Assembly: GCA_039545315.1 (NCBI GenBank)
Contig: BCIM01000009.1
Location: forward strand, 1-64,000
Length of the DNA: 64,000 bases
Source: Kondoa malvinella
Taxonomy: Eukaryota; Basidiomycota; Agaricostilbomycetes; Agaricostilbales; Kondoaceae
Direction of reading: 5' to 3'
Shown: one piece after another, positions 1 to 64,000 of the stretch
How the letters are laid out: each line of letters opens with the position of its first letter
Numbering within the stretch: the stretch's first letter is position 1
Program-made: the position numbers and the translations under genes
The notes under the pieces: model-generated
What the model was told of the DNA's origin: nothing
Database searches by the model: none
What the model saw: the letters and a program-made list of their open reading frames with translations, nothing else

Positions 1-1494
1 TTTGGGTTAGTTCAGCATCCGTTCGCGGCTCGTTCTCTCATGCGTCTAAGCAACTCGTCAGCCTTTGTACAGGACGTCAGCCTTGGTAGTCCATGATTGC
101 CTCAGCTGTACCTCAATCGCTCGAGGCTTACCATTAGTTGACTCTGCTTGCGGCAAGTCGTCCTCAAATTCTGGTTTGTCTGCCGTTCGTCATAAGCTCG
201 CCATCGGCTCGACATCGGTCCAGTCTTGCTACAATACCATTCTAACGATTGCTTGACGTTCGGATCTCGTTCGCAACCTGCTTAGCACTCATCTGCAGGG
301 CATCCGTCTTTGCATCGATCAACTCGCGGTTACGGTTTATTCTAGGCTTACTGTAAGCATTACATGTGCTCTGGCTTGATCCTACCTTTATGCGTGCTTC
401 ATTGGTCATGTGGACAGCATCCATTCGCGAAGCGTTGTCGGTCGTTCCTCTCGAAAGTTGTCATCATCAACCAGCAACAGCTGCATCTTGCGTTCCTTGT
501 GCGCTCAGCACACGTCTGCTATGCCCATCGCAAGCCGTCTGTGAGTCGATCATGGCTTCTTTGGCATTGAGTCGCTAATCGTCGAATATAATTCGCTCAC
601 AGCTAGTGATCTACTCGTTAAACCTTCGGCCTGAAAACCTTATAAGCTCGCTGATGGCATGGGACCGGCATGCTCTACGTTCGCAACAAACTTAGGTATA
701 GTTTTGTGATCAATTCGCCATCGTTCTGAAACCGTTCAACACTCTATCGGCGTCGGTTCTTTACTCATTCAGCTGGCGTTTCGCCATCGCTCTAGTACGA
801 TGTAGCCTTGGTACTGTCGGGCGAGCGAACGAATGACGAGCGAACGCGGCGGGTGGTTGGCGAGCGATTAGGAAATGCATAATCTGGGTTGCATTCGCGA
901 GGAGTGCACAGTCTAGACCGAAGTACTGTTGAGTGCGTTCGCCTTGTCATAGCGAACAATGGGCGGACAATGCGTTCGTCCTTGTCCGCGAACTCTTGGA
1001 TGCCCGTAGTGAGACAGGCCGAATACACGTCTTCGTCGAACTCCAAGCTGCCTCGACTCGAATTTCGACTCTTGACTGTGACCGCCAGCTCGATAGAATC
1101 ACAGAAGAGATATGGCCTCCTGCGCCTCTCTCAGCCGGTCCAATACGTGTGCCTGAGCGCTTCGACAAAAGACATGGCTGCTCATTTCCCATTTTGGCAA
1201 TCTTGTCCACACTTTTGGGTTGCAAAGCTCCATATCGACAAACTGCTGCACCGAGATAGTTCTGACAGGCTGTCTGCACTCATAGAGGGCAGTGTATCGA
1301 AAGATATGACCTTGTAGGGCATTTCCATCTGGCGATCAGGTTGCCGACAAAGGATTCTTTATTTCCATTTGCGGCCTGTTCTCTAAGTCCTTTGTCATTG
1401 GCAAATCGTAATGCAGACACAAACCTTGTCTAGTTGTTCCTTGATCTCTGACTATTCGCTATCGTTCTCTTATTTGTACCCGCTCGTTTCAACA
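1..1494. other. Left-end region without a supported gene
   Basis: No reading frame here looks like a conserved protein, and none joins to another through convincing splice sites. The first ~1.1 kb is unusually rich in TCGTTCGC/GCGAACGA-like words on both strands (for example around 820-860). That inflates the number of open frames because few stop codons arise. The last ~100 bases are pyrimidine-rich and are probably the promoter and 5' UTR of the gene starting at 1495. Confidence 0.5.
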
Positions 1495-3040
1495 ATGCTT
1501 TTCAGCTCATTCATCACTTTCGCAACCTTCGCGGCTACTGTTTCTGCTTCAGCTTTCGATCTTTCAGATGATCCTCTCTTCGCTCAAGCCCATGGAATGT
1601 CTCATAAAGAATACAAGTCGTTCATCTATCGGAAGAACCAATATAACCCACATCGCTCACCAAGCAAGGCCTTACGTGCTCGACAAGCCGCTGCCTCTCC
1701 TAACTGCTCGGCTACAAAGAAGTGTGGCTCTAAAACCGAATTCTGCAGTCACCTCGGCTTCTGCATGGCCTGCCCTAGTCAAGGCATCCAAAACGCTGCT
1801 GGAAACGGCTGCGAATGTATAGAGGGATATGAAGTTGTCAGCAGATCGGGTGTATCTTATTGCGAGTGTGCAAATACCGTCAAAGGTGCGCTTACCAGTC
1901 TTTGTTTCAAGACGACTCCTCACCTCAGTTCGATCTAGGCTCGCTCGCTACAGGTGGTCAGTGCGGCGCCAACCCTACTTGCGTTTCTGGCTATTCTCCT
2001 GCTCCAAATGCGGCTGGCGGAACTTCATGTGTTTGCACTTACGGGACAGCCGACAGTTTGGGTCGCTGCACTACTTGCCGCGAGGTGAGCCTGGCCTTTA
2101 CAAGTAAAAGCTAATCTGAGCGCAATACAGGGCTTCCGTATCACCTCGCGTAATGGTCTCAACACCTGCATCTGCGCAAATGGAGCATCAGGTGGGTGAC
2201 AAAGCGGACGTAGTATCGCAATACTAATGATTCGTATCAGACGATAACGGCACCGGCGCATGTACTTCTTGCAACAGCGGCTATGCTCTCATTCGCGGCG
2301 AGTGCGTTCCGAAATGCACCACTGCAGCAAACTGTTCTGGCACTTCACCTTTCTGCTCGCCTTATACCCAGACCTGCAGCTCAACGTGCAACACGGACAG
2401 TCAATGTACTCGAGGACAAGTCTGCTTGCAAGGTACCTGCACAGCTAGCTCTTCGTCTCGCTGCAGTACACCTAAAGGCACTCTGTGTGCTAATGGTATG
2501 TCGCTCTCTTCCAGTTCCTGCATGCATCTGATGATTCTGTCAGGCGCTACTTGCACATACCAAGGCTATTGCGCAACCAACACTAGCGGTCCATCGGGAG
2601 CATATCAAGGTTGCTACGCCGATAAATCGACAAAGCGGATTTTGGGAACTATGACTTCTGGTGTTGACTATATCAAAGCCGATGTGAGATCATCTCCCAT
2701 CTACAATGACCATGTACTAAGTGGCACAGATTGTCGACATTGGCTATTGCCAGAACTGGTGCAGGAATAAAGGATACGCTTTCTCCGGTGTACAATACTA
2801 CAATGGTTTGTCAGCGTCTGATCTATCCAGCTCTTGGCTGATCCAGTCGTCGTCGAACAGAATGTTATTGCGGTAACACCAACATTGGTCAGATAGCAGC
2901 AGAAAACCAATGTTATCTATCATGTAATACCGCTTCTGCTCAACTTTGCGGTCAGTCTTTTCTTCCACCTATCGTCTGATTCTCACGCTGATATACTTTC
3001 AGGTGGTGACTCGTACATGAGCATCTACCGACTATCGTAA
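1495..3040 (+). CDS. Secreted Cys-rich protein with C-terminal WSC domain
   Basis: The start at 1495 is the first ATG that puts a signal peptide (hydrophobic LFSSFITFATFAATVSASA) at the N-terminus. At least seven exons follow. The mature protein has a short basic propeptide-like stretch, then several small Cys-rich EGF/keratin-associated-like modules with C-x-C and CxxGY patterns, up to about position 2500. The C-terminal WSC domain opens with YQGCYAD, continues with CQNWCRNKGYAFSGV and closes with ECYCGNTN and LCGG. WSC domains bind carbohydrate in cell-wall sensors and secreted wall proteins. There is no transmembrane segment after the WSC domain (it ends MSIYRLS-stop), so this is probably a secreted or wall-associated protein rather than a Wsc1-type sensor. 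The specific ligand is unknown. Confidence 0.8.
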
Positions 3041-3375
3041 TCTCAATGTATCACTGACAGCCAAAAAGTAGAGTTAGGGCAAGGAAGTAGAGGAGCGCAG
3101 GTCGCTCTTGTGGTAATGCCCATAGAAATGTTAGTCTGGCACTGTCGTCTCTTGTAAAAACCATGTAAAAATGCACTTTAATGACTTTCATCTCGCTCTG
3201 TTGTCGGCAGCCGTGGCTTATCAACGGTTCGCGATAGTAAAGTCACCATTGCACTTTTATACAACATCAGATACTTGAATGCTTGGTCCTTGTGTAGTAC
3301 TGAGCAATACACTCGTGACCGCTCCTGTCAATGAATACACCTCATTTAGGATCGTAGCACACAAACAGGAAGGCT
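3041..3375. other. Convergent intergenic region
   Basis: This lies between the 3' ends of the WSC protein gene and the uL1m gene. It should hold both 3' UTRs. I see no other feature. Confidence 0.4.
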
Positions 3376-4447
3376 TCACTGACCCTTTTTGACACCCTTC
3401 GCAGCCGTCGCGCCAGTAGAAAAGGCCGCAGCAGCAATCGCAGAAGCTCCCTGGCCACCTGAACCGCCTGCTAGATCTGCTACTTCATTCACTAAGAGCT
3501 TGATGTTTGCTGCTAATGCTTCGGGAGGGAGATGTAGCTGTAAACAGCACACACATCAGATCAAAGAGATCTAGATGCAACTAGTTGCTCACTCGACCGA
3601 TACCTATGTAGTCCGCTATAGTGTCAGCTAGATGACAGAGCGATAACATGCGAAGACGCACGACTCCTCACGACCCCTCTGGCATCAGCTCGCCAATCCA
3701 GCCCACCTCTGGCTTCCTGTATCGCATTGGCCAATTCCGTAGTGACTGTGCCTCTTCTTGTTGAAGGCATGAGACCTTTCGGACCTAGGAATGGAGCAAG
3801 ACCGGAACGACCGATCATTGCTAATAGGGATGGATGGGCGATCACTCGTGTTGGTTCGATCGTGCCATCTAGTAGCTGTGGGAATGCAATCAGCATACAT
3901 GTTCGCAGATATCAAGGTCATGAGAGGGCTCAAGATCAGAGGAAAGATTGCAGAGAAGAACCAGGCAGCACAGGAGAAGGGAGACCAACCTGCTGCACGA
4001 GCTCTTCACCACCAACATGATCCGCTCCTGCCGCTCTAGCACTTTCTGCAGCTGGACCTTCAGATGCAAAGACGAGTATAGTCTCTCCCTTGAATCGATT
4101 ACCAGAGATGGAAAAGGGAGGGAAAATACGTCCTCTGACTGCATTCAAGTTTTGTGTGCTGCTCAGTCGAGTATTGATTGTTACTTCGTAGGCCGCCCAT
4201 GCGATAGACTGAGGATTGAGTGCCTGTCAAAGTAGCAGCCGACTTAGCACTTTTCGACGCACGTCGGCATCAATCTTACCTTGAGTGTTGTTGCGGCTTG
4301 CTGGAGAGGGAGAACCAAAGTTTTCTCTGCGCCCTTCTTTGTTTTCGATTTCGCTGAGGTGGACGCTGCTCTCCTCTGGCAGGAGCACACGCTTCGCAGC
4401 ATCCCTTGCATCTCGACCTGCAATCGCTTGAATCCGAGAATTGCCAA
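3376..4447 (-). CDS. MRPL1: Mitochondrial large-subunit ribosomal protein uL1m (L1 family)
   Basis: Four exons on the minus strand. The N-terminus (from 4447) is basic and Ser/Arg-rich (LRSVCSCQRRAASTS), as expected for a mitochondrial targeting sequence, and is followed by a Lys-rich linker. The second exon carries the first part of the L1 fold (GRIFPPFSISG, then AAGADHVGGEELV). The third carries the family signature GLAPFLGPKGLMPSTRRGT and the GGLDWRADARG strand, matching the L1 pattern of LGPkglMP followed by GTvt. The last exon is an Ala/Gly-rich tail ending VKKGQ-stop. L1 binds 23S/21S rRNA at the L1 stalk and helps release deacylated tRNA. The presequence and divergent tail indicate the mitochondrial rather than the cytosolic (uL1) protein. 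Confidence 0.88.
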
Positions 4448-4586
4448 GAATTGCTGTCTTTCGCTCTCTATCCGCCTCTGCCTCTCGCTTCTTTCTGTCT
4501 TCTCTAGCCTCGCGTTACGGTATGGTATCCCAACGGCGCTGCGTGAACGTCAATTGATATACTCCTCGCTGTAACAGGACAAGACC

Positions 4587-5706
4587 ATGTCGAAATTTCG
4601 ACCTTGCATAGATCTGCACTCCGGCCAAGTCAAGCAAATAGTAGGCGGCACACTCGATACTTCAGCGCTCAAGACGAATTTCGTCGCTACTCAACCTGCT
4701 GCTTATTTCGCTCAACTCTATAAACTGCATGACCTTACAGGCGGGCATGTCATACAGCTCGGTCCGGGTAACAAGGAGGCTGCGAGGGAAGCTTTGAGTG
4801 CATGGAAGGATGGTCTGCAAGTGGGAGGTGGGATCAATGAAGAGAATGCGGAAGAGTGGTTACAAGCTGGAGCGAGCAAGGTCAGTCTTCTTTGATACTA
4901 CTCGTAGATTATCTAATGAGAGTACAGATCATAGTCACTTCGTACCTGTTCCCAGAGGGCAAGTTTGATCTGCCTCGCTTGCAAAGACTCTCGCAGCGAG
5001 TCGGCAAGGATCGTTTAGTAGTGGATGTGAGGTGAGTCTAGTCGCTAATTCATCCTTGTGCAAGCTGATATTCTGCAGCTGTCGACGGAAAGGCGATAAA
5101 TGGATTGTAGCTATGAATCGCTGGCAATTGCTCACCGATATGGAAGTGAATAAAGGTCGGACTGCTACAACGTCTGCATCATCGCATGCTTACGTTTCCA
5201 GCATCGTCTGACAGACTCACTCAACATGCTCTCAGAGTACTGCAGGTCCGCTGTTTGCCGTCTAACCTGGCTGTTACTAACGTTGGATCATCAGCGAATT
5301 CCTAGTGCATGCGGCCGATGTCGAAGGTCTTTGCCAAGGAATAGATGAGGAGCTAGTACAAAGTAAGCGCTGTCTCTCTTCACCTTCATATCTCGCTGAA
5401 TCAATGCGCTAGGGCTAGGCGAATGGGTCTCAATACCTACCACTTATGCGGGAGGAGCTAAAGGTCGGTCTCTCGATTCCTTATGATCATCTTGTATTGA
5501 AGCTCGGCCGTCTACCCAGCTCTATCGGATTTAGACCTTGTGAACAAGCTGTCGAACGGGAAAGTCGATTTGACATATGGCAGGTGAGTCTGCTCTTTGG
5601 CGAATGCAAACTCCAAAGCTAAACGTGCTGTATCAGTGCATTGGACATATTTGGTGGGAAACAAGTTGCATTCGATGATCTGGTGAAATACAATCATAGC
5701 CGGTAG
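4587..5706 (+). CDS. HIS6: HIS6: ProFAR isomerase (histidine biosynthesis step 4)
   Basis: This gene encodes 1-(5-phosphoribosyl)-5-[(5-phosphoribosylamino)methylideneamino]imidazole-4-carboxamide isomerase, an Amadori-type isomerase of histidine synthesis in the cytosol. It starts with the typical fungal N-terminus [20 protein letters not shown]; the Asp of CIDLH is the expected catalytic acid. The (beta/alpha)8 barrel continues with [17 protein letters not shown] (phosphate-binding glycines), [21 protein letters not shown] and [13 protein letters not shown]. The product is about 260 residues from eight short exons, normal for eukaryotic His6. Several introns are around 45-55 nt. It is divergent from uL1m, with about 140 bp between the start codons. 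Confidence 0.93.
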
Positions 5707-5780
5707 CATGCGGCCTTCCAAGTGACTCTACGTTGGTATCTTCCATCAAGAAACGGCCTATATCTCCTGTGATCTCGGTC

Positions 5781-6961
5781 TCAGCGCCTGCGGTGGCGAT
5801 TGGACAAGCGAAGACGTGCCTTTGGCTTGAGATCTTGGAAGAACTTCCGTACATCTATAGGGGCGCCAGAATCGCCATTCACGATATACAAATCGTCTCT
5901 TTGTACACCATAATGTACTTTCATTCTCTCCATCAAAGTAGTGTAAGCCTTGTATGCATCGTTCGCATCCAAAATACGGCGCTCTTTCTTCCAGTAAACT
6001 ATCTGCTGAATTATTATACAAAGCCGTCCGAGGAAAGATGCCTAATACGTACTAATTGTGCAAGCCCGCTTGATCCCAATTCCGCATGTAGAGTATCCAA
6101 TTGTAAAGCAACTTCGCTGAATTGCACGAACGGTCGAACCTTTGCTGCGAGAAGTGGGAGATCGTACTTGCACGCGAAGTGGTAGTTGACAAGCGAGTCC
6201 ATAAGAGGCTCAGATCTACAAATCGATGAGTTCTGTGGCACCAGATGGCAGTTATGCTTACAGCTGCATTATCATTACTTTCTCGATCGCTTCCATCGCT
6301 TTCAGCAGCTCCAGCTTGTCGGCCGCAGCATAAAGACTCCTGAGCTTCTGGTTTGACCACCCAGAAAAGGAGGGCGACAAGCGTTGAGGGTACGAGTATG
6401 GCAATAGAGCGGATAGCTGTTCGTAGCTTTCGGCCATCACCAGTCTAGGTAAATCGACGTTTCCCTGATTAAATGGCTCAAAGATGGTGCGAAAAAAGGA
6501 CGAGCTTGCGGATCTGGAAGCTAGCCTTCAGATAGAGGATACATTGTAGAAGTGTACCCACAGATGTTCTTTATGACATTCTATTCGCTTATCGTCTGAA
6601 CTGACCAGAACCATATCTTCCTTGCCGAAAACCTTGAAAGGTCTGCTTGGTTCATTCGCCATGGGCGAAAAGTGTGTGGAAGAAAAGCTGGCCTCCTGGC
6701 GTGTTGGCGTTCACACGTCACGGAGGTACGCCCGAGTAATATGCCGTTCGAAGGATTCGGAATCACGACAGCAGGCGAACGATAATATGACCTAAGTTGG
6801 AATCGCATGAAGGGAACCATCGCAGAGTCGTGACCAATGAGAGCATCTACATTGGCTACTCAAGGAAGCGCATCAGAAGTGTCAACGTATGTACATACGA
6901 GAGACTCGAGGCTCACCTTTACGTTCGACATTAATCTTCTAAGCGTGAAAGCGGGAAACAT
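5781..6961 (-). CDS. Unknown protein, probably mitochondrial, helical-repeat-like
   Basis: I do not recognise the family. The 3' part is well supported. Exons joined by GT-AG introns give a continuous frame through SFSGWSNQKLRSLYAAADK, the helical stretch around DSLVNYHFACKYDLPLL, then YWKKERRILDANDAYKAY, ending in a basic RLRLSNRHRRR tail. The alternating helices resemble PPR/TPR-type repeats, but no repeat consensus can be confirmed by eye. The 5' part is inferred. An exon around 6600-6850 joins in phase to the next exon through a site near 6606, and a possible first exon starts at 6961 (MFPAFTLRRLMSNVK, presequence-like), but its phase with the next exon is not clean. Treat the first ~100 residues as uncertain. 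Confidence 0.45.
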
Positions 6962-7060
6962 GATGACGTGACGCGAATTACGCGGAATTGACATCATTGG
7001 TTCCGCGCGGCTTATTTCCACGCTTCGCTCTCTTGTCCTACCACCACCAACAAATACAGT

Positions 7061-7549
7061 ATGGACGCCCTCAAATCAGCAATGAGCGGCGGGAACAACC
7101 AAGGCGAGAGCGCTCAAGGCGGTCAGTCCTAAAGTACTTGTCAGACTTGCGCTGACATTTACTAAAGGCTCTGGCGGAGGTTTGATGGACAAGATGAACA
7201 ACATGGCTGGTGGAGGACAGCAAGGAGAAGCCAATGTGAGATGAATGCCACTCGAAGCAGCCCAAATTTGACGAAATTCGCAGGAGGACTATCTCGACAA
7301 AGGTATCGACTACGCTCAGCAATACGCAGGCCAAGGCGACCAGAGCAATGAGAGCGCTGTGGGTCTTCAGCCTACTAGCTATTGCGATTCGCTCATGTCG
7401 GTGTCTGCAACTGCCTTAGGTCGAGCAACGTGCGTCCAGGTACACGTAAAAGCGATTCCAGCTGATACGGATCACGAGCAGAGAAAGACGAGATGATATC
7501 TGACCAGATCAGGTCGCAATACAAGACCTACACTGGTTCAGATGTGTAA
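7061..7549 (+). CDS. Small Gly/Gln-rich conserved fungal protein
   Basis: Five short exons make about 100 residues: MDALKSAMSGGNNQG, a Gly-rich linker with GLMDKMNNMAGGGQQG, then EDYLDKGIDYAQQYAGQG, and a C-terminal helix KDEMISDQIRSQYKTYTGSDV. The pattern of a MDALKSAMSG start, a DYLDKGID segment and an (I)RxQYKxxTG end is one I associate with small uncharacterised stress-linked proteins of basidiomycetes; no function is assigned. All junctions use GT-AG introns of 45-70 nt. It is divergent from the gene at 5781-6961, with about 100 bp between the start codons. Confidence 0.7.
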
Positions 7550-8005
7550 GTCTGATGCTGTTCGGTTGCTGTTGCGGGACTGATTCTTCGGAGCAGCCCT
7601 ATCGCGGACAAGTAGATAGCGCTTGGAACAAAGGAGACTAGGCATGAGGACTACGCTGCAATGACAGACTATACTATGCTTCTTCCTGTTCGAGATACAC
7701 TTCGCGAGCATCGCTGCCAACAATGTCTTGCTATACTGGGCTAAGCTGTGCATGCCGAGATCGCAGGCCACGACTAGGCGTCTTAAGAAAGCCAGCAGAA
7801 TAGGAGCAGCGCCTTTGGCAGACGTGTTCGCTCCAATTATTGTCTCGTCTGCGACCTCGCGTTGGTCGTTTTGCGCTTCTTGTCTGCTGTGCAGTGTCCA
7901 TATAGACTCCTCGTCGTTTACTTTGTTGCAGGCAGTCGCGACAGGCACCTCGCCTTGCTTGCAACCTTTGTTTTTCTTTGAAGTCGCTTTCTGCTTGTCC
8001 GACAT
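7538..8005 (-). CDS. Possible small protein of unknown function
   Basis: A single open frame of 155 codons begins MSDKQKATSKKNKGC and contains a moderately hydrophobic stretch (APILLAFLRRLVVAC). It starts 50 bp from the divergent MBL-fold gene at 8056, a usual spacing here, and its 3' end slightly overlaps the end of the small Gly-rich gene. No family is recognised. The C-terminal half has atypical composition and may be a missed intron or non-coding. It could be a chance frame. Confidence 0.25.
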   Translation of the reverse strand: MSDKQKATSKKNKGCKQGEVPVATACNKVNDEESIWTLHSRQEAQNDQREVADETIIGANTSAKGAAPILLAFLRRLVVACDLGMHSLAQYSKTLLAAMLAKCISNRKKHSIVCHCSVVLMPSLLCSKRYLLVRDRAAPKNQSRNSNRTASDLHI

Positions 8006-8055
8006 CCTTCCAAGGCCGCTCTAGCCTCTGAGCCTGCAAGAATCACGCCGACTTG

Positions 8056-8992
8056 ATGTTTGCTACTCGTCTGACCCACTTGAACGCGGACACGAGCTGG
8101 CTGTTGTCGCATAAGGGAACAAACATCGTCATCGACCCTTGGCTGAGAGGCAGTCAAACAGGTGCGCACATCTCTCGCAGGCCGTCGAAAGAGACTGAAG
8201 TAGCAGTGTGCAGACTTTTCGGCCTACTTCAGCAGGCAAGAACATGTCATTCCGCCGTCTATCAGCTCGTTGACCGAATTGGATCATGTCGATGCTGTGG
8301 TCGTGTCCTTTGAATTCACTGATCACTGCCATCAAGAGACTCTGCTTGATCTCAAGCCCGAGACGCCAATCTTTGCTGCGTCTGTATGTACAATTCTTTG
8401 CTGTCATCTGACGCTGAAAGTGTTACAGCCAGCTGACGCGAAGATCCGCTCATGGAAGCACTTCAAGAGCGTCATCACTGTTCCTGTACTCTCTCCTTCA
8501 TCTCAGCTGAAATGGGTAGACGAATCCAGCTCATTACCAGGCGGAATCAGAGTCTTTCGAATAGCTTCTTCAGCCAAGATCGACGCAGGCAACCTACACT
8601 CAGCCGTCGTTTTTGCTCTACCTACTGAGGAAGGCTATCAATCCATCATATACACGCCTCATGGTATTCATTCGTATTCCGACTCGCTTCGTAATCTATC
8701 TTCCCTCTCGCCGCCGATCAAACATTTTGCTTTGCTGCATGGGACGCATGAAGTCACGAATCCATGGTATCTGGGAGGTCGAGTCAATCTAGGGGTGCGC
8801 AATGGTCTTGAAGTCGCTAGGCTGTTGGGCGTGTCATGGTGGATATGTACGCATGATGAGGACAAGAAGGCTGAAGGATTTGTGAGAAGGGTGCTCCAGC
8901 GTAAAGTAAAAGGATTTGAGGATATTGCAGGAGAGACGGAAGGGATTGAGTGCAAGGTGTTGAGTAGCGGAGAATCGGTCGACCTGTTGTGA
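8056..8992 (+). CDS. Metallo-beta-lactamase-fold hydrolase-like protein (UlaG/YtnP-like)
   Basis: Three exons, about 280 residues. It starts FATRLTHLNADTSWLL and continues NIVIDPWL, typical of the first strands of the MBL fold in the L-ascorbate-6-phosphate lactonase (UlaG) branch. The metal motif region reads SFEFTDHCHQETL; the canonical HxHxDH is not intact, since the UlaG-type S-H-x-H-x-D-H is replaced by E-F-T-D-H-C-H. Later, SIIYTPHGIH and FALLHGTHEV resemble the usual His-containing strands. Metal binding is therefore doubtful or rearranged, and the substrate is unknown. It is not closely related to the second MBL gene at 9861, which has the intact motif. Confidence 0.7.
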
Positions 8993-9860
8993 AGGTCAGT
9001 CTGAAGCTTGTGTTCAGGTCTTGTGCTGATCTCTCTTGTCAGTATGCTTAGTACTCGAGCACTGGTTCATCCTGTGTTCTTTACGCGGTAGCGGAAAGAC
9101 TTGGAGCTGAGCAGCGCAAAAGGCTCGAATGTCAGTTTGGTTCAATCTGCCGCGGCTGAACGACATTTAATTCTCTGCCCCTAAGACTTCAGCTGCTCTG
9201 TTCCAAGCACAGTGAAGTCAAGTCGAGCGTAAAGTCCGGTTACTAAAATGTTTGATGCTTCGATGTCTATCGTACAAGTGTCCCTTCTACTCTACTCGAC
9301 CAAAGTCAACTTGCTCCTCTTGCGAGTAATCCGTTTTGCGTTCTTTGTTCTAGAAGAGAGAAAGTCAGAAGCTAGACGAGCAAAGGCACGGATGGAAAAG
9401 GCTCACTCGAGTTGGTACAAGGCACAGCCAGCAGCGAAGAGGCGTGCTGAAATCCTTTGATGCAGTCTGGGTAGATGTAGATTGCTCGAGGACGCGAGTC
9501 CATGTCGCGCACTTTTTTTTGGCAAGCCGTGAAGACCTGCTTGCGCATGCAGTGTACGCGCGCTCTGAAGGTGTCGCTCTGCTTGCTGTAGCTCTCAGAC
9601 CGCGACTGACAACGATGATGGTGTCAAGCCTGAAGCCTCGCCCTTTCCTGCCCATGCTATTCCGTGCAAATTTTCAGAAGCAGCGATTGTGCTATTCGCG
9701 TGAATTCCTATGGTCCTGTTTGTGCTACTATTCCTACATCTCTTGATGATTCAGCAACGCGCGGCTAATCTTATCTCTCCACTGCATTCCTGTGTGTTGC
9801 CTTATATACCTGCTCCTTTCTGCTATCTTTCTCTTACCACCACTCACGCTGGCACAAAAG
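8993..9860. other. Intergenic region, one weak small frame
   Basis: No conserved gene is visible. One uninterrupted frame on the plus strand (9248-9460, 70 codons) encodes a hydrophobic start and a Lys/Arg/Glu-rich helix (EERKSEARRAKARMEKAHSS). It could be a small protein or chance. Bases 9750-9860 are pyrimidine-rich and form the promoter and 5' leader of the lactonase-like gene. Confidence 0.35.
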
Positions 9861-10974
9861 ATGTCAGGCTTCACTCCTGCTCGCTACTGCCCCGATGGAA
9901 CTCGCTTCTGGATGTTATATCTGGGCAACCTGAGCTGCGACAGGTCGTTCGTCATACGCGCTAATCAAGTCAGCACAGCGTCAAAGTGCGTTCAATAGAG
10001 AATGGCTTGCATATCTAGCTGATATCCTGACTTCGTACCAGTCCGGCACCAGAACCCATCAGGACCCAATTGGTGGTCATGGCAGTCTTGATCGAAATGC
10101 CTGGTAATGGATTGATCTTGTTTGAAACTGGTTGTGGTGATAAGCTAGATAAGGTTTGGTTGGGGCAGCGGCACAGATCAAATGTCGAGCTGATGTGATG
10201 CTTAGAATTGGGGTGGACCGCTGCAAGATCTCTTCTTTCCAGAGAACATGGACGAGCAGGCGACGCTCCCAGCTCAGATTGCAAAGACAGGTCACGATAT
10301 CAAAGATGTGAAGCACATTATAATGGGTCATCTACACTTGGATCACGCAGGTGGACTCGATGCTGTGAGTCTAGTCACTGTAGGTCCTCTTTCACGCACT
10401 GATGACTCATATAGTACTTCAAAGGAAGAACTGATGTCAAAGTTTGGGTCCACGAAGAAGAACTCAAGAATTCTTACTGGGCGATTGCAACCAAGGCCGA
10501 CTTGGGCGTCTACTTACCTCATTACATGTCGCTCGACTTGGAACTGGCAAACGTTCAACGATGATAGCTTAGAGCTATTCCCCGGCCTTCACTTGATTCA
10601 TTCACCTGGTCATACGCCCGGTTTGGTCATCATGATGCTTCATATGCGCAAGACTGGCACATTCATCTTTACCACTGATCAATACCACGGTGAGCAATAT
10701 TCATTGTAGCTTTGCTGGCAAACGCTTAGCAGAAGGATGATCTTAGTGAAAGAAAACTTCGAAGGCACACCACAAGGCTGGCTCGCTCGAGATCACAGTA
10801 GGTCACATTAGTCGAGGGCCCGCTCAAAGCTCTGACCCTACGTTGGCAGACTCTTGGATTAGATCGCACAACCGCATCAAGCGACTCAAAGAGAACTATG
10901 ACGCTCAGATTTGCTTCGGTCACGACTATGAAGTCTTCAAAACGTTCAAAGCCAATCCTGAGTACTACGATTGA
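9861..10974 (+). CDS. Metallo-beta-lactamase-fold lactonase-like hydrolase (AttM/AiiA-like)
   Basis: Exons joined through GT-AG introns give about 280 residues. The zinc motif HLHLDHAGG is intact; MPGNGLILFETGCGDK precedes it and IHSPGHTPG plus FTTDQYH follow, with a final FGHDYEVF. That order (HxHxDH, then H, D, H) is characteristic of N-acyl-homoserine-lactonase-like enzymes with a two-metal site. In fungi such proteins may open lactones of microbial or plant origin; the true substrate is not known. The start at 9861 is the first ATG. A hydrophobic stretch directly upstream in the same frame has no ATG, so a secreted form is not supported. Confidence 0.85.
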
Positions 10975-11219
10975 AGGCAGGAATGCAAGTGTTCCAGTGT
11001 AGAATCTAGAGAGAAATGCAATGCTGTTATTTTATGCTTGACATTGATACTGCAAATGTCGACGGATCCAGAAAGACTCGAGGGCAGGGAGAAAATGTGA
11101 CAATCGACAAATTACAATGAACGGTTAATAGGATGCTACTAAACTGCTCTGAAAAGACCTATGCTACAAGACGACGAAGACTACACCCAAAAGAAGAAGA
11201 CCCAAAGCGAACCAGCGCT

Positions 11220-12854
11220 TTAAAAGTCGGCCTCGAGCGAGAAAGCATGCGCATCGACCTTTTCTCCTTGTAGGTTGTCATGCTTCACACCAGCTTTGGC
11301 ATAACTGAAAGGTGCAAGACATGAGCAACAGAAAGATATTAGGTAGCAAGCAGACTTACTCGCTAACTTTCTTTTCGAAGAAGTTGGTCTTTCCACTCAG
11401 CGAGATGAGTTCCATAAAGTCGAAGGGGTTCTTCACGTTGTATACTTTGGGTGACCCAAGAGCGACAAGTAGACGATCCGCAACGAATTCAATGTATGTC
11501 GACATGAGACTACAAGTAAAATGAGTTCGGTCCAAGAACAAGCAGAAGAGATGGACTGACCCAGCGTTCATGCCAATGAGCGAGACTGGAAGAGCGTCCG
11601 TGAGGAACTCTTGCTCAATGGTGACTGCTTCGGTAATGATCTTTTTGACAGTGTCTGGGTGAGGTCTGCGCTGGAGGTGGGTGAAGAGAAGGCAGGCAAA
11701 GTCGGTGTGAAGGCCTTCGTCTCTTGAGATGAGTTCGTTGGAGAAGGTTAGACCAGGCATGAGACCACGCTTCTTGAGCCAGAATATCGATGCGAAAGAA
11801 CCAGAGAAGAAGATGCCCTCGACTGCTGCGAAAGCCACGAGGCGTTCTCCGAAGGTAGACTCGTCGTCGCTGATCCAGTTGAGGGCCCAATCGGCCTTTT
11901 TGCGAATGCATGGAATGGTGTCCATAGAGTTGAAAAGGTGATCCCGCTTGATGTTGTCGCGAACATAGGTGTCGATGAGGAGCGAGTAGACTTCAGAGTG
12001 GATGTTCTCCATCATGATCTGAAAGCAAGGTAAGCCTCTGCCAATACATCGAGTTGAGAGAACCAACCTGGAAACCGTAAAAGCACCTGGCTTCTGCAGC
12101 TTGGACTTCATTCGAGAAACGTTCGAGCAGGTTTTCGTTGACAATGCCATCTGATGCAGCAAAGAAAGCAAGGACGTGAGAGATAAAGTGCTGCACGGGT
12201 ACAGTCAGCGATGAGCAACTATCAAAGCGAAGAAAGACTGACGCGTTCGTTGTCGTTTAGCTTGTTCTCCCAGTCGTGCATGTCCTTTGACAAGTCCATC
12301 TCTTCTGCAGTCCAGAATGATGCCTCTGCTTTCCTGCAAAGCACAAGCAAGAGTCAGTTTGTGCTCTGATGAATATGTCATCGGAAGAGGACAACATACT
12401 TGTAAGCCTGCCAGATCTGGTGGTACTTGATTGGGAAGAGTACGAAACGGTTGCCAGATTCCTTCAAGAGTGGTTCTGTAGGCCCAGTCGATCAGCATAC
12501 GTGCCTAATAAATGCCGTTGCGAAAAGTGGCTAACCATCTTTGTCCGACTTGATGTTATCCAAGTCTGTGTAGAGGCCGTCAGTACACAGCTTAGAGGAC
12601 AGAGAGAGGCTAAAGAGACGCGCCTCCGACATATTTGCGAACAAAGCCTTCACCGAGCAAATTCTTCTTTTGTTTTTTGGCAGGTGCAGCAGCGACTTCC
12701 AAGTCCAGCTTGGCAGCCTTGTCGTACGAAGCAGAGAGGTCGACCTTTTCGACTTTGTACCAGAGATCAGCCATGTGCACAAAGACGCGTCGTTGAAAGG
12801 GAACAAACTGGTGCGAGCGATTTGCTTGGAGGGTGTTTCGAGTGAGACAGACAT
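11220..12854 (-). CDS. RNR2: Ribonucleotide reductase small (R2) subunit
   Basis: Class I R2, which carries the diiron-tyrosyl radical that drives dNTP synthesis with the RNR1 large subunit. Splicing from 12854 gives [15 protein letters not shown], then a Lys/Ala-rich segment, then [31 protein letters not shown] (iron-ligand Asp/Glu region), [47 protein letters not shown] and [19 protein letters not shown]. The end [12 protein letters not shown]...FSLEADF is the typical C-terminus that docks on the large subunit. All expected metal-binding segments are present and the length (about 400) is normal. The N-terminal region is split into three small exons and needed phase checks; the chosen junctions give an unbroken family-like sequence. 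Confidence 0.95.
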
Positions 12855-13283
12855 TGTAAAGTGTGGGATTTGAAGAGTCAAAGTGAGAGTGGTTCAAGAA
12901 AAGAGAGTGATTGTCAGACGCGGCTGAAGAAAAGAGAGAAGAGAAGAAGAGCAGCGAATATTTCAGAACATCGCTGGAATTACGCGACCGAAGTCCGTTG
13001 CGAAATCAAAACAAACCGTTTGGACCGTTTATGGCGCGACAGTCTCGAGATCTCTCCACTTCATTGGCTGTTCTGGATTGCACAGGAAATCCATTGGTCA
13101 AAGATGCAAGACCGAATATCGCCAACCAAATACAATATATTCGACAATCACAGATACCCCTACTATACACCTTAATGCTTACTGTACATCTCTATACGCA
13201 TTCACATCTACCTAGCTTTGCTGTTCCATCATTGCAGAGAGCCCCAACGCGTACCCTCGAATCCTGAAGGCGCGTCTTGATGC
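12855..13283. promoter_or_regulatory. RNR2 upstream region
   Basis: This lies between the 3' end of the giant BLTP2-type gene and the start of RNR2. It contains several ACGCG-type words, including one full ACGCGT near 13247. ACGCGT is the MCB element that drives G1/S genes such as RNR in other fungi, so cell-cycle control is plausible, but a single hexamer about 390 bp from the start codon is weak evidence. Confidence 0.3.
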
Positions 13284-16200
13284 TTAGCTGATTATTCGAG
13301 CAGCGCCATTCCGAAGAGCCTTGAGCGGGTTCCGAGAGGAAGAAGAATGGGCCGAACTGGGCGAAGCAGGTTCAGGTATCATAGGACCTTGTGTCAATGT
13401 AGGCGACGCGTCTTGAAATCGAATTTCTGGATTGTTGCCATTGTCCTTTGATCGACCGCGCTCTTGCTCTTGCGAGCTTGCTAGCTCCTCGGATTGCTAG
13501 ACAAATTGTCAGCTTCTTCGAAGTCCATTCATCAGAACGAGCGCACCTCATCAGACATGTCGTCTGGACTTTCGTAACGTTCCTCTGCAAATGGACTCGA
13601 AGGCGACATAGACTGCCTGCCGTTGCCGTTGCTCGAAGTGACGAATGGTGGATCTTCACGATCAATTTTGACGGGCTACACAAGCATGTCAGCTTTACAT
13701 TTGGTATCGAAAGGACGCGACTTACAGGCTTGTCGTCCTTTCGCGCAGAGGGGTGCATAACTCGCGAGACAGCATTCTCAGCAAAGGTGTGCCCTTTTGG
13801 AGACGTCTCGCCAGTCCCGTTGGACTTGTTGCCAAATTTGAGCAGACCTTTCGGATTTTGCAACCGCTGGACATGAGTGCGGGCAAAGTTCTTTGGGTTG
13901 CGAGCCGTTGTTAGGACTTGGCTGATCAAGCTTCCTCCCTGTGCAGTCATTCGAGTCAGTTATGATGAGATCGTCAAGTTTGCGCGGCTTACCTGGCGGA
14001 AGATAGAGCTGACGACATCTGCACCATCATCTTAGCAAATTTATGTCACAGCTGAGCGATGGACATACCTTTCTTGGCTGCTTGCATCAGATCATAGTAG
14101 GACCATGTCTGACTCCGATAGGTGAAGGTGGGAGTGCGATAGACGAGACCGTAAACGTCTGCTAGACTGCTTTTGCCGAGAGACTGCACAGCGTAATTTA
14201 GCCAGAGCAAGCTATTGCGAAAATGAGCGGACCTTGTGCGACAAGCAGATGACAGTAGGCGAGAAGTTGACCAGCACAAAAGTCTGTCGAGTTCGAGCTC
14301 GCAGCTTCATCTCCTCGACGTCGAGGTGATCATCGTCGTGCAGGAGAAGACTGTCCATGTAGTGTTCCACGCCACGCTTCCTACCATTCTGCGATGCATG
14401 ACCTGTAAAAGACGAACTGGAAGGCAGCAGAGCGGAACGGCGATGGACGCTTCTGTGGGACACTGCATCGCTGGCACCGCTGCTGAAGCTGGCTAGAGAC
14501 TCCTGTGACCGAGATGCAGCACTGAGGTAGGTGCCGGGAGCCAATGAAGAGCGACTGGCAGAATGGGCGGACAGAGTGCCTTTCAGCTTGTCTTTCTTGT
14601 TCCGACCAAAGCTCAGAGCCCGTTCTCTTTTACTGTCGGGCGCTTTGCTGTCTTTGGCCCTCTTCATTCGATTGTCGGAAAAGATGTAGTCGACAATGCC
14701 CTGACCGACTCTTCTTTCCAGCTGAAGGAAGATTGGGTGCACATGTAGTTCCAATTTCTCGATGATAGAGATGCCACCAACAGACGGTAGAACTTTCCAT
14801 CCGGCGGCCAAGAAGAGATCGCGGCGGGACAGTTCATGGTCAGGCGCGCCTTGATATTTGCCGACAATCTCGGGGAACAGGTGTTCAGGGCTGCTGTTCA
14901 GCGCTTGCATGTCTTTGATGATCAGGGTATTTGCTACGGTGCTGTCGAATTTACTGAGCCAATCGAAGACCACGCCTATGACGGCTACTTTGATCATAGG
15001 GATATTCGTCTCGGACAACATATGCCAAACGAGCTCGTGCGCAGTCGCATTAAGGTTCAGGCCCGAGTTGCCCTCCGAGGATACAGAGATGCTTCGTTGT
15101 TGTGCTTGTCTGATAGCTTCGATCTCCAGCGATAATTCTTCCGACTCTGCGAGCATCGCGGCCTGACAAGCAAAGAACTCAAGTCTTTCTGCAGTGTCCA
15201 TGATGTCGATATCCCGCTCTTGACGCTTAATATCTCGCAACATGTCGCGAATCCGCTCCTGATACGACACAACTACATCGGCTCGAGCCTCGAGGTCTGA
15301 AAAGTCGTGCAAGAGCAGTGCTGCTTCGAGTCGTTCTGTTCTCGTGCGGTGGGCTGAGTCCGAGTATAGGATCAGATCAGTGACAATGCTGAAGAAGGCG
15401 GCAAATTGTTGCGGATTGGCAGAGACTGACAACTTGCCAACGGATACTGAGGCTTGATCGATACCACGACGAATGTGCTCGCTGCCGATGTCCGAAGGTC
15501 CAGCAGTACTCCGAATGCGCAATCTGTTGAATTTGTCGTAACGAATCATTGCCACGGTAGCTGGACTGATCCGGTCGAAATCGTACGGATCCACGTGTTC
15601 ATTCAGGAGAACTTCGAATGGAACAAAGGTGCCCTTGCCTGTCTTCTTCTCGCCAGCGAAAGTGAGGTCGTTGTGCGGATAGAAGATTTGAAGACCCTTG
15701 AGCTCGCCATAGCTACGATGCATGACCAGGGAATTGACTGGATCGTCTCTGTACCGATCGTCGGTGACAGAAAAAGTTCTGAGCGTAGCCAGCAGAGTAC
15801 TGATGACCATCTCGGCTTGATCATCCGCTTCGCTACGCAGGGAAAATTGAGGCACCAGTAGAATGCAAAGGAACGTGTTTTGCAGACTGTACTCTTCAGG
15901 TAGGTCTTCAGCAGCATCCATTTCAGGATCGATGGAAGGACTTGAGCTGTCGACAGGACCTTTGATTGGTCGTGTACATTCCGTTGCCCAACCTTCTGCT
16001 CCCGCTGGCTCGACGAGGTCGTCGATGAGCTGTTCTTGCGAAGTAGATTTACCATTAGCTGCTGAAGTAGATCGGCGCGAGTTTTTCGTGCGACGCCTTG
16101 AATGAGAGCTCTGTCTTAAATTCTCGGCACGAGCATCCCGTTGCTTCATTTGGGAATCCGCTAGATCGCGAATGAATTTGACAGCTCGCGAAGTCAATTG

Positions 16201-19200
16201 ATCTGCCAGATTTTACATCAGCTTTAATCGAGTGTTTAAGCACCAGAATGGCTCACAGGCAGCGGCCTTTCGATTCCGCGTGCTATAGTAGTACTTGAGC
16301 AGGATATCTCTTGATGAATTGCTGACTTGAATTTCGGGATTGTGCATCATCAAGCGATTAGTCCAATGCTTGACGTCTTCATGCAAAGCGGCATCAAGCA
16401 GAGGCAGATGATAGCCATACTCCTGGGATCTTTGGGCAAAGGTTGCATCAGCTGAAGCGTTTGTCGCTTCGCTGCCTTGCTTGCGGGCTTTCCGAAGTTC
16501 TTCTGCCAACTGGAAAATCGTCTCCAACGCATGTATGCGATTTTCTAGCTCTTCTCGCTTGGTCTTTGCTTTGTGTTCGCCCGACTGATCCGAGTGATAA
16601 GACGGTGTGCTAGACGATCAACGATGCTAACATACCCTGAGAGGTAGACGCTCGTCACCATCTTTCAGCTCTTCAACCATATCCCGCAGAGTTTGCAATC
16701 GCCTTTTCGCTGCATTTCGCTGCACTTTCAGGGGGTCTGACAGCCGAGGCAGCACTTAGTGAATTTGCTTCTCGGACGTTATATCGCGGCTTACCAGGTG
16801 CGCAGCCAACCAAACAAGTATGAGAGCCTTCATCGCCGAATTTCGACCTGGTTACGTCTGCTCCTTCTGGCGCCTCAGATTCGGCTTCATCACCTTCTGG
16901 CGCAACGGCTACGTTGCCGCTAGCTGGTTGGCGGTAGTAAGTCAGCATTGGGCATGTGAGCACTGGGATGAGCCGGATTGAAGGATTCAGGTCTGCGTGA
17001 GAGGGCCCAAGATCTCGGAAGTCGTCCATGTCGATCCACTCAAGCTCTTCATCTGTCAATGGCTTTGGTTCTTCATTCATTTCAAGATCGTCCTCCATAT
17101 TGCTGAGCTCGGTGTACAGCGATTCTGCTACTTGCTGCTTTTCCGGATCTGCAAACAGGGCAGAGAGTGCCCGCAAGTCGAGCCCTTCACAATGAATTTC
17201 AGCTAGATAAAAGTTCTTGTGCATGGCAGTCTTTGTATCGCCAAACTGAGGCCTTCTGACTAGTTGCTCTTCTTCGCGTTGATGTAGATCAATCTTGATC
17301 GAATCCACCTTTCCCTTCATTGCAACCACTGCAGTCACACCGCGTGTCCAATCTTGAGCTGCTTCTTGTTGGTAGCTGTGACACAAGGACATGGGCGCCA
17401 AGTCACATCGATATTTGATGGTAGCAGTGTGTCGGCCGAACTTCGGTGATCTGCCTTGATCGCCTGGAAAAAGCTGACCTTGGCGGATAGGCAGTGACAT
17501 TGCGCTGTTAAACAGAGACCACCACTTCCAGAAGTGCGAAGAGAGCATTGGAGCGAGATGGAAGCTGTTTGTTGCTCCTGAACTCTGCTTGACTGAGCTG
17601 TCTGGGAGGGGCGAGGTCACGGACAAAGACATGTGGATAAAGTTCGAACGGAAGCCAGCAAAGGAGTCGATGGGCTGTGTGGGATATGGTCAGCTCTCTT
17701 GTCAGCTCGATAGTCAAGCCTTTACTCACTCCATCGACCTCGTTTTGTGGCGCGATGGTCTTAACAGTACAATGCGGGCGAAAATCAAAGATGCGGCAAT
17801 TGCGATAGAAAGGAGCACCGGAGCAGCGGTTCTTGTGATGGCAGTCTTGGTCGGTACAGCTCCGCTCCAAGCGAATACCCATGCCCCAGCGAACGCCATT
17901 GACAAGTTTGATCATGACCTTTGAGAAAGTTGCATCCTTCTGATAGCGCTTGTTGGCAGTTGGCGCATCAGAAAAGCCGAGCGACTGGGAGGTTGAGCGG
18001 TCGTCATCAGGGCTTTCTGGCTTTCTTTCGTTGCCAGTAGCGGCAACGTCGACATACTCGGAGAGATCTGGCACGCCGAGGATGTAGCGGTCGCTGATGA
18101 TCTGGATGAGCTCATAGTCCTTGTTTGGTAGACCTATATTGATGCGAACGTTGTTCCTCCAGCACTTGACAAAGCCTGCAGCTGGACCATTAAGTGCATA
18201 TGGATCGAAACTGCCTTTGAAGTTGATGTGAAAGTCGCAATCTGGCTGAAGCACTATTTGAATTTGACCATGAGCAACGAGCCGAATCTTGTCCCAAAAG
18301 CCAATTCGATCAGACGGGTCGACGGAAGGCTTGCTGAATCCTTCCACGACCTTGGCTATGTCTTGAATTGTCGGTTGTATCGATTGCCCCCACCCAAAAC
18401 GTACAGGCCAAGCGGAATTGATGTTTATGACCGGCCGACCGTATACTTTGGTGGGCATGGCCGATCGTGGGATATCGACCAGATAAGCAGCATTGGTGTA
18501 AAGCAAAGGGTCTTTCGGTATGGCTTCGCAGGCAATATGACGAATAGATTCAGAACCAGGAAACTCTTCAGCAATTACGATCGTTGCTTCGCTGTGCCAG
18601 GCAGTAGCGTCGGTGCGACCTTGGTAAGTCGGAGGAACATGCAATAGTGGCATAGGATAGTCTCGAACCTGGACTTTGAATTCTGACATTGACCAGACAA
18701 TATGCAGCGGAACGAGAAGAGAGAATGCCGTGTCGCGAGGCAATGAACCGACGTCGGCGAGAATATCAGCGAGCTGGTCCTTGCTCTTGCTAGGCGGTTT
18801 AATTGTCAAGTTCAGGTCTGCCAGAGTTCCGCGCATCAGAGGACGCTCTTGAGCATGAGGGCGAAGGTGTACCGGCAATTCTGAAGCAGTCCTTTGAATG
18901 GAGATCCTGCCACTGAGGCGTCGCAAGAGAGCCTCTTCACGTTTGCCTTGTTCTGCCTTGGCTCGACGAATACGTTTGATCCAGGCTGTCGAGTTATAAG
19001 CGTTGACGCGTTGGCGAGCGATGTCGAAAGAGACAGTCTGATCGTTCGAGCGTTCGTTTGCACTGCCCGTGGGACTGCCTGCTGTTTCGCGTCGAAGTGT
19101 AGCGACCTTGTCTTCGAAAGCTTCATCCCGTTCAAGTCGAGCTACTTGCTCTTGGACGCCGACTCTTCTGATGATGTTAAGACGTGTCTCGAAGCTGTCA

Positions 19201-22200
19201 TCTTGCATGTCGATAATCAAGAGCTTCAGTGATAGTTGCATTTCAGGCACCAATTTGGCTTCCTCTTTGACAGGTTTTATCACAGAGTCGAGACCGCCGT
19301 GAACGAATTGATGATTGAGCTGTTTCACGGCTTTGACAAGGCTGATGGCGTTGTCGTGAATGTTGGACAAAGGAAACTTGTACGGGATCCGAAGGCGGCC
19401 AGTATCACCAGTGACCCGAATCTGGAGACCAGTTGATTTGGAAGGCCGGATGACCCAATGCTGCAGCTGAAGGAACTCTTCCCACTGATCTAGACCAAGA
19501 GGACTGGGAACCGCTCCAAGAAGGCTTTCGATCATTACTTGCGTGCGCTGCGGACCCTCTGCTTTGACTTCGAGACGACGAATATGAAAGAAGATTCGAA
19601 TTTGCTGTGGTAGTGTGACATGTATGTAGGTATTCGGCACTTCGACTTGAAGATGCAGCCTGGGACGAGCTTGCCTTGCGCGGGTTACGGGAGGCGAAGA
19701 GCGAATACCTGACTTTCTGTACGGCGCTAGACCTTTCAAAGTGGACATGGCGACGAAGCAGCAGTACAGATGGAACAGATCTATGGTGGAATTGATCTTT
19801 GTCACCGACAGCCTAGCCGTAATGAGGCTCTCATCGACATCTTTGCCTTCAGCTGATTGATGCGAACTGACGCTAGGCCAAAAGGTGATTCGCGCTGCCA
19901 AAGGATGTGCTGCTACGATCGATTCGCGACTATTGCTTTTAGCTTGTCGGAGTGCTGGCGGAACCTCAATGTCGTCTAGCCTTCCTCTGAATTCCCAAGA
20001 TGTGTCTGACTCGGGTGGTGTATCATTCGGTCGAGATTGCTGATCTTGTCGAGGTGCTTTCGTGCGGTGATTGACTGAAGCATTTGCGATTGGATCTACC
20101 AGGAAGCGAGCGACAGCTGCTTTAAGAACCGCGATAGGTTTTTCGCTGTGCTCGAGAATCAAAGCTTGGGCTTGACCTCGTATGTCTTCGGCCAAGCGCA
20201 GACTGACGCGAGCAACATCGATTGGTGCATTCAGATGAGGGGTTTCCAGACAAAAGCACTCTACTGTGAGCTGATTGGCGGCGATAAAGATGCCTCTCGA
20301 AAGATGAGGATCGAATTTGGGATCTGGTCCAGCTATCTTCAGTCGAACTTGCTTCAAACCAGCGCGAAGTAGTAGATCAGACGGCAGTCTTGACAACCAA
20401 TGTTTTGGAGGTTCAGCTGACTCAGATGGCGCCTTGTCGAGCTTGGGCAAAGCTGCTAGCAGATCAACCATGGCTTGCAAACTGTTCAAGCATTTGGGTC
20501 TCCACAGATGGACTTCGATCTTTTCGTTGAAGACGTCTATATCTCCTGCTCCGCGACTGAATTCCAGCTCTTTTTGATTTCTTCGCTCCCAGCCCGGAAA
20601 AGTGACCCGCGCCTTCGTTTCGATAGAACCAAAGCTGCCGATGAGATGGCGAACGACTTGTGAGTCTTCCTCTGACTCGTGATCAGGCGAAACAAGGGAG
20701 AGCGTGACAGTCGACTCTGTCGCCAGGACCATATTCGTCTCGTAAATGATCGAATGGCGTTCAAGGTGTGAACGAATGTGCCAAGGCGGGAAAGAGGTGC
20801 TGGCGGGGCCTGGTGACAGGAAAGGAGAGCTGAGCGCTTCATAAGTGGGCTGATCAGTTGGCGATACTGGAGCTTCTGCTTCTGCTGGTGAGGTTGCTGG
20901 GTCGGCATTGAATGATGTTAGAGATGCATCTCTGAGCGAAAGCGGCATCTCGAGACGTCCTGCTGCTGCATCTCGCCGCACATGACGCTTGTCTGCATCT
21001 GATCGATGTGAGACGAGCGAACGATGTTGCCCAGTAAAGTTGAAATGAACAGTTGGGACATCAAGGCAGAGTTGATCTTCTGCACTCCATCTGCTGTCCG
21101 CATCTCTGGATCCTTCTTCACCGGGTGGCCAATCCATATCTCGCGGTTCTTTGGGGCCGCGAATTCTTATCGAGGCGCCTTCAAGGACCGCGGCAAGCAT
21201 CAGATCGGGAAAAGACATCGTGTAAGAAGATGAGCCAGATTCTTTGCTCGGCTTCGAATGTTCCGCTTTCTTTGGTCGAAGAGTAGCGAGACTAGTGACC
21301 CGCATCAACTGCTCGCCGTCGACTTCGAGATGAGCGCTGCCAAGCATAGTATCGCAGAGGATTTGAGGTTCATAGGGAGCCGATGTTGATTGTAACGACA
21401 GATGGGTAAGAGGAATTCCAGCAGGTAGCCAAGTGGATGTCAAGTGGATTTGCGATTCACTGATGGACAGCTTGACGGCTGCTTGAGGATCATCGGCTAG
21501 AGCTGTTTATATAATAAGCTCCCGACCAGCAAAGTTTGCGACAAGAGGCTCACTGTTCAAAGTCAAGCCAGTCGCCCAAGCCTTCCATCCAACTCTCAAC
21601 GACAATACCAACGGCACCCCATTGCCAATGAAGCTCTTGTGGCGATCGAATGGCTCCCCTTGAGCTGGTTGATGATGCATGCTGGTACCATCCGCCTTGT
21701 TAAAGATTCCGCCAAGGAGCGCAGTGGCCTTGAAGCCTTCCAACACGGACTTGGCTTCTATTGGCGTAGTTGCATGCTCAAAGACTTCTGCTGCATATGC
21801 CGGAATTTGAATTTGATGCCTCACACAGATATCGGGCAGACTGATAGAAATGGTTCGTAGGCAAGCAAGCGGAGAGTCTTCGGATGCAGATTGCGCGCGG
21901 GTCTTTATAGAGCGGCCATCTGATTTAGTCTTTGACTCTTCCTTGCTTGGCTCTCTCTGAACACTGGATCGAACGGCGCCTGCCAATCTGAGCGCTTCGT
22001 GAGAGAAAATTGACATTGCGGGAAATTCCGTGTCATCTTCAGCAGGACTTCCATGTACTATCGGGAGAAAGCTTGCATCTGCCCATTGTGGTCTGAAGCA
22101 GCGCAGTTGCTCTTGTAGCTCTGAAGGTGGAACGTCTAGTGGAGAGCAAGCAGCAAAGGGAAACTTGAGATGTGCTTCAAAGAGTCCAGGAAGTGAGAGA

Positions 22201-23057
22201 ACTCGATTTGAGTCGACATCAGAAAGGTTGTCGATGTGCACCTCTTCCAACCCAGCGGACAAGGAAACCAAATATTGATCTCCAGATTTGACAACACCAA
22301 CACCGAAACGAGTAGTGAGTTGGACTTCGAGCAGATTTTCGATCGTGATCTTTGCATTGCGCACTTCTATTCCAACTTTTAAAGCGGAAGCAAAGATTCT
22401 TGCACTGCTGATGAGGTAGTTGAGAACCGGAATATAGTATTCACGCCGGAGATTTGCGATCAAACGCCTGATCTTCTTGCTGATGGTATTCGGCATAAGC
22501 CATTTTATCGTCACATAGGCTGTCTGAAGGGTATATAGGCATATTGACCACACTTGGGAAACGATTGACTTGAGCATGCTAGACCAAGTTGCATCATCTT
22601 GAGCTGCGGGAGGAGGAGCACTCTGTTCTTGAGCTTGTCTTCTCGAGGCAGTTTGAATCCTTCGGGCAAAGTGGCTTTTGGGCGAGACGACAGTCACACC
22701 GTCAATGCGAAAGCCAATCCAACGAATTGAGCCATTGTTCTTTGATCCGAAAGCCAGGCCAAGCTTGTGAATATGAACTCTTGTACGTTCCGGAGTATCT
22801 GGCTGGCTAGGATCCACAGACACCGTCTTGCCCTCCCATTCAATATCTTTCCAACTCAAGAATCCGACATGCCTGACGGTAAAGTGGTGCACGTATTTGC
22901 GTAGGAACAGGTGAAGGAGAAGTCTAATGCCGAGTCCGAGAAAGCAAAGCAAGCCCAAGAGGACGAGGGCCTTCCATCCAAGTGCCGAAATCATCATTGC
23001 TCTGCCGTCGGGACTGTCTTGAGTTGTATGCCAAGTCCGAGCTACTGTTAGACTCAC
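13284..23057 (-). CDS. FMP27: Giant bridge-like lipid-transfer protein, FMP27/BLTP2/Hobbit family
   Basis: One very long gene (roughly 3,000 residues) read on the minus strand in about a dozen exons. The N-terminus has a single membrane anchor (ALVLLGLLCFLGLGI, near residue 30) followed by the HHFTVRHVGFLSWKDIEWEG segment that opens the RBG/Fmp27 rod. Two uninterrupted exons (21507-23057 and about 17700-21443) carry the repeating beta-groove. Conserved C-terminal landmarks are FRSNFIHMS and HFWKWWSLF near 17500-17640 (the Fmp27 GFWDK/SW/WPPW regions), and DVYGLVYRTPTFTYR near 14120-14170. The end is a Ser/Pro-rich disordered tail finishing AARIIS-stop. Family members sit at ER-plasma membrane contacts and channel phospholipids in bulk. 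The start may be 23057 or the second Met at 22997; both precede the anchor. Confidence 0.92.
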
Positions 23058-24105
23058 GAGTATCTGGTACTGCTATTTCAAAGTGGCATTGTTCGTGGAG
23101 TAGTGACATGCTCGGAATTATGGCATTTCAAAACATCATGTCGTCTCATGCTACAGCAATCTGTGTCTCGGTTTCGCTAAACCCAGACGGGTCCTTAAGG
23201 ATCTCATACAAGCTCTACAGCATAATCCGCATCAATTTCTGTGCGATTTGGCGAAATTCGCTATTCCAGTATTTTCGATCGGCCCTGAATAGCTCGTCGG
23301 CGGCCAAAGCGGCCCCCCAAGGAAGAGGTGGAGTGATACTGCTTGGCTTGACAGATTCTAAGGTGCTGTTGTTCGCCTGATCACTCGTCTGTTGTGCTAG
23401 CTGTCTGAGAGATTTCGGCCGGCGAGTGCGGATGAGAGAGAAGTACTTGCTGCGACAGGGAGATACACAGCATGGCAGTAGCTTTTGATGGACGGGTTTG
23501 AACTGCACTTGTATGGAACGCCAGATCAGGGTCGAGACTAGACGCCCGAGCAACGAGGAATTGTAGGCTTTAATGTCGATTGTTTAGCAATCTTGCTACG
23601 GCGAGCGGTGTAGTGCGCGTCTTTAGGAATCGAAGAGATGCAATCTTGATGCTCAGACACTCATATGATCACTCAAGGTCAGACTTCGGTTGTTGAAGAA
23701 GCAGATGCTAGCCTGACGGGCGCCTGGGAAGACACTCGGCGAATGATAGACCAGAGCTAGCACAAATCCTCTGTCGAGTCCAAGTCGATTTGGTAGATCG
23801 GCTGGCGACCAAGGGTGTGATGAAGCAATGACCCAACGCGGACGGGTGAATCAGAGGATCAATAGATCAAAGGTCTGGAATCGCTTGCTTCTTGCCGTGC
23901 AGCGCGAGAATGCGAGCTGAGACTGAGTAGCTTATCGCCGAGACATGCCAGAGACACCACGGAAACAGCATGAAGTGGACGCTTTGAAGCCAATCCTGGC
24001 CAGCAGAGCGTAGCAGGCAGACAGCGAAGGCAGGAGGCAATGGACACTCGTCGCATCACGGTCTGTTTCCAAGCTTTTACCCGCAAACAACGGACTCGGG
24101 GCAAA
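23058..24105. other. Divergent intergenic region with one doubtful small frame
   Basis: The promoters of the BLTP2-type gene (left) and the Ohr gene (right) lie here. One minus-strand frame (23215-23553, 112 codons) begins MLGRLVSTLIWRS and ends in an amphipathic helix (YWNSEFRQIAQKLMRIML). It looks somewhat protein-like, but I do not recognise it and it has no clear context. The rest shows no feature. Confidence 0.35.
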
Positions 24106-24935
24106 ATGATCTCAAGACTCGCACTCCGTACTATCACCAGGTCCGCTGCTCACCTAGGACGACGTCAGCTATCGTCCATCGAGAGTGGTGCGTCCGCTGT
24201 TCGGGTGAATAACAGTCTAACGCTGATAGTGGACATTGGGCAGCGTATACCGCCTCTGCGACCTCTACTGGCAGTCGTGCAACTGGTCAAGGCAAAGTTG
24301 GTCAGCTCAGCGTCAAATGGGGTCTACCAAAGGAGATGGGAGGTAAAGGTGACGCAGATGCGTACAACCCAGAACGTGAGATGTCCCCAGCTGCTTGAGT
24401 AAAGGCATGCTGATAGATGGATCCAGAGATGTTTAGCTTGGGATACTCTGCTTGCTTCTTGAGTGCCCTGAACGCGTGCTTCAAAAATCTGTTCAAGGAC
24501 AAGTCTGCTTTACCTTCTTCTACAAATGTCAAGGGTATGCTCTCCCGTCTTGCTCAAGCTACTAGTCTAACGTGTGTCCACAGTCAAAACTTCTAGTCAG
24601 TCGCTTCCCGATGCGGCACTATCGCGATAGCTTAACCTTGTGTCAGTCGGCAAGCCTGTTGGCGGTGAAGGCTTTGCTATTGCCGTAGAGATTGAAATGC
24701 TCTATGACAGCGTCAAAGGTGAGATATCTTTTCAGGCCGCGAGACAGAACGTGCTGACAGCTTGGCGTTTTCAGATGTCTTATCTCGCGATGAAGCCCAG
24801 AAGTTGCTCGAAGCCGCTCACGAGATGGTAAGGTTGTTGACTCCGATAGCATTTCTGCAGGCTGACCGTCCTTTCCAGTGTCCGTACAGCAAAGCGACAC
24901 GCGGAAACATTGAACAGCACATTGCATTGGTTTGA
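24106..24935 (+). CDS. Mitochondrial Ohr/OsmC-family thiol peroxidase
   Basis: Five or six short exons. The start at 24106 gives a presequence (ISRLALRTITRSAAHLGRR, then QLSSIES), rich in Arg/Ser and without acids, pointing to mitochondria. The mature domain has TGQGKVGQLSVKWGLPKEM, DAYNPEMFSLGYSACFLSA with the first reactive Cys, GKPVGGEGFAIAVEIEM, and CPYSKATRGN with the second. The two Cys in GYxACF and CPYSxATRGN form the catalytic pair of Ohr enzymes, which reduce organic and fatty-acid hydroperoxides using lipoylated proteins. Length (about 175) is normal. An upstream in-frame Met at 24040 exists but does not improve the presequence. Phase-checked introns at about 24189-24243 and 24593-24645 restore the family sequence. 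Confidence 0.88.
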
Positions 24936-25176
24936 AGAGCAGGACTTTAAAGAGATGAAATGGAACGAGATTACAGTAGTATACAAAACAGACTGCTGTA
25001 ATATAAGGCTCGCGACGAATAATGACTTTGCCCCGACAGCCGACTTGTAACGGGTTCGAGCGAACCATTTCCTCGAGCTGCATATGCATACCTGCTAATT
25101 GATATCCCGCTCGTCCAGCTGTTCGAATAGACAGCTCTATACCACGTCTACCTTGACCAAACTGTGCCAAGGCTGA

Positions 25177-28100
25177 ATGAACCCGATGATGCAACAGCAA
25201 CCGGTAGCAGCAGCAAGAGCAGGGACGCTCCCAGCAGGAACCAGCGTTCGTATAGGCGTTTACAAAGTCTACATTGAGCGCTTCCTCTCTGAAGGTCCGC
25301 TATTGCCTGTCTCCTGCCAGCATGGAAAGGCAAGTTCATGCTGTTGTCTTGGTCAGGTGGATTCGCGCATGTCTATTTGGTCAGATCTACATCGCCTATC
25401 CCACCTGAATCAGAGCAAACGTTGCATGTCCTCAAAAGGCTTGCGGTACCTGATAAGGTGCAGCTACAATTCGTCAGGAAGGAAGTCGACATTATGGTGA
25501 GTTGCGTGTTAAGCGTACATTACTGCATAGTCTCATACACTTTGGCCTTTGATAGAAAGCTGTCAGCGGGAACAAGCATATCGTCAATTTCATTGAAGCT
25601 TCAGCCTCGGAATTGCCAAACAAGAGCGGTTATGAAGTCTTTATTCTTATGGAGTATGCGCCTGGTTAGTCTCAGATCAGCTGTTTGTGCTATATGTACT
25701 GACGAATGGTCTGTAGGTGGTGGGATCATTGATATGATGAACACAAGATTGCAGAATCGCTTGACGGAAAGCGAGATTCTAAAGATCTTCTCGGATACAG
25801 TCGAGGTATGTCTATCTTTCGCTCATAGTCTACTTGTTTTGACTGAGTTGAGCAGGCCGTCGCGCATATGCACCGTCTTAATCCACCCCTCATGCATCGA
25901 GACCTAAAAGTAGAAAACATCCTGCTTGCTTCTCCGTCCTGTTACAAGCTATGCGACTTTGGATCAGCAACAACACCTCTAGCACAAGCTGCGCAAACAA
26001 TACCAGAGATTCAAGCCCTCGAAGCAGACCTTAATCGGACTACTACTCTTCAATACCGCGCGCCTGAAATGTGCGACGTCTGGGCTCGAAAACCGATTGG
26101 TCTTCCGGCTGATGTTTGGGCGCTCGGTGTGTTTCTGTACAAACTGTGCTACTACACTACTCCGTTTGAAGAGGATGGGATACTGGCTATCCAGCATGTC
26201 CAGTACAAGTTTCCCTCATATCCGGCATACTCGCCAGCTATACGAGAATTGATAGGTAGGCTGCTCATAACATATACCTATTCTTGACTGAGTATGATTA
26301 GCGAGCATGCTACAAGAATCAGCGAATGCGCGACCGACTATAACGCAAATTCACCATCAAGTATGTCGATTGCGAGGGACCACTCCTTCCATCCAACAAC
26401 AAACATCGAAGATAAGATCTCCAAGTCAAGAAGAGAACCCTCCTCTACCTCGGAGACCATTAAAGAAACCTTCACCGATGCCGCCGCAGCCAAATGGTGA
26501 CTCTACATCCCTCTTCACTTCCTCTGCCTCTTCAATACCGTCGCCTCAAGCAGAGGCGCTGAAAGACTCAATACAGCCCATGCGCAGAGGAAGACCTGCT
26601 ATCGGAAACAAGCCAGAACAGGCCCCAGCGCATAGCAACTCGGGCTTCAGCGATGCCTTTAGTCCATCAGCTGCAAGCAATGGGAGTGCAAAGTCTCCTT
26701 ATGCCGACTTTGAAGACGCTTTCCCAGCTATCGACGATTTCGCTCCTTCTGCCCAATCATCTGTAGATACTTCGACCACACCAACACTCTCGCCACAAGC
26801 TCTAGTACAGTCCCCTACACCTACACAAGAAGGACCTGTCGCATCAGCCAAAAGCAGCTTTGACCGAAATAATCTAGCAGAGCCAGATGCGATTGAGAGA
26901 TCGGCTTCTGGCTTCAAGAATTTGCTTTCCCCTGCCGATACCGGGGCAAGATTACCAAACAAGCCTGATCGAAGCTTTGTTGCTTCACCTCGCTCTTTAG
27001 ACCGTTCTCGCGTTGGGCCAAGCACATCGTCTCTTAGCAGTCTCACCAAGCCAGATGCGCCAGTGAAGCCTGCCAATCTCTCTTTGGACTCCTCATCCAG
27101 TCGATCTGGTGGTAGTAAACGGCCATATCTGGTCAGCGAAGCCTCGCAGACATCGCCTGTCTTATTGGAGAAGTGGTGGAAGGAGAAGATGGCTTTGGAG
27201 CAGGAAGAAGGAGTAGACGAGAAGTCACCGAAACCTTCAGACATACGAAAGGCTGCTTCGCGAGAACAGTCTGGCGATCTGTGGTCGGACGTACAGCCTA
27301 CCAACGGAAAACCTTCGCCTTCGCCGATTGCAAGACGAGACCTGCTCGATAGCTCGCCTCCTCACTCACCGCAGACTACAGCAGAAGACGCTCGCGCACA
27401 AACGGCAGATGTTCTCTCTTCCTTGCGCGACAATGTTCAAAGCTCGACAACGCTGCCGACACCTCGTACCGACTACCCTGAACAGACGGCTGAAGAGCGC
27501 TTCCCAGCTATCCCGTCTGCTCAGAGTACTGGCTTTTCAAGCTTGACGAAGAAGCCAGCCAAGCCTACGTATCTTCGAGCAACGGCTTCAGAAATTTCAG
27601 AATCCAGCGACGAAGAGGATGCACAGCCAGAACAACTGGACAGACCGAATCGACTAAGTCCCATGCCTGCAGCATCTATGCCAATATCTGTCTCGCCTGT
27701 ATCAAGTACCAGCACAATGTCAACGTCTGCCACAAGCGGTAACTTTGATCTCAATCTTGCTGTCTCAAATATTCACAAATTTGCACCGCCGGCTCAAGAT
27801 GATACTCCAACAACTTCTATGACCCCCAAAGTACAGTCTCCTCCGCCAATGCATGCCCCTGTTCCTACCAAGACGAAATTTGCGATATCCAAGTGAGTTG
27901 TTACGTGTTTAGAGACGCCTGACTGAATTCCGTGCAGTCTTGTGTCCAGATACGAACAGAGCGGTTTTGATCCTTCAAAATCGCCAGACATGAGCTCCAG
28001 ACAGATGCGACCCGGATCCAACGTTTCGTCAAACAGCCAGTCTACCTCAGCGACGAGTCCGCGTTTCAGCTACACACCCGAAATGACCAGTAACGCGTCT

Positions 28101-28316
28101 CCTCGTCAACCTTTCAAACCTACCCGACCGGTCTCACCACCCAGTCCGGAAGAATCCTTTGGCGGAGTAAAGAACATGGCGAGTCGCTGGCAGCAGAAAG
28201 TCGCTGAGCAGAGCGGCGTGCGCCAGAATAGCCCAGGAAGCGCGACCGGAGACAGTGGGGTGCAAAGGTCGAAAACGATAGGCAGAGGGAACCGCCAAGA
28301 ATGGAAAGCTGTATAG
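25177..28316 (+). CDS. Ark1/Prk1 (NAK) family Ser/Thr kinase
   Basis: The N-terminal kinase domain is built from short exons: SVRIGVYKVYIERFLSEG then GFAHVYLV (Gly-rich loop of the NAK type), HVLKRLAVPD (catalytic Lys), FILMEYAPG, HRDLKVENILL, CDFGSAT and TLQYRAPEMCD. The large insert after DFGSAT and the short activation segment are typical of Ark1/Prk1/Akl1 and human AAK1/GAK. A long Ser/Pro-rich tail (26350-28316) follows in one big exon plus a short last exon. It contains poly-Pro motifs (PPLPRRPLKKP) that can recruit SH3 proteins such as Abp1. These kinases phosphorylate Pan1, epsins and Sla1 to switch off actin assembly at endocytic patches. The 3' end is only 10 bp from the convergent gene. 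Confidence 0.92.
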
Positions 28317-28326
28317 AACCGAAATC

Positions 28327-30485
28327 TCATACACTCTGCACCGCTGTATCTAACCAGGCTTGTAACAATGCGCTTGGATCGGCTGAACTGGCTGTCACAT
28401 ATTCATGCTGAGCCGCGGCTGATGCTGATATGCGTTGACCAGCTGATATTTTGAGCATCGACATGACCAAGTCGGCTGGGGCGGATGCAGGAGTAGGGAG
28501 ATTAGGCAAGATCACCTCGAGAGATTTGGCTGGCATGTCGGCGAAGCTAACGCGGCTGAAGTCAGGCATATGCTTGCTTTCCTGTATGGCAAGTCAGCAG
28601 TCGGTCTAATGGCTAATATTCATGTCCTTACAGGCCATGTCTTTGTAGTAGGAGTACCGAGCACATTGAATATGCTCCCAATGAGTGCAATGTCACCGAC
28701 ATCTCCTTTGAAGATCATCGAGCGGATAGGTTTACGTTTCTGTAATCGCTACTTGAGCGAAAGGTTCATCACCCGAAAATACAGAAAGCTTACCTTGATC
28801 GTCTGAACAGCCCAAGGCGGCATCGTTTCCAGGGCATCGCTGACATCTTCCTCTTCAGCTGGCGGCTCTTTGCAATCCGTGAAGAAGGCAGCAATGGTCA
28901 CACCGAGAGCCCATATATCACAAGCAAAAGGATCGTAGGATTTGTAGCCAAACAGTAATTCTGGTGCTCGACAGGCGCTATCCTTCTGTGTCAGAAGGCA
29001 ATTATCCGGCAAACAGACAGAGCTCACCCTGTTCCTATATCACAGCACATTGTATCCGCTGTCTCGGTGGAAGTAGGTCCAGCATATGCGATCCCAAAGT
29101 CGATCAGAACGATTTGGCCTTTGGAACCGATGACAAAATTTGATGGATTGATATCACGATGAGCGACCCCTTGAGCATGTATGTATTCAACAGCAAGGCA
29201 GATTTGTCGTATGAGAGCTTGAGCAGCGGCGGCGAAATGGAGACATCCTTGTGGTGTGAACGTCGGATCGTCGAGAAGAGATGTAAGAGTGAGTGGGTAG
29301 TAAGGCATGATTAGATGATGGTAATCTTTGACAGCTGCATAATCGAGTAGAGGGACAATCTAGCAATCAAATCAGCATTCTCCTTGGTTACTTGGCATGG
29401 GACATACTTGAGCACATTGCAGCGATTGCAGTATCTTCACTTCTCTAGCTACATTATGCGGTTGAGGCAGAGTCATTGTACTTGCTCTCTTCACCACTAC
29501 CCAACCTGCCAACCCTTCGTGCAACCTTGCAGGTACCCTGGCATCCGCGTGTACAGGCACGCGATGCTCTGAGCATAGTCTGTTTGCCAGACAGACGGAC
29601 TTTGACATGTACAATTGATCTAACAGATTTGCGCTTTTCATCCACGATCCAAAGGTGATGTCTTCGTCAAGGGTGAGAGTTTCGAAGTGTTGAAGCTCGA
29701 CAGCGGACAAGTTGTCGAATGCAGGTGCGCGACCGGCTGAGCCAACGAGTTTCGGTGCGATAGTGACAACGATTGCATCCAATACTTCCTGCTGGCTGAG
29801 CAAAGAAGGAAGAAAGCGGAGTCCAGCTTCAATAAAGATAGATGCTAGATGATATTGATCGTGTAATATGACCAGAAGGGCTTGTATTGAGATCCGACCG
29901 TCCATACATGGCAGAGGGATGAAAGATGTACCAACAGCGTGCAGTGCGGCCGCTCTAGCTTGACCTTCTGAGCTGTTAAAGACAGTTTCGGAGCATGCGA
30001 TCCAGATGTTCCGTCCAGGGGAAAAGAGACGACGCGAGCGGGAAGACTGGATATCAGGATCAAGAATGACTACTTGCGGCTGGTTGATTACTCCTGGTAT
30101 TTCTCGCACTGCGCGTCGAGCTTTCTATCAGCAGTAGCGTTTTGGCGACACATCAAGACTCACCCGTTAGCTGAGAGTCATCAGCTTCCAGAGTCTTCCA
30201 CGTGACGAGCACCGCATCATGCTGGTTGCGTAGACTGCCGAATCGCTCTCAGCTCTCACGTCCCACTAGGACCTGGGCAAAGACTGACTGAAACGTCAAG
30301 AGCATGCTTTCCTTTCCGCTGAGGATCAAACGCGGCTGACCCTCTTGCGCAGCGATTCGACCATCCATAGACTGCGCATAGGCTACAGTGACCCAAGATC
30401 TTGATGGAGATTTTGACCTAGTAAACATTTTGGCGACGAAAGCTTGACAGCGCGCGTGATTGTCCATTTTTTGCTTTGTAGTCAT
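28327..30485 (-). CDS. Fusion of RIB7-type reductase and CAK1-like protein kinase
   Basis: About 590 residues. The N-terminal part is a RibD C-terminal-type reductase (2,5-diamino-6-ribosylamino-pyrimidinone 5'-phosphate reductase of riboflavin synthesis): [53 protein letters not shown] strand, IFIEAG, then [14 protein letters not shown] single exon (about 29410-30120) then continues without a stop into a kinase N-lobe: GWVVVKRAS (ATP-binding Lys), [10 protein letters not shown] (helix C Glu). Later exons carry [33 protein letters not shown] and [13 protein letters not shown] classic Gly-rich loop is absent, as in CAK1-type CDK-activating kinases. HRDIN has Asn where HRDxK normally has Lys. 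The two activities are unrelated; this could also be two overlapping genes with an internal start at the Met after TFGSW. Confidence 0.72.
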
Positions 30486-30518
30486 TCTTTGCGCGTGCAA
30501 AGCTGGGACAGACAACAA

Positions 30519-32086
30519 ATGGCTGCCCTGCTAAATCGGCGTTCGAGCGCTCTTGTCCAGAATCAACGAACTACCCGCTCGACTATGGATCTGCACACGG
30601 ACTTGAAGGGACGTGAAGAGGTGCCAGAGGAGTTAGCGGATACAGTCTGGTACTTTGCTTATCGTCATGATATGGCATGGTCAACGCTCAAAAAAGGTCG
30701 AAAAGCGGTCGCAAAGAATGTCTGGCTGTGTGAGTTCCTGCTGTCGCTGTATAGTTTACGCTTAATGCATCTTATAGCTTTCGACTTTCGAGGCATCCCA
30801 TATTGTGAACCTGCGCTTCCATCATGCATGTAAGTCTACGCACAGCCGTGGTTGAGAGCTCGGTCCGCTGATGCCTGTGCATAGCATTAAAGGTGTCAAC
30901 GATCAAGGTACATAGGCTGCCAAGCGGTCACTAGGCATGGCTGATCATCGCTGCAGAATGGCAATCCGCAGCAGGGCTCGACGATTCAGAGAAATATCAG
31001 CGATATCTGCACGACCGTTGCTGTCCTGGTGTACCATTTCAGAAGGGCTACCAGCTGCCAAATCTTGAGGTTCGCATACGAATCTCGTGCTGGATCGCTA
31101 TCTCATTTCTGCATAGGGCCTGCTGTTCCGCATATCAAGAAAGAAGCTCAAAGAGTTGACAACATATGAAGGCTCCTGGGGCTACTCTTCCCCTAACATG
31201 GGCTACGAACTCCGCCAAATCCAAGCTGAAACTTTCGTGCAAGAATTCGAGACCAGCAACGAAAAGCCTTTGCAATGCAGCGCATACATTCTCGTCGCTA
31301 CAGAAGCAGCTCGACAACCTCATCTCGCGCCCACTACTGCTTGCTGGCGGTCTGTCCTTCGTCCTGTATACGGCCACGTCCTCTCTCAATCATACATCAG
31401 TCAGTTCTTCGTCATTCGACCCTACGCTGAGACCAGAGCAAAGCGATACGCCTCGATCTTTATTCGTCTGCTCTATGGTCCTGTGAGTACATCACTTTGA
31501 TCTACAATATCCTCTTACAGGGATTATAGGCTTTCCTGCTATCTTATGCGACTTTATCAGTCTTTGGATCATCTACTACCTTTCCAGCTAGTCTCTTTCT
31601 TCACGTGACACGTTCAGTACTGTTTGGTACGCACAGATTGGCTTTGCTCTTTGAACGGATCCTTCGTCCAGCGGTTGGCAGCGGTTTTGACAATACATGA
31701 GGGTGTCGGAGTGAGGCAAGCATCGGATCAAGCGTATGCGGACGCTTGCGACTGGGTAGAAGCTTGCAGGCTGTGAGCAGCTACAAGGCGAGTCGACAGA
31801 GGGCCAATGGCGGTTTCGACCTGTAAGCTCAAGTACTCTCAACTCTACTGCAGATGTCCATCAGCTGATCAGTTTCTTTCAGAATGCATGACCTATCTCT
31901 CTAGCTGACGTGACTAATCCTTTCGATGTTTTGATGACTTTCGCTCTTTGGCTCAGAACCGCTCGACTCAATCTATTGTTGTTGATGCTTGCCCTCCTAC
32001 TCTCTACTCTCTATGTGATCTGTCTCCCTTTCGTCTTTATCAACCTTACGGTGGCTGCGTTTTTGGATATCTTATCATTGTCATGA
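30519..32086 (+). CDS. Unknown multi-exon membrane protein
   Basis: I do not recognise this family. Starting at 30519 (33 bp from the divergent RIB7-kinase start), the frame runs MAALLNRRSSALVQNQ, EEVPEELADTVWYFAYRHD, FDFRGIPYCEPALPSC, QEWQSAAGLDDSEKYQRY, CCPGVPFQKGYQLPNLE, RISRKKLKELTTYEG. Later exons, each joined through GT-AG introns in matching phase, give a hydrophobic segment AFLLSYATLSVFGSSTTF (about 31540) and a second at the end (LNLLLLMLALLLSTLYVICL, then PFVFINLTVAAFLDI), finishing at 32086. A soluble N-terminal half and two or three membrane segments at the C-terminus are suggested. The last two junctions are my inference and less certain than the first five. Confidence 0.45.
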
Positions 32087-32274
32087 GAGGCACAAGTCGG
32101 GCCAGGTGGAAGAATTTTCCCTGAAGCTGCAGACTTCACCTCCTGATTATGTCTCCTCATCGAGCCCGAAAAGATGAGTCGCGGGCAACGATAGAATCGA
32201 CTGGGCCCTGGTTGTCCATTTTCTTCAAGCTGGTTTTTCCCTGCGTCCCCAGCAAAACGAGGCGGACTTGCAAT

Positions 32275-32279
32275 AAAAA
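32275..32279 (-). terminator. Pol III T-run terminator
   Basis: Five T on the minus strand, 18 nt after the tRNA-Gly 3' end, the usual RNA polymerase III stop signal. Confidence 0.6.
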
Positions 32280-32297
32280 GAAGGCCCAAGGAGCAGA

Positions 32298-32420
32298 TAC
32301 GTTTGGAGGGACTCGAACCCTGACCGGAAATTGTCAGTTTTTCGGTTTTGAGATGTTGTGTTGTAGCTTACCCCTTCTACTGCTTGGAAGGCAGTAATAA
32401 TACCCATATACGACAAACGT
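32298..32420 (-). tRNA. tRNA-Gly (anticodon UCC) with a 52-nt GT-AG intron in the T-arm
   Basis: Read on the minus strand, the 5' exon (32372-32420) gives acceptor ACGTTTG, a D-arm with GGG, and an anticodon arm ACTGC-CTTCCAA-GCAGT (anticodon TCC at 32386-32388), closely matching eukaryotic tRNA-Gly(UCC). The 3' exon (32298-32319) holds the B box GGTTCGAGTCC, the 3' acceptor CAAACGT (seven perfect pairs with the 5' side) and discriminator A. Between them lie 52 nt (32320-32371) beginning GTAAGC, with CTGAC about 14 nt from a TCAG end. Removing them gives a T-stem GGGGG/CCCTC (one G-U pair), variable loop AGAA and a 71-nt tRNA. Without removal no T-stem of five pairs forms. A TTTTT Pol III terminator lies at 32275-32279, 18 nt downstream. 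Confidence 0.82.
32320..32371 (-). other. mRNA-type intron inside tRNA-Gly
   Basis: A 52-nt insert with a GTAAGC 5' end, CTGAC branch-like motif and TCAG 3' end, the same size and signals as protein-gene introns in this window. It interrupts the 5' strand of the T-stem (about position 51/52 of the tRNA), not the canonical 37/38 site used by the tRNA-splicing endonuclease. CTGAC also pairs with GTCAG near the 3' end. Confidence 0.7.
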
Positions 32421-32734
32421 GCATCACGTGACCGCAGGTCGTTGTTGAATGACTGGCACAAACAAACTATATATTTTCATTTTTCCGAAAGCGTAGAATT
32501 TACGAAAAGTTGGTTCGCAAAAGGCGACGCTCTGCCAAACTAATCAAACGCCTGCATGATGGCTGGCACTACGCAGCAGTGCGCATGGTCGGATATATCT
32601 GGGGAGCAAGACAGCAGCAGAATTGGAGAAGAAGAAAAGCAGCAGGCGAGATTTGAGGAAAAGGTAGATGGAAACACCATGTCAATTTGCGCCAGGAGAG
32701 CGCGGTGATTGGGCCGGGGCGGGATGTTAGTCTT

Positions 32735-33009
32735 GTACCGAAGTTTCTCGCTATATGCTTGAAGCGATGCCAATCGAGAATATCGTTCATCGTTCATNCA
32801 ACGTTTATGTACCGAAGCTTCTCGCTATATGCTTGAAGCGATGCCAATCGAGAATATCGTTCATCGTTCATCGCTCGCTATATGCTTGAAGCGATGCCAA
32901 TCGAGAATATCGTTCATCGTTCAAACTCCTGCGTTATCAGGGCCAGGCTTGTTCCGAAGCTTCTAGCTGTATGTACGAAGCGATGCCAATCGAGAACATC
33001 GTCAACCGC
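32735..33009. repeat. Imperfect tandem repeat, about 50-70 bp unit, three to four copies
   Basis: Copies begin at about 32735, 32809, 32874 and 32951. The shared core runs from CTCGCTATATGCTTGAAGCG through ATGCCAATCGAGAATATCG and ends in TTCATCGTTCA. The first three are nearly identical and the fourth is diverged. One unresolved base (N) lies between copies 1 and 2 at 32798, so copy number may be wrong in the assembly. Units contain the palindromic CCGAAGCTTC. No protein-coding sense is seen, and the units lack the spacer regularity of a CRISPR array. The remaining sequence between the tRNA and ALG12 (32421-33395) shows no supported gene. Confidence 0.75.
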
Positions 33010-33395
33010 GAAGCTTCGGCAATAGCACGTCTAGCTTTGCCAGAAACTCATGTATTGTCTCGTCCTGGAAGGACGAGGAGTCACTATTCTAGAGCAGGCA
33101 GCGCATGTCATGTTATTGCAGTGTTCTAATGCCTTGAAGAGACCATCAGTCGCCAACATCATACCCAACATTTGCCTGGCGTCTCTGAGGTGATCATTGA
33201 TTCTGAGGCGAGGTAGCATCGCAGCCCCATAGCACCTGTATAACGCTATCAGAGCAAGAACGTCAAAAGCTAATCGCCGCAAACCTTCGCACAACATCTT
33301 CGGCCTGACCTGAGTGTATTCGAGCCGCAGTATGATCGCCTATCCCATTATCAATATCGAATAGGAGTCTACAGCTTGCAGACTGACCTGGAAGA

Positions 33396-35096
33396 CTAAG
33401 GTATTGCGGTACGTGTCTTCGACACCCACACTTGTTCCGCATATACGGGCACAGGTAATCGCAGCTTGTCCATCACTATCCCCCTTTCCATTCCAGCATA
33501 TCCCCGGATGGCAGCGCCCACAACAAAATACTCATGCGCAAGAAAATCATGCACGACCAAATAATCAAAAGATGTAAAGTCGGTAGTGCTTTCATTCCGA
33601 TCGTAAAAGACATGATCTCGATCCAACTGCGTAAAGAGAGTAGCACCAGTCATTGCAGAGTAGGAGTCGATGTGAACTTGAATCTTGTCTTCCTTTGGCA
33701 GAGAGGCATCTTGGGCGATAATGTCATGAAGCGCCAGCATAGCAACACCGCCAGGGTAGTTGTGGTAAGAAATAAAGGTGCTAAAGATTGTATGTGCCAT
33801 TGCTGTGCTGAAGATGGTCAGGATTGCGAGCCTCTTGAACAGTTTCGGGATGCGCCTGAAGGATATGAGGTGCAGCCTATAGTTTGAGCGTGGACCTTAC
33901 CATGAGAGAAGACCATGAAGAGCAGCAGCATTCAAGAGCGGAACACTGTATATCATGAAGCGCCATTCTTTGTGACCGAGCTGGCTAAGCAGGAGTATGC
34001 TGACGATAGGAGCAGCTGCCAAGCACAGAGCTGACCGATCGCTGATAATTGATAACATGAGAAGAGGGTAGCAGAGCAGTAGTAGTTTAGGTAGAGCTGA
34101 TGTAAAGTAATGATGCAAAGGAGACGTCTGTCCTGAGTCGTCAGCATGAACCGGTCAGAAGAGGAGACGACATACTCCCCATTCAGAGGATTTGCCATCG
34201 AAGACATTGAAAAGTATTCCTTCGAGCTCTGGCCAGATGAACGCTTTTTGCCAATAATGACCATCCACGACCGTTGATATGACTAAATACGACGTTATGC
34301 AAGGGCAATACACTTCCGTGCTCGCTCACCGAGTAACGCAAGCGTAATACCAGCAGCCAGCACCAATTGCTTCAACGGATAACCAGATATGAAGTGCTGG
34401 GCCGTCACAGGTATAAGCAATGCGACAAGCTCAGCTCGCAGGATGGCAGCCGTGGTAGCGAGCATTGCGAACCCTGTCACACGTTGTGCTGAGGAGCCGG
34501 ATAGTAGCTTCGCCAGAGCAACTTGCGCTGAACCCAACAGTCAGCACAAGACAATCGCAGCTTATTAAGCTGACCGAAAGGGAATGCTAGCATATTGGGC
34601 AGAGTACGACCAGCGTAATACGGTATATGAAATTGAAGGGCGCTCATAAGCACGAAAGGCGTTGCTGTCCTGCGCGGAAGAGACCTGGCCAAGTATAACA
34701 AACTTGACGCATTAAATGTCGCCAGCACAAGGCGCACGATGACTTGCGTATGGAGCAGGGTGTATCGAGGACATAGGAGCCTCCATAGCTGCTGTACAGG
34801 CCAGGCAGCGCCAGATAGCAGCAGAGTTCCGACGAAAGAGCGCGGAACTGGACTCGGGTGTTCAAAGTGATCATACTGCCGTAGTCCAACATAAGAGAAG
34901 CACAGACACGGACAAATAGTGAGGAGACCTTGGCTATGTTTTCGGCAGGCCCATAGTGAAGCAGATCATGTACTGCATGCAGCGTGAACGATTCTTCGAC
35001 TTTGGTGAACGGGACAAGCAAGACGTGAAGCCAGCACACAGCGAGCAGAAGACAGCTAGCCGCTTTGAAGCTATTGGAGAGCCTCCTTGGGCGCAT
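33396..35096 (-). CDS. ALG12: ALG12: dolichyl-P-Man alpha-1,6-mannosyltransferase
   Basis: ER membrane GT22 enzyme that adds the eighth mannose to the lipid-linked oligosaccharide for N-glycosylation. From 35096: a first membrane segment (CLLLAVCWLHVLLVPFT) followed by the family loop TKVEESFTLHAVHDLLHYGP; after an intron YDHFEHPSPVPRSFVG, FVLMSALQFHIPYYAGRTLPN as a conserved loop, then WQKAFIWPELEGILFN, KSSEWGTSPLHHYFTSALP, LGHKEWRFMIYSVPLLN, NYPGGVAML and VHIDSYSAMTGATLF. The order and the HKEWRF motif are diagnostic. The KVEESF loop contains the catalytic Glu of GT22/GT-C enzymes. Length about 490, slightly shorter than yeast Alg12. Introns are short and phase-consistent. Confidence 0.93.
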
Positions 35097-35301
35097 TAGA
35101 CTGGATACTGTAGTCGTTAATGGCCATGCAGATCAAAGCAACTTGAAGTCGAGGACAGAGTAGACGAAACGAGGAGTGCGGAAGCAATTTCATACGTGCG
35201 CAACATCATACTATTAATACTATATAGTGTGCTATTTTATATCAAACAGAATTGTCCGTGAGAGCCCAAGTCAGACGATTTTTCTACCCCTACAAAGCCT
35301 T

Positions 35302-36413
35302 TCATGCCCTTCCAAAGTTGATACGACGACGCGCTAGAGGTGCAACAGTAGCGTAAGGCGCAGTGAAGGTAGTTTCTGATGCGCCGGCAGTTGAGTAGGC
35401 GCAAACAGCTTCGCTGCCAGAAATGGAGCATGAAGCGTATTCGGCGAGCGCTGAAGCTGATCCAGATGCGTCAATGCTGTAGACAAAGTTGCTTGGGCCG
35501 TTGATGAGAGTGCCTGGAACATTGCGATAAGAGACCATCAATGAATGGACGAAGCTTCCCTACCGGTAGCAGCGTATGCTCCATCAACACCAGAGCCTGA
35601 CTCAACAACCTGGTATGAGAAAGGGACGCCAGATTCCGAAGAGCCGAGCTGAGAGAAGCTAGCAGACTGAAATCCAGGTCAGCACGATATCGACATTGAA
35701 AGTCAAGTAAACTGACGGCAGGCAGAGCTGAGAACTCGCTGTTCGAGAATCCGTACAAGCCAGAGGGGTAGCCAGAAGCCGCAACTGAAGTAGGTGCATC
35801 TGTCGCGGTAGACATCCCAGCTTCGCCCTGAGAGGTGACAGCTGTGCCTGCAGCTGCCGCTCCTGCTGAATCGATACAGTCGGTGCTGGTACCAGCAATG
35901 ATAGTCACTGAACAAAAGGGTCAATCGCTGTCATACTATGGACAAAGCGAGACTTACCAGGTGATGCATAGTTCAATGCACCTGATCCATCTCTCACTTG
36001 AAGGGTAATAGAGGTGCCAGCTGGCAAATTGACGTTCCTGTAGATCGAAGCCTTGTCAGACAGACTATCAAAGCTTGGCATGGCATGACTGACCAAGTGT
36101 AAGAACCTGCGGCTTGCTGCGTAGGGAGCTGCAACAGTGGTGTTGCGGTAGGGTTGCCTCCAGGTAGGACTGAATCAGATGTCAGCATGGCCAACAGCAG
36201 CCTGTGGCGCCTGACGTACCAGAAAGGTAATCTGTGAGTAGGAAGTCAGCGCTAGTTACTTGAATCAAGCAGGGGCAACTAACAAGGAGCCTGTCCACCG
36301 CTGTACACAATAGCAGCAGGTTGGCACTCGATCAAGCTTGGCGGAGTATTGATCATGAGCATCTGGGCGAAGGCGCCAGAGATAAGCGAGAGGGAGATGA
36401 CGAGGGACAACAT
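35302..36413 (-). CDS. Secreted Ser/Ala-rich protein of basidiomycete type
   Basis: The start at 36413 gives a clean signal peptide (LSLVISLSLISGAFA). The mature N-terminus reads INTPPSLIECQPAAI and continues SGGQAPC, then PGGNPTATPLLQLPTQ, GTSITLQVRDGSGALNYASP, and TDCIDSAGAAAAGTAVTS. This arrangement (an immunoglobulin-like wall-binding core, then a Ser/Ala/Thr-rich stretch) is common in small secreted proteins of basidiomycetes with no known enzyme activity. A Cys pair in YASCSISGSEAVCAY lies near the C-terminus. No clear GPI-anchor hydrophobic tail is seen. The function is unknown; a wall or surface role is likely. Confidence 0.65.
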
Positions 36414-36808
36414 TTTCTGTTTGATGGTGTTTTGAGCGAAGGACTGTAGAAAGGAAGGAAAAGTAGGGTGGATGAGGCAAGAAAGAAGAAATGAAAAGGG
36501 CGCCAGAGTGACGAGAATCATGCGCCACAACTTTAATGAACTCAGAGACACGGCAGGCACGTAATGATCGAGCGGCATTGCCTCGAGTGCGGCCGCACGC
36601 TGAACGAGATCGCCTAGCAGTCTGGGTATTTGACAAAGCTAAAGGTAGATGAGACGGATAAGATATAGCAGACGACATGCACTGTATCTTGCGATTTGAA
36701 CACATTGCATGCGACACGCAAACCTAATATACGACACAAGGCCAAGCCTAGATTAGCCCAACAGAGGAAAGCCCAAGACATATACACAGCGTTTGCCATT
36801 TTGATCCA

Positions 36809-38685
36809 TCAGAACTTTTCGTCGTCTGCTTTCGAGACTTGTTCTAGGTCGACGACAGTGTGATCCTGCGATTGGCGAGGCTCCCTGGCTCTGCTCATGC
36901 GCATCCGAACGACAGGGTTGAATGGTTTGTTGTATTGAGCTAGACGTTGCGGTCAGACAAGTATATCAGCACTCCAGTGGTAAGCTCACCAGGGTGTCGG
37001 TTGTCATCTAGGTCACCGATGACATCCGGGCTATCGATGTGCTTCTCGACAGCTGAACCGCAATCAGCTGTAGTAGCTTCCGGCTAAGGTGAGCTTACTT
37101 GTGTGAACAGTAATGCCTCCAATATCGGCTTGTCTTCTGCGACCGTATGCCCGTCTACGCAGGATAGGTCTGATGGACCGGTAGGCCAGAAGAGCATTCA
37201 CTACAGTCAAGCCACAGATCAGCGCGATCCAGAATAAAGAGTCTGCACTGACTCGGAGTAACAATAGAAGAGTAGCTCCAGTATGCGAGCGAGAGGATGA
37301 GAGGAAGGTTGATGGGCGATTCGATGACTTCACGCGTCCATATGCCAACCCAACCCGTCAACAGTACTGATTGTACATGAGCATGTAGACCAGTCCAAGC
37401 ATCAAGTGCTCACTGTAGATAATAGCCAAGACAAAGACGAGTAGTGATTCTCCCAGCATCATACGACTGTATCAGGCCTCAGCGATGCATCAAGAAGCGT
37501 AACAAAGACTCACTAGGTGTTTCGAAGAGATGAGAATTGCGACTGGTTGCTACCAGCTTGAACGTTGTATGCGACGAGCTGGTCTTTCAGCATCTTCAGG
37601 TAGCCGTACGCTGCAGGAAGGAAGGCGAGCAGTAGAATGACTGTGGTTTGGATCAGCGCCTTTCCAAACAGCCTCTCGAAGACACTTACCCAGGAGTACG
37701 ATGGCGTAGAGCACGAAACCGGTACCGATCTTATCCGCTGCAATGTTGAGCTTAGTAGCAAAGTCCTGCGCGTCCGGGCCCCAGCTTGCTTCAAAGACGA
37801 ATGGCTCGCCGGCAGTCCATAATGCTCCTTTGGCGTTGATTTCGCCTTCGAGGATCATGAGGGCGTTCCAACCGACTTGGATCTGAGAAAGTGATCAGTC
37901 AGGTACATGTATATCGTCCAAAGGCGGACCTTGTGAGCCCAGAAGGCCTGAATAGCGGTCAGCTATCGGCCAATCTTAGGAACGCAAGAAAAGCTCACAA
38001 AATATGGTAAAATGATGGCGCAAGTGACAAAGTATCCAGAGACGAAGACAATGTTCAGGAATGCACAAGGAATAGATTGCTTCCAGGATTTGGACGAGTT
38101 TGCTGAAAGGTGAGAAGCCGACATCATTCCCCAAGCTTCAGTCCATACTGCGAGGATGATGGATAACCAAAGCGGGCCCATAAGAGCCTGAACACGAGGG
38201 ATGAGCACAGCACGGTCAGGTCTGGAAATTCGCGCACTTTGTACGGAACAAGCGAAGCACCAGTCTCGAACGAGTGAATCACAAAGTAGTCGGACGCCAA
38301 TGCAGCAGAAAAGTAGATTGAGTTGATGAGACAAAGCATCAGAGTCGTGTCTATTCACAAAAGTAAGGTTAACGTGTGATTCAATGCGCCAGGAACCAAA
38401 CTGACTCGGTGCATATAAGGTACCAGTATTGGTATGCCTCTTTCGAACAAACCATATACCACCATTGGCCGCTTTGGCGCCCAAGCAGATTAATCCGAAT
38501 AGCAAACCACATGCTCCCATCGCATAGTTGGCTCTCATGAGAGGTAAGAAATAGCCCGGAGGTTTGCCATTGTCTTGTACCGGGATAGCGAACCGATGGA
38601 GTTGAAACGTCAGGCTAGTGTATGGATTTACAGAAGCTGGTAGCGCGGCAGTAGCAGCGAGTAGAGCCTGCAGTTGTTCAGCCAT
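36809..38685 (-). CDS. Polytopic membrane protein, seven to eight predicted helices, unknown
   Basis: About ten short exons from 38685. Hydrophobic segments in order: NYAMGACGLLFGLICLGA, LMLCLINSIYFSAALASDY, LMGPLWLSIILAVW, AFLNIVFVSGYFVTCAIILP, TGFVLYAIVLLG, TTVILLLAFLPAAYGYL, RMMLGESLLVFVLAII and FWIALICGLTVVNALLAY. The hydrophilic C-terminus is acidic and ends EQVSKADDEKF. The pattern (N-terminal soluble stretch, then about eight helices, cytosolic tail) resembles fungal orphan seven-helix proteins, but no named family can be assigned. Direct neighbours are ALG12 and a secreted protein on the left and the ZC3HC1-type gene, divergent, on the right. Confidence 0.6.
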
Positions 38686-39292
38686 GTAGCGGTATCAAAA
38701 GAGTGGGAAGGATACGAAGCGTTCGAGGACAAGAGCGTAAACCATATTAAGAGCTCCAAGGCATTAGAAGGCGGTCTCGAAGGCGACACGAGAGAAAACG
38801 AGAAAACAGGTCTAAACGCGTGAAGTTGACATCTGTTCATTGTCAACGCCATGACTTGTCAAAAGCTCGAGCATCTTCTGATGGTCTTGGATCTGGACTC
38901 TGTCACATTCTGCTTGAAGACCATACGGGAGATACGGCCTGGACTGAACAGAACGAGACTTCTGAAGGGAATTGCAAGAATCCAAGATTGCAGACGGAGT
39001 AGTAGTGTAAGCGCTAATGAGTAGCGTCGGTAGATTCAGCATCATTCGCAGTAGCGTATCTAGGTACAGTAGCGTAGGATTTGAGCGCATTTTGCAACGC
39101 GAAAGAGCAATTGTTATGGCCGAGAATGAAGTTCGCGCAAGGGCAGAGCAGGTCCTTTCGACAGAGTCTTGAGAATGTAGCGAAGTGCTCTCAAAGGACC
39201 ATACTGTCTTAGGTATAACGCAGGCTGTTTCGCTGCTGGTCGCCAACGTCGTCCCTCGTCCAAAATCGACCAAGTATACCTCCGCCTGGCAA

Positions 39293-40629
39293 ATGGACAT
39301 AGACGAAGCAGAGATACCCGCTGACTATTCCCATTTGACCCTACGCAAAGTAGACGAAACCGTGACGTTGCTGGATGGCCTGCTCAAGAATTCCCCATCT
39401 GCAACGCAACATGCACCCAGAACAAAGTCTACAGCTAAACGGTGAGCATCCCTCTGCTACAGGCATATCTCCAGACTTATCGTAGTTCGTATGACAGGCG
39501 GCAACCCATTCGCGAGTCGACGCCTGCCATAATGCAACTCCTAGGTCTAGGGCAAGAACAAGCCAAAGCTTCTACTTCTCGAGGAACTACCTTCCCAACA
39601 CCAGCAGCAGAGACTGTAGATCCATACTCCTTGCCAAGTCTGCAAGCTCGACTAGGGACTTTTAAAATCGCTTCGTACTCGGACAAACCTAGGCAAACTG
39701 ATGCTTTGGCTGCTGCGAGGCATGGGTGGAGTAACATGCGGCAAGGAGAGCGGGAGAGACTGGTTTGTGAGGCGTGTAAAGCAATGTGGAAGGTCGAAGG
39801 AGGAGCGAATAGCTGGAGGGCGAAGGATAGCGAGGAGAAGATCGCAAGGATACAGCAACGCTTTGTACAGGAACATCGCTCTGGATGTCCATGGCGGACA
39901 AGACAATGCTCAGGTAAGTACAGGCCCAGTAAATGTGATCTCGCTGACACCGCTACAGAAACCTTACTGAAGCTTCCACTCGCTTCCCCGTCAATTCTGA
40001 TACCCCAGATACTCGTCCGCGCTCTGATACTACATGAGCTATCTCTACCATCCGACCTTACTTTACCTATCAGCCCAAAACTGAGCGCACTTCCAGACCT
40101 CTCACCTCTTGGCGCAAAGCTCAATGCCCTACATTCACGCACAGCAGCTCGTTCCCTCTCTCGTGCTTCTACTCCAGAGCGACAAAGTACCGCACCGCCC
40201 GAAATCACCTTTACTCAAACCGACCTGTTGTTTGCGATGCTGGGTTGGAAACCATTACCTTTACCATCGAATGGTCGAATACCGGTAGTACAGTGTGAAT
40301 TCTGTCTTCGCCAAGCTGCTTTACACTCAACGGACAAGAAGTTGTTGGATCCGCTTAATGGGCATAGACCCTTTTGCCCTTATTTGACGGAAAGCGGAGG
40401 ACAGAAAGGATGGGAAGGCGTTTGTCATGTTCTACTAAATGGAATGGGACAAGAGAGGTCCAAAATGTCTGATCGGATCGTTGGTCGAGAAGAGGGCAAG
40501 AAGACTGAATCCGTAAGTAGTCTGCTTTTCGTCAGAGAATTTGATTGATTAGAAAGACAGAGACTGGAGATGATGATGTATGTCAGGGATTTACTAGGTC
40601 CAGGGAACAAGAGGGTGCGAGTTACGTAA
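39293..40629 (+). CDS. ZC3HC1/Rsm1-type C3HC zinc-finger protein
   Basis: The first exon (MDIDEAEIPADYSHLTLRK) joins in phase to a large second exon. The C3HC/NIPA-like domain reads ASYSDKPRQTDALAAARHGW, then ERLVCEACKAMW and EHRSGCPWRTRQCS: C-x2-C, then H-x3-C, a zinc site. A second Cys/His set (VQCEFCLRQAAL and HRPFCPYL) follows about 200 residues later, as in the paired NIPA modules. Fungal Rsm1/Pml39 and human ZC3HC1 act at the nuclear pore basket in mRNA export and retention. The last junction is inferred: skipping the stop at 40546 through a GTAAGT intron adds RLEMMMYVRDLLGPG, ending at 40629. If unspliced, the protein ends at 40548. Confidence 0.82.
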
Positions 40630-40727
40630 CAAACAATTTCGCATCACTTTTATGCTCCTTGTATGGTATTGTACTGTCGTGATATTCCCAAAATTGTCCG
40701 CATTCATATCACATAAGACACTCCATA

Positions 40728-43700
40728 TCACCGAGACGATGTGCTGTTTCCAAAGCGCTGTGCGGCAGCGGCCACCGTCCCCGGTCTAGCTCCTTCTCCC
40801 ATCGACAACGGTCTAGGACCTCTCGTCACCCTTGTAGATCGAGAAAGAGGACTAGGTTGTCCATTACTAGAGCTTCTTGCCAAATTGTTAGTTTGCAAAG
40901 TGATCGGGACATTCTCGTCAGGTGGTACAAAAGGCGCATCTTCTGCTGGCGGATTGAAGGGCGCATCTTCAACAATCCTGCTGGTCCTCTTTGCTGCTCT
41001 GGGCGTATAGTCAATCGGTTCCGCTGGTTCGGGCTTATCTTCTACGGGCTTCCATTGCTCTGTTGAAGGGGCAAAGGTCGGTTCTGGAGCTTTAGCTGGT
41101 GGACTGGGGGCTTTAGGAGGAATTGGGCTGATTGTGCGAGGGTTGACACTGGGCGACGAGATGGTATCTTGGAACGTATCGGTCTCTTCTTCTTCGGGAG
41201 AGCTTTCTGGAGGTACGAAGGGAGCATCTTCAGCATTTGCTGATGCAATAGGCTGAGTCTGCTTCGGAGGTGGAGTAGGTGTCGAGCGGATAGCAGAGGT
41301 TCTAGCAGCTGGTGTTGGCGAAGAGACAGGCAGAGGTGGTAGATCATTCTTTTCCAAAGTCTTTGATGCGCTGGATGGGTCTTTACGATGCATCTGTTCT
41401 TCTAATAGTCGTTGCTGATCGTTGGCATCTAGTCCGCCGCCTAGACTGCTTCGACTGAGACGTTGATCTACTGGAGCTGTGCGTTTTCTCTGTGGCTTGA
41501 AGCGGTCCTTCTCCCTTTGAGCTCTTGCTTCGATGGTAGACGGCAAGATTTCGTCGCGCAGGCGGACCAAGTCAGAAAGGAAGTGTAGTGGTGCCCGATC
41601 TGTGAGGGTAAGAGAAGTGTCTATCTTGGGTCGGACAAGGCCTGACAAGGGTATCAGCAAGGTGGAGTGGATGATCACTGCGAACTCACATCGACCGATG
41701 CTCAGCCCTAGTTTAGTCAAGTACGCCTCATCAGAGTCTACGTCTTCCCCTCTCGTCGACTCCATCAGCTCCTTTAGATGTGAAACAAGAGCATCAATGA
41801 CGAGCAAATTGATCCTAGGCACTCTAAGCAGCAGTTCTTTCAGCGCGGCGACTTTCACTTCAGCGGACGCAGTCTTCTCGCTATCCTTGTAAAGCGCTTT
41901 AAGATCTTCATATTGGACATAAGGTAATGGTGGATTCTCCAGTTCGAGGAAGTATAGCTTGACTGTTGCCGCAACGACAGGCAGATCACTTTGTCGCAGA
42001 AGATTGGTCGGTACACCTCCTGGCGCTTTGGTGTCGTTGAGCGCTTGTCTGAGTCTGTGCGAGGCAGTAAGAGGTACGTCAAGGTACCAAATTCGTCGCT
42101 TGTCTGCCATCAAGGTATATCAGAATGAACGCTCTCAAACATGATAGTCTTTCGTCTGACCTGTAGGCGAATCAACTTTTGCATAGCCTTCTTGCAAATG
42201 ATCCAACATAGCCTTCAGTACATCAGGCACGCCAACCTCTTGTGAATTATGCTCTTGGACCTCCACCCATCGACTAAGTTCAACACCGAATGCAACATCC
42301 AATCCTTCATTGTAATGATCCTGAAAGACGATCGGTCTAGGTCTGTAGCCAGTCGTGACGCGATAAAGCTCGCAGATCGACTGCACATCCTGTTCGGCAT
42401 TCATAGCTTCTTGAAGAACATCAATCTCTTCTGCGTACTTTGTTTTCGCTTGAAGTGGTTCAATGATGGCGCTATAGCGTGCTAGGGTGGTTTTGAGAAA
42501 TCGGACTCTGTCTAAGGCAGCGCGTTGAAGGAAGGAGAGGTAAAGTTCAATCTGTTGATCTGCATTGAGGCGAAGAAAGTCGACTCGCTTCACTACTGCT
42601 TTGTAAGCTATTGAAGCGCTGGAAGCTTCTTGTCGTGCTTTGTGAAGTTTGGTACCGGGAGAAGCGGGAGTGAAGGATGATGTCCATGAGGAAAGCAAAG
42701 TATTGGATCGAGACAGCATGGAAGAAGCGCCTGAAAGGGCAGGCGATGAAGGTTCGGAAGGTGGTAGGGGTTGTTGGGTCGGTTTCTCGTGCAATGTATC
42801 GAGGTGGAAAGCGTCTTCCTTGAACTGATAGAAAGAGTCTGCACACCATCAATCACAATTTACTCAGCAAAGAGCTTTTGCACCATTGACTGCGTACCTG
42901 GAGAGTCTCTGAACTCGTTTCCTATCTCGCCGACCAATCTCAAGCATAACAAGTCCTCCGATAGTTGCCTAAGGAACTCGACCGTTCTAGCTCTGTTCCC
43001 TTCGACCATCAGATGCTCAACAAAGTAATCGACCAATTCCGCTCCAGAGTGTACATCAGAGTATACACCTACGATAGGTATCTTCAAGCTTCTCTTTGGC
43101 AGTTCCTTGTGCGCTTGACGGAAGAGAGAGGACCATTCTCGAGTACCGTTTGATAGACCAGCCAATTCAATAATCTTTGGTCCTTCTTCTTTCGGCTCTG
43201 CTGTCTGGTCGCCGTCTTCTTGAATCACGTCGATGATAGCAGAAGAAGGATTCTTGGGATCACGAGCGAGCGCTTTGAGACGATCAGTAACTGTAGGTTT
43301 GCGTTTCAAGCCGATGTTTGGGTTGTCTGCCTTTTCTAGGTCGTTCAGGGAGATGTTACCGTTGTCTTCGGCGTCTGCACTATCCTGAGCGGGAGACATG
43401 ATGGCTTTAGGTGAATGCGGGGAAGACTTGCTGTTCTCGGGGATTGACAAGGCGGATAGAGGTGTCTTCTTTAGGGTTGCAGAAGATGGTGGTGAATTTG
43501 GTAGAGAGTGTGAGGACTCGCTAGGTTCGCTGCCATGATGACGAGCCTCGTCTTCCTCCTCTTCGAGCTTGATGCACTTGCCTGAGACCAAAACGCATCA
43601 GCATCAGCCTAACCTCTCAGATAGCGAAGAACTTGCTCTCATAGGTATCTCTATGCTTCCTGACCTCGTTCAAGCCCTTCTCAAGCGGTACGAGGTATTC

Positions 43701-44093
43701 AGCAGTGAGCGTCTTTCTAGCTTGAAGTATGCGGTCTTTGTGATTATCGACCCAAGATTCGAAAGGGTCAATGAGCTTCTTGTCGAGGTCCATAGCGACT
43801 TTCCTATAACTCTGTGCTTGCTGATGCGTCTCGCGGAAAAGGGAGAGCACGGCTCGCTTAGTCGACGCGCCGTCATCATAATCCCACGACGACTGGCTCG
43901 CTGTCTCCGTTGGAAGAGAAGAGAAGAGATCTTGCGCTTGTATTCGAGTAGCTGCAGCTTTCGCCTTGAAGAATGCTAGAAGCGAGACGTTCTCTTCCAA
44001 ATTGGCGTCAACCTTGCCATGCAGTCTGGCGAGCCCTTCGTTGGAAGCAAAGCAGTCCTTGAAGCTCAACGGCAACGTAATAGGAGGCGCCAT
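40728..44093 (-). CDS. Rgd2-like RhoGAP with F-BAR and DEP domains
   Basis: Three large exons form one protein (about 1,070 residues). Exon 1 (43617-44093) is an FCH/F-BAR start (LPLSFKDCF, LARLHGKVDANLEENV). Exon 2 (42860-43591) has an acidic/Ser linker and then a DEP domain (GVYSDVHSGAELVDYFVEHL, DLLCLRLVGEIGNEF). Exon 3 contains the rest of the F-BAR coiled coil (RAALDRVRFLKTTLARYSAI). The last exon has the RhoGAP region (VPLTASHRLRQALND, VVAATVKLYFLELENPPLPY) and a long Pro/Ser-rich tail with repeated EDAPFxPP motifs. A DEP inserted into an F-BAR followed by RhoGAP is the Rgd2/Rga8 layout, a Cdc42/Rho5 regulator at sites of growth. The usual arginine finger (GIFR) is not recognisable where RRIWYLDVPL lies. 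Confidence 0.88.
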
Positions 44094-44816
44094 TCGACTA
44101 CCTGCTTGTTTTCTTTCACGATGTGGTCGAGCGCAAGACAGAGAACGGGTTGCAACTCTTCAAGTCATATCAAAGGTCAAAGCGGCATTTCTTGACAAGC
44201 ATATGCTGTGCCTATGGGACTACTTCAGACTGGTCTGAGTAGTGCCTGTATTCGGGAAACGTCAAATAATGCTGTTCTTATGCACTTTTGCATGAGCCGA
44301 CATCGGAACCTGAAGTCTCTATCACCAAGTGTGGAGAGTAGCCTGTCTTTGTGGTCCATATGAACGGTCTCAATGTTGACATACAAGACGGAGCGACGCA
44401 CTCGTCAACTATATTCCCCTCTCAAGCTTCTTGGTCGATGTGATCGCTTCGCTGCCTGTGCAGGTCCTATGACATCTACAGTACAGATCAAATCATTGTA
44501 CTACAATGGACACTGGTCAGCCAGATGCGGGATTACGAGGATCCGAGCCGTCAATCAATGCAGGTCGAGCAAGTCCCCGGCTCCTTGCGGGCGAAGACAA
44601 GCTGATCTTGAATTCCCCAGTCAGCCGGTCACGCAAAATGCAATCCTTGCTACGTGCTAGACCATAGCGTGAGATGGTTTAGCAAGAATCTCAAGAAGGG
44701 CATGCGTAGGGATGTAATGTCAAGTCGAGCGGAAGAAGCTACCCAATACAATGATCAACATTCTTTACATTGACTACTCTACACCCGATTCGACATCACA
44801 CTACTCCAACAGAATA
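44094..44816. other. Intergenic region between two minus-strand genes
   Basis: No supported gene or RNA. It should hold the promoter of the RhoGAP gene and the 3' UTR of the kinase gene. The segment at 44500-44600 looked tRNA-like at first but does not fold into a tRNA. Confidence 0.4.
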
Positions 44817-47497
44817 CTAAGCCATCCATAGCTCTTGCGCACGAGTAATCAATTTGCGCAAGAAAGAAGGTTCGGGCGGGAAGGCTCTTGCGGTGTGAGC
44901 AGAAAATTGCTGTTGTGTGCAAGCCATTTTGAAGAAGTCTGCGTGATCCTATCAAACAAGTCAATGACGGCTCAGATGCTAGATAGAGATGGACTCACTC
45001 GCATGAGCTGGATCAAGCAAGGTCGAACTTCTGGATCAGGATGAAGGGACTGTCTAAGGAGAGAAGCAAAACCGATCTTCATGATATCGCCGTCGGCCTC
45101 GAAAAGGCTCATAAGATGGAGAAGGCGTTCATAGCTATCTGGTGCATCAACAGAGAAGCAAGTATAGTACATTGTACCTGGCAGATCCTCGTCAGAAGGG
45201 AATGCAAGACAGTATAAGATAGACATACGACCAAATGCAAACACGTCGGCCTTGTAGACATCGTATTCGATCAATTCCTCTTTGGTAATCTCTGGCGCCA
45301 TGAAACCTGGTGTGCCAGTGTATGTCTTTGTTCGAGCATCATGTCCGAAGCGCTTGACGAGTCCAAAGTCGGCTGAACAAAGAGGTGTCAGCAAGGATTG
45401 AGCGAAGAAAGCCAAGCGCAACTTACAAAGTCTGAGCCTCCCTTTTACATCTAGCAAGAAGTTTCCTGGCTTAAGATCACGATGTGCCATGCGAAGGCGA
45501 TGAAGGTCAAGAAGACTGGAAGAGATACGGTCGGCGACGTAGGCGACTGCAGACATTGAAGTCTTCAAGCCCGCGGCGCGTTGCTGACGTAGCTTGTGAA
45601 GTGTTCCCCACATGAGCTCGGTGCCAATGTAGTGGACACCTGCGGAAGTGCGATAGTAGCCGAAGTACTGAGTCTTGTCTGGGAAAGTGCGGAAACGACG
45701 AAGGTCGTTCACTTCATTCTCGATTAAGCCTCGAGGTACCCATTCTTCGATGCGTTTGATAGCGATGATTTGACCTGAGGGTATATGGAGAGCGCGAAAG
45801 ACAGTAGAAAAGCCGCCTGATCCGATGACGTCGAGTAGCTTGATTCCATCTGCGAGTAGATCTTTGATTTCTTCGGAAGAAGGGAAAACGAGCTCTTGTT
45901 CAGTTGGGAGAGAACGATGGAGCTGATGCAGACATGAGAATGAGCAAAGACAAGGATCAACGAGACTGACTGAAGCAGGAACTAAAGGCCATGATGAGAT
46001 TGGTCAGGAACAAGGGAGAAGCAGACGAACCAGCAGTCACAGCGACCTCTTCGATAACAGGTAGTAGAGTGACTGGAGCGGAAGCAACGCGATTGCAAGA
46101 CAAAGGCGATTCGATGTGTTCGGGAAGCGCTGTGAGGCTGCTGAAGACAGGAGCAGCGGATGTGACGGGCAAGGATTCTTCATGCGTGTGATGTCGTGGT
46201 CCTGTAGTCGAAGGTCAGCGAGGGATATTAGAGCAAGAACCCGCTGACGCTTGATGGACGGTTGCGCTCGCTTTGAGATAACGAGCTAGAATCTGGCAAG
46301 CGGCGAAAGCAGACTAACCACATCTTCTTCATCAGACGCGGAGGAATCTATAGAGGCAGCTTAGATAGGACTAGCAAAGCTGAAAGAGGCAGACGTACCT
46401 GTCGAAAAGTATTCCGAGTCACTGCTAGCATCGTCCTCTTCGTCATCTCTTGCTGGAAACTCCTCTAGGTTGCCTGTGCTGATATTTCAGCGATATGTTT
46501 GTATAGTGTAGAGCCAACGTACGCTTCCGGGGAGCCTCACGCTTTTGCTGCTCAGGCTCGAACTCGATGATGCTTGGATTCTATGGGCCTGTCAGCACAG
46601 CTCGAAGGGATGTAGGCATATGTACGTACTAGTATAATGCGAGCATCGGGTCGAGGAGCACGCTCGCCCAGTTCGGCAACGAAAAGATCATCAAAAGCAG
46701 ACAGCTGTAGAAGGAACAATGACAGATCAGCTTGAGAGCTACAAGGCAGTCTACACTACCGGAATTCAATGGAAGGGCAAAAAAAAATGTGTCGCAGGCG
46801 CCGCGATGAGCCTGTCACTTGCTCTGCAAGAACAGGCGGATCTTGCAGTAGAGTGTTCCAAAGGTCCGGTCGCAACGTTGAACCAAATTATCATCATGCA
46901 TACGCTGGGCGATGGAACAGATGCGTAGCGCTTCCGACTAGAAAGGCATGTGAGATAGGATAATACTGACATCGCTGAGGGCTGATTCTAGAACAGCAAG
47001 ATAGAGTCGCGATTGCTGTGCGGTCTCAGATGTACTGTCGATCTTCTCCAAAGCCTGTCGATAGGTTTTGATTGTGCCGCAAACGAGGCCGGTGAGAATG
47101 CGGGCGAGTGCTGTACCGCCGAACGAAGGCGGCGAACTGAAGTGGACTCCATAGACTACGGCCAGTGCTGATTTGCTGTTTACTTCGTTCGGAAACCGTA
47201 GGGGTGTGCGGTTGAGAATAATGGAATAGTCGGCCTTGTACAAGCAAATCACTCTGTAAGTGTCGAGAAGGTGAAGCAGACAGGTCGAATGAAAGAGAGA
47301 AGGAAGGAGGGCAGAAACGAGGTCATACAGCAGCAAGAAAGGAGCTGGTTGATTACGCGACGCATTACACAGACGCTACTTGAATCTCGGACGACACAAC
47401 GGTACAGCGGACAGAGCCCACTCCAAAAGGAGGCATACATTCCATGCAGCTTGTGGAGCATGACGGCTGGGCCTTGCCTGGTGCAATCTGCATTCAT
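44817..47497 (-). CDS. Ser/Thr protein kinase with uncharacterised N-terminal region
   Basis: The C-terminal kinase domain is clear: VIGSGGFSTVFRAL (Gly loop), IIAIKRIEEWV (Lys), MAHRDLKPGNFLLD, ADFGLVKRFG, TYTGTPGFMAPEITKEEL and VYKADVFAFG. All catalytic residues are present. It ends TRAQELWMA-stop. Upstream exons encode an acidic, low-complexity linker (DDEEDDASSDSEYFST, then SSASDEEDV) and, furthest 5', YSIILNRTPLRFPNEV, then ALAVVYGVHFSSPPS. I do not recognise that N-terminal part. Exons join in phase through GT-AG introns between 46000 and 47350, which favours one gene. The possibility of two adjacent genes remains, because the acidic linker could also be a C-terminus. The start at 47497 is tentative. 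Confidence 0.6.
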
Positions 47498-47982
47498 CCT
47501 AGCGAAATTGACTGGAATGCAAGATAATTGAGAGACGCGATCGTCTTTTTTACGGCCAGTACAGAAGCACTTGAGTTACATGGCGCGAAAGCAGGCAGCG
47601 GAAGAAGCAGGGAAGCGTGAAGGGCAGTGCGAAACCAATTCTCGCCATAGAATTGGATCAAGTCTTGCATGCACGCCTGTACTCAGTGGTGGTAGCCAGC
47701 CTGCAAGCACAAAAGGTCTCATTGCTGCAATTCGGTGTGCTTGGGATCTGAATTGGCTCTGCTCGACACCATTGAGATAATATATGGTTCGGGAGAAGAA
47801 ACAAGTTAAATTGACAGAAGCATCGCGAGACTAGTAGTAGTGCACAAAGGGTAATGCCTCTAAGCGTATGATACATTGCCTCAATCAAGCCTGTCTGAGA
47901 GTGTACAGAATAATAGTCAAAAGACCTTTCCGCCAGCTCGAACAGGCAAAGCCAAAGGTCCATGTCCTCGCAAGTTGATCTT
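47498..47982. other. Intergenic region
   Basis: Nothing supported. A 119-codon minus-strand frame (47658-48017) starts MLLARKETTVTRR but overlaps the end of the spliced gene at 47983 and lacks any family-like sequence. Confidence 0.35.
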
Positions 47983-48416
47983 CTAGTTACAGTTGTCTCT
48001 TTCCGCGCCAGAAGCAATTTCTAAGCCTTCTCGGGGGTCCTTGCGTTCCCTAATCGTGAGATAAGCCACAATGCTGATGACAAGCAGAAGTTTGTCTCGC
48101 TGTAAGACTGGGCGATGTCGAAGATGGAATAGGCGTCTGCTTGGGCTGCATTAACGGTGATTGTCCAATGAGCCGCTCTGGACGTAAAGAAGAGAAGAGT
48201 GATGACAGTATAGGTCAGGAAGAGGAGCTAGTGAGCTACAGCGGAAGGCATACACCATGCTAGTCTCCGGTGAACAGAATAAAGCCGTCGTTATTGTCAA
48301 ATGAGCACCTGTCGAAGCAGAATGATGAACTGTGTGAAAGAGAAAAACGAGACAAGAAGGAACGGCAAGCAAAGTAAGGATCAGAAGAAAACTTCGGAAT
48401 CATGATGCTGGAACAT
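47983..48416 (-). CDS. Very small two-helix membrane protein (spliced)
   Basis: This was found by joining exons rather than from a long frame. The final exon reads RDKLLLVISIVAYLTIRE then RKDPREGLEIASGAERD and ends at 47983. The exon before it reads LLFLTYTVITLLFFTSRA then AHWTIT, joined by a 61-nt GT-AG intron in phase. Upstream is a short exon FIILLRQ behind a strong polypyrimidine-CACACAG acceptor. The first exon is tentative (MFQHHDSE at 48416). The result is about 78 residues with two membrane segments and a charged tail. I do not recognise the family; the size and layout fit small ER/Golgi subunits. Confidence 0.45.
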
Positions 48417-48518
48417 TGAATCAATGAAAGTACTAGAGAATGGACATTGACAGCTGCTCTTCATATCGATAGGGTTGGGCGGTCGGCGGTCGCTAGATGC
48501 AGTCGAATAGCCAGACTG

Positions 48519-48902
48519 TCAATTTCTTGAAGTCGCTCGCTTCAAGGTGCCCATAAAGGTCCGATCTTGCCGATCTTTCTCTTTCAGACCTTGCTGATAT
48601 TCTGTATAAGCTCCTCTGTTCTCGTACACAGGCACGTTCTCTCGCTCGCCGCCATCCCGATCCTTATCTTCGTAGTAGCTCGATCGGTCATCGTTAGCTA
48701 CCATTCCTTGGCGTCGGCGATAGAGATGGAGAGCGACGCAGCCAGCGACCATCAGAAAGATGAGGCCGCCTGCAGCTGCGATTAATCCGAGAAGCGTCTC
48801 CTTGTTGGACTCCCAGAACTCTTGAAGGCCGCTCATAGAGTCCTGCTCTGGCCCCATGCTCTGCTCTTCCGAGGCTCTTGATATTAGCATGGTAGTTGGC
48901 AT
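48519..48902 (-). CDS. Small single-pass membrane protein
   Basis: One exon of 127 codons from the Met at 48902 (MPTTMLISRASEEQS). A single transmembrane segment, TLLGLIAAAGGLIFLMVAGC then VALHL, is followed by RRRQG as a stop-transfer signal and a charged, Tyr-rich cytosolic tail (DDRSSYYEDKDRDGGE, VYENRGAYTEYQQ). No domain is recognised. The topology is probably type III or tail-like, with a short N-terminal part. Function is unknown. Confidence 0.6.
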   Translation of the reverse strand: MPTTMLISRASEEQSMGPEQDSMSGLQEFWESNKETLLGLIAAAGGLIFLMVAGCVALHLYRRRQGMVANDDRSSYYEDKDRDGGERENVPVYENRGAYTEYQQGLKEKDRQDRTFMGTLKRATSRN

Positions 48903-49328
48903 GATTGAGGAGAGGAGATAGGTGGTAAGGAAAGAAGCGAAACGGCGGCTCGAGATACGGACAGTCAGAAGCAGGCAGTGCAATTTTCAGTCGCGGTGCT
49001 TGACCTACCGCAAGAGAAGAATAATATACCCAAGACCAAGCATCAAGCCGCTGTCGTTAGAAGGTGTTTCCAAGCCCAAGCTCAATGCCAGATCACAAAG
49101 AAGTTGCATAGAGAGCACAACATAATAGCAGACAGACAGTCATGCAGCAGCACACAGCACATAGCAGTCGCAAGGTCAACCTCGTTGATGCGGACCAAGC
49201 GTAAATGTCAACCCAGAACAGCCAAGTGCTCTCATTTCCAAGGCAAGCGATAGAGTAGCGCTTTCAGTCTCATAACTGATCGCGCCGTTCGCTGTTTGCA
49301 GCTCAGCGCCACTATCTTCGCTTTACAA
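48903..49328. other. Divergent intergenic region
   Basis: It separates the small membrane protein and VMA9. No gene is seen; both promoters must lie here. Confidence 0.35.
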
Positions 49329-49710
49329 ATGTCTGGCTGGACGATTTTAATAGTCATGGCCATCATGGCAGGTCTCGCTTTCGGAGGCTTTAGCGTAGTA
49401 CCAAAGGGAGAGAACCAGACGTGCGCTCATATCTTGCTTGGGTAGCAACAATTCTGACGATATCGGGCACAGGGTCATAAGGACGATGATTTGCTTGACC
49501 ATTACTTGCTGTACTGTCATGTGGGCCATCACGTATCTCGTATGTCTGTCCATCTATTGCTTGAGCTAGGCTGATCATTTGCAATAGTCGCAATTACATC
49601 CCTTAGTCTGTGCGTTTTGTCAGAGCATAGCTGTCGTTATCGCATCTGACGACTGCTGCACAGCGCCCAAGAACACGAAACTCAGGTCACACAGCGAGCT
49701 CAGTCTATGA
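49329..49710 (+). CDS. VMA9: V-ATPase subunit e (Vo sector)
   Basis: Four small exons, each ended by a GT-AG intron, encode about 76 residues. Exon 1: MSGWTILIVMAIMAGLAFGG then FSVVPKGENQT. Exon 2: VIRTMICLTITCCTVMWAIT then YL. Exon 3: SQLHPLVS. Exon 4: PKNTKLRSHSELSL-stop at 49710. The PKGENQT motif between two membrane helices and the QLHPL segment after the second are the signatures of subunit e, a small Vo component needed for V-ATPase assembly in the ER and vacuole. The gene is invisible to long-frame searches because no exon exceeds about 95 nt. Confidence 0.9.
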
Positions 49711-49840
49711 TGGCATTCACCACAAGTTCATTAGCATCGGGGTCTTTCGCAGTACATGTTGTAATTATACATTTCTACATCTATATCGGGTTCCAGCTAC
49801 GCAATACCATCAGTCCGTGGTCTAGCTAGCAGCATAATCC

Positions 49841-51450
49841 TCACCTTTGAGGGTAGCCTTGCATTCCCTGCTGCTGAGGATAGAAACCCGTCTGCTGTGG
49901 TTGCATTCCCTGATTCCCATAGCCAGTCTGTTGTGGATACATACCCTGCATTCCAGTTTGTTGAGGTTGCTGGAAATTCTGCGTTGGCTGCTGCTGGAAA
50001 CCCGTTTGTTGTGGATTTTGATACCCGGATTGCTGTTGGAAGTTCTGCTGATAGCCCGTTTGTTGCGGTTGTTGATAGCCTGCTTGCTGAGGCTGTTGAT
50101 ACCCGGTCTGCTGTTGTGTGTAGCCCGTGCTTTGCTGATTCATTGGTTGGGTATGACCGTATCCTGTCTGCTGGTATGACATTTGCTGAGGCGGTGGCGA
50201 GGAGATGTTGAGCTGTGGCATAGGCGAGCGAGAAGGTGAAGGTTGTGCTGGTCCTGTGTAGAGATCCTCACTATACATGGTCAGAATATGCGTAAGTACC
50301 AGCTCGTCCGCTAATCAGTCGACGTACGGCCAGTCTGTACGATATCCCTCTTCTACATCAGCTCATGGCTGAAGCAGAAACCAGAGACGTACCTGGTATC
50401 GAACGTAGACTTTCGTTCAGAGCAGTGCGGACTCGCGCTCGCGAAGAAGCATCTGTGCTGTGCTGTAGTACCAACAAAAGGAACATTATGCCAGAACCTG
50501 AGATTTTTCTGTTGAACTTACCCTGTAACCAGTCTGTAGAACCAAGAATTTTGCATCAAATACAATCTGAAAGCCAGATGCCGAGCCTACCTCGACTTCA
50601 GAAATCTGCAACATGGCAGCTACTATGAGATCGATATTCGAGTCGGCATCTTTCAGTAACTATATCCGCGTCTTCTCTTGAGCGCGGTAGCACAAGAGAG
50701 CAAGCAAACGTACGCTTTGAAACCGATTCATCTCTTCGTGATTCAAGTTCCTGCCTCCTTGTCCATCCAAAGCACTCAATACCTGCTGCTTTCGCTTCTC
50801 CCATGCAGTCTGTACGTCCTTCAAAGAGTTATCAAGGGATTTCCAACCAGCCGTGTTCCAATTCTCTGCTTTGTACGTCAGACCTTTCCTCTTACTAGAT
50901 AGAAAGACGAACCTAGATCCTGTTTTCGATTCTTGACAATCTCTCGAGGATGGGTCTTGCCTGCATAACTGTTTACGTTCACAGGCTGGTTGGATTGAGG
51001 TGTCAAGTTCTGCTGCGATTGCTGCGAATTCCCCCAATTCGTATTGCCTAGGTTAGAATAAGGATCTAAATCTGCCATGGCGTGGTTGTTCTGAGCTGGG
51101 CCCGGTCCATAGGCGCCTGTCATGTGCTGTTCCAATTGCTGGCCGAAACTCGATGATGGGCGAAATCCTGAGCCTGTTTGCTGCGTTTGCATGTACTGTT
51201 GCTGTTGCTGACCATATTGAGGCTGCTGTTGCTGGCTGTACTGCTGCTGTTGAGGCTGCGAATAGCCATACTGCGGCTGAGTCGAATGAAACTGTTCTGG
51301 AGCAGCGGAATTCTGTTCTGCTATGCTAGGGTACCTCTCGCTTGGGTTTGGACCAAAAGGGTTGAGTATATTGCCTTCATGAAGCGGCTGCGGAGCAAAA
51401 GGGTTGTTCTGCATGGCGGTCTGCAGTCGAAAGGGCTCAAATGACTTCAT
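49841..51450 (-). CDS. Gln/Pro-rich low-complexity protein
   Basis: The start is at or near 51450 (MKSFEPFRLQTAMQNNPF); a Met at 51468 also exists and MQNNPFAP at 51414 is another. The N-terminal exon is Gln-rich (SQPQQQQYSQQQ region) with NPFAP and NPFGPNPSE motifs that resemble NPF EH-binding signals. It ends with AGKTHPREIVKNRKQDL. Short middle exons encode ENWNTAGWKSLDNSLKDVQT and AWEKRKQQVLSAL, a probable helical segment. The last exon (49841-50278) is a long series of QQTGYQQP-type repeats. NPF plus Q-rich repeats suggest an endocytosis or condensate role, but no catalytic domain is recognised. Two exon edges near 50320 and 50640 are tentative. Confidence 0.6.
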
Positions 51451-52928
51451 TCGCCTATCCCTCCCCATTCTTCCCCTTCTTCTTCGCCATCTACCTTTTC
51501 CTCTCCTTCTATCTCTACGTAGCCATCCGGCAATTCACTCCCAGACTCTGATATTTCACTACCTTCAGAATCGCTACCTTCGCTTTCTTGCTCGACCGCA
51601 GCTGGACCCTTGAAGCCGACAGTAGTCAGACAGATCAACCGAGAGCCTTTCGTATCATGCTGTGTTATAGGCTCGACTTCGACTGGTTTGGCAGGTGAAG
51701 ATGATACAGCTGATGCTGCGGACGAGAGGTTGTACAGATGTATGAGGCCGTCAGAGGATATCGTACTGAGTATGCGATGTGTTGAAGATGCTGGCGAGGA
51801 GAGAAGCAGTGATTCGATACATTTGATCCTGTACTATCGTGAGAACAAGACCAAAGAATGGATTTGACATCAAAGACGTACCGCTTCGCATGCCCTACAA
51901 GTTCAGCGACGCATTGTAACGGCTTTTCAGCTGTAGGTGCCTCCGTCGGAATAGCATATATTCGACCTTTGCCGTCCTCGCATGCTACGGCCATTAATTC
52001 CTCGTTGACGCCTTCGAGAGGGAAGAAGTGGACGTCATGAAAGCGTGACTTGGATTCGAGCGTTGTGAGGAGGGTCATGTCCTGTTCACCTCAAGACGAA
52101 TTAGCTTATGAAAGCTACATCGCGAGATGGCGAACCGTCTTGTATAACCGGAGCTCGCGATTGCAGATGACAATGAACATGTCACCTTTGCTATTCCAAC
52201 GCACAACATCTCCCTCTATGCCATACATCAGCGTTGAGATCGTCCAAGAGGGAAAGAAGCGTACCAGCACCCAATTTTGTACTGCTCGAACCTTGCTTTC
52301 CACCTCCAGCAGCCTGACCAGAGCTACCAAGCAGATCCCACATCCTCAAAGTCCTATCCTGGCCCACAGACAGTGCGATTCGGCCTTTCGGGTGGACAGC
52401 AACATCGTTCACTCTCCCTTTATGACCCTTGAAGCTCCTCAACACGGACCAATCTTTTGTCCTGAGCAACTGAAGCGTTTCATCACTTGAAGCAGTGACG
52501 AGGTATTTCCCTTCTTTGCCTACGGACCGCATGACCGTCACAGCGCCTTCATGAGCCATCAAACTGCCCATTTCTTTCCTTCGATGCAAATTCCAAATCT
52601 TGATGTTTTCATCCGTGCTTCCAGTAGCTAACCAACTCTTCTTTGGGTTCCCACCGGAACAAGCAGCTAGCGTTTTGATGCATGATAAATGGGCAGCGAA
52701 AGAAAATACGGGTTGCAACGACAAGCTGCTCTCGGACGTAAAGCGGCCTTCTAAGCCGTATAAGATGCGTTCATAAGATCCTGCGACCAGTGTAATGCTG
52801 TCATAGACTGTTTCGCCCTCTTCAACTGGAACAGCATCAACTTTTTCATTCGCTTCGACCTGATTGATCTTTTGCTTCTTGTTTGGCTTTTGAGCAGCTT
52901 GTGGTGCTGCCCGCTTTGATTTTGGCAT
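51447..52928 (-). CDS. MAK11: MAK11/PAK1IP1-type WD40 protein, 60S ribosome biogenesis
   Basis: It starts MPKSKRAAPQAAQKPNKKQK (basic, nuclear). The WD40 repeats read VAGSYERILYGLEG, WLATGSTDENIKIWNLHRRK, GSLMAHEGAVTVM, YLVTASSDETLQLLRTKDWS, FKGHKGRVNDVAVHPKGRIA and VGQDRTLRMWDLL. The start-of-blade motif GSYERILYG is specific to Mak11/PAK1IP1, a nucleolar factor needed for an early step of large-subunit assembly. The C-terminal exons contain CEDGKGRIYAIPTE and end with a Ser/Glu-rich acidic tail. The stop codon at 51447-51449 overlaps the likely start of the downstream Q-rich gene. Confidence 0.88.
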
Positions 52929-53079
52929 GGCCGTACGTGGTTTGGGACAAAGCTTTGGAAAAAATGTTGATCAAAGATGTTCGCGTCCGAGCGTGTCTCG
53001 AGACGACGCGAGAAGGGGAACCCAAGTGTGATATTGACTATTCTACAGCGTGTATGTATATGAAAGTGTCCACCATTTC
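52929..53079. other. Short intergenic gap
   Basis: MAK11 starts at 52928 and the LtrA-like gene ends at 53080; there is no other feature. Confidence 0.35.
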
Positions 53080-55207
53080 TCAACTGATCCTCGCAGCAGC
53101 AAGTGCACCCTTCTGTGTCGTGGGGTGGACTCGATATTGGCCAATCCCGTCTTCACCTCCGGCGTCCTCTTCACCTCTCTCTGCTCCAGTCAGACAAGCG
53201 TGAAGTCGTTCCATAGGTGACATCCTGTGCCACTTTTCGTGCTCTTTCCCTTCTGGCGCAATTGGAAAGACTCTACAACAGCGTATCAGAACTGTTACAA
53301 CGCCGGGTAGATACACGTACGAAGGATGTAGCTCATCTTCTCTGGCAGGTTCAGATCCTAGCGAGGCAGTAGTTTCAAACACCACGAGAGCCATCCAGAT
53401 GCCAGCATAGATGGCCAACATCTTTAGCGATGTATCGAGCGTGCCGGTCAGTGGTAGAAGAGCAAAGATCAGCGCGACGATGGCTCGCATGAGATGAACG
53501 AGGTTAGGTCGAACCAGTGCCGAACCGTGTCTGTCCAACGTCTTGTGAAATGCGCCGATGACTGCCAGACAAAGAGCGATGACTGCGCAGGATTCGCCAA
53601 AGAACCTGCATATCACGTTAAGATCGTAAGACCATGAAACAATGAGCGGACGAACCATCTCAGGCCTGTACTCGAAAATTCGGTCGATAGGTCGGTGATT
53701 TCCATGAGAAGCACGTATGAAGCTCCAACCACTAAGTCTGGGCATCAGCAGCTAGAAGGTAAGTTAAGACTGCTAGCGCACAGATTATAGAAGCTACCAG
53801 CGGGAAATGTATATTGCTGACAGTAAGGGCTCTGCAAGCAGATTCAGCGCTGTTTGTCTTCGGCTCGGTATAAACATACGAAATGTAATTCCGTCGCATG
53901 GCATGGACGAATTTGCTCGAATTGTCGCTATCAAAGTAAATCCAACAGATAGAGAATACAATAATCTGCGTATGACTCGACTGCTCAGCACTTGTCGAAA
54001 GTAATTGAAACCGGGCTTACCAGTCCGCACAGCGACTTCCAATAATTGTTTGTCAAGCCGACCGAACTCTCCTCTCGATTAGCGACATAGAAGATATTGA
54101 GCACTACTTCTCCCAGTGCGATAATGACGAAAAGGTTGACACGCTCGATAAAGTGCTCAGCGTTGATGCATGGCGCATATTCCGATGTCGGTATAAGTGC
54201 TATAGCGTATCGACCGAGGACTTCAAAGGCCATTCCGGCTGATGTGAGTATCCAGAAGACCGTTTGGTTTCTGTTGATCCAGATCAAAGGTAGGTAAATG
54301 GCGATGGAAAGCAATTGAGCTCCGGCTTGGGTGAGGAAAGAAGTCCGGAAGCGTGGTAACAAAGCCGCATAGGTGAACGAGGTGAATAGTCTGACCGCTC
54401 GACATACAGCAAAGAAGGCGATAGTAGCTTGTAGTGTGTCCAAGTTCAGCTATTACGCAAACGTATTCAGCTCAACTCTGGTAGCTATCATAAAGGTCGC
54501 ACCTGGTTCGGTGTCTCAGCTGTAGTACCTTGAGAGACTTCGTCGGTATGTATCGACCCTGCATTGACAGTGTAGCCAACAAGCAGTGCCATGATGAACA
54601 AAATTTGTAGACGCTGTCAGGGCTCAGAACAAGGTCAAGTGACTCATCGAAGAGCTCACTTGAGCAAAGTCATCCGTTCCGCAGCTGCGAGAGAATCATT
54701 GTCAGCGCAAGCCGGGAAGGGTAAATTTCGAGCTCAACGCACACATTGACAAAGTTTCTAGTCTCTTGCCATATAGACCAGGCAGGATACAACAGAAGAA
54801 TGAAGGCGGCCAAGTTGATACCGCGGAAATCGACCTCCACCACTGTACCGAATTTCTTGATCTGCTCGGGAATCAGCTAGAGCTTCAGTCCTCACGCCAG
54901 AGATGGCTCACGATGCCGACAAACTACCAAGAAGAAAATCATTACAGCTCTAAGTCATTGAGCACAGAACTCACCAGTAGATCGAAGAACAGCTCAAAAC
55001 GGCTAGGATCTCTTGTATGTGCTTCACGATATAGCACTCCGTTATGCAAGTATTGTCTGACGACTGGATACTGTATCCAAGCCTCTCGTGCCGCCTTTAC
55101 TCTTCGGTCATGGTTCTTCTCATTCGAGCCAAGCAACATTCGGACACCAACAGGGTATACTTCAAGTGTATCAAGGTCAAAGAAGCTTGAAGAAGAAGGG
55201 CCAAGTG
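53080..55207 (-). CDS. LtrA-like polytopic membrane protein (5' end uncertain)
   Basis: Conserved LtrA (low-temperature requirement A) signature near the start: LEVYPVGVRMLLGS, VKAAREAWIQYPVVRQYL, then DPSRFELFFDLLV. Several exons follow with many hydrophobic segments (TLQATIAFFAVCRAVRLFTS, RVNLFVIIALGEVVLNIF, VIALCLAVIGAF, MRAIVALIFALLPLTG, LAIYAGIWMALVVF). The C-terminal part ends ALAAARIS-stop. Family members are widespread in fungi and bacteria; one bacterial member is linked to growth at low temperature, and the molecular role is unknown. Coding sequence continues upstream of the Met at 55139 to at least 55207, where an acceptor-like CTTGAG site lies. The true first exon was not found. 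Confidence 0.8.
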
Positions 55208-55540
55208 CTCAAGCTAGATCAATTCAACAGATTGAGACCAAGGCCGGCGGTGCGTAGTTGGCGATCTGCAAAGTCGGAAGTTGAGGTGTTTTCTTGGGTG
55301 GACAGGCTCTTGTACAAAGAGAGAAAAAACAGGAGTAGCAAGCACCCTTTATAGCGGTGCCTGTGGAAGCGTCATGGTCTCGGGACCAAAATCCAGGTTG
55401 CTGGACCCGGTACGACCGTGCAAGTGATACCAGAGCTGCTTTATATCCTCCGGCCCTACTTTGGAACATATCCGCATAGCAGCTATACCAGGAATTCAGA
55501 CCGTGCACGCTACAGCTAGTGTCTTCGCAAGACTGCTTTC

Positions 55541-55567
55541 GATCAATTTGATCAATTTGATCAATTT
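55541..55567. repeat. Short tandem repeat, 9 bp x 3
   Basis: GATCAATTT repeated three times perfectly, just downstream of the mL57-like gene's 3' end. It is AT-rich and palindromic in part (TGATCA). No function is seen. Confidence 0.7.
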
Positions 55568-55588
55568 GCACAAAATCCTTCAAGTACA

Positions 55589-56148
55589 TCAAATGCCCAG
55601 TGCCTTGCCAACGTCTGCAATAGCCTTGTTCAAGTCCGCTCCTGTGCCTCGAGCATCCAAAAAGACTGCGCCGACCAGACCTTCAAGCAAAGTTGCAGGC
55701 GCATCCCCATCTTTTTTCCCGGCCCCTCTGATTACGGCCTGGTCCATGTCAAGATTTTCGATTATACTCTTGAACCGCTTGTTGCAAAGCCTCTTCATCC
55801 GAGCGCGGTTCATTTCACCTGTAGAAAGATGTCAATCTACTCCTCGAGCTTGGTACTAACCTTACAAGGCTTGGCACCCTTCTCGTACTGCTCCGTAGCT
55901 ATCAAAACATCAAGCACAGCGTCGCCTAACGTGCGAATCAGCAAGCATACGACAATTGACGAAATGAAAATGTTTCACGAACCGACAATTGCAATACGCT
56001 TGTTTGCTGGCGAAGTCCGAGCTTCCATCAAATGCCTATTGTCCGCAAACTTGTAGCCTAGGCGATTCTCAAGGCTGGCGGAGATATTCATCACGTTGTT
56101 TTTGGCACCCTTGTTGATCGCTTTGCGCAATGCTTGACTCGCGAGCAT
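55589..56148 (-). CDS. RNase III-fold protein with degenerate active site (mL57-like)
   Basis: Three exons. From 56148: MLASQALRKAINKGAKN (presequence-like), then SLENRLGYKFADNRHLMEA, which is the RNase III start, then ANKRIAIVGDAVLDVLI at the place of the catalytic NERLEFLGDAVL. The first acidic residue (Glu of LEFLGD) is Ala; the Asp of GDAVL is kept. The second motif (normally ADxxEALIGA) reads ATLLEGLVGAVFLDA, with the Asp replaced by Thr and the Glu kept. So at least two of the four metal ligands are missing. RNase III folds that lost catalysis occur in mitochondrial ribosomal proteins mL44 and mL57; length (about 155) and basic N-terminus fit mL57. The joint at TGT(Cys) requires the GTAAGG donor. 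Confidence 0.72.
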
Positions 56149-56727
56149 GTTCTCCCTTTTGCCCAGAGTAGACAGGCCTGTTCGAGATACGCCAATTCCT
56201 CATGCTGGCGAAGTAGGGCACGTGCCGCAGCACCTAAGGGCTAATGCACTCAATTTCAAATTGCGGAGACACAGTCAATATCCAGCCCATCTGTTTCGCT
56301 CAGACCTGCAGACCAGCTGATCACATCATATGCAACGCCGCTAGCTTCACAGCATCATCATGGCCAGTGATAGCTCCTTGGCGTAAGAGAGGAGGGAAGA
56401 TCAAAATGCTCTTTGGACGAAAGCCTTGTTGTGCCTTTTTGTTGCAGACAACAACAAATAAGCGAGGACGAAGACGAGGCAATGTCTGCCTGCTTTGATC
56501 AGTAGACAGCGGGATAGAGGGCGATAGACAATGAGGCCAGGTCGCGGATAGGAGCTCTCGTAGGCACGCGAAGGCGACACGTCTGATCTCTCTTGAGCAA
56601 TGGATGTGTAGTGCTGGTTCAGGCACTTTAGGTTGCTCTTGATCGAGACATGTAAACAGTTTCCAATGTTGACATTTCTTGACCAGCAACAATAGCTAGG
56701 CACCCTATTTCGACGACGTGAACCAGC
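56149..56727. other. Divergent intergenic region
   Basis: No gene is supported. Minus-strand frames of 120-130 codons here (for example 56321-56692) lack family-like sequence. Confidence 0.35.
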
Positions 56728-58554
56728 ATGCAGAAGCTCAACGTTGCCTTCCAGCGAGATCAGCAAGGCTTCTCCCTGCTTTCGTTCAAAGGCATACAAG
56801 ATGCCAATGTTGTTGAACTCAAAGAGCTTCTTATGGCGAGATTAAAGGAAATCAACTGCCTGCCTTCCACGTTTGAGACCTTCAACGATTTGTTGCTGTT
56901 GCCTTGTCAGCCTCAAGCAAAGTTGGGCGATATCAACGAGAAATGGTCAAAGGCTCAAATAGCTGCTGCCAAGAAAAGGGCTGTAAAGACTGACGAGGCT
57001 GCCGAGCTGAGCGGTGAGCTGTCGAACAGTACATATACTTAGGAGCAGGCTCAAAGTTTGCACAGACTTGTTTCCCGATGGAGCGTTGAAGGGACATGTT
57101 CAGCTGCTATGCTGGAAGCCGGACTACGTACACGAGCAAGTTGCATCACCTCAGCCTGCTCCGCTCTCGAAAGCTAGCACATCGAAAGCCAGTACTTCTC
57201 GAGCCAGTACTTCAAATGCGAGCATATCAAAGGCTGCTAAGCCCTTGACCGAGACCGAAGGTACATTTGCGTGTGCCTGACTGGGCCAGAAGTTTATAGC
57301 TCTATCGATGTCGTAGAATCATGGACAAACACTACCGCCATGGCTTCACCTAAACGAATCACGAGAAGTCAAGTGGATGATGACATTGTCGCTCTCGATC
57401 TGGTGCCTGCAGAAGATGCGCAAGCGGATGATTCGGCGGTAGGAAGCGATCAGGGTTCTGCAGGAATTAGCCGAAAGCGAAAGTCTGCACCTGCATCTAA
57501 AGAAAGCACAGGCAAAGGCAAGAAGAAGGCGAAGAAGCAGTCTGACGAGCCTTATCTGGTGAGTCTCACTCGCAAAGATCGCTTTGCTGTTGTCTGATCA
57601 AACTGGTAGGTCGGCTCACATGCTGATTTGGAATTCCGCGTTGGCGAGAAATGTACCTGCGATTCCGAATTGACACAGCTCAGCCCAAGCGAAGAGCAGC
57701 AGATCAAGAATGACTTTGGCATCAAGCACATGTGGATTGTCTCGCACGCTAGGTCGCCTACCGATATGCCGTCCACCAAGCAGATGCGCAGTTGGCCATT
57801 TCTTGCTCAAATCCAGGAATTCTCCTTGGCCGGATGCAAGAAGCTCGACGACGCCGCCGACGAGCTACACAACTTTAAGAATCATGCAGACTTTCTCAAG
57901 AATCTGTACATCATTGCAACCAAATTGGAAGCAATCACCCTCAATTTCTTTCAAAGCGACATTCAATTTCCTCTCACCGCCTGTCCGCGCAATTTGACTG
58001 TTCTCACCATTCGACATTCTTCCATCAACCAACAAGATCTCGCCAACCTACTTTCAGCTTCCGCTCATTCCATCCGAACAATCAGCATCAGCTTGTACCA
58101 TCCTTTCCTCGACGGCTCAACTTTAGCACCCATCATCAAACAACTACCCTTTCTTCGAGAACTCTGCATGGAACTCTACACGGAAGAAGATAACGCTCGT
58201 TTCGTTTCGTCAGGCGCAAAGACCATCTTCAACAATTGCTTCTCCCTCACTCGACTATCACTTCTCTTTTCCGGTCGGACACTTATTCCTGCATCAATCG
58301 CTAGTGACCTTCTTAACACCAACAAAAAGTTCAAAGCTGATTTAGCGAGGTTGGATCTCACTGGATTGGATCTGAAAAGCGGTGGAGCAAAATGGCAAGC
58401 GTTGGTTGAGGATTTACCCAATTTGGCTGTCTTTTCAACGCCTACTTTCAAGCAGAAGAATGCGAAAAAGCTCAAGTCGGTGTTGAAGAAGCAGGCTGTT
58501 GAGGTTATCGCTGAGGAGGTACATTTGGTACAAACGCGTGTTCAGATGAGCTGA
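56728..58554 (+). CDS. LRR-like nuclear protein with KAST repeats
   Basis: Parts that look separate join into one gene of about 560 residues. Exon 1 from 56728: MQKLNVAFQRDQQGFSLLSF, then LAKARLKEINCLP-like helices. Exon 2: LFPDGALKGHVQLLCWKPDY and a repeated KASTSKASTSRASTSNAS stretch. A 57-nt intron (GTACAT...CGTAG) then joins in frame to ESWTNTTAMASPKRITRSQV. A basic segment, SRKRKSAPASKES then GKGKKKAKKQ, looks like a nuclear signal. The last exons carry leucine-rich motifs (LAQIQEFSLAGCKKL, TVLTIRHSSINQQDLANLL, LARLDLTGLDLKSGG). The LRR consensus is loose and no F-box is seen. The first intron (43 nt, ending at AAAG) is the weakest joint; MASPK at 57340 would be the start if the parts are separate. 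Confidence 0.5.
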
Positions 58555-58765
58555 TCTTTTACCAGGCGTACGAGGATTCAATCGGCGGTCATTATGTCGG
58601 AAAAGCTTCGGAAGAACCATAGTCTGCTCTCGACGTGTTGTACTGGCGCCAGAGGATCGCACTTGTAATCTATATAACATGCATTGTTCTTTATACTATT
58701 ACATCTGTCTTACAAAGCTACGAAACCCAATATCAGCACTAATCTCCTTCATTCGACAGACGAAC

Positions 58766-60289
58766 TCACGTAGCATCAATCTGTTGCACCTGCGGTAGAG
58801 TATCCATCAACTTTCTCCTGTACGCCGTCCCTAGAGATTTCTGTAGCGGATTGGCTTCCAAATAGACGGTTTCCAATTTCTTCAAAGGCGATAATTGTGA
58901 AGCTACGTCTGGGAGAGAGTCTAGGAGGTTGTTATTGGCCTGTGCTCCCATGATCGCGTCAGATGGTATACATCGTAAGCGAGATCAGGACGCACCCAGA
59001 ATTCTTCCAGCTCTGATAAATGGGAGACGTTTTCGAGTTTGGAAATCTTGTTGGCTCCCAGATCCAACACCCGCAGCTTGGTCTGTTCGTCGACATTTCC
59101 CGACTATCAGCATTAGCTGAAAGGCAGACCCGTCACGAACCAGATTATCCAATCCACTCAGGCTTTCGAGCCCATTATGAGAAAGGTAAATCTCTTCCAG
59201 ATCTTGTAATCCTTCAAGTCCTTCTATCTTTGTTATTCGATTACTCTGCACGGATGTACTCCTTCATCAGCATGGAGCTGAAATAAGACAGTACCAAACA
59301 CGTGCCTGTATACTTAGGATCTTTAACTTTTTAAGCTTGGACAAGTTTTCAAGTTTGGTAATCTTGTTTTTGCCCAACCATAGTTCAGTCAAGTTGGTAA
59401 GCGAGTCGAGGTGCTCTATCGTCTGTCCGCACAATCTCTCGGCGTAAGCTACATAAGCCAACACGAAGAAATGTTCGGACCCTGATCTTGTTTCCTCCCA
59501 ATTCAAGAGATGTAAGTGTATTAGATAACCCGTCTAGATGCGCTATTCGAGAAATCTTGTTTTGGATGAGGTAGAGGATGGATAACGAGGTCAAAGTGTT
59601 GAAGATTTCTTCTGGAATGTGTTTAATCAAGTTGAAAGAAAAGTCTAATGATCTGTGAGATGCTTCAATCTCCGTCCACGCTTAAGAAGCGAAGAAGGAT
59701 GAGAAGACTCACTTGAGGTTCGATAAACCTTTAATGCCTTGAATGACTTTGATCTTGTTGTCGTAAAAATCCAAGTCTTCAAGCAGCTTGAGCTCTTCTA
59801 AAGGTGCGACAGTAGGTTGGCCTTCTTCCTCTATCAGCAGGGAAGGCAAGAAGTTTTGACGCAGGCATATTTTCTATTCTCTCGACTTTCATCAGCCAAT
59901 CGCTTCGAACGCATGAGGATCAAAGCTCTTACCTTGACTGTGGGAGCGAACCGGGATAGTTCCAGGCCTTTCATCGTCTTTACGCGTGAATGGGTCAACT
60001 CGAGTTCCTGTCATGTAAATAGCATAAGTGCTGAAATCATTACATCGAGAGTCGAAGGACGCTTTACATCCGCGTTGGAGGGCACATCTGTGAGTAGATC
60101 TATAGGCCTGCCAGCATCAGAATGCAGCAAGCGGTGCATGACTTGAGACGCACCTGCCTGATCCGATACTTCGTCGTCTGTCTCGCCTATAGTTTCTGTT
60201 TTCGCCTGTCTGACGCGCTTCTGATCTTCGAAAGCCCTTTCATCCAGAGTTGGCCCTGCATTTATTTCTTCGTCTGATGAATCTGACAT
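58766..60289 (-). CDS. SDS22: SDS22: LRR regulator of protein phosphatase 1
   Basis: It starts at 60289: MSDSSDEEINAGP. After a disordered N-terminus, a run of 22-residue leucine-rich repeats is read in short exons: LKLLEDLDFYDNKIKVIQGI, LDFSFNLIKHIPEEIF, LSILYLIQNKISRIAHLDGL, LTSLELGGNKIR, LTELWLGKNKITKLENLS, LEEIYLSHNGLESLSGL and LDLGANKISKLENVS. The C-terminal cap reads LETVYLEANPLQKSLGTAYR, then LPQVQQIDAT. The NKI/NxI repeat phase and the NPL cap are typical of Sds22, which binds PP1 (Glc7) and controls its maturation and localisation in mitosis. Its start codon lies 40 bp from that of CDC16 (60330), in a bidirectional promoter. Confidence 0.93.
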
Positions 60290-60329
60290 GGTCGCGCAAA
60301 TACAACCAAGCAACTTGTCAACAGAGAGA

Positions 60330-62787
60330 ATGGCTACACCTCACAAGAGGTTACCGAGAAGCTCGCTATCCACACGCGAGTCTCACTTGGAGCCTAATTC
60401 AAGCACTTTGAACCTGTCGCCCGTGTTTAACAATCGTCGCATACTTGGTCTGAGGAAATCATCAGCCCCTACGCCTGGAAGCAGTAGAAGTTATACGCAG
60501 CCGAATCAGACCTTCAGCCCTTTACCGAGCATCAGGCGACCTGGAGGAGTGAATGGCACTGGCAGACATGACGCAGATATGGACGACAGCGTTGTGCAAG
60601 GTGTAGAAGAGGAGGAAGAAGAGGAAGAAAACATCATTGACAGACTCAGATTATCGAGGAACGATGCTATGCAACAGCATTTGTATTCAACAGCTAGCTT
60701 TTGGGGTTCAAAAGCTTATGAAATGACCCGTATGTCCTCTCGCGCTGTTTGACTCTGTATACACGAGCTTATATGTTTGGACAGGCGACCCGAATGATGC
60801 TTTCTGGTTAGCTCAAATCTACTTTCTCACGCACCAGCATGCAAGAGCAGAAAAGATCCTTTCTACACCTAAAGCTGAACCGACTTTCCGTTCTGGCAAA
60901 GGCAAAGAACCAGAATCCAACAACGCGCAACCTCTCGTTCGATTAACAGATATTTCAATCGCTTGTCGTTACCTCGCTGCTCAATGTATGGTTCGGCAAG
61001 GTAAATGGACCGAAGCTTTAGATCTATTAGGGGAATCCAACCCTTTCTCTACGAAACAAAAAGAGTCCAATGGAGCGGCAGAGAAACCTTTTCATGGCGG
61101 AATCAAATTCGAAGCTTCCATGTGTCATCTAAGAGGATTGATTCACCTTCATTTGAATTCAAGTCAGAAAGCCAAAGAATGTTTTTTGGAAGCTTTGACG
61201 TTGGATGTGAAATGTTATGAGAGCTTTGAAAGTCTGGTGGATGGCAATATGCTCATGGTTGATGAAGAGTGGGAGTTTATTCAAGGGTTGAAATATGCTG
61301 AACAGACGGAAGATGCAGAGTTCATTTGCATGGCTTATACTGTCAGGCTGAAGAAGGTCCGCCCTGTTGCCCCCTTTGCTGTCTAAGTCAGCTAATAGAC
61401 AAGAGGTCGGACAGTACAAGAATCACGACGAATCAGCCCTATGTCGACAAAAGCTAACAGACGACTATGGTTTATCAGAAGACCCGGACGTCCTCTACGG
61501 TCTAGCAGATGAACTCTTTACCGGTTTAAGATGGAAAGACTGCTTTGCCGTCACTTCGTCCATCCTCGCTTTGCATGAAGGTCATGGTCCGACTTTACCG
61601 CTTCACCTAGCGTGCATGTATCAATTACCAAGTTTGCATTCGAGGTTGTTTTTATTAGCGCATGAATTGGTGGAGAGAGCACCGGATGTAGCTGTTAGTT
61701 GGTATGCTGTTGGGTTGTGGTATTATGCTAGCAAGCGATGGGATGAATCAAGGCGGTATTTCGGGTGCGTCCTTCGAGCTGCCTTCGGGTTATTACCCGT
61801 ACAATAGCTGATGTGTTGCACAGCAAAGCAGTCCTTCTTGATCCTCGATTCGGTCCAGCATGGGTGGCTTTCGCTCATGCCTACGCACTCGAAGGGGAGC
61901 ATGATCAATCCATCACTGCCTATTCTACAGCACAGCGACATTTCCAAGGCACGCATTTACCCCTCCTCTTTATCGGTATGCAGCATTTACAGCTCAACAA
62001 TTTTGCCGTGTCAAGAGAACATTTGGATGCTGCTTGGGCAATGTGTAAAGTCGATCCGCTTTTAGCAAACGAGGTCGGTGTAGCTTGCTATTGGTCTGAT
62101 GAGTGCGTCATATCCTATTTTTGAAGGGTGAAGCTGAATATTTGGCAGATTCGAAGATGCGATCAAGTATTTCGAAATAGCATTACAGCTAGTGAAGAGC
62201 ATACAAGGAGTAGAAACGGCCTGGACGCATACGTATACCAATTTAGGTCATGCTCTGCGGAAAACAAAGTGCGCCTATTACCCTAGCTAATCGGATTAAG
62301 CTGATTTGTTGAGCAGACGCTTCAAAGAGGCCAAAGAAGCATACACGAGAGCGATAGACCTGGATCCGAAGCTTGCAGCGGCTCATTTGGGCTTAGGCTA
62401 TGTCCTCAGCGCGATGGGTGAGAGGGAAGCTGCTGTTGAGCGGTTACATGAGGTACGTCGGCAGCTGCTATGGCGAATCATCGCTTATTTCTGGCTGACT
62501 ATGACTTACAGGGACTAGCGCGGTCACCTGCAGACCCACTGGGCGCCGAACTGCTTCGAACAGCGCTCGAAGACTCTGCATCATCTATCAAACTCGCTTC
62601 ATCACCTGGGACTTTTTCCTTCCCTGGCCTCAATCCGGAAATAGCAGCTACATTCGATCGAGAAGCTGCTGAAGAGGATATACATGCTATGGCTATGGGA
62701 ACGAGTCAGGGTCGGCAGGGTGAGACGTCAATGATGTCGCTGGAGCAGAGCGAAGATATTTCGATGGATGAGAGTTCAAGGGCGTAA
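60330..62787 (+). CDS. CDC16: CDC16/APC6: TPR subunit of the anaphase-promoting complex
   Basis: Start MATPHKRLPRSSLSTRES at 60330; a Met at 60288 is also in frame. After a disordered N-terminus with a Glu run come RLSRNDAMQQHLYSTASFWG and SKAYEMT, the N-terminal TPR region. Then DPNDAFWLAQIYFLTHQHAR, CRYLAAQCMVRQGKWTEALD, VDGNMLMVDEEWEF, VAVSWYAVGLWYYASKRWDE, LLDPRFGPAWVAFAHAYALE, LHLACMYQLPSLHSRLFLLA, KYFEIALQLVKS, TYTNLGHALRK and YTRAIDLDPKLAAAHLGLGY. The WYAVGxYY and FGPAW(V)AF(A)H motifs are diagnostic of Cdc16. It is part of the TPR arm of the APC/C, where it stacks on Cdc27. An Asp/Glu/Ser-rich tail ends DISMDESSRA. About seven introns of 45-60 nt. Confidence 0.93.
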
Positions 62788-63135
62788 TTCAATACCTGCG
62801 TTGCTCTTGGCAGACTTGTCGAGCTACTCACAAGTCTATATCATCAACTTGACTGATGCCGCCGAAACATGACTTGTCGCATGTTCGTTTTGACAGCCAT
62901 CGCTTGACTGTACTCATCCGCAAGCAACTTGATCCACCTGACTTGGCACGACATGCCTATGTTCACACTATCGCTGCAGAGATATCGCTGTCCTGGCGCT
63001 TGACGTGCCCAATTTCGGTCAACGCTCGAACCTAACACGCATTGCTCGCGTGGCCGGGATACCTTCGCTTACACTCTGATCCTGTGTGCTTTGTGCTTCT
63101 TGATCCTGTTTGACCTCTTTCCTCTCTGCTTGAAA
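62788..63135. other. Tandem intergenic region
   Basis: 3' UTR of CDC16 and promoter of the polymerase gene; pyrimidine-rich just before 63136. No other feature. Confidence 0.35.
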
Positions 63136-64000
63136 ATGTTTGCCCAACGCTTTAGTCTCGCTTCGGCTCGAGCATGCCGCAATGCTGCTGTTCCTGCGAG
63201 TCGCTTAACGCGTCCTGTTATAGCTCTGGCCCGACGTACCATCTCGTCTACGCCTGTTCATTATGAGAGCCTTGCAGGAATCAACAAGTTTGTCCCCGTT
63301 AAAGCGTCTGTCGAGAAACGGACTAATTGGCCTGCTTTTGTATAGACTTCAGAAAGTACCGAACTGGCAAGACAAGGAAGTCAGTCTGAAGCAGCTACTC
63401 GAAGACTTTCGCAACCTGCAAAGCTTGGAGCGAGTCATTGGTAGCCGTGATCAAAGCGAAGCTAGTCTTGAATATCGCGTGAGTAGATGCCGCATTTTCA
63501 GAGTTCTAGACTGAAAGACGATACAGAATGCCGAGCGACAGATCTTTCAAATGAACATAGGAAGATCAGAAGCAGATATGTGCAAGTAAGCCTACCATAC
63601 TTGCTCTGTTCCAGTAGCTGAGCGCCTCCGTAGACTCAAGGATCTGGAAGTGATCTTACCACCAAAATGGTCCCGAGCATGGCGCACAATTCGCGAGAGG
63701 GCTATGGACAACAAAGTAGAACGCTTGACAGGCTTGGACGCTTTCACTCAGAAAGTGGTACAGTTCAAGTGAGCGCCAGTGTTCTATCGTTCGGGCAATC
63801 TGAACCCCATCCCAGCCGGATCTACGGTATCGGTGCGACATATGCAGCGAAATTCGCAAACGCCGGAGCCAAATCGCCGGACGATCTGCTTGCCGAGATG
63901 AAGAAGCCTGAGGAGAAGCGAAGGTGGAAGCTTTCAAATGCTCAAATCCTCGGGGTGAAGCATGCTGTATGTTTCTTTGTGAAACCTTAGTCAAGGCAAG
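63136..64000 (+). CDS. Family X DNA polymerase with mitochondrial presequence (runs off the window)
   Basis: The start at 63136 gives a strong presequence: MFAQRFSLASARACRNAAVP, then SRLTRPVIALARRTISS, rich in Arg and Ser, no acidic residue. Exons then join in phase through GT-AG introns (63289-63347, 63484-63536 and so on): KLQKVPNWQDKEVSLKQLLE, RLKDLEVILPPKWSRAW (or K in the first position), NKVERLTGLDAF, then RIYGIGATYAAKFANAG, LAEMKKPEEKRRWKLSNAQI and LGVKHA. RIYGIGATYAAKF followed by NAQILGVKHA matches the helix-hairpin-helix and thumb entry of Pol beta/mu/lambda (compare GIGPSAARKF and RIGLKYF). The catalytic palm lies outside the window. Fungal Pol4 proteins are normally nuclear, so the presequence is notable. 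Confidence 0.72.

What the first reader, a model, noticed from the sequence alone, without database searches (positions are those of the whole stretch)
32298..32420. tRNA-Gly(UCC) split by a GT-AG intron in the T-arm
Seen in sequence: a clean tRNA-Gly(UCC) 5' half and 3' half with a perfect 7-bp acceptor stem, an intact B box and a Pol III T-run. They are separated by 52 nt with GTAAGC, a CTGAC branch-like motif and TCAG. Removing exactly these 52 nt creates a five-pair T-stem. Established: eukaryotic nuclear tRNA introns normally sit at 37/38 and are cut by the tRNA endonuclease, not the spliceosome. mRNA-type introns in a Pol III RNA are known for U6 snRNA of S. pombe and Rhodotorula, thought to come from reverse splicing. 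Inference: this is a spliceosomal-type intron that entered a tRNA gene, or a non-canonical endonuclease substrate. I am not aware of a described equivalent.
Basis: partly seen in the sequence, partly recalled or inferred. Interest (0 to 1): 0.9.

Follow-up and report, generated by a model that had tools for sequence, protein, structure and literature searches.

The report
Messenger-type introns inside many tRNA genes
A fungus-like genome carries short introns of the kind normally cut from messenger RNA inside many of its transfer-RNA genes, including apparently sole copies of essential ones, which suggests that its protein synthesis depends on the spliceosome in a way I have not found described.

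Summary
On the minus strand (32420..32298) lies a tRNA-Gly(UCC) gene (Rfam tRNA, 37.5 bits) split by 52 nt. Removing GTAAGC...CTGAC...TCAG restores a 70-nt cloverleaf (71 with the discriminator). It is not a one-off: in the same 19.1-Mb assembly I found 13 more tRNA genes with GT-AG insertions of 47-55 nt at non-canonical positions, 15 introns in 14 of 42 catalogued genes, at 9 positions from 13/14 to 53/54. Eleven of 12 genes parsed by script also carry an ordinary 37/38 intron, the window gene excepted. In the 12 introns chosen by structure score with only GT and AG required, +5 is G in 12 of 12 and a CTNAY branch-like motif stands 7-21 nt from the end in 11 of 12 (shuffle mean 2.1); with three hand-set introns, 15 of 15 and 14 of 15. 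For 11 spliced tRNAs searched against the genome, no uninterrupted copy was found. A bulge-helix-bulge fits only 1 of 15. Best explanation: spliceosomal introns in Pol III tRNA genes, removed by the spliceosome alongside tRNA-endonuclease splicing. Splicing is inferred; there are no RNA data. In the papers I saw, spliceosomal introns are described in U6, U3 and rRNA, not tRNA.

The parts
32372..32420 (-). tRNA-Gly(UCC) 5' exon, positions 1-51 (acceptor 5' strand, D arm, anticodon arm, 4-nt variable loop, 3 nt of T stem)
32386..32388 (-). anticodon TCC (UCC)
32320..32371 (-). 52-nt GT-AG intron at tRNA position 51/52
32366..32371 (-). 5' splice site GTAAGC
   Evidence: sequence
32333..32337 (-). 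branch-like motif CTGAC, with 14 nt between its A and the end of the intron
32320..32323 (-). 3' splice site TCAG
32298..32319 (-). tRNA 3' exon, positions 52-72 plus discriminator A73
32309..32319 (-). B box GGTTCGAGTCC
   Evidence: sequence; consensus recalled
32402..32413 (-). degenerate A-box region TCGTATATGGGT
   Evidence: sequence; consensus recalled
32275..32279 (-). T5 run, probable Pol III terminator
   Evidence: pattern match ends here

Best explanation
The 52 nt are a spliceosomal (U2-type, GT-AG) intron in a working nuclear tRNA-Gly(UCC) gene, one of at least 15 such introns in 14 tRNA genes of this genome. Shown: the insertions, their positions, their splice-like signals, and that no uninterrupted copy was found for 11 of the 14. 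Inferred: the genes are transcribed by Pol III; U1, U2 and U6 recognise GTNNG...CTNAY...AG and the spliceosome removes the insert; the tRNA endonuclease and ligase separately remove the 37/38 intron where there is one; then the cloverleaf folds and matures.
For: Removal of one GT-AG segment gives a full cloverleaf with a sensible anticodon in Gly(UCC), Gly(CCC), Leu(UAA), Leu(CAA), Ile(UAU), Trp(CCA), Asn(GUU), Asp(GUC), Pro(CGG), Cys(GCA), Met(CAU) and Arg(UCU), removal of two segments does so in Pro(UGG), and Thr(CGU) fits less cleanly. Background: of 1871 TTCRA sites scanned in the loci then held, a spliced score of 19 or more was reached by 11, each in one of these genes. Of 280 boundary types tried on 13 genes, GT-AG has the best mean score (25.1, next 22.3), is at the optimum in 7 of 13 and within 0.5 of it in 9 of 13; no other type is within 0.5 in more than 3. 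Signals that the scan did not use: in the 12 introns chosen by the script, +5 G in 12 of 12, CTRAC in 7 of 12 (shuffle mean 0.4) and CTNAY in 11 of 12 (mean 2.1), neither motif count reached in 2000 shuffles; with the three hand-set introns 15 of 15, 9 of 15 and 14 of 15. Lengths 47-55 nt fall in the cluster of nine motif-selected coding introns of 45-59 nt in the window. A 980-nt composite of 11 spliced tRNAs matches only the 11 interrupted genes and one Cys 3'-half remnant. Asn(GUU) has an uninterrupted paralogue, L001.
Against: No RNA evidence. The genes were first recognised by eye and then scanned with GT and AG required, so GT-AG itself is partly selected. The two Pro(UGG) introns and the Thr(CGU) intron were set by hand: the script chose another pair in each case, Thr(CGU) scores 20.7 without any removal, the hand-set cut leaves an 11-nt anticodon loop, and a non-GT-AG cut scores 27.1. 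For other genes too the GT-AG cut is not the best-scoring one: Gly(CCC) 23.9 against 25.9, with the GG of the D loop lost and a second GT-AG pair tied; Leu(CAA) 23.1 against 24.1; Met(CAU) 24.3 against 25.8; Trp(CCA) 25.3 against 25.7; Gly(UCC) 25.45 against 25.85. Asp(GUC) has no CTNAY, and its intron holds an N. Trp(CCA) was parsed by the script with a 16-nt variable region; my hand reading leaves one mismatch in the anticodon stem. U6, another Pol III gene, has no intron. The Gly(UCC) A box is weak, and introns at 13/14 and 15/16 interrupt the A box in four genes. No relatives could be compared.
Confidence: 0.87

Rival explanations
1. Non-canonical tRNA introns removed by the tRNA splicing endonuclease, as in archaea, nucleomorphs and Cyanidioschyzon.
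For: Introns at D-arm, anticodon-arm and T-arm positions are known in those groups (PMC4090602 passages). Introns at 37/38 are frequent in this genome, so endonuclease-type splicing should exist.
Against: A bulge-helix-bulge fits 1 of 15 introns (Gly(CCC)), with 0.23 expected by chance. +5 G and branch-like motifs are not expected of endonuclease substrates.
Confidence: 0.05
2. tRNA pseudogenes or fragments carrying insertions.
For: Short insertions in D and T arms of eukaryotic tRNA genes are usually taken as pseudogenes (PMC4090602 passage). The Gly(UCC) A box is weak, ARAGORN misses the gene, and a Cys 3'-half remnant lies beside the Cys gene.
Against: Helices are largely intact after removal; no uninterrupted copy found for 11 of 11 searched, including Trp, Cys, Asp and a Met; insert lengths are uniform and splice-like signals regular.
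Confidence: 0.04
3. Parts of ordinary Pol II genes or non-coding transcripts whose introns happen to lie inside tRNA-like sequence.
For: The introns look like mRNA introns.
Against: Removal restores the cloverleaf in gene after gene; B boxes and T runs follow.
Confidence: 0.03
4. Artefact of the assembly, or contamination by another organism.
For: The assembly is unnamed; an N lies near the window gene and one inside the Asp(GUC) intron.
Against: The 14 genes lie on nine contigs (C1, C2, C3, C7, C8, C9, C12, C15, C17); five of these (C1, C2, C3, C9, C12) also carry listed tRNA genes without such inserts.
Confidence: 0.01

Closest known systems
mRNA-type introns of fungal U6 snRNA
   Same: Spliceosomal GT-AG introns inside a small structured Pol III RNA, in fungi; reverse splicing proposed as origin (recalled; U6 introns are cited in PMC5832005, passages and reference titles seen)
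   Different: A different RNA class; here many genes and nine positions, while U6 of this genome is intronless
Introns of fungal U3 snoRNA (PMC5832005, passages seen)
   Same: Ordinary spliceosomal introns in a structured non-coding RNA; copies with and without intron in one genome
   Different: Clustered in the 5' stem-loop of one RNA; that paper states that U3 and U6 were so far the only small structured RNAs known to be often interrupted by an intron
Spliceosomal introns in fungal nuclear rRNA genes (one reference title seen in PMC11782384; otherwise recalled)
   Same: mRNA-type introns in non-coding RNA genes
   Different: Pol I rRNA, not tRNA
Non-canonical tRNA introns of Thermoproteales, nucleomorphs and Cyanidioschyzon merolae (PMC4090602, passages seen)
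   Same: Several introns per tRNA gene at D-arm, anticodon-arm and T-arm positions
   Different: Bulge-helix-bulge substrates in archaea, or short inserts (3-24 nt in Guillardia) whose splicing is unexplained; GT-AG and branch signals are not mentioned in the passages seen

Membership tests
U2-type spliceosomal intron | GT at 5' end and AG at 3' end | tested here: met
   15 of 15, but required in the choice; GT-AG ranks first of 280 boundary types on 13 genes
U2-type spliceosomal intron | Extended 5' splice site (G at +5) | tested here: met
   12 of 12 script-chosen, 15 of 15 with the hand-set ones
U2-type spliceosomal intron | Branch motif at proper distance from the 3' end | tested here: met
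   CTNAY 7-21 nt from the end in 11 of 12 script-chosen, 14 of 15 in all; none in Asp(GUC)
U2-type spliceosomal intron | Excision by the spliceosome, lariat | not testable with these tools
   no RNA data
Functional nuclear tRNA gene | Complete cloverleaf after intron removal | tested here: met
   12 genes scored 23.1-27.1; Pro(UGG) 23.3; Thr(CGU) only with an enlarged anticodon loop; Trp with one mismatch by hand
Functional nuclear tRNA gene | Internal A and B boxes, T-run terminator | tested here: inconclusive
   B box and T run present; A box weak in Gly(UCC) and interrupted at 13/14 or 15/16 in four genes
Functional nuclear tRNA gene | No intact redundant copy (needed if essential) | tested here: met
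   11 of 11 searched; Asn, Pro(UGG) and Thr(CGU) not searched; Asn has an intact copy
Canonical 37/38 tRNA intron | Position one nucleotide 3' of the anticodon | tested here: not met
   positions 13/14, 15/16, 25/26, 27/28, 32/33, 45/46, 48/49, 51/52, 53/54 (derived by hand)
Bulge-helix-bulge (archaeal-type) tRNA intron | 3-nt bulge, 4-bp helix, 3-nt bulge at the junctions | tested here: not met
   1 of 15 fit; motif geometry recalled
Introner element | Many near-identical intron copies in the genome | tested here: inconclusive
   Gly(UCC) intron plus flanks matches only itself; the other introns were not searched genome-wide; among the 15, only short shared stretches

The most novel reading that the evidence does not exclude
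In this lineage spliceosomal introns have invaded the nuclear tRNA gene set and spread within it, perhaps by reverse splicing into tRNA followed by reverse transcription. The only copies of essential tRNAs then need two unrelated splicing systems, spliceosome and tRNA endonuclease, and translation is directly tied to spliceosome activity. Shared intron 3' ends (CTGACAATTTC in Gly(UCC) and Leu(UAA), CTCACAATTTC in Trp), recurrent insertion sites (15/16 three times; 25/26, 32/33, 51/52 and 53/54 twice each), and an Asn paralogue lacking both kinds of intron would be traces of that traffic.
Probability: 0.35. Interest if true: 0.97.

Novelty: new variant of a known kind. Interest (0 to 1): 0.93.

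Why it matters
tRNA splicing and mRNA splicing are treated as separate systems, and eukaryotic tRNA genes as limited to one intron (PMC8450103 passage). Here up to three introns of apparently two kinds sit in one tRNA gene, and interrupted genes include apparently single-copy essential ones. If real, it adds another class of small structured RNA to spliceosome substrates, shows that Pol III transcripts can rely on the spliceosome broadly, explains why tRNA finders may miss tRNAs in such genomes, and gives a tractable record of intron gain in RNAs without a reading frame.

Tried and rejected
I read the organism as a fungus from gene content and intron style; that is inference. PDB sequence searches were uninformative. 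Pattern TGGTN{9,18}YTTCCA did not separate from its reversed control (1027 against 970). 5S rRNA and fungal SRP families gave no hit (47 of 754 and 27 of 124 candidates scored), so introns there could not be judged; the SRP control rang nowhere. The Rfam tRNA search of the assembly scored only 63 of 531 candidates, so the catalogue is a lower bound; initiator Met, His, Tyr, Val(AAC/UAC), Glu(UUC), Lys(UUU) and others are not in it. Of the pattern places (41, 53, 29 and 52, overlapping) I fetched only part: 30 loci and 31 regions, two of them extensions of others; the rest are genes already listed or were judged by eye not tRNA-like. C12:51025 (-) is a Cys 3'-half remnant, not a gene. L069, L092 and L115 end like tRNAs but have palindromic repeats upstream and gave no tRNA; dropped. 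Pro(UGG) was left out of the boundary test, and Pro(UGG) and Arg(UCU) of that. Asn, Pro(UGG) and Thr(CGU) were left out of the composite search. The coding introns were required to match GT, G at +5 and CTRAY, so their likeness in signals is by construction and only their lengths are informative; 8 of the 17 are longer (74-126 nt) and some may be false.

Full report
What was checked. The window is base 1-64000 of contig C9 of an unnamed assembly of 19,088,850 bases in 20 contigs. At its gathering threshold Rfam finds one RNA in it, a tRNA at 32420..32298 on the minus strand, 37.5 bits over the whole model with one large insertion. By DNA search the gene occurs once in the assembly. Taken alone it is suggestive rather than conclusive: 4 of 5 T-stem pairs form without any removal, the junction has three equivalent boundaries, and another cut scores slightly better.

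From one gene to many. I catalogued tRNA genes of the assembly with Rfam (30 hits, 63 of 531 candidates scored) and with B-box plus terminator patterns. Of the 30 Rfam hits, 28 can be read with no insertion except at 37/38; the other two are the window gene and Thr(CGU) on C17. Reading the fetched B-box places by eye and then by script gave 12 further genes that become cloverleaves when GT-AG segments are removed: Leu(UAA), Leu(CAA), Gly(CCC), Ile(UAU), Trp(CCA), Asn(GUU), Asp(GUC), Pro(CGG), Pro(UGG), Cys(GCA), Met(CAU) and Arg(UCU). In total 15 introns of 47-55 nt in 14 of 42 catalogued genes. Twelve of the 15 were chosen by the script by structure score; the two of Pro(UGG) and the one of Thr(CGU) were set by hand. 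Pro(UGG) then has two GT-AG introns plus 5 nt at 37/38. The catalogue is incomplete and its sampling is not random, so one third is not a genome-wide rate.

Positions. Counted by hand: 13/14 Cys; 15/16 Ile(UAU), Arg(UCU), Gly(CCC); 25/26 Leu(UAA), Trp; 27/28 and 45/46 Pro(UGG); 32/33 Leu(CAA), Thr(CGU); 48/49 Met; 51/52 Gly(UCC), Asn; 53/54 Asp, Pro(CGG). In one search the script also reads a separate 37/38 intron of 7-32 nt in 11 of the 12 genes listed there; Gly(UCC) is the exception.

Is it more than chance? In 1871 TTCRA sites of the loci then held, the best GT-AG-spliced cloverleaf reached 19 in 11 cases, each in one of these genes (for Thr(CGU) with another GT-AG pair than the hand-set one, and that gene scores 20.7 unspliced; three of the 14 were not yet whole or fetched). 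On 13 genes (Pro(UGG) left out) 280 boundary types were tried: GT-AG had the best mean score (25.1, next 22.3), reached 23 in 13 of 13 (next 8 of 13), was at the optimum in 7 of 13 and lay within 0.5 of it in 9 of 13 (no other type above 3). The genes had been recognised with GT-AG in mind, so the independent signals weigh most. In the 12 script-chosen introns +5 is G in 12 of 12, CTRAC occurs in 7 against a shuffle mean of 0.4, CTNAY in 11 against 2.1, neither reached in 2000 shuffles; leaving out Gly(CCC), where two GT-AG pairs tie, gives 11 of 11, 7 and 10. With the hand-set three the counts are 15 of 15, 9 of 15 and 14 of 15, and +6 is T in 10 of 15. Exceptions are stated under evidence against.

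Same size as introns of protein genes. A search of the window for introns that join long open frames gave 17 candidates, selected by motif; nine are 45-59 nt, eight are 74-126 nt. The tRNA introns, 47-55 nt, fall in the shorter cluster. The signals of these 17 were required, so their likeness is not a test.

Do the genes matter? A composite of 11 spliced tRNAs found 19 matches: 18 pieces of the 11 interrupted genes and one Cys 3'-half remnant; no uninterrupted copy. Among the 11 are Trp, Cys, Asp and a Met that I read as elongator, each read by a single nuclear tRNA species (recalled). A diverged second gene or an assembly gap is not excluded. Asn(GUU) is the exception: L001 lacks both the GT-AG and the 37/38 intron that L096 carries, as a gene copied from mature tRNA would; this is inference.

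Mechanism. Most likely Pol III transcription, spliceosomal removal of the GT-AG intron, endonuclease and ligase removal of the 37/38 intron, then end maturation. Splicing, its order and its enzymes are inferred. The endonuclease alternative is disfavoured: a bulge-helix-bulge fits 1 of 15 (0.23 expected), and the introns are not unusually structured (mean z -0.7; one Pro(UGG) intron at -4.4). Introns at 13/14 and 15/16 interrupt the A box in four genes, so promoter use there is open. U6 of this genome is intronless, so not every Pol III gene is affected.

Origin. Local similarity between introns is short: CTGACAATTTC shared by Gly(UCC) and Leu(UAA), a 19-nt 3' end with 16 matches between Trp and Gly(UCC), and TCGTGWTACCGT between Ile and Arg, which also share the insertion site. 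That hints at spread within the tRNA set, but a shared 3'-end habit of this genome's introns could give part of it. The Gly(UCC) intron has no genomic copy, which speaks against a young introner family for that one; the other introns were not searched genome-wide.

Literature. Ten searches of the open library were used (one search failed). Judged by titles and abstract starts, none listed a paper on spliceosomal introns in tRNA genes; one search listed 15 of 255. Passages seen: PMC4090602, PMC4033280, PMC8450103, PMC11782384, PMC5832005. PMC4090602 calls non-canonical introns supposedly rare in eukaryotic genomes and its main text does not contain the word stem spliceosom; PMC8450103 says eukaryotic tRNA genes are limited to one intron; PMC5832005 says that U3 and U6 are so far the only small structured RNAs known to be often interrupted. 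Subscription journals and preprints were not searched, so prior description remains possible.

Verdict. I file the introns as spliceosomal-type by their sequence features and rate the system a new variant of a known kind (spliceosomal introns in structured RNA genes), at the far edge of it. On recheck I separated script-chosen from hand-set introns and withdrew the claim that coding introns confirm the signals; the odds did not need to change.

Noticed in passing
window 32734-33013; L110 (C1:3627120-3627360): A repeat of about 64 nt (core CGATGCCAATCGAGAATATCGTTCATCGTTCAT), four copies just beside tRNA-Gly(UCC); by eye a reverse-oriented relative lies just upstream of tRNA-Pro(UGG) (sequence printed). 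Possibly an element that targets tRNA flanks.
   Followed up: partly
L069 (C2:55886), L092 (C9:522668), L115 (C2:1747480): Places with a good T arm and B box but, instead of a tRNA 5' half, palindromic repeats upstream; L069 and L092 look near-identical by eye.
   Followed up: partly
C12:51025-51067 (-), L117: A tRNA-Cys 3'-half remnant in inverted arrangement beside the interrupted Cys gene.
   Followed up: partly
whole assembly: tRNA genes are often followed by TTTTGC: B-box...TTTTGC patterns gave 41 and 53 places against 19 and 11 for the reversed control.
   Followed up: no
whole assembly: No 5S rRNA found with Rfam RF00001 (47 of 754 candidates scored), perhaps because rDNA is missing from the assembly.
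   Followed up: no
C5:938830/940953, C13:119662/135899, C2:2276644/2287409, C2:2568367/2573232, C5:932028/958717: Several tRNA genes come as like-scoring pairs on opposite strands, about 2-27 kb apart; most pairs read identically.
   Followed up: no
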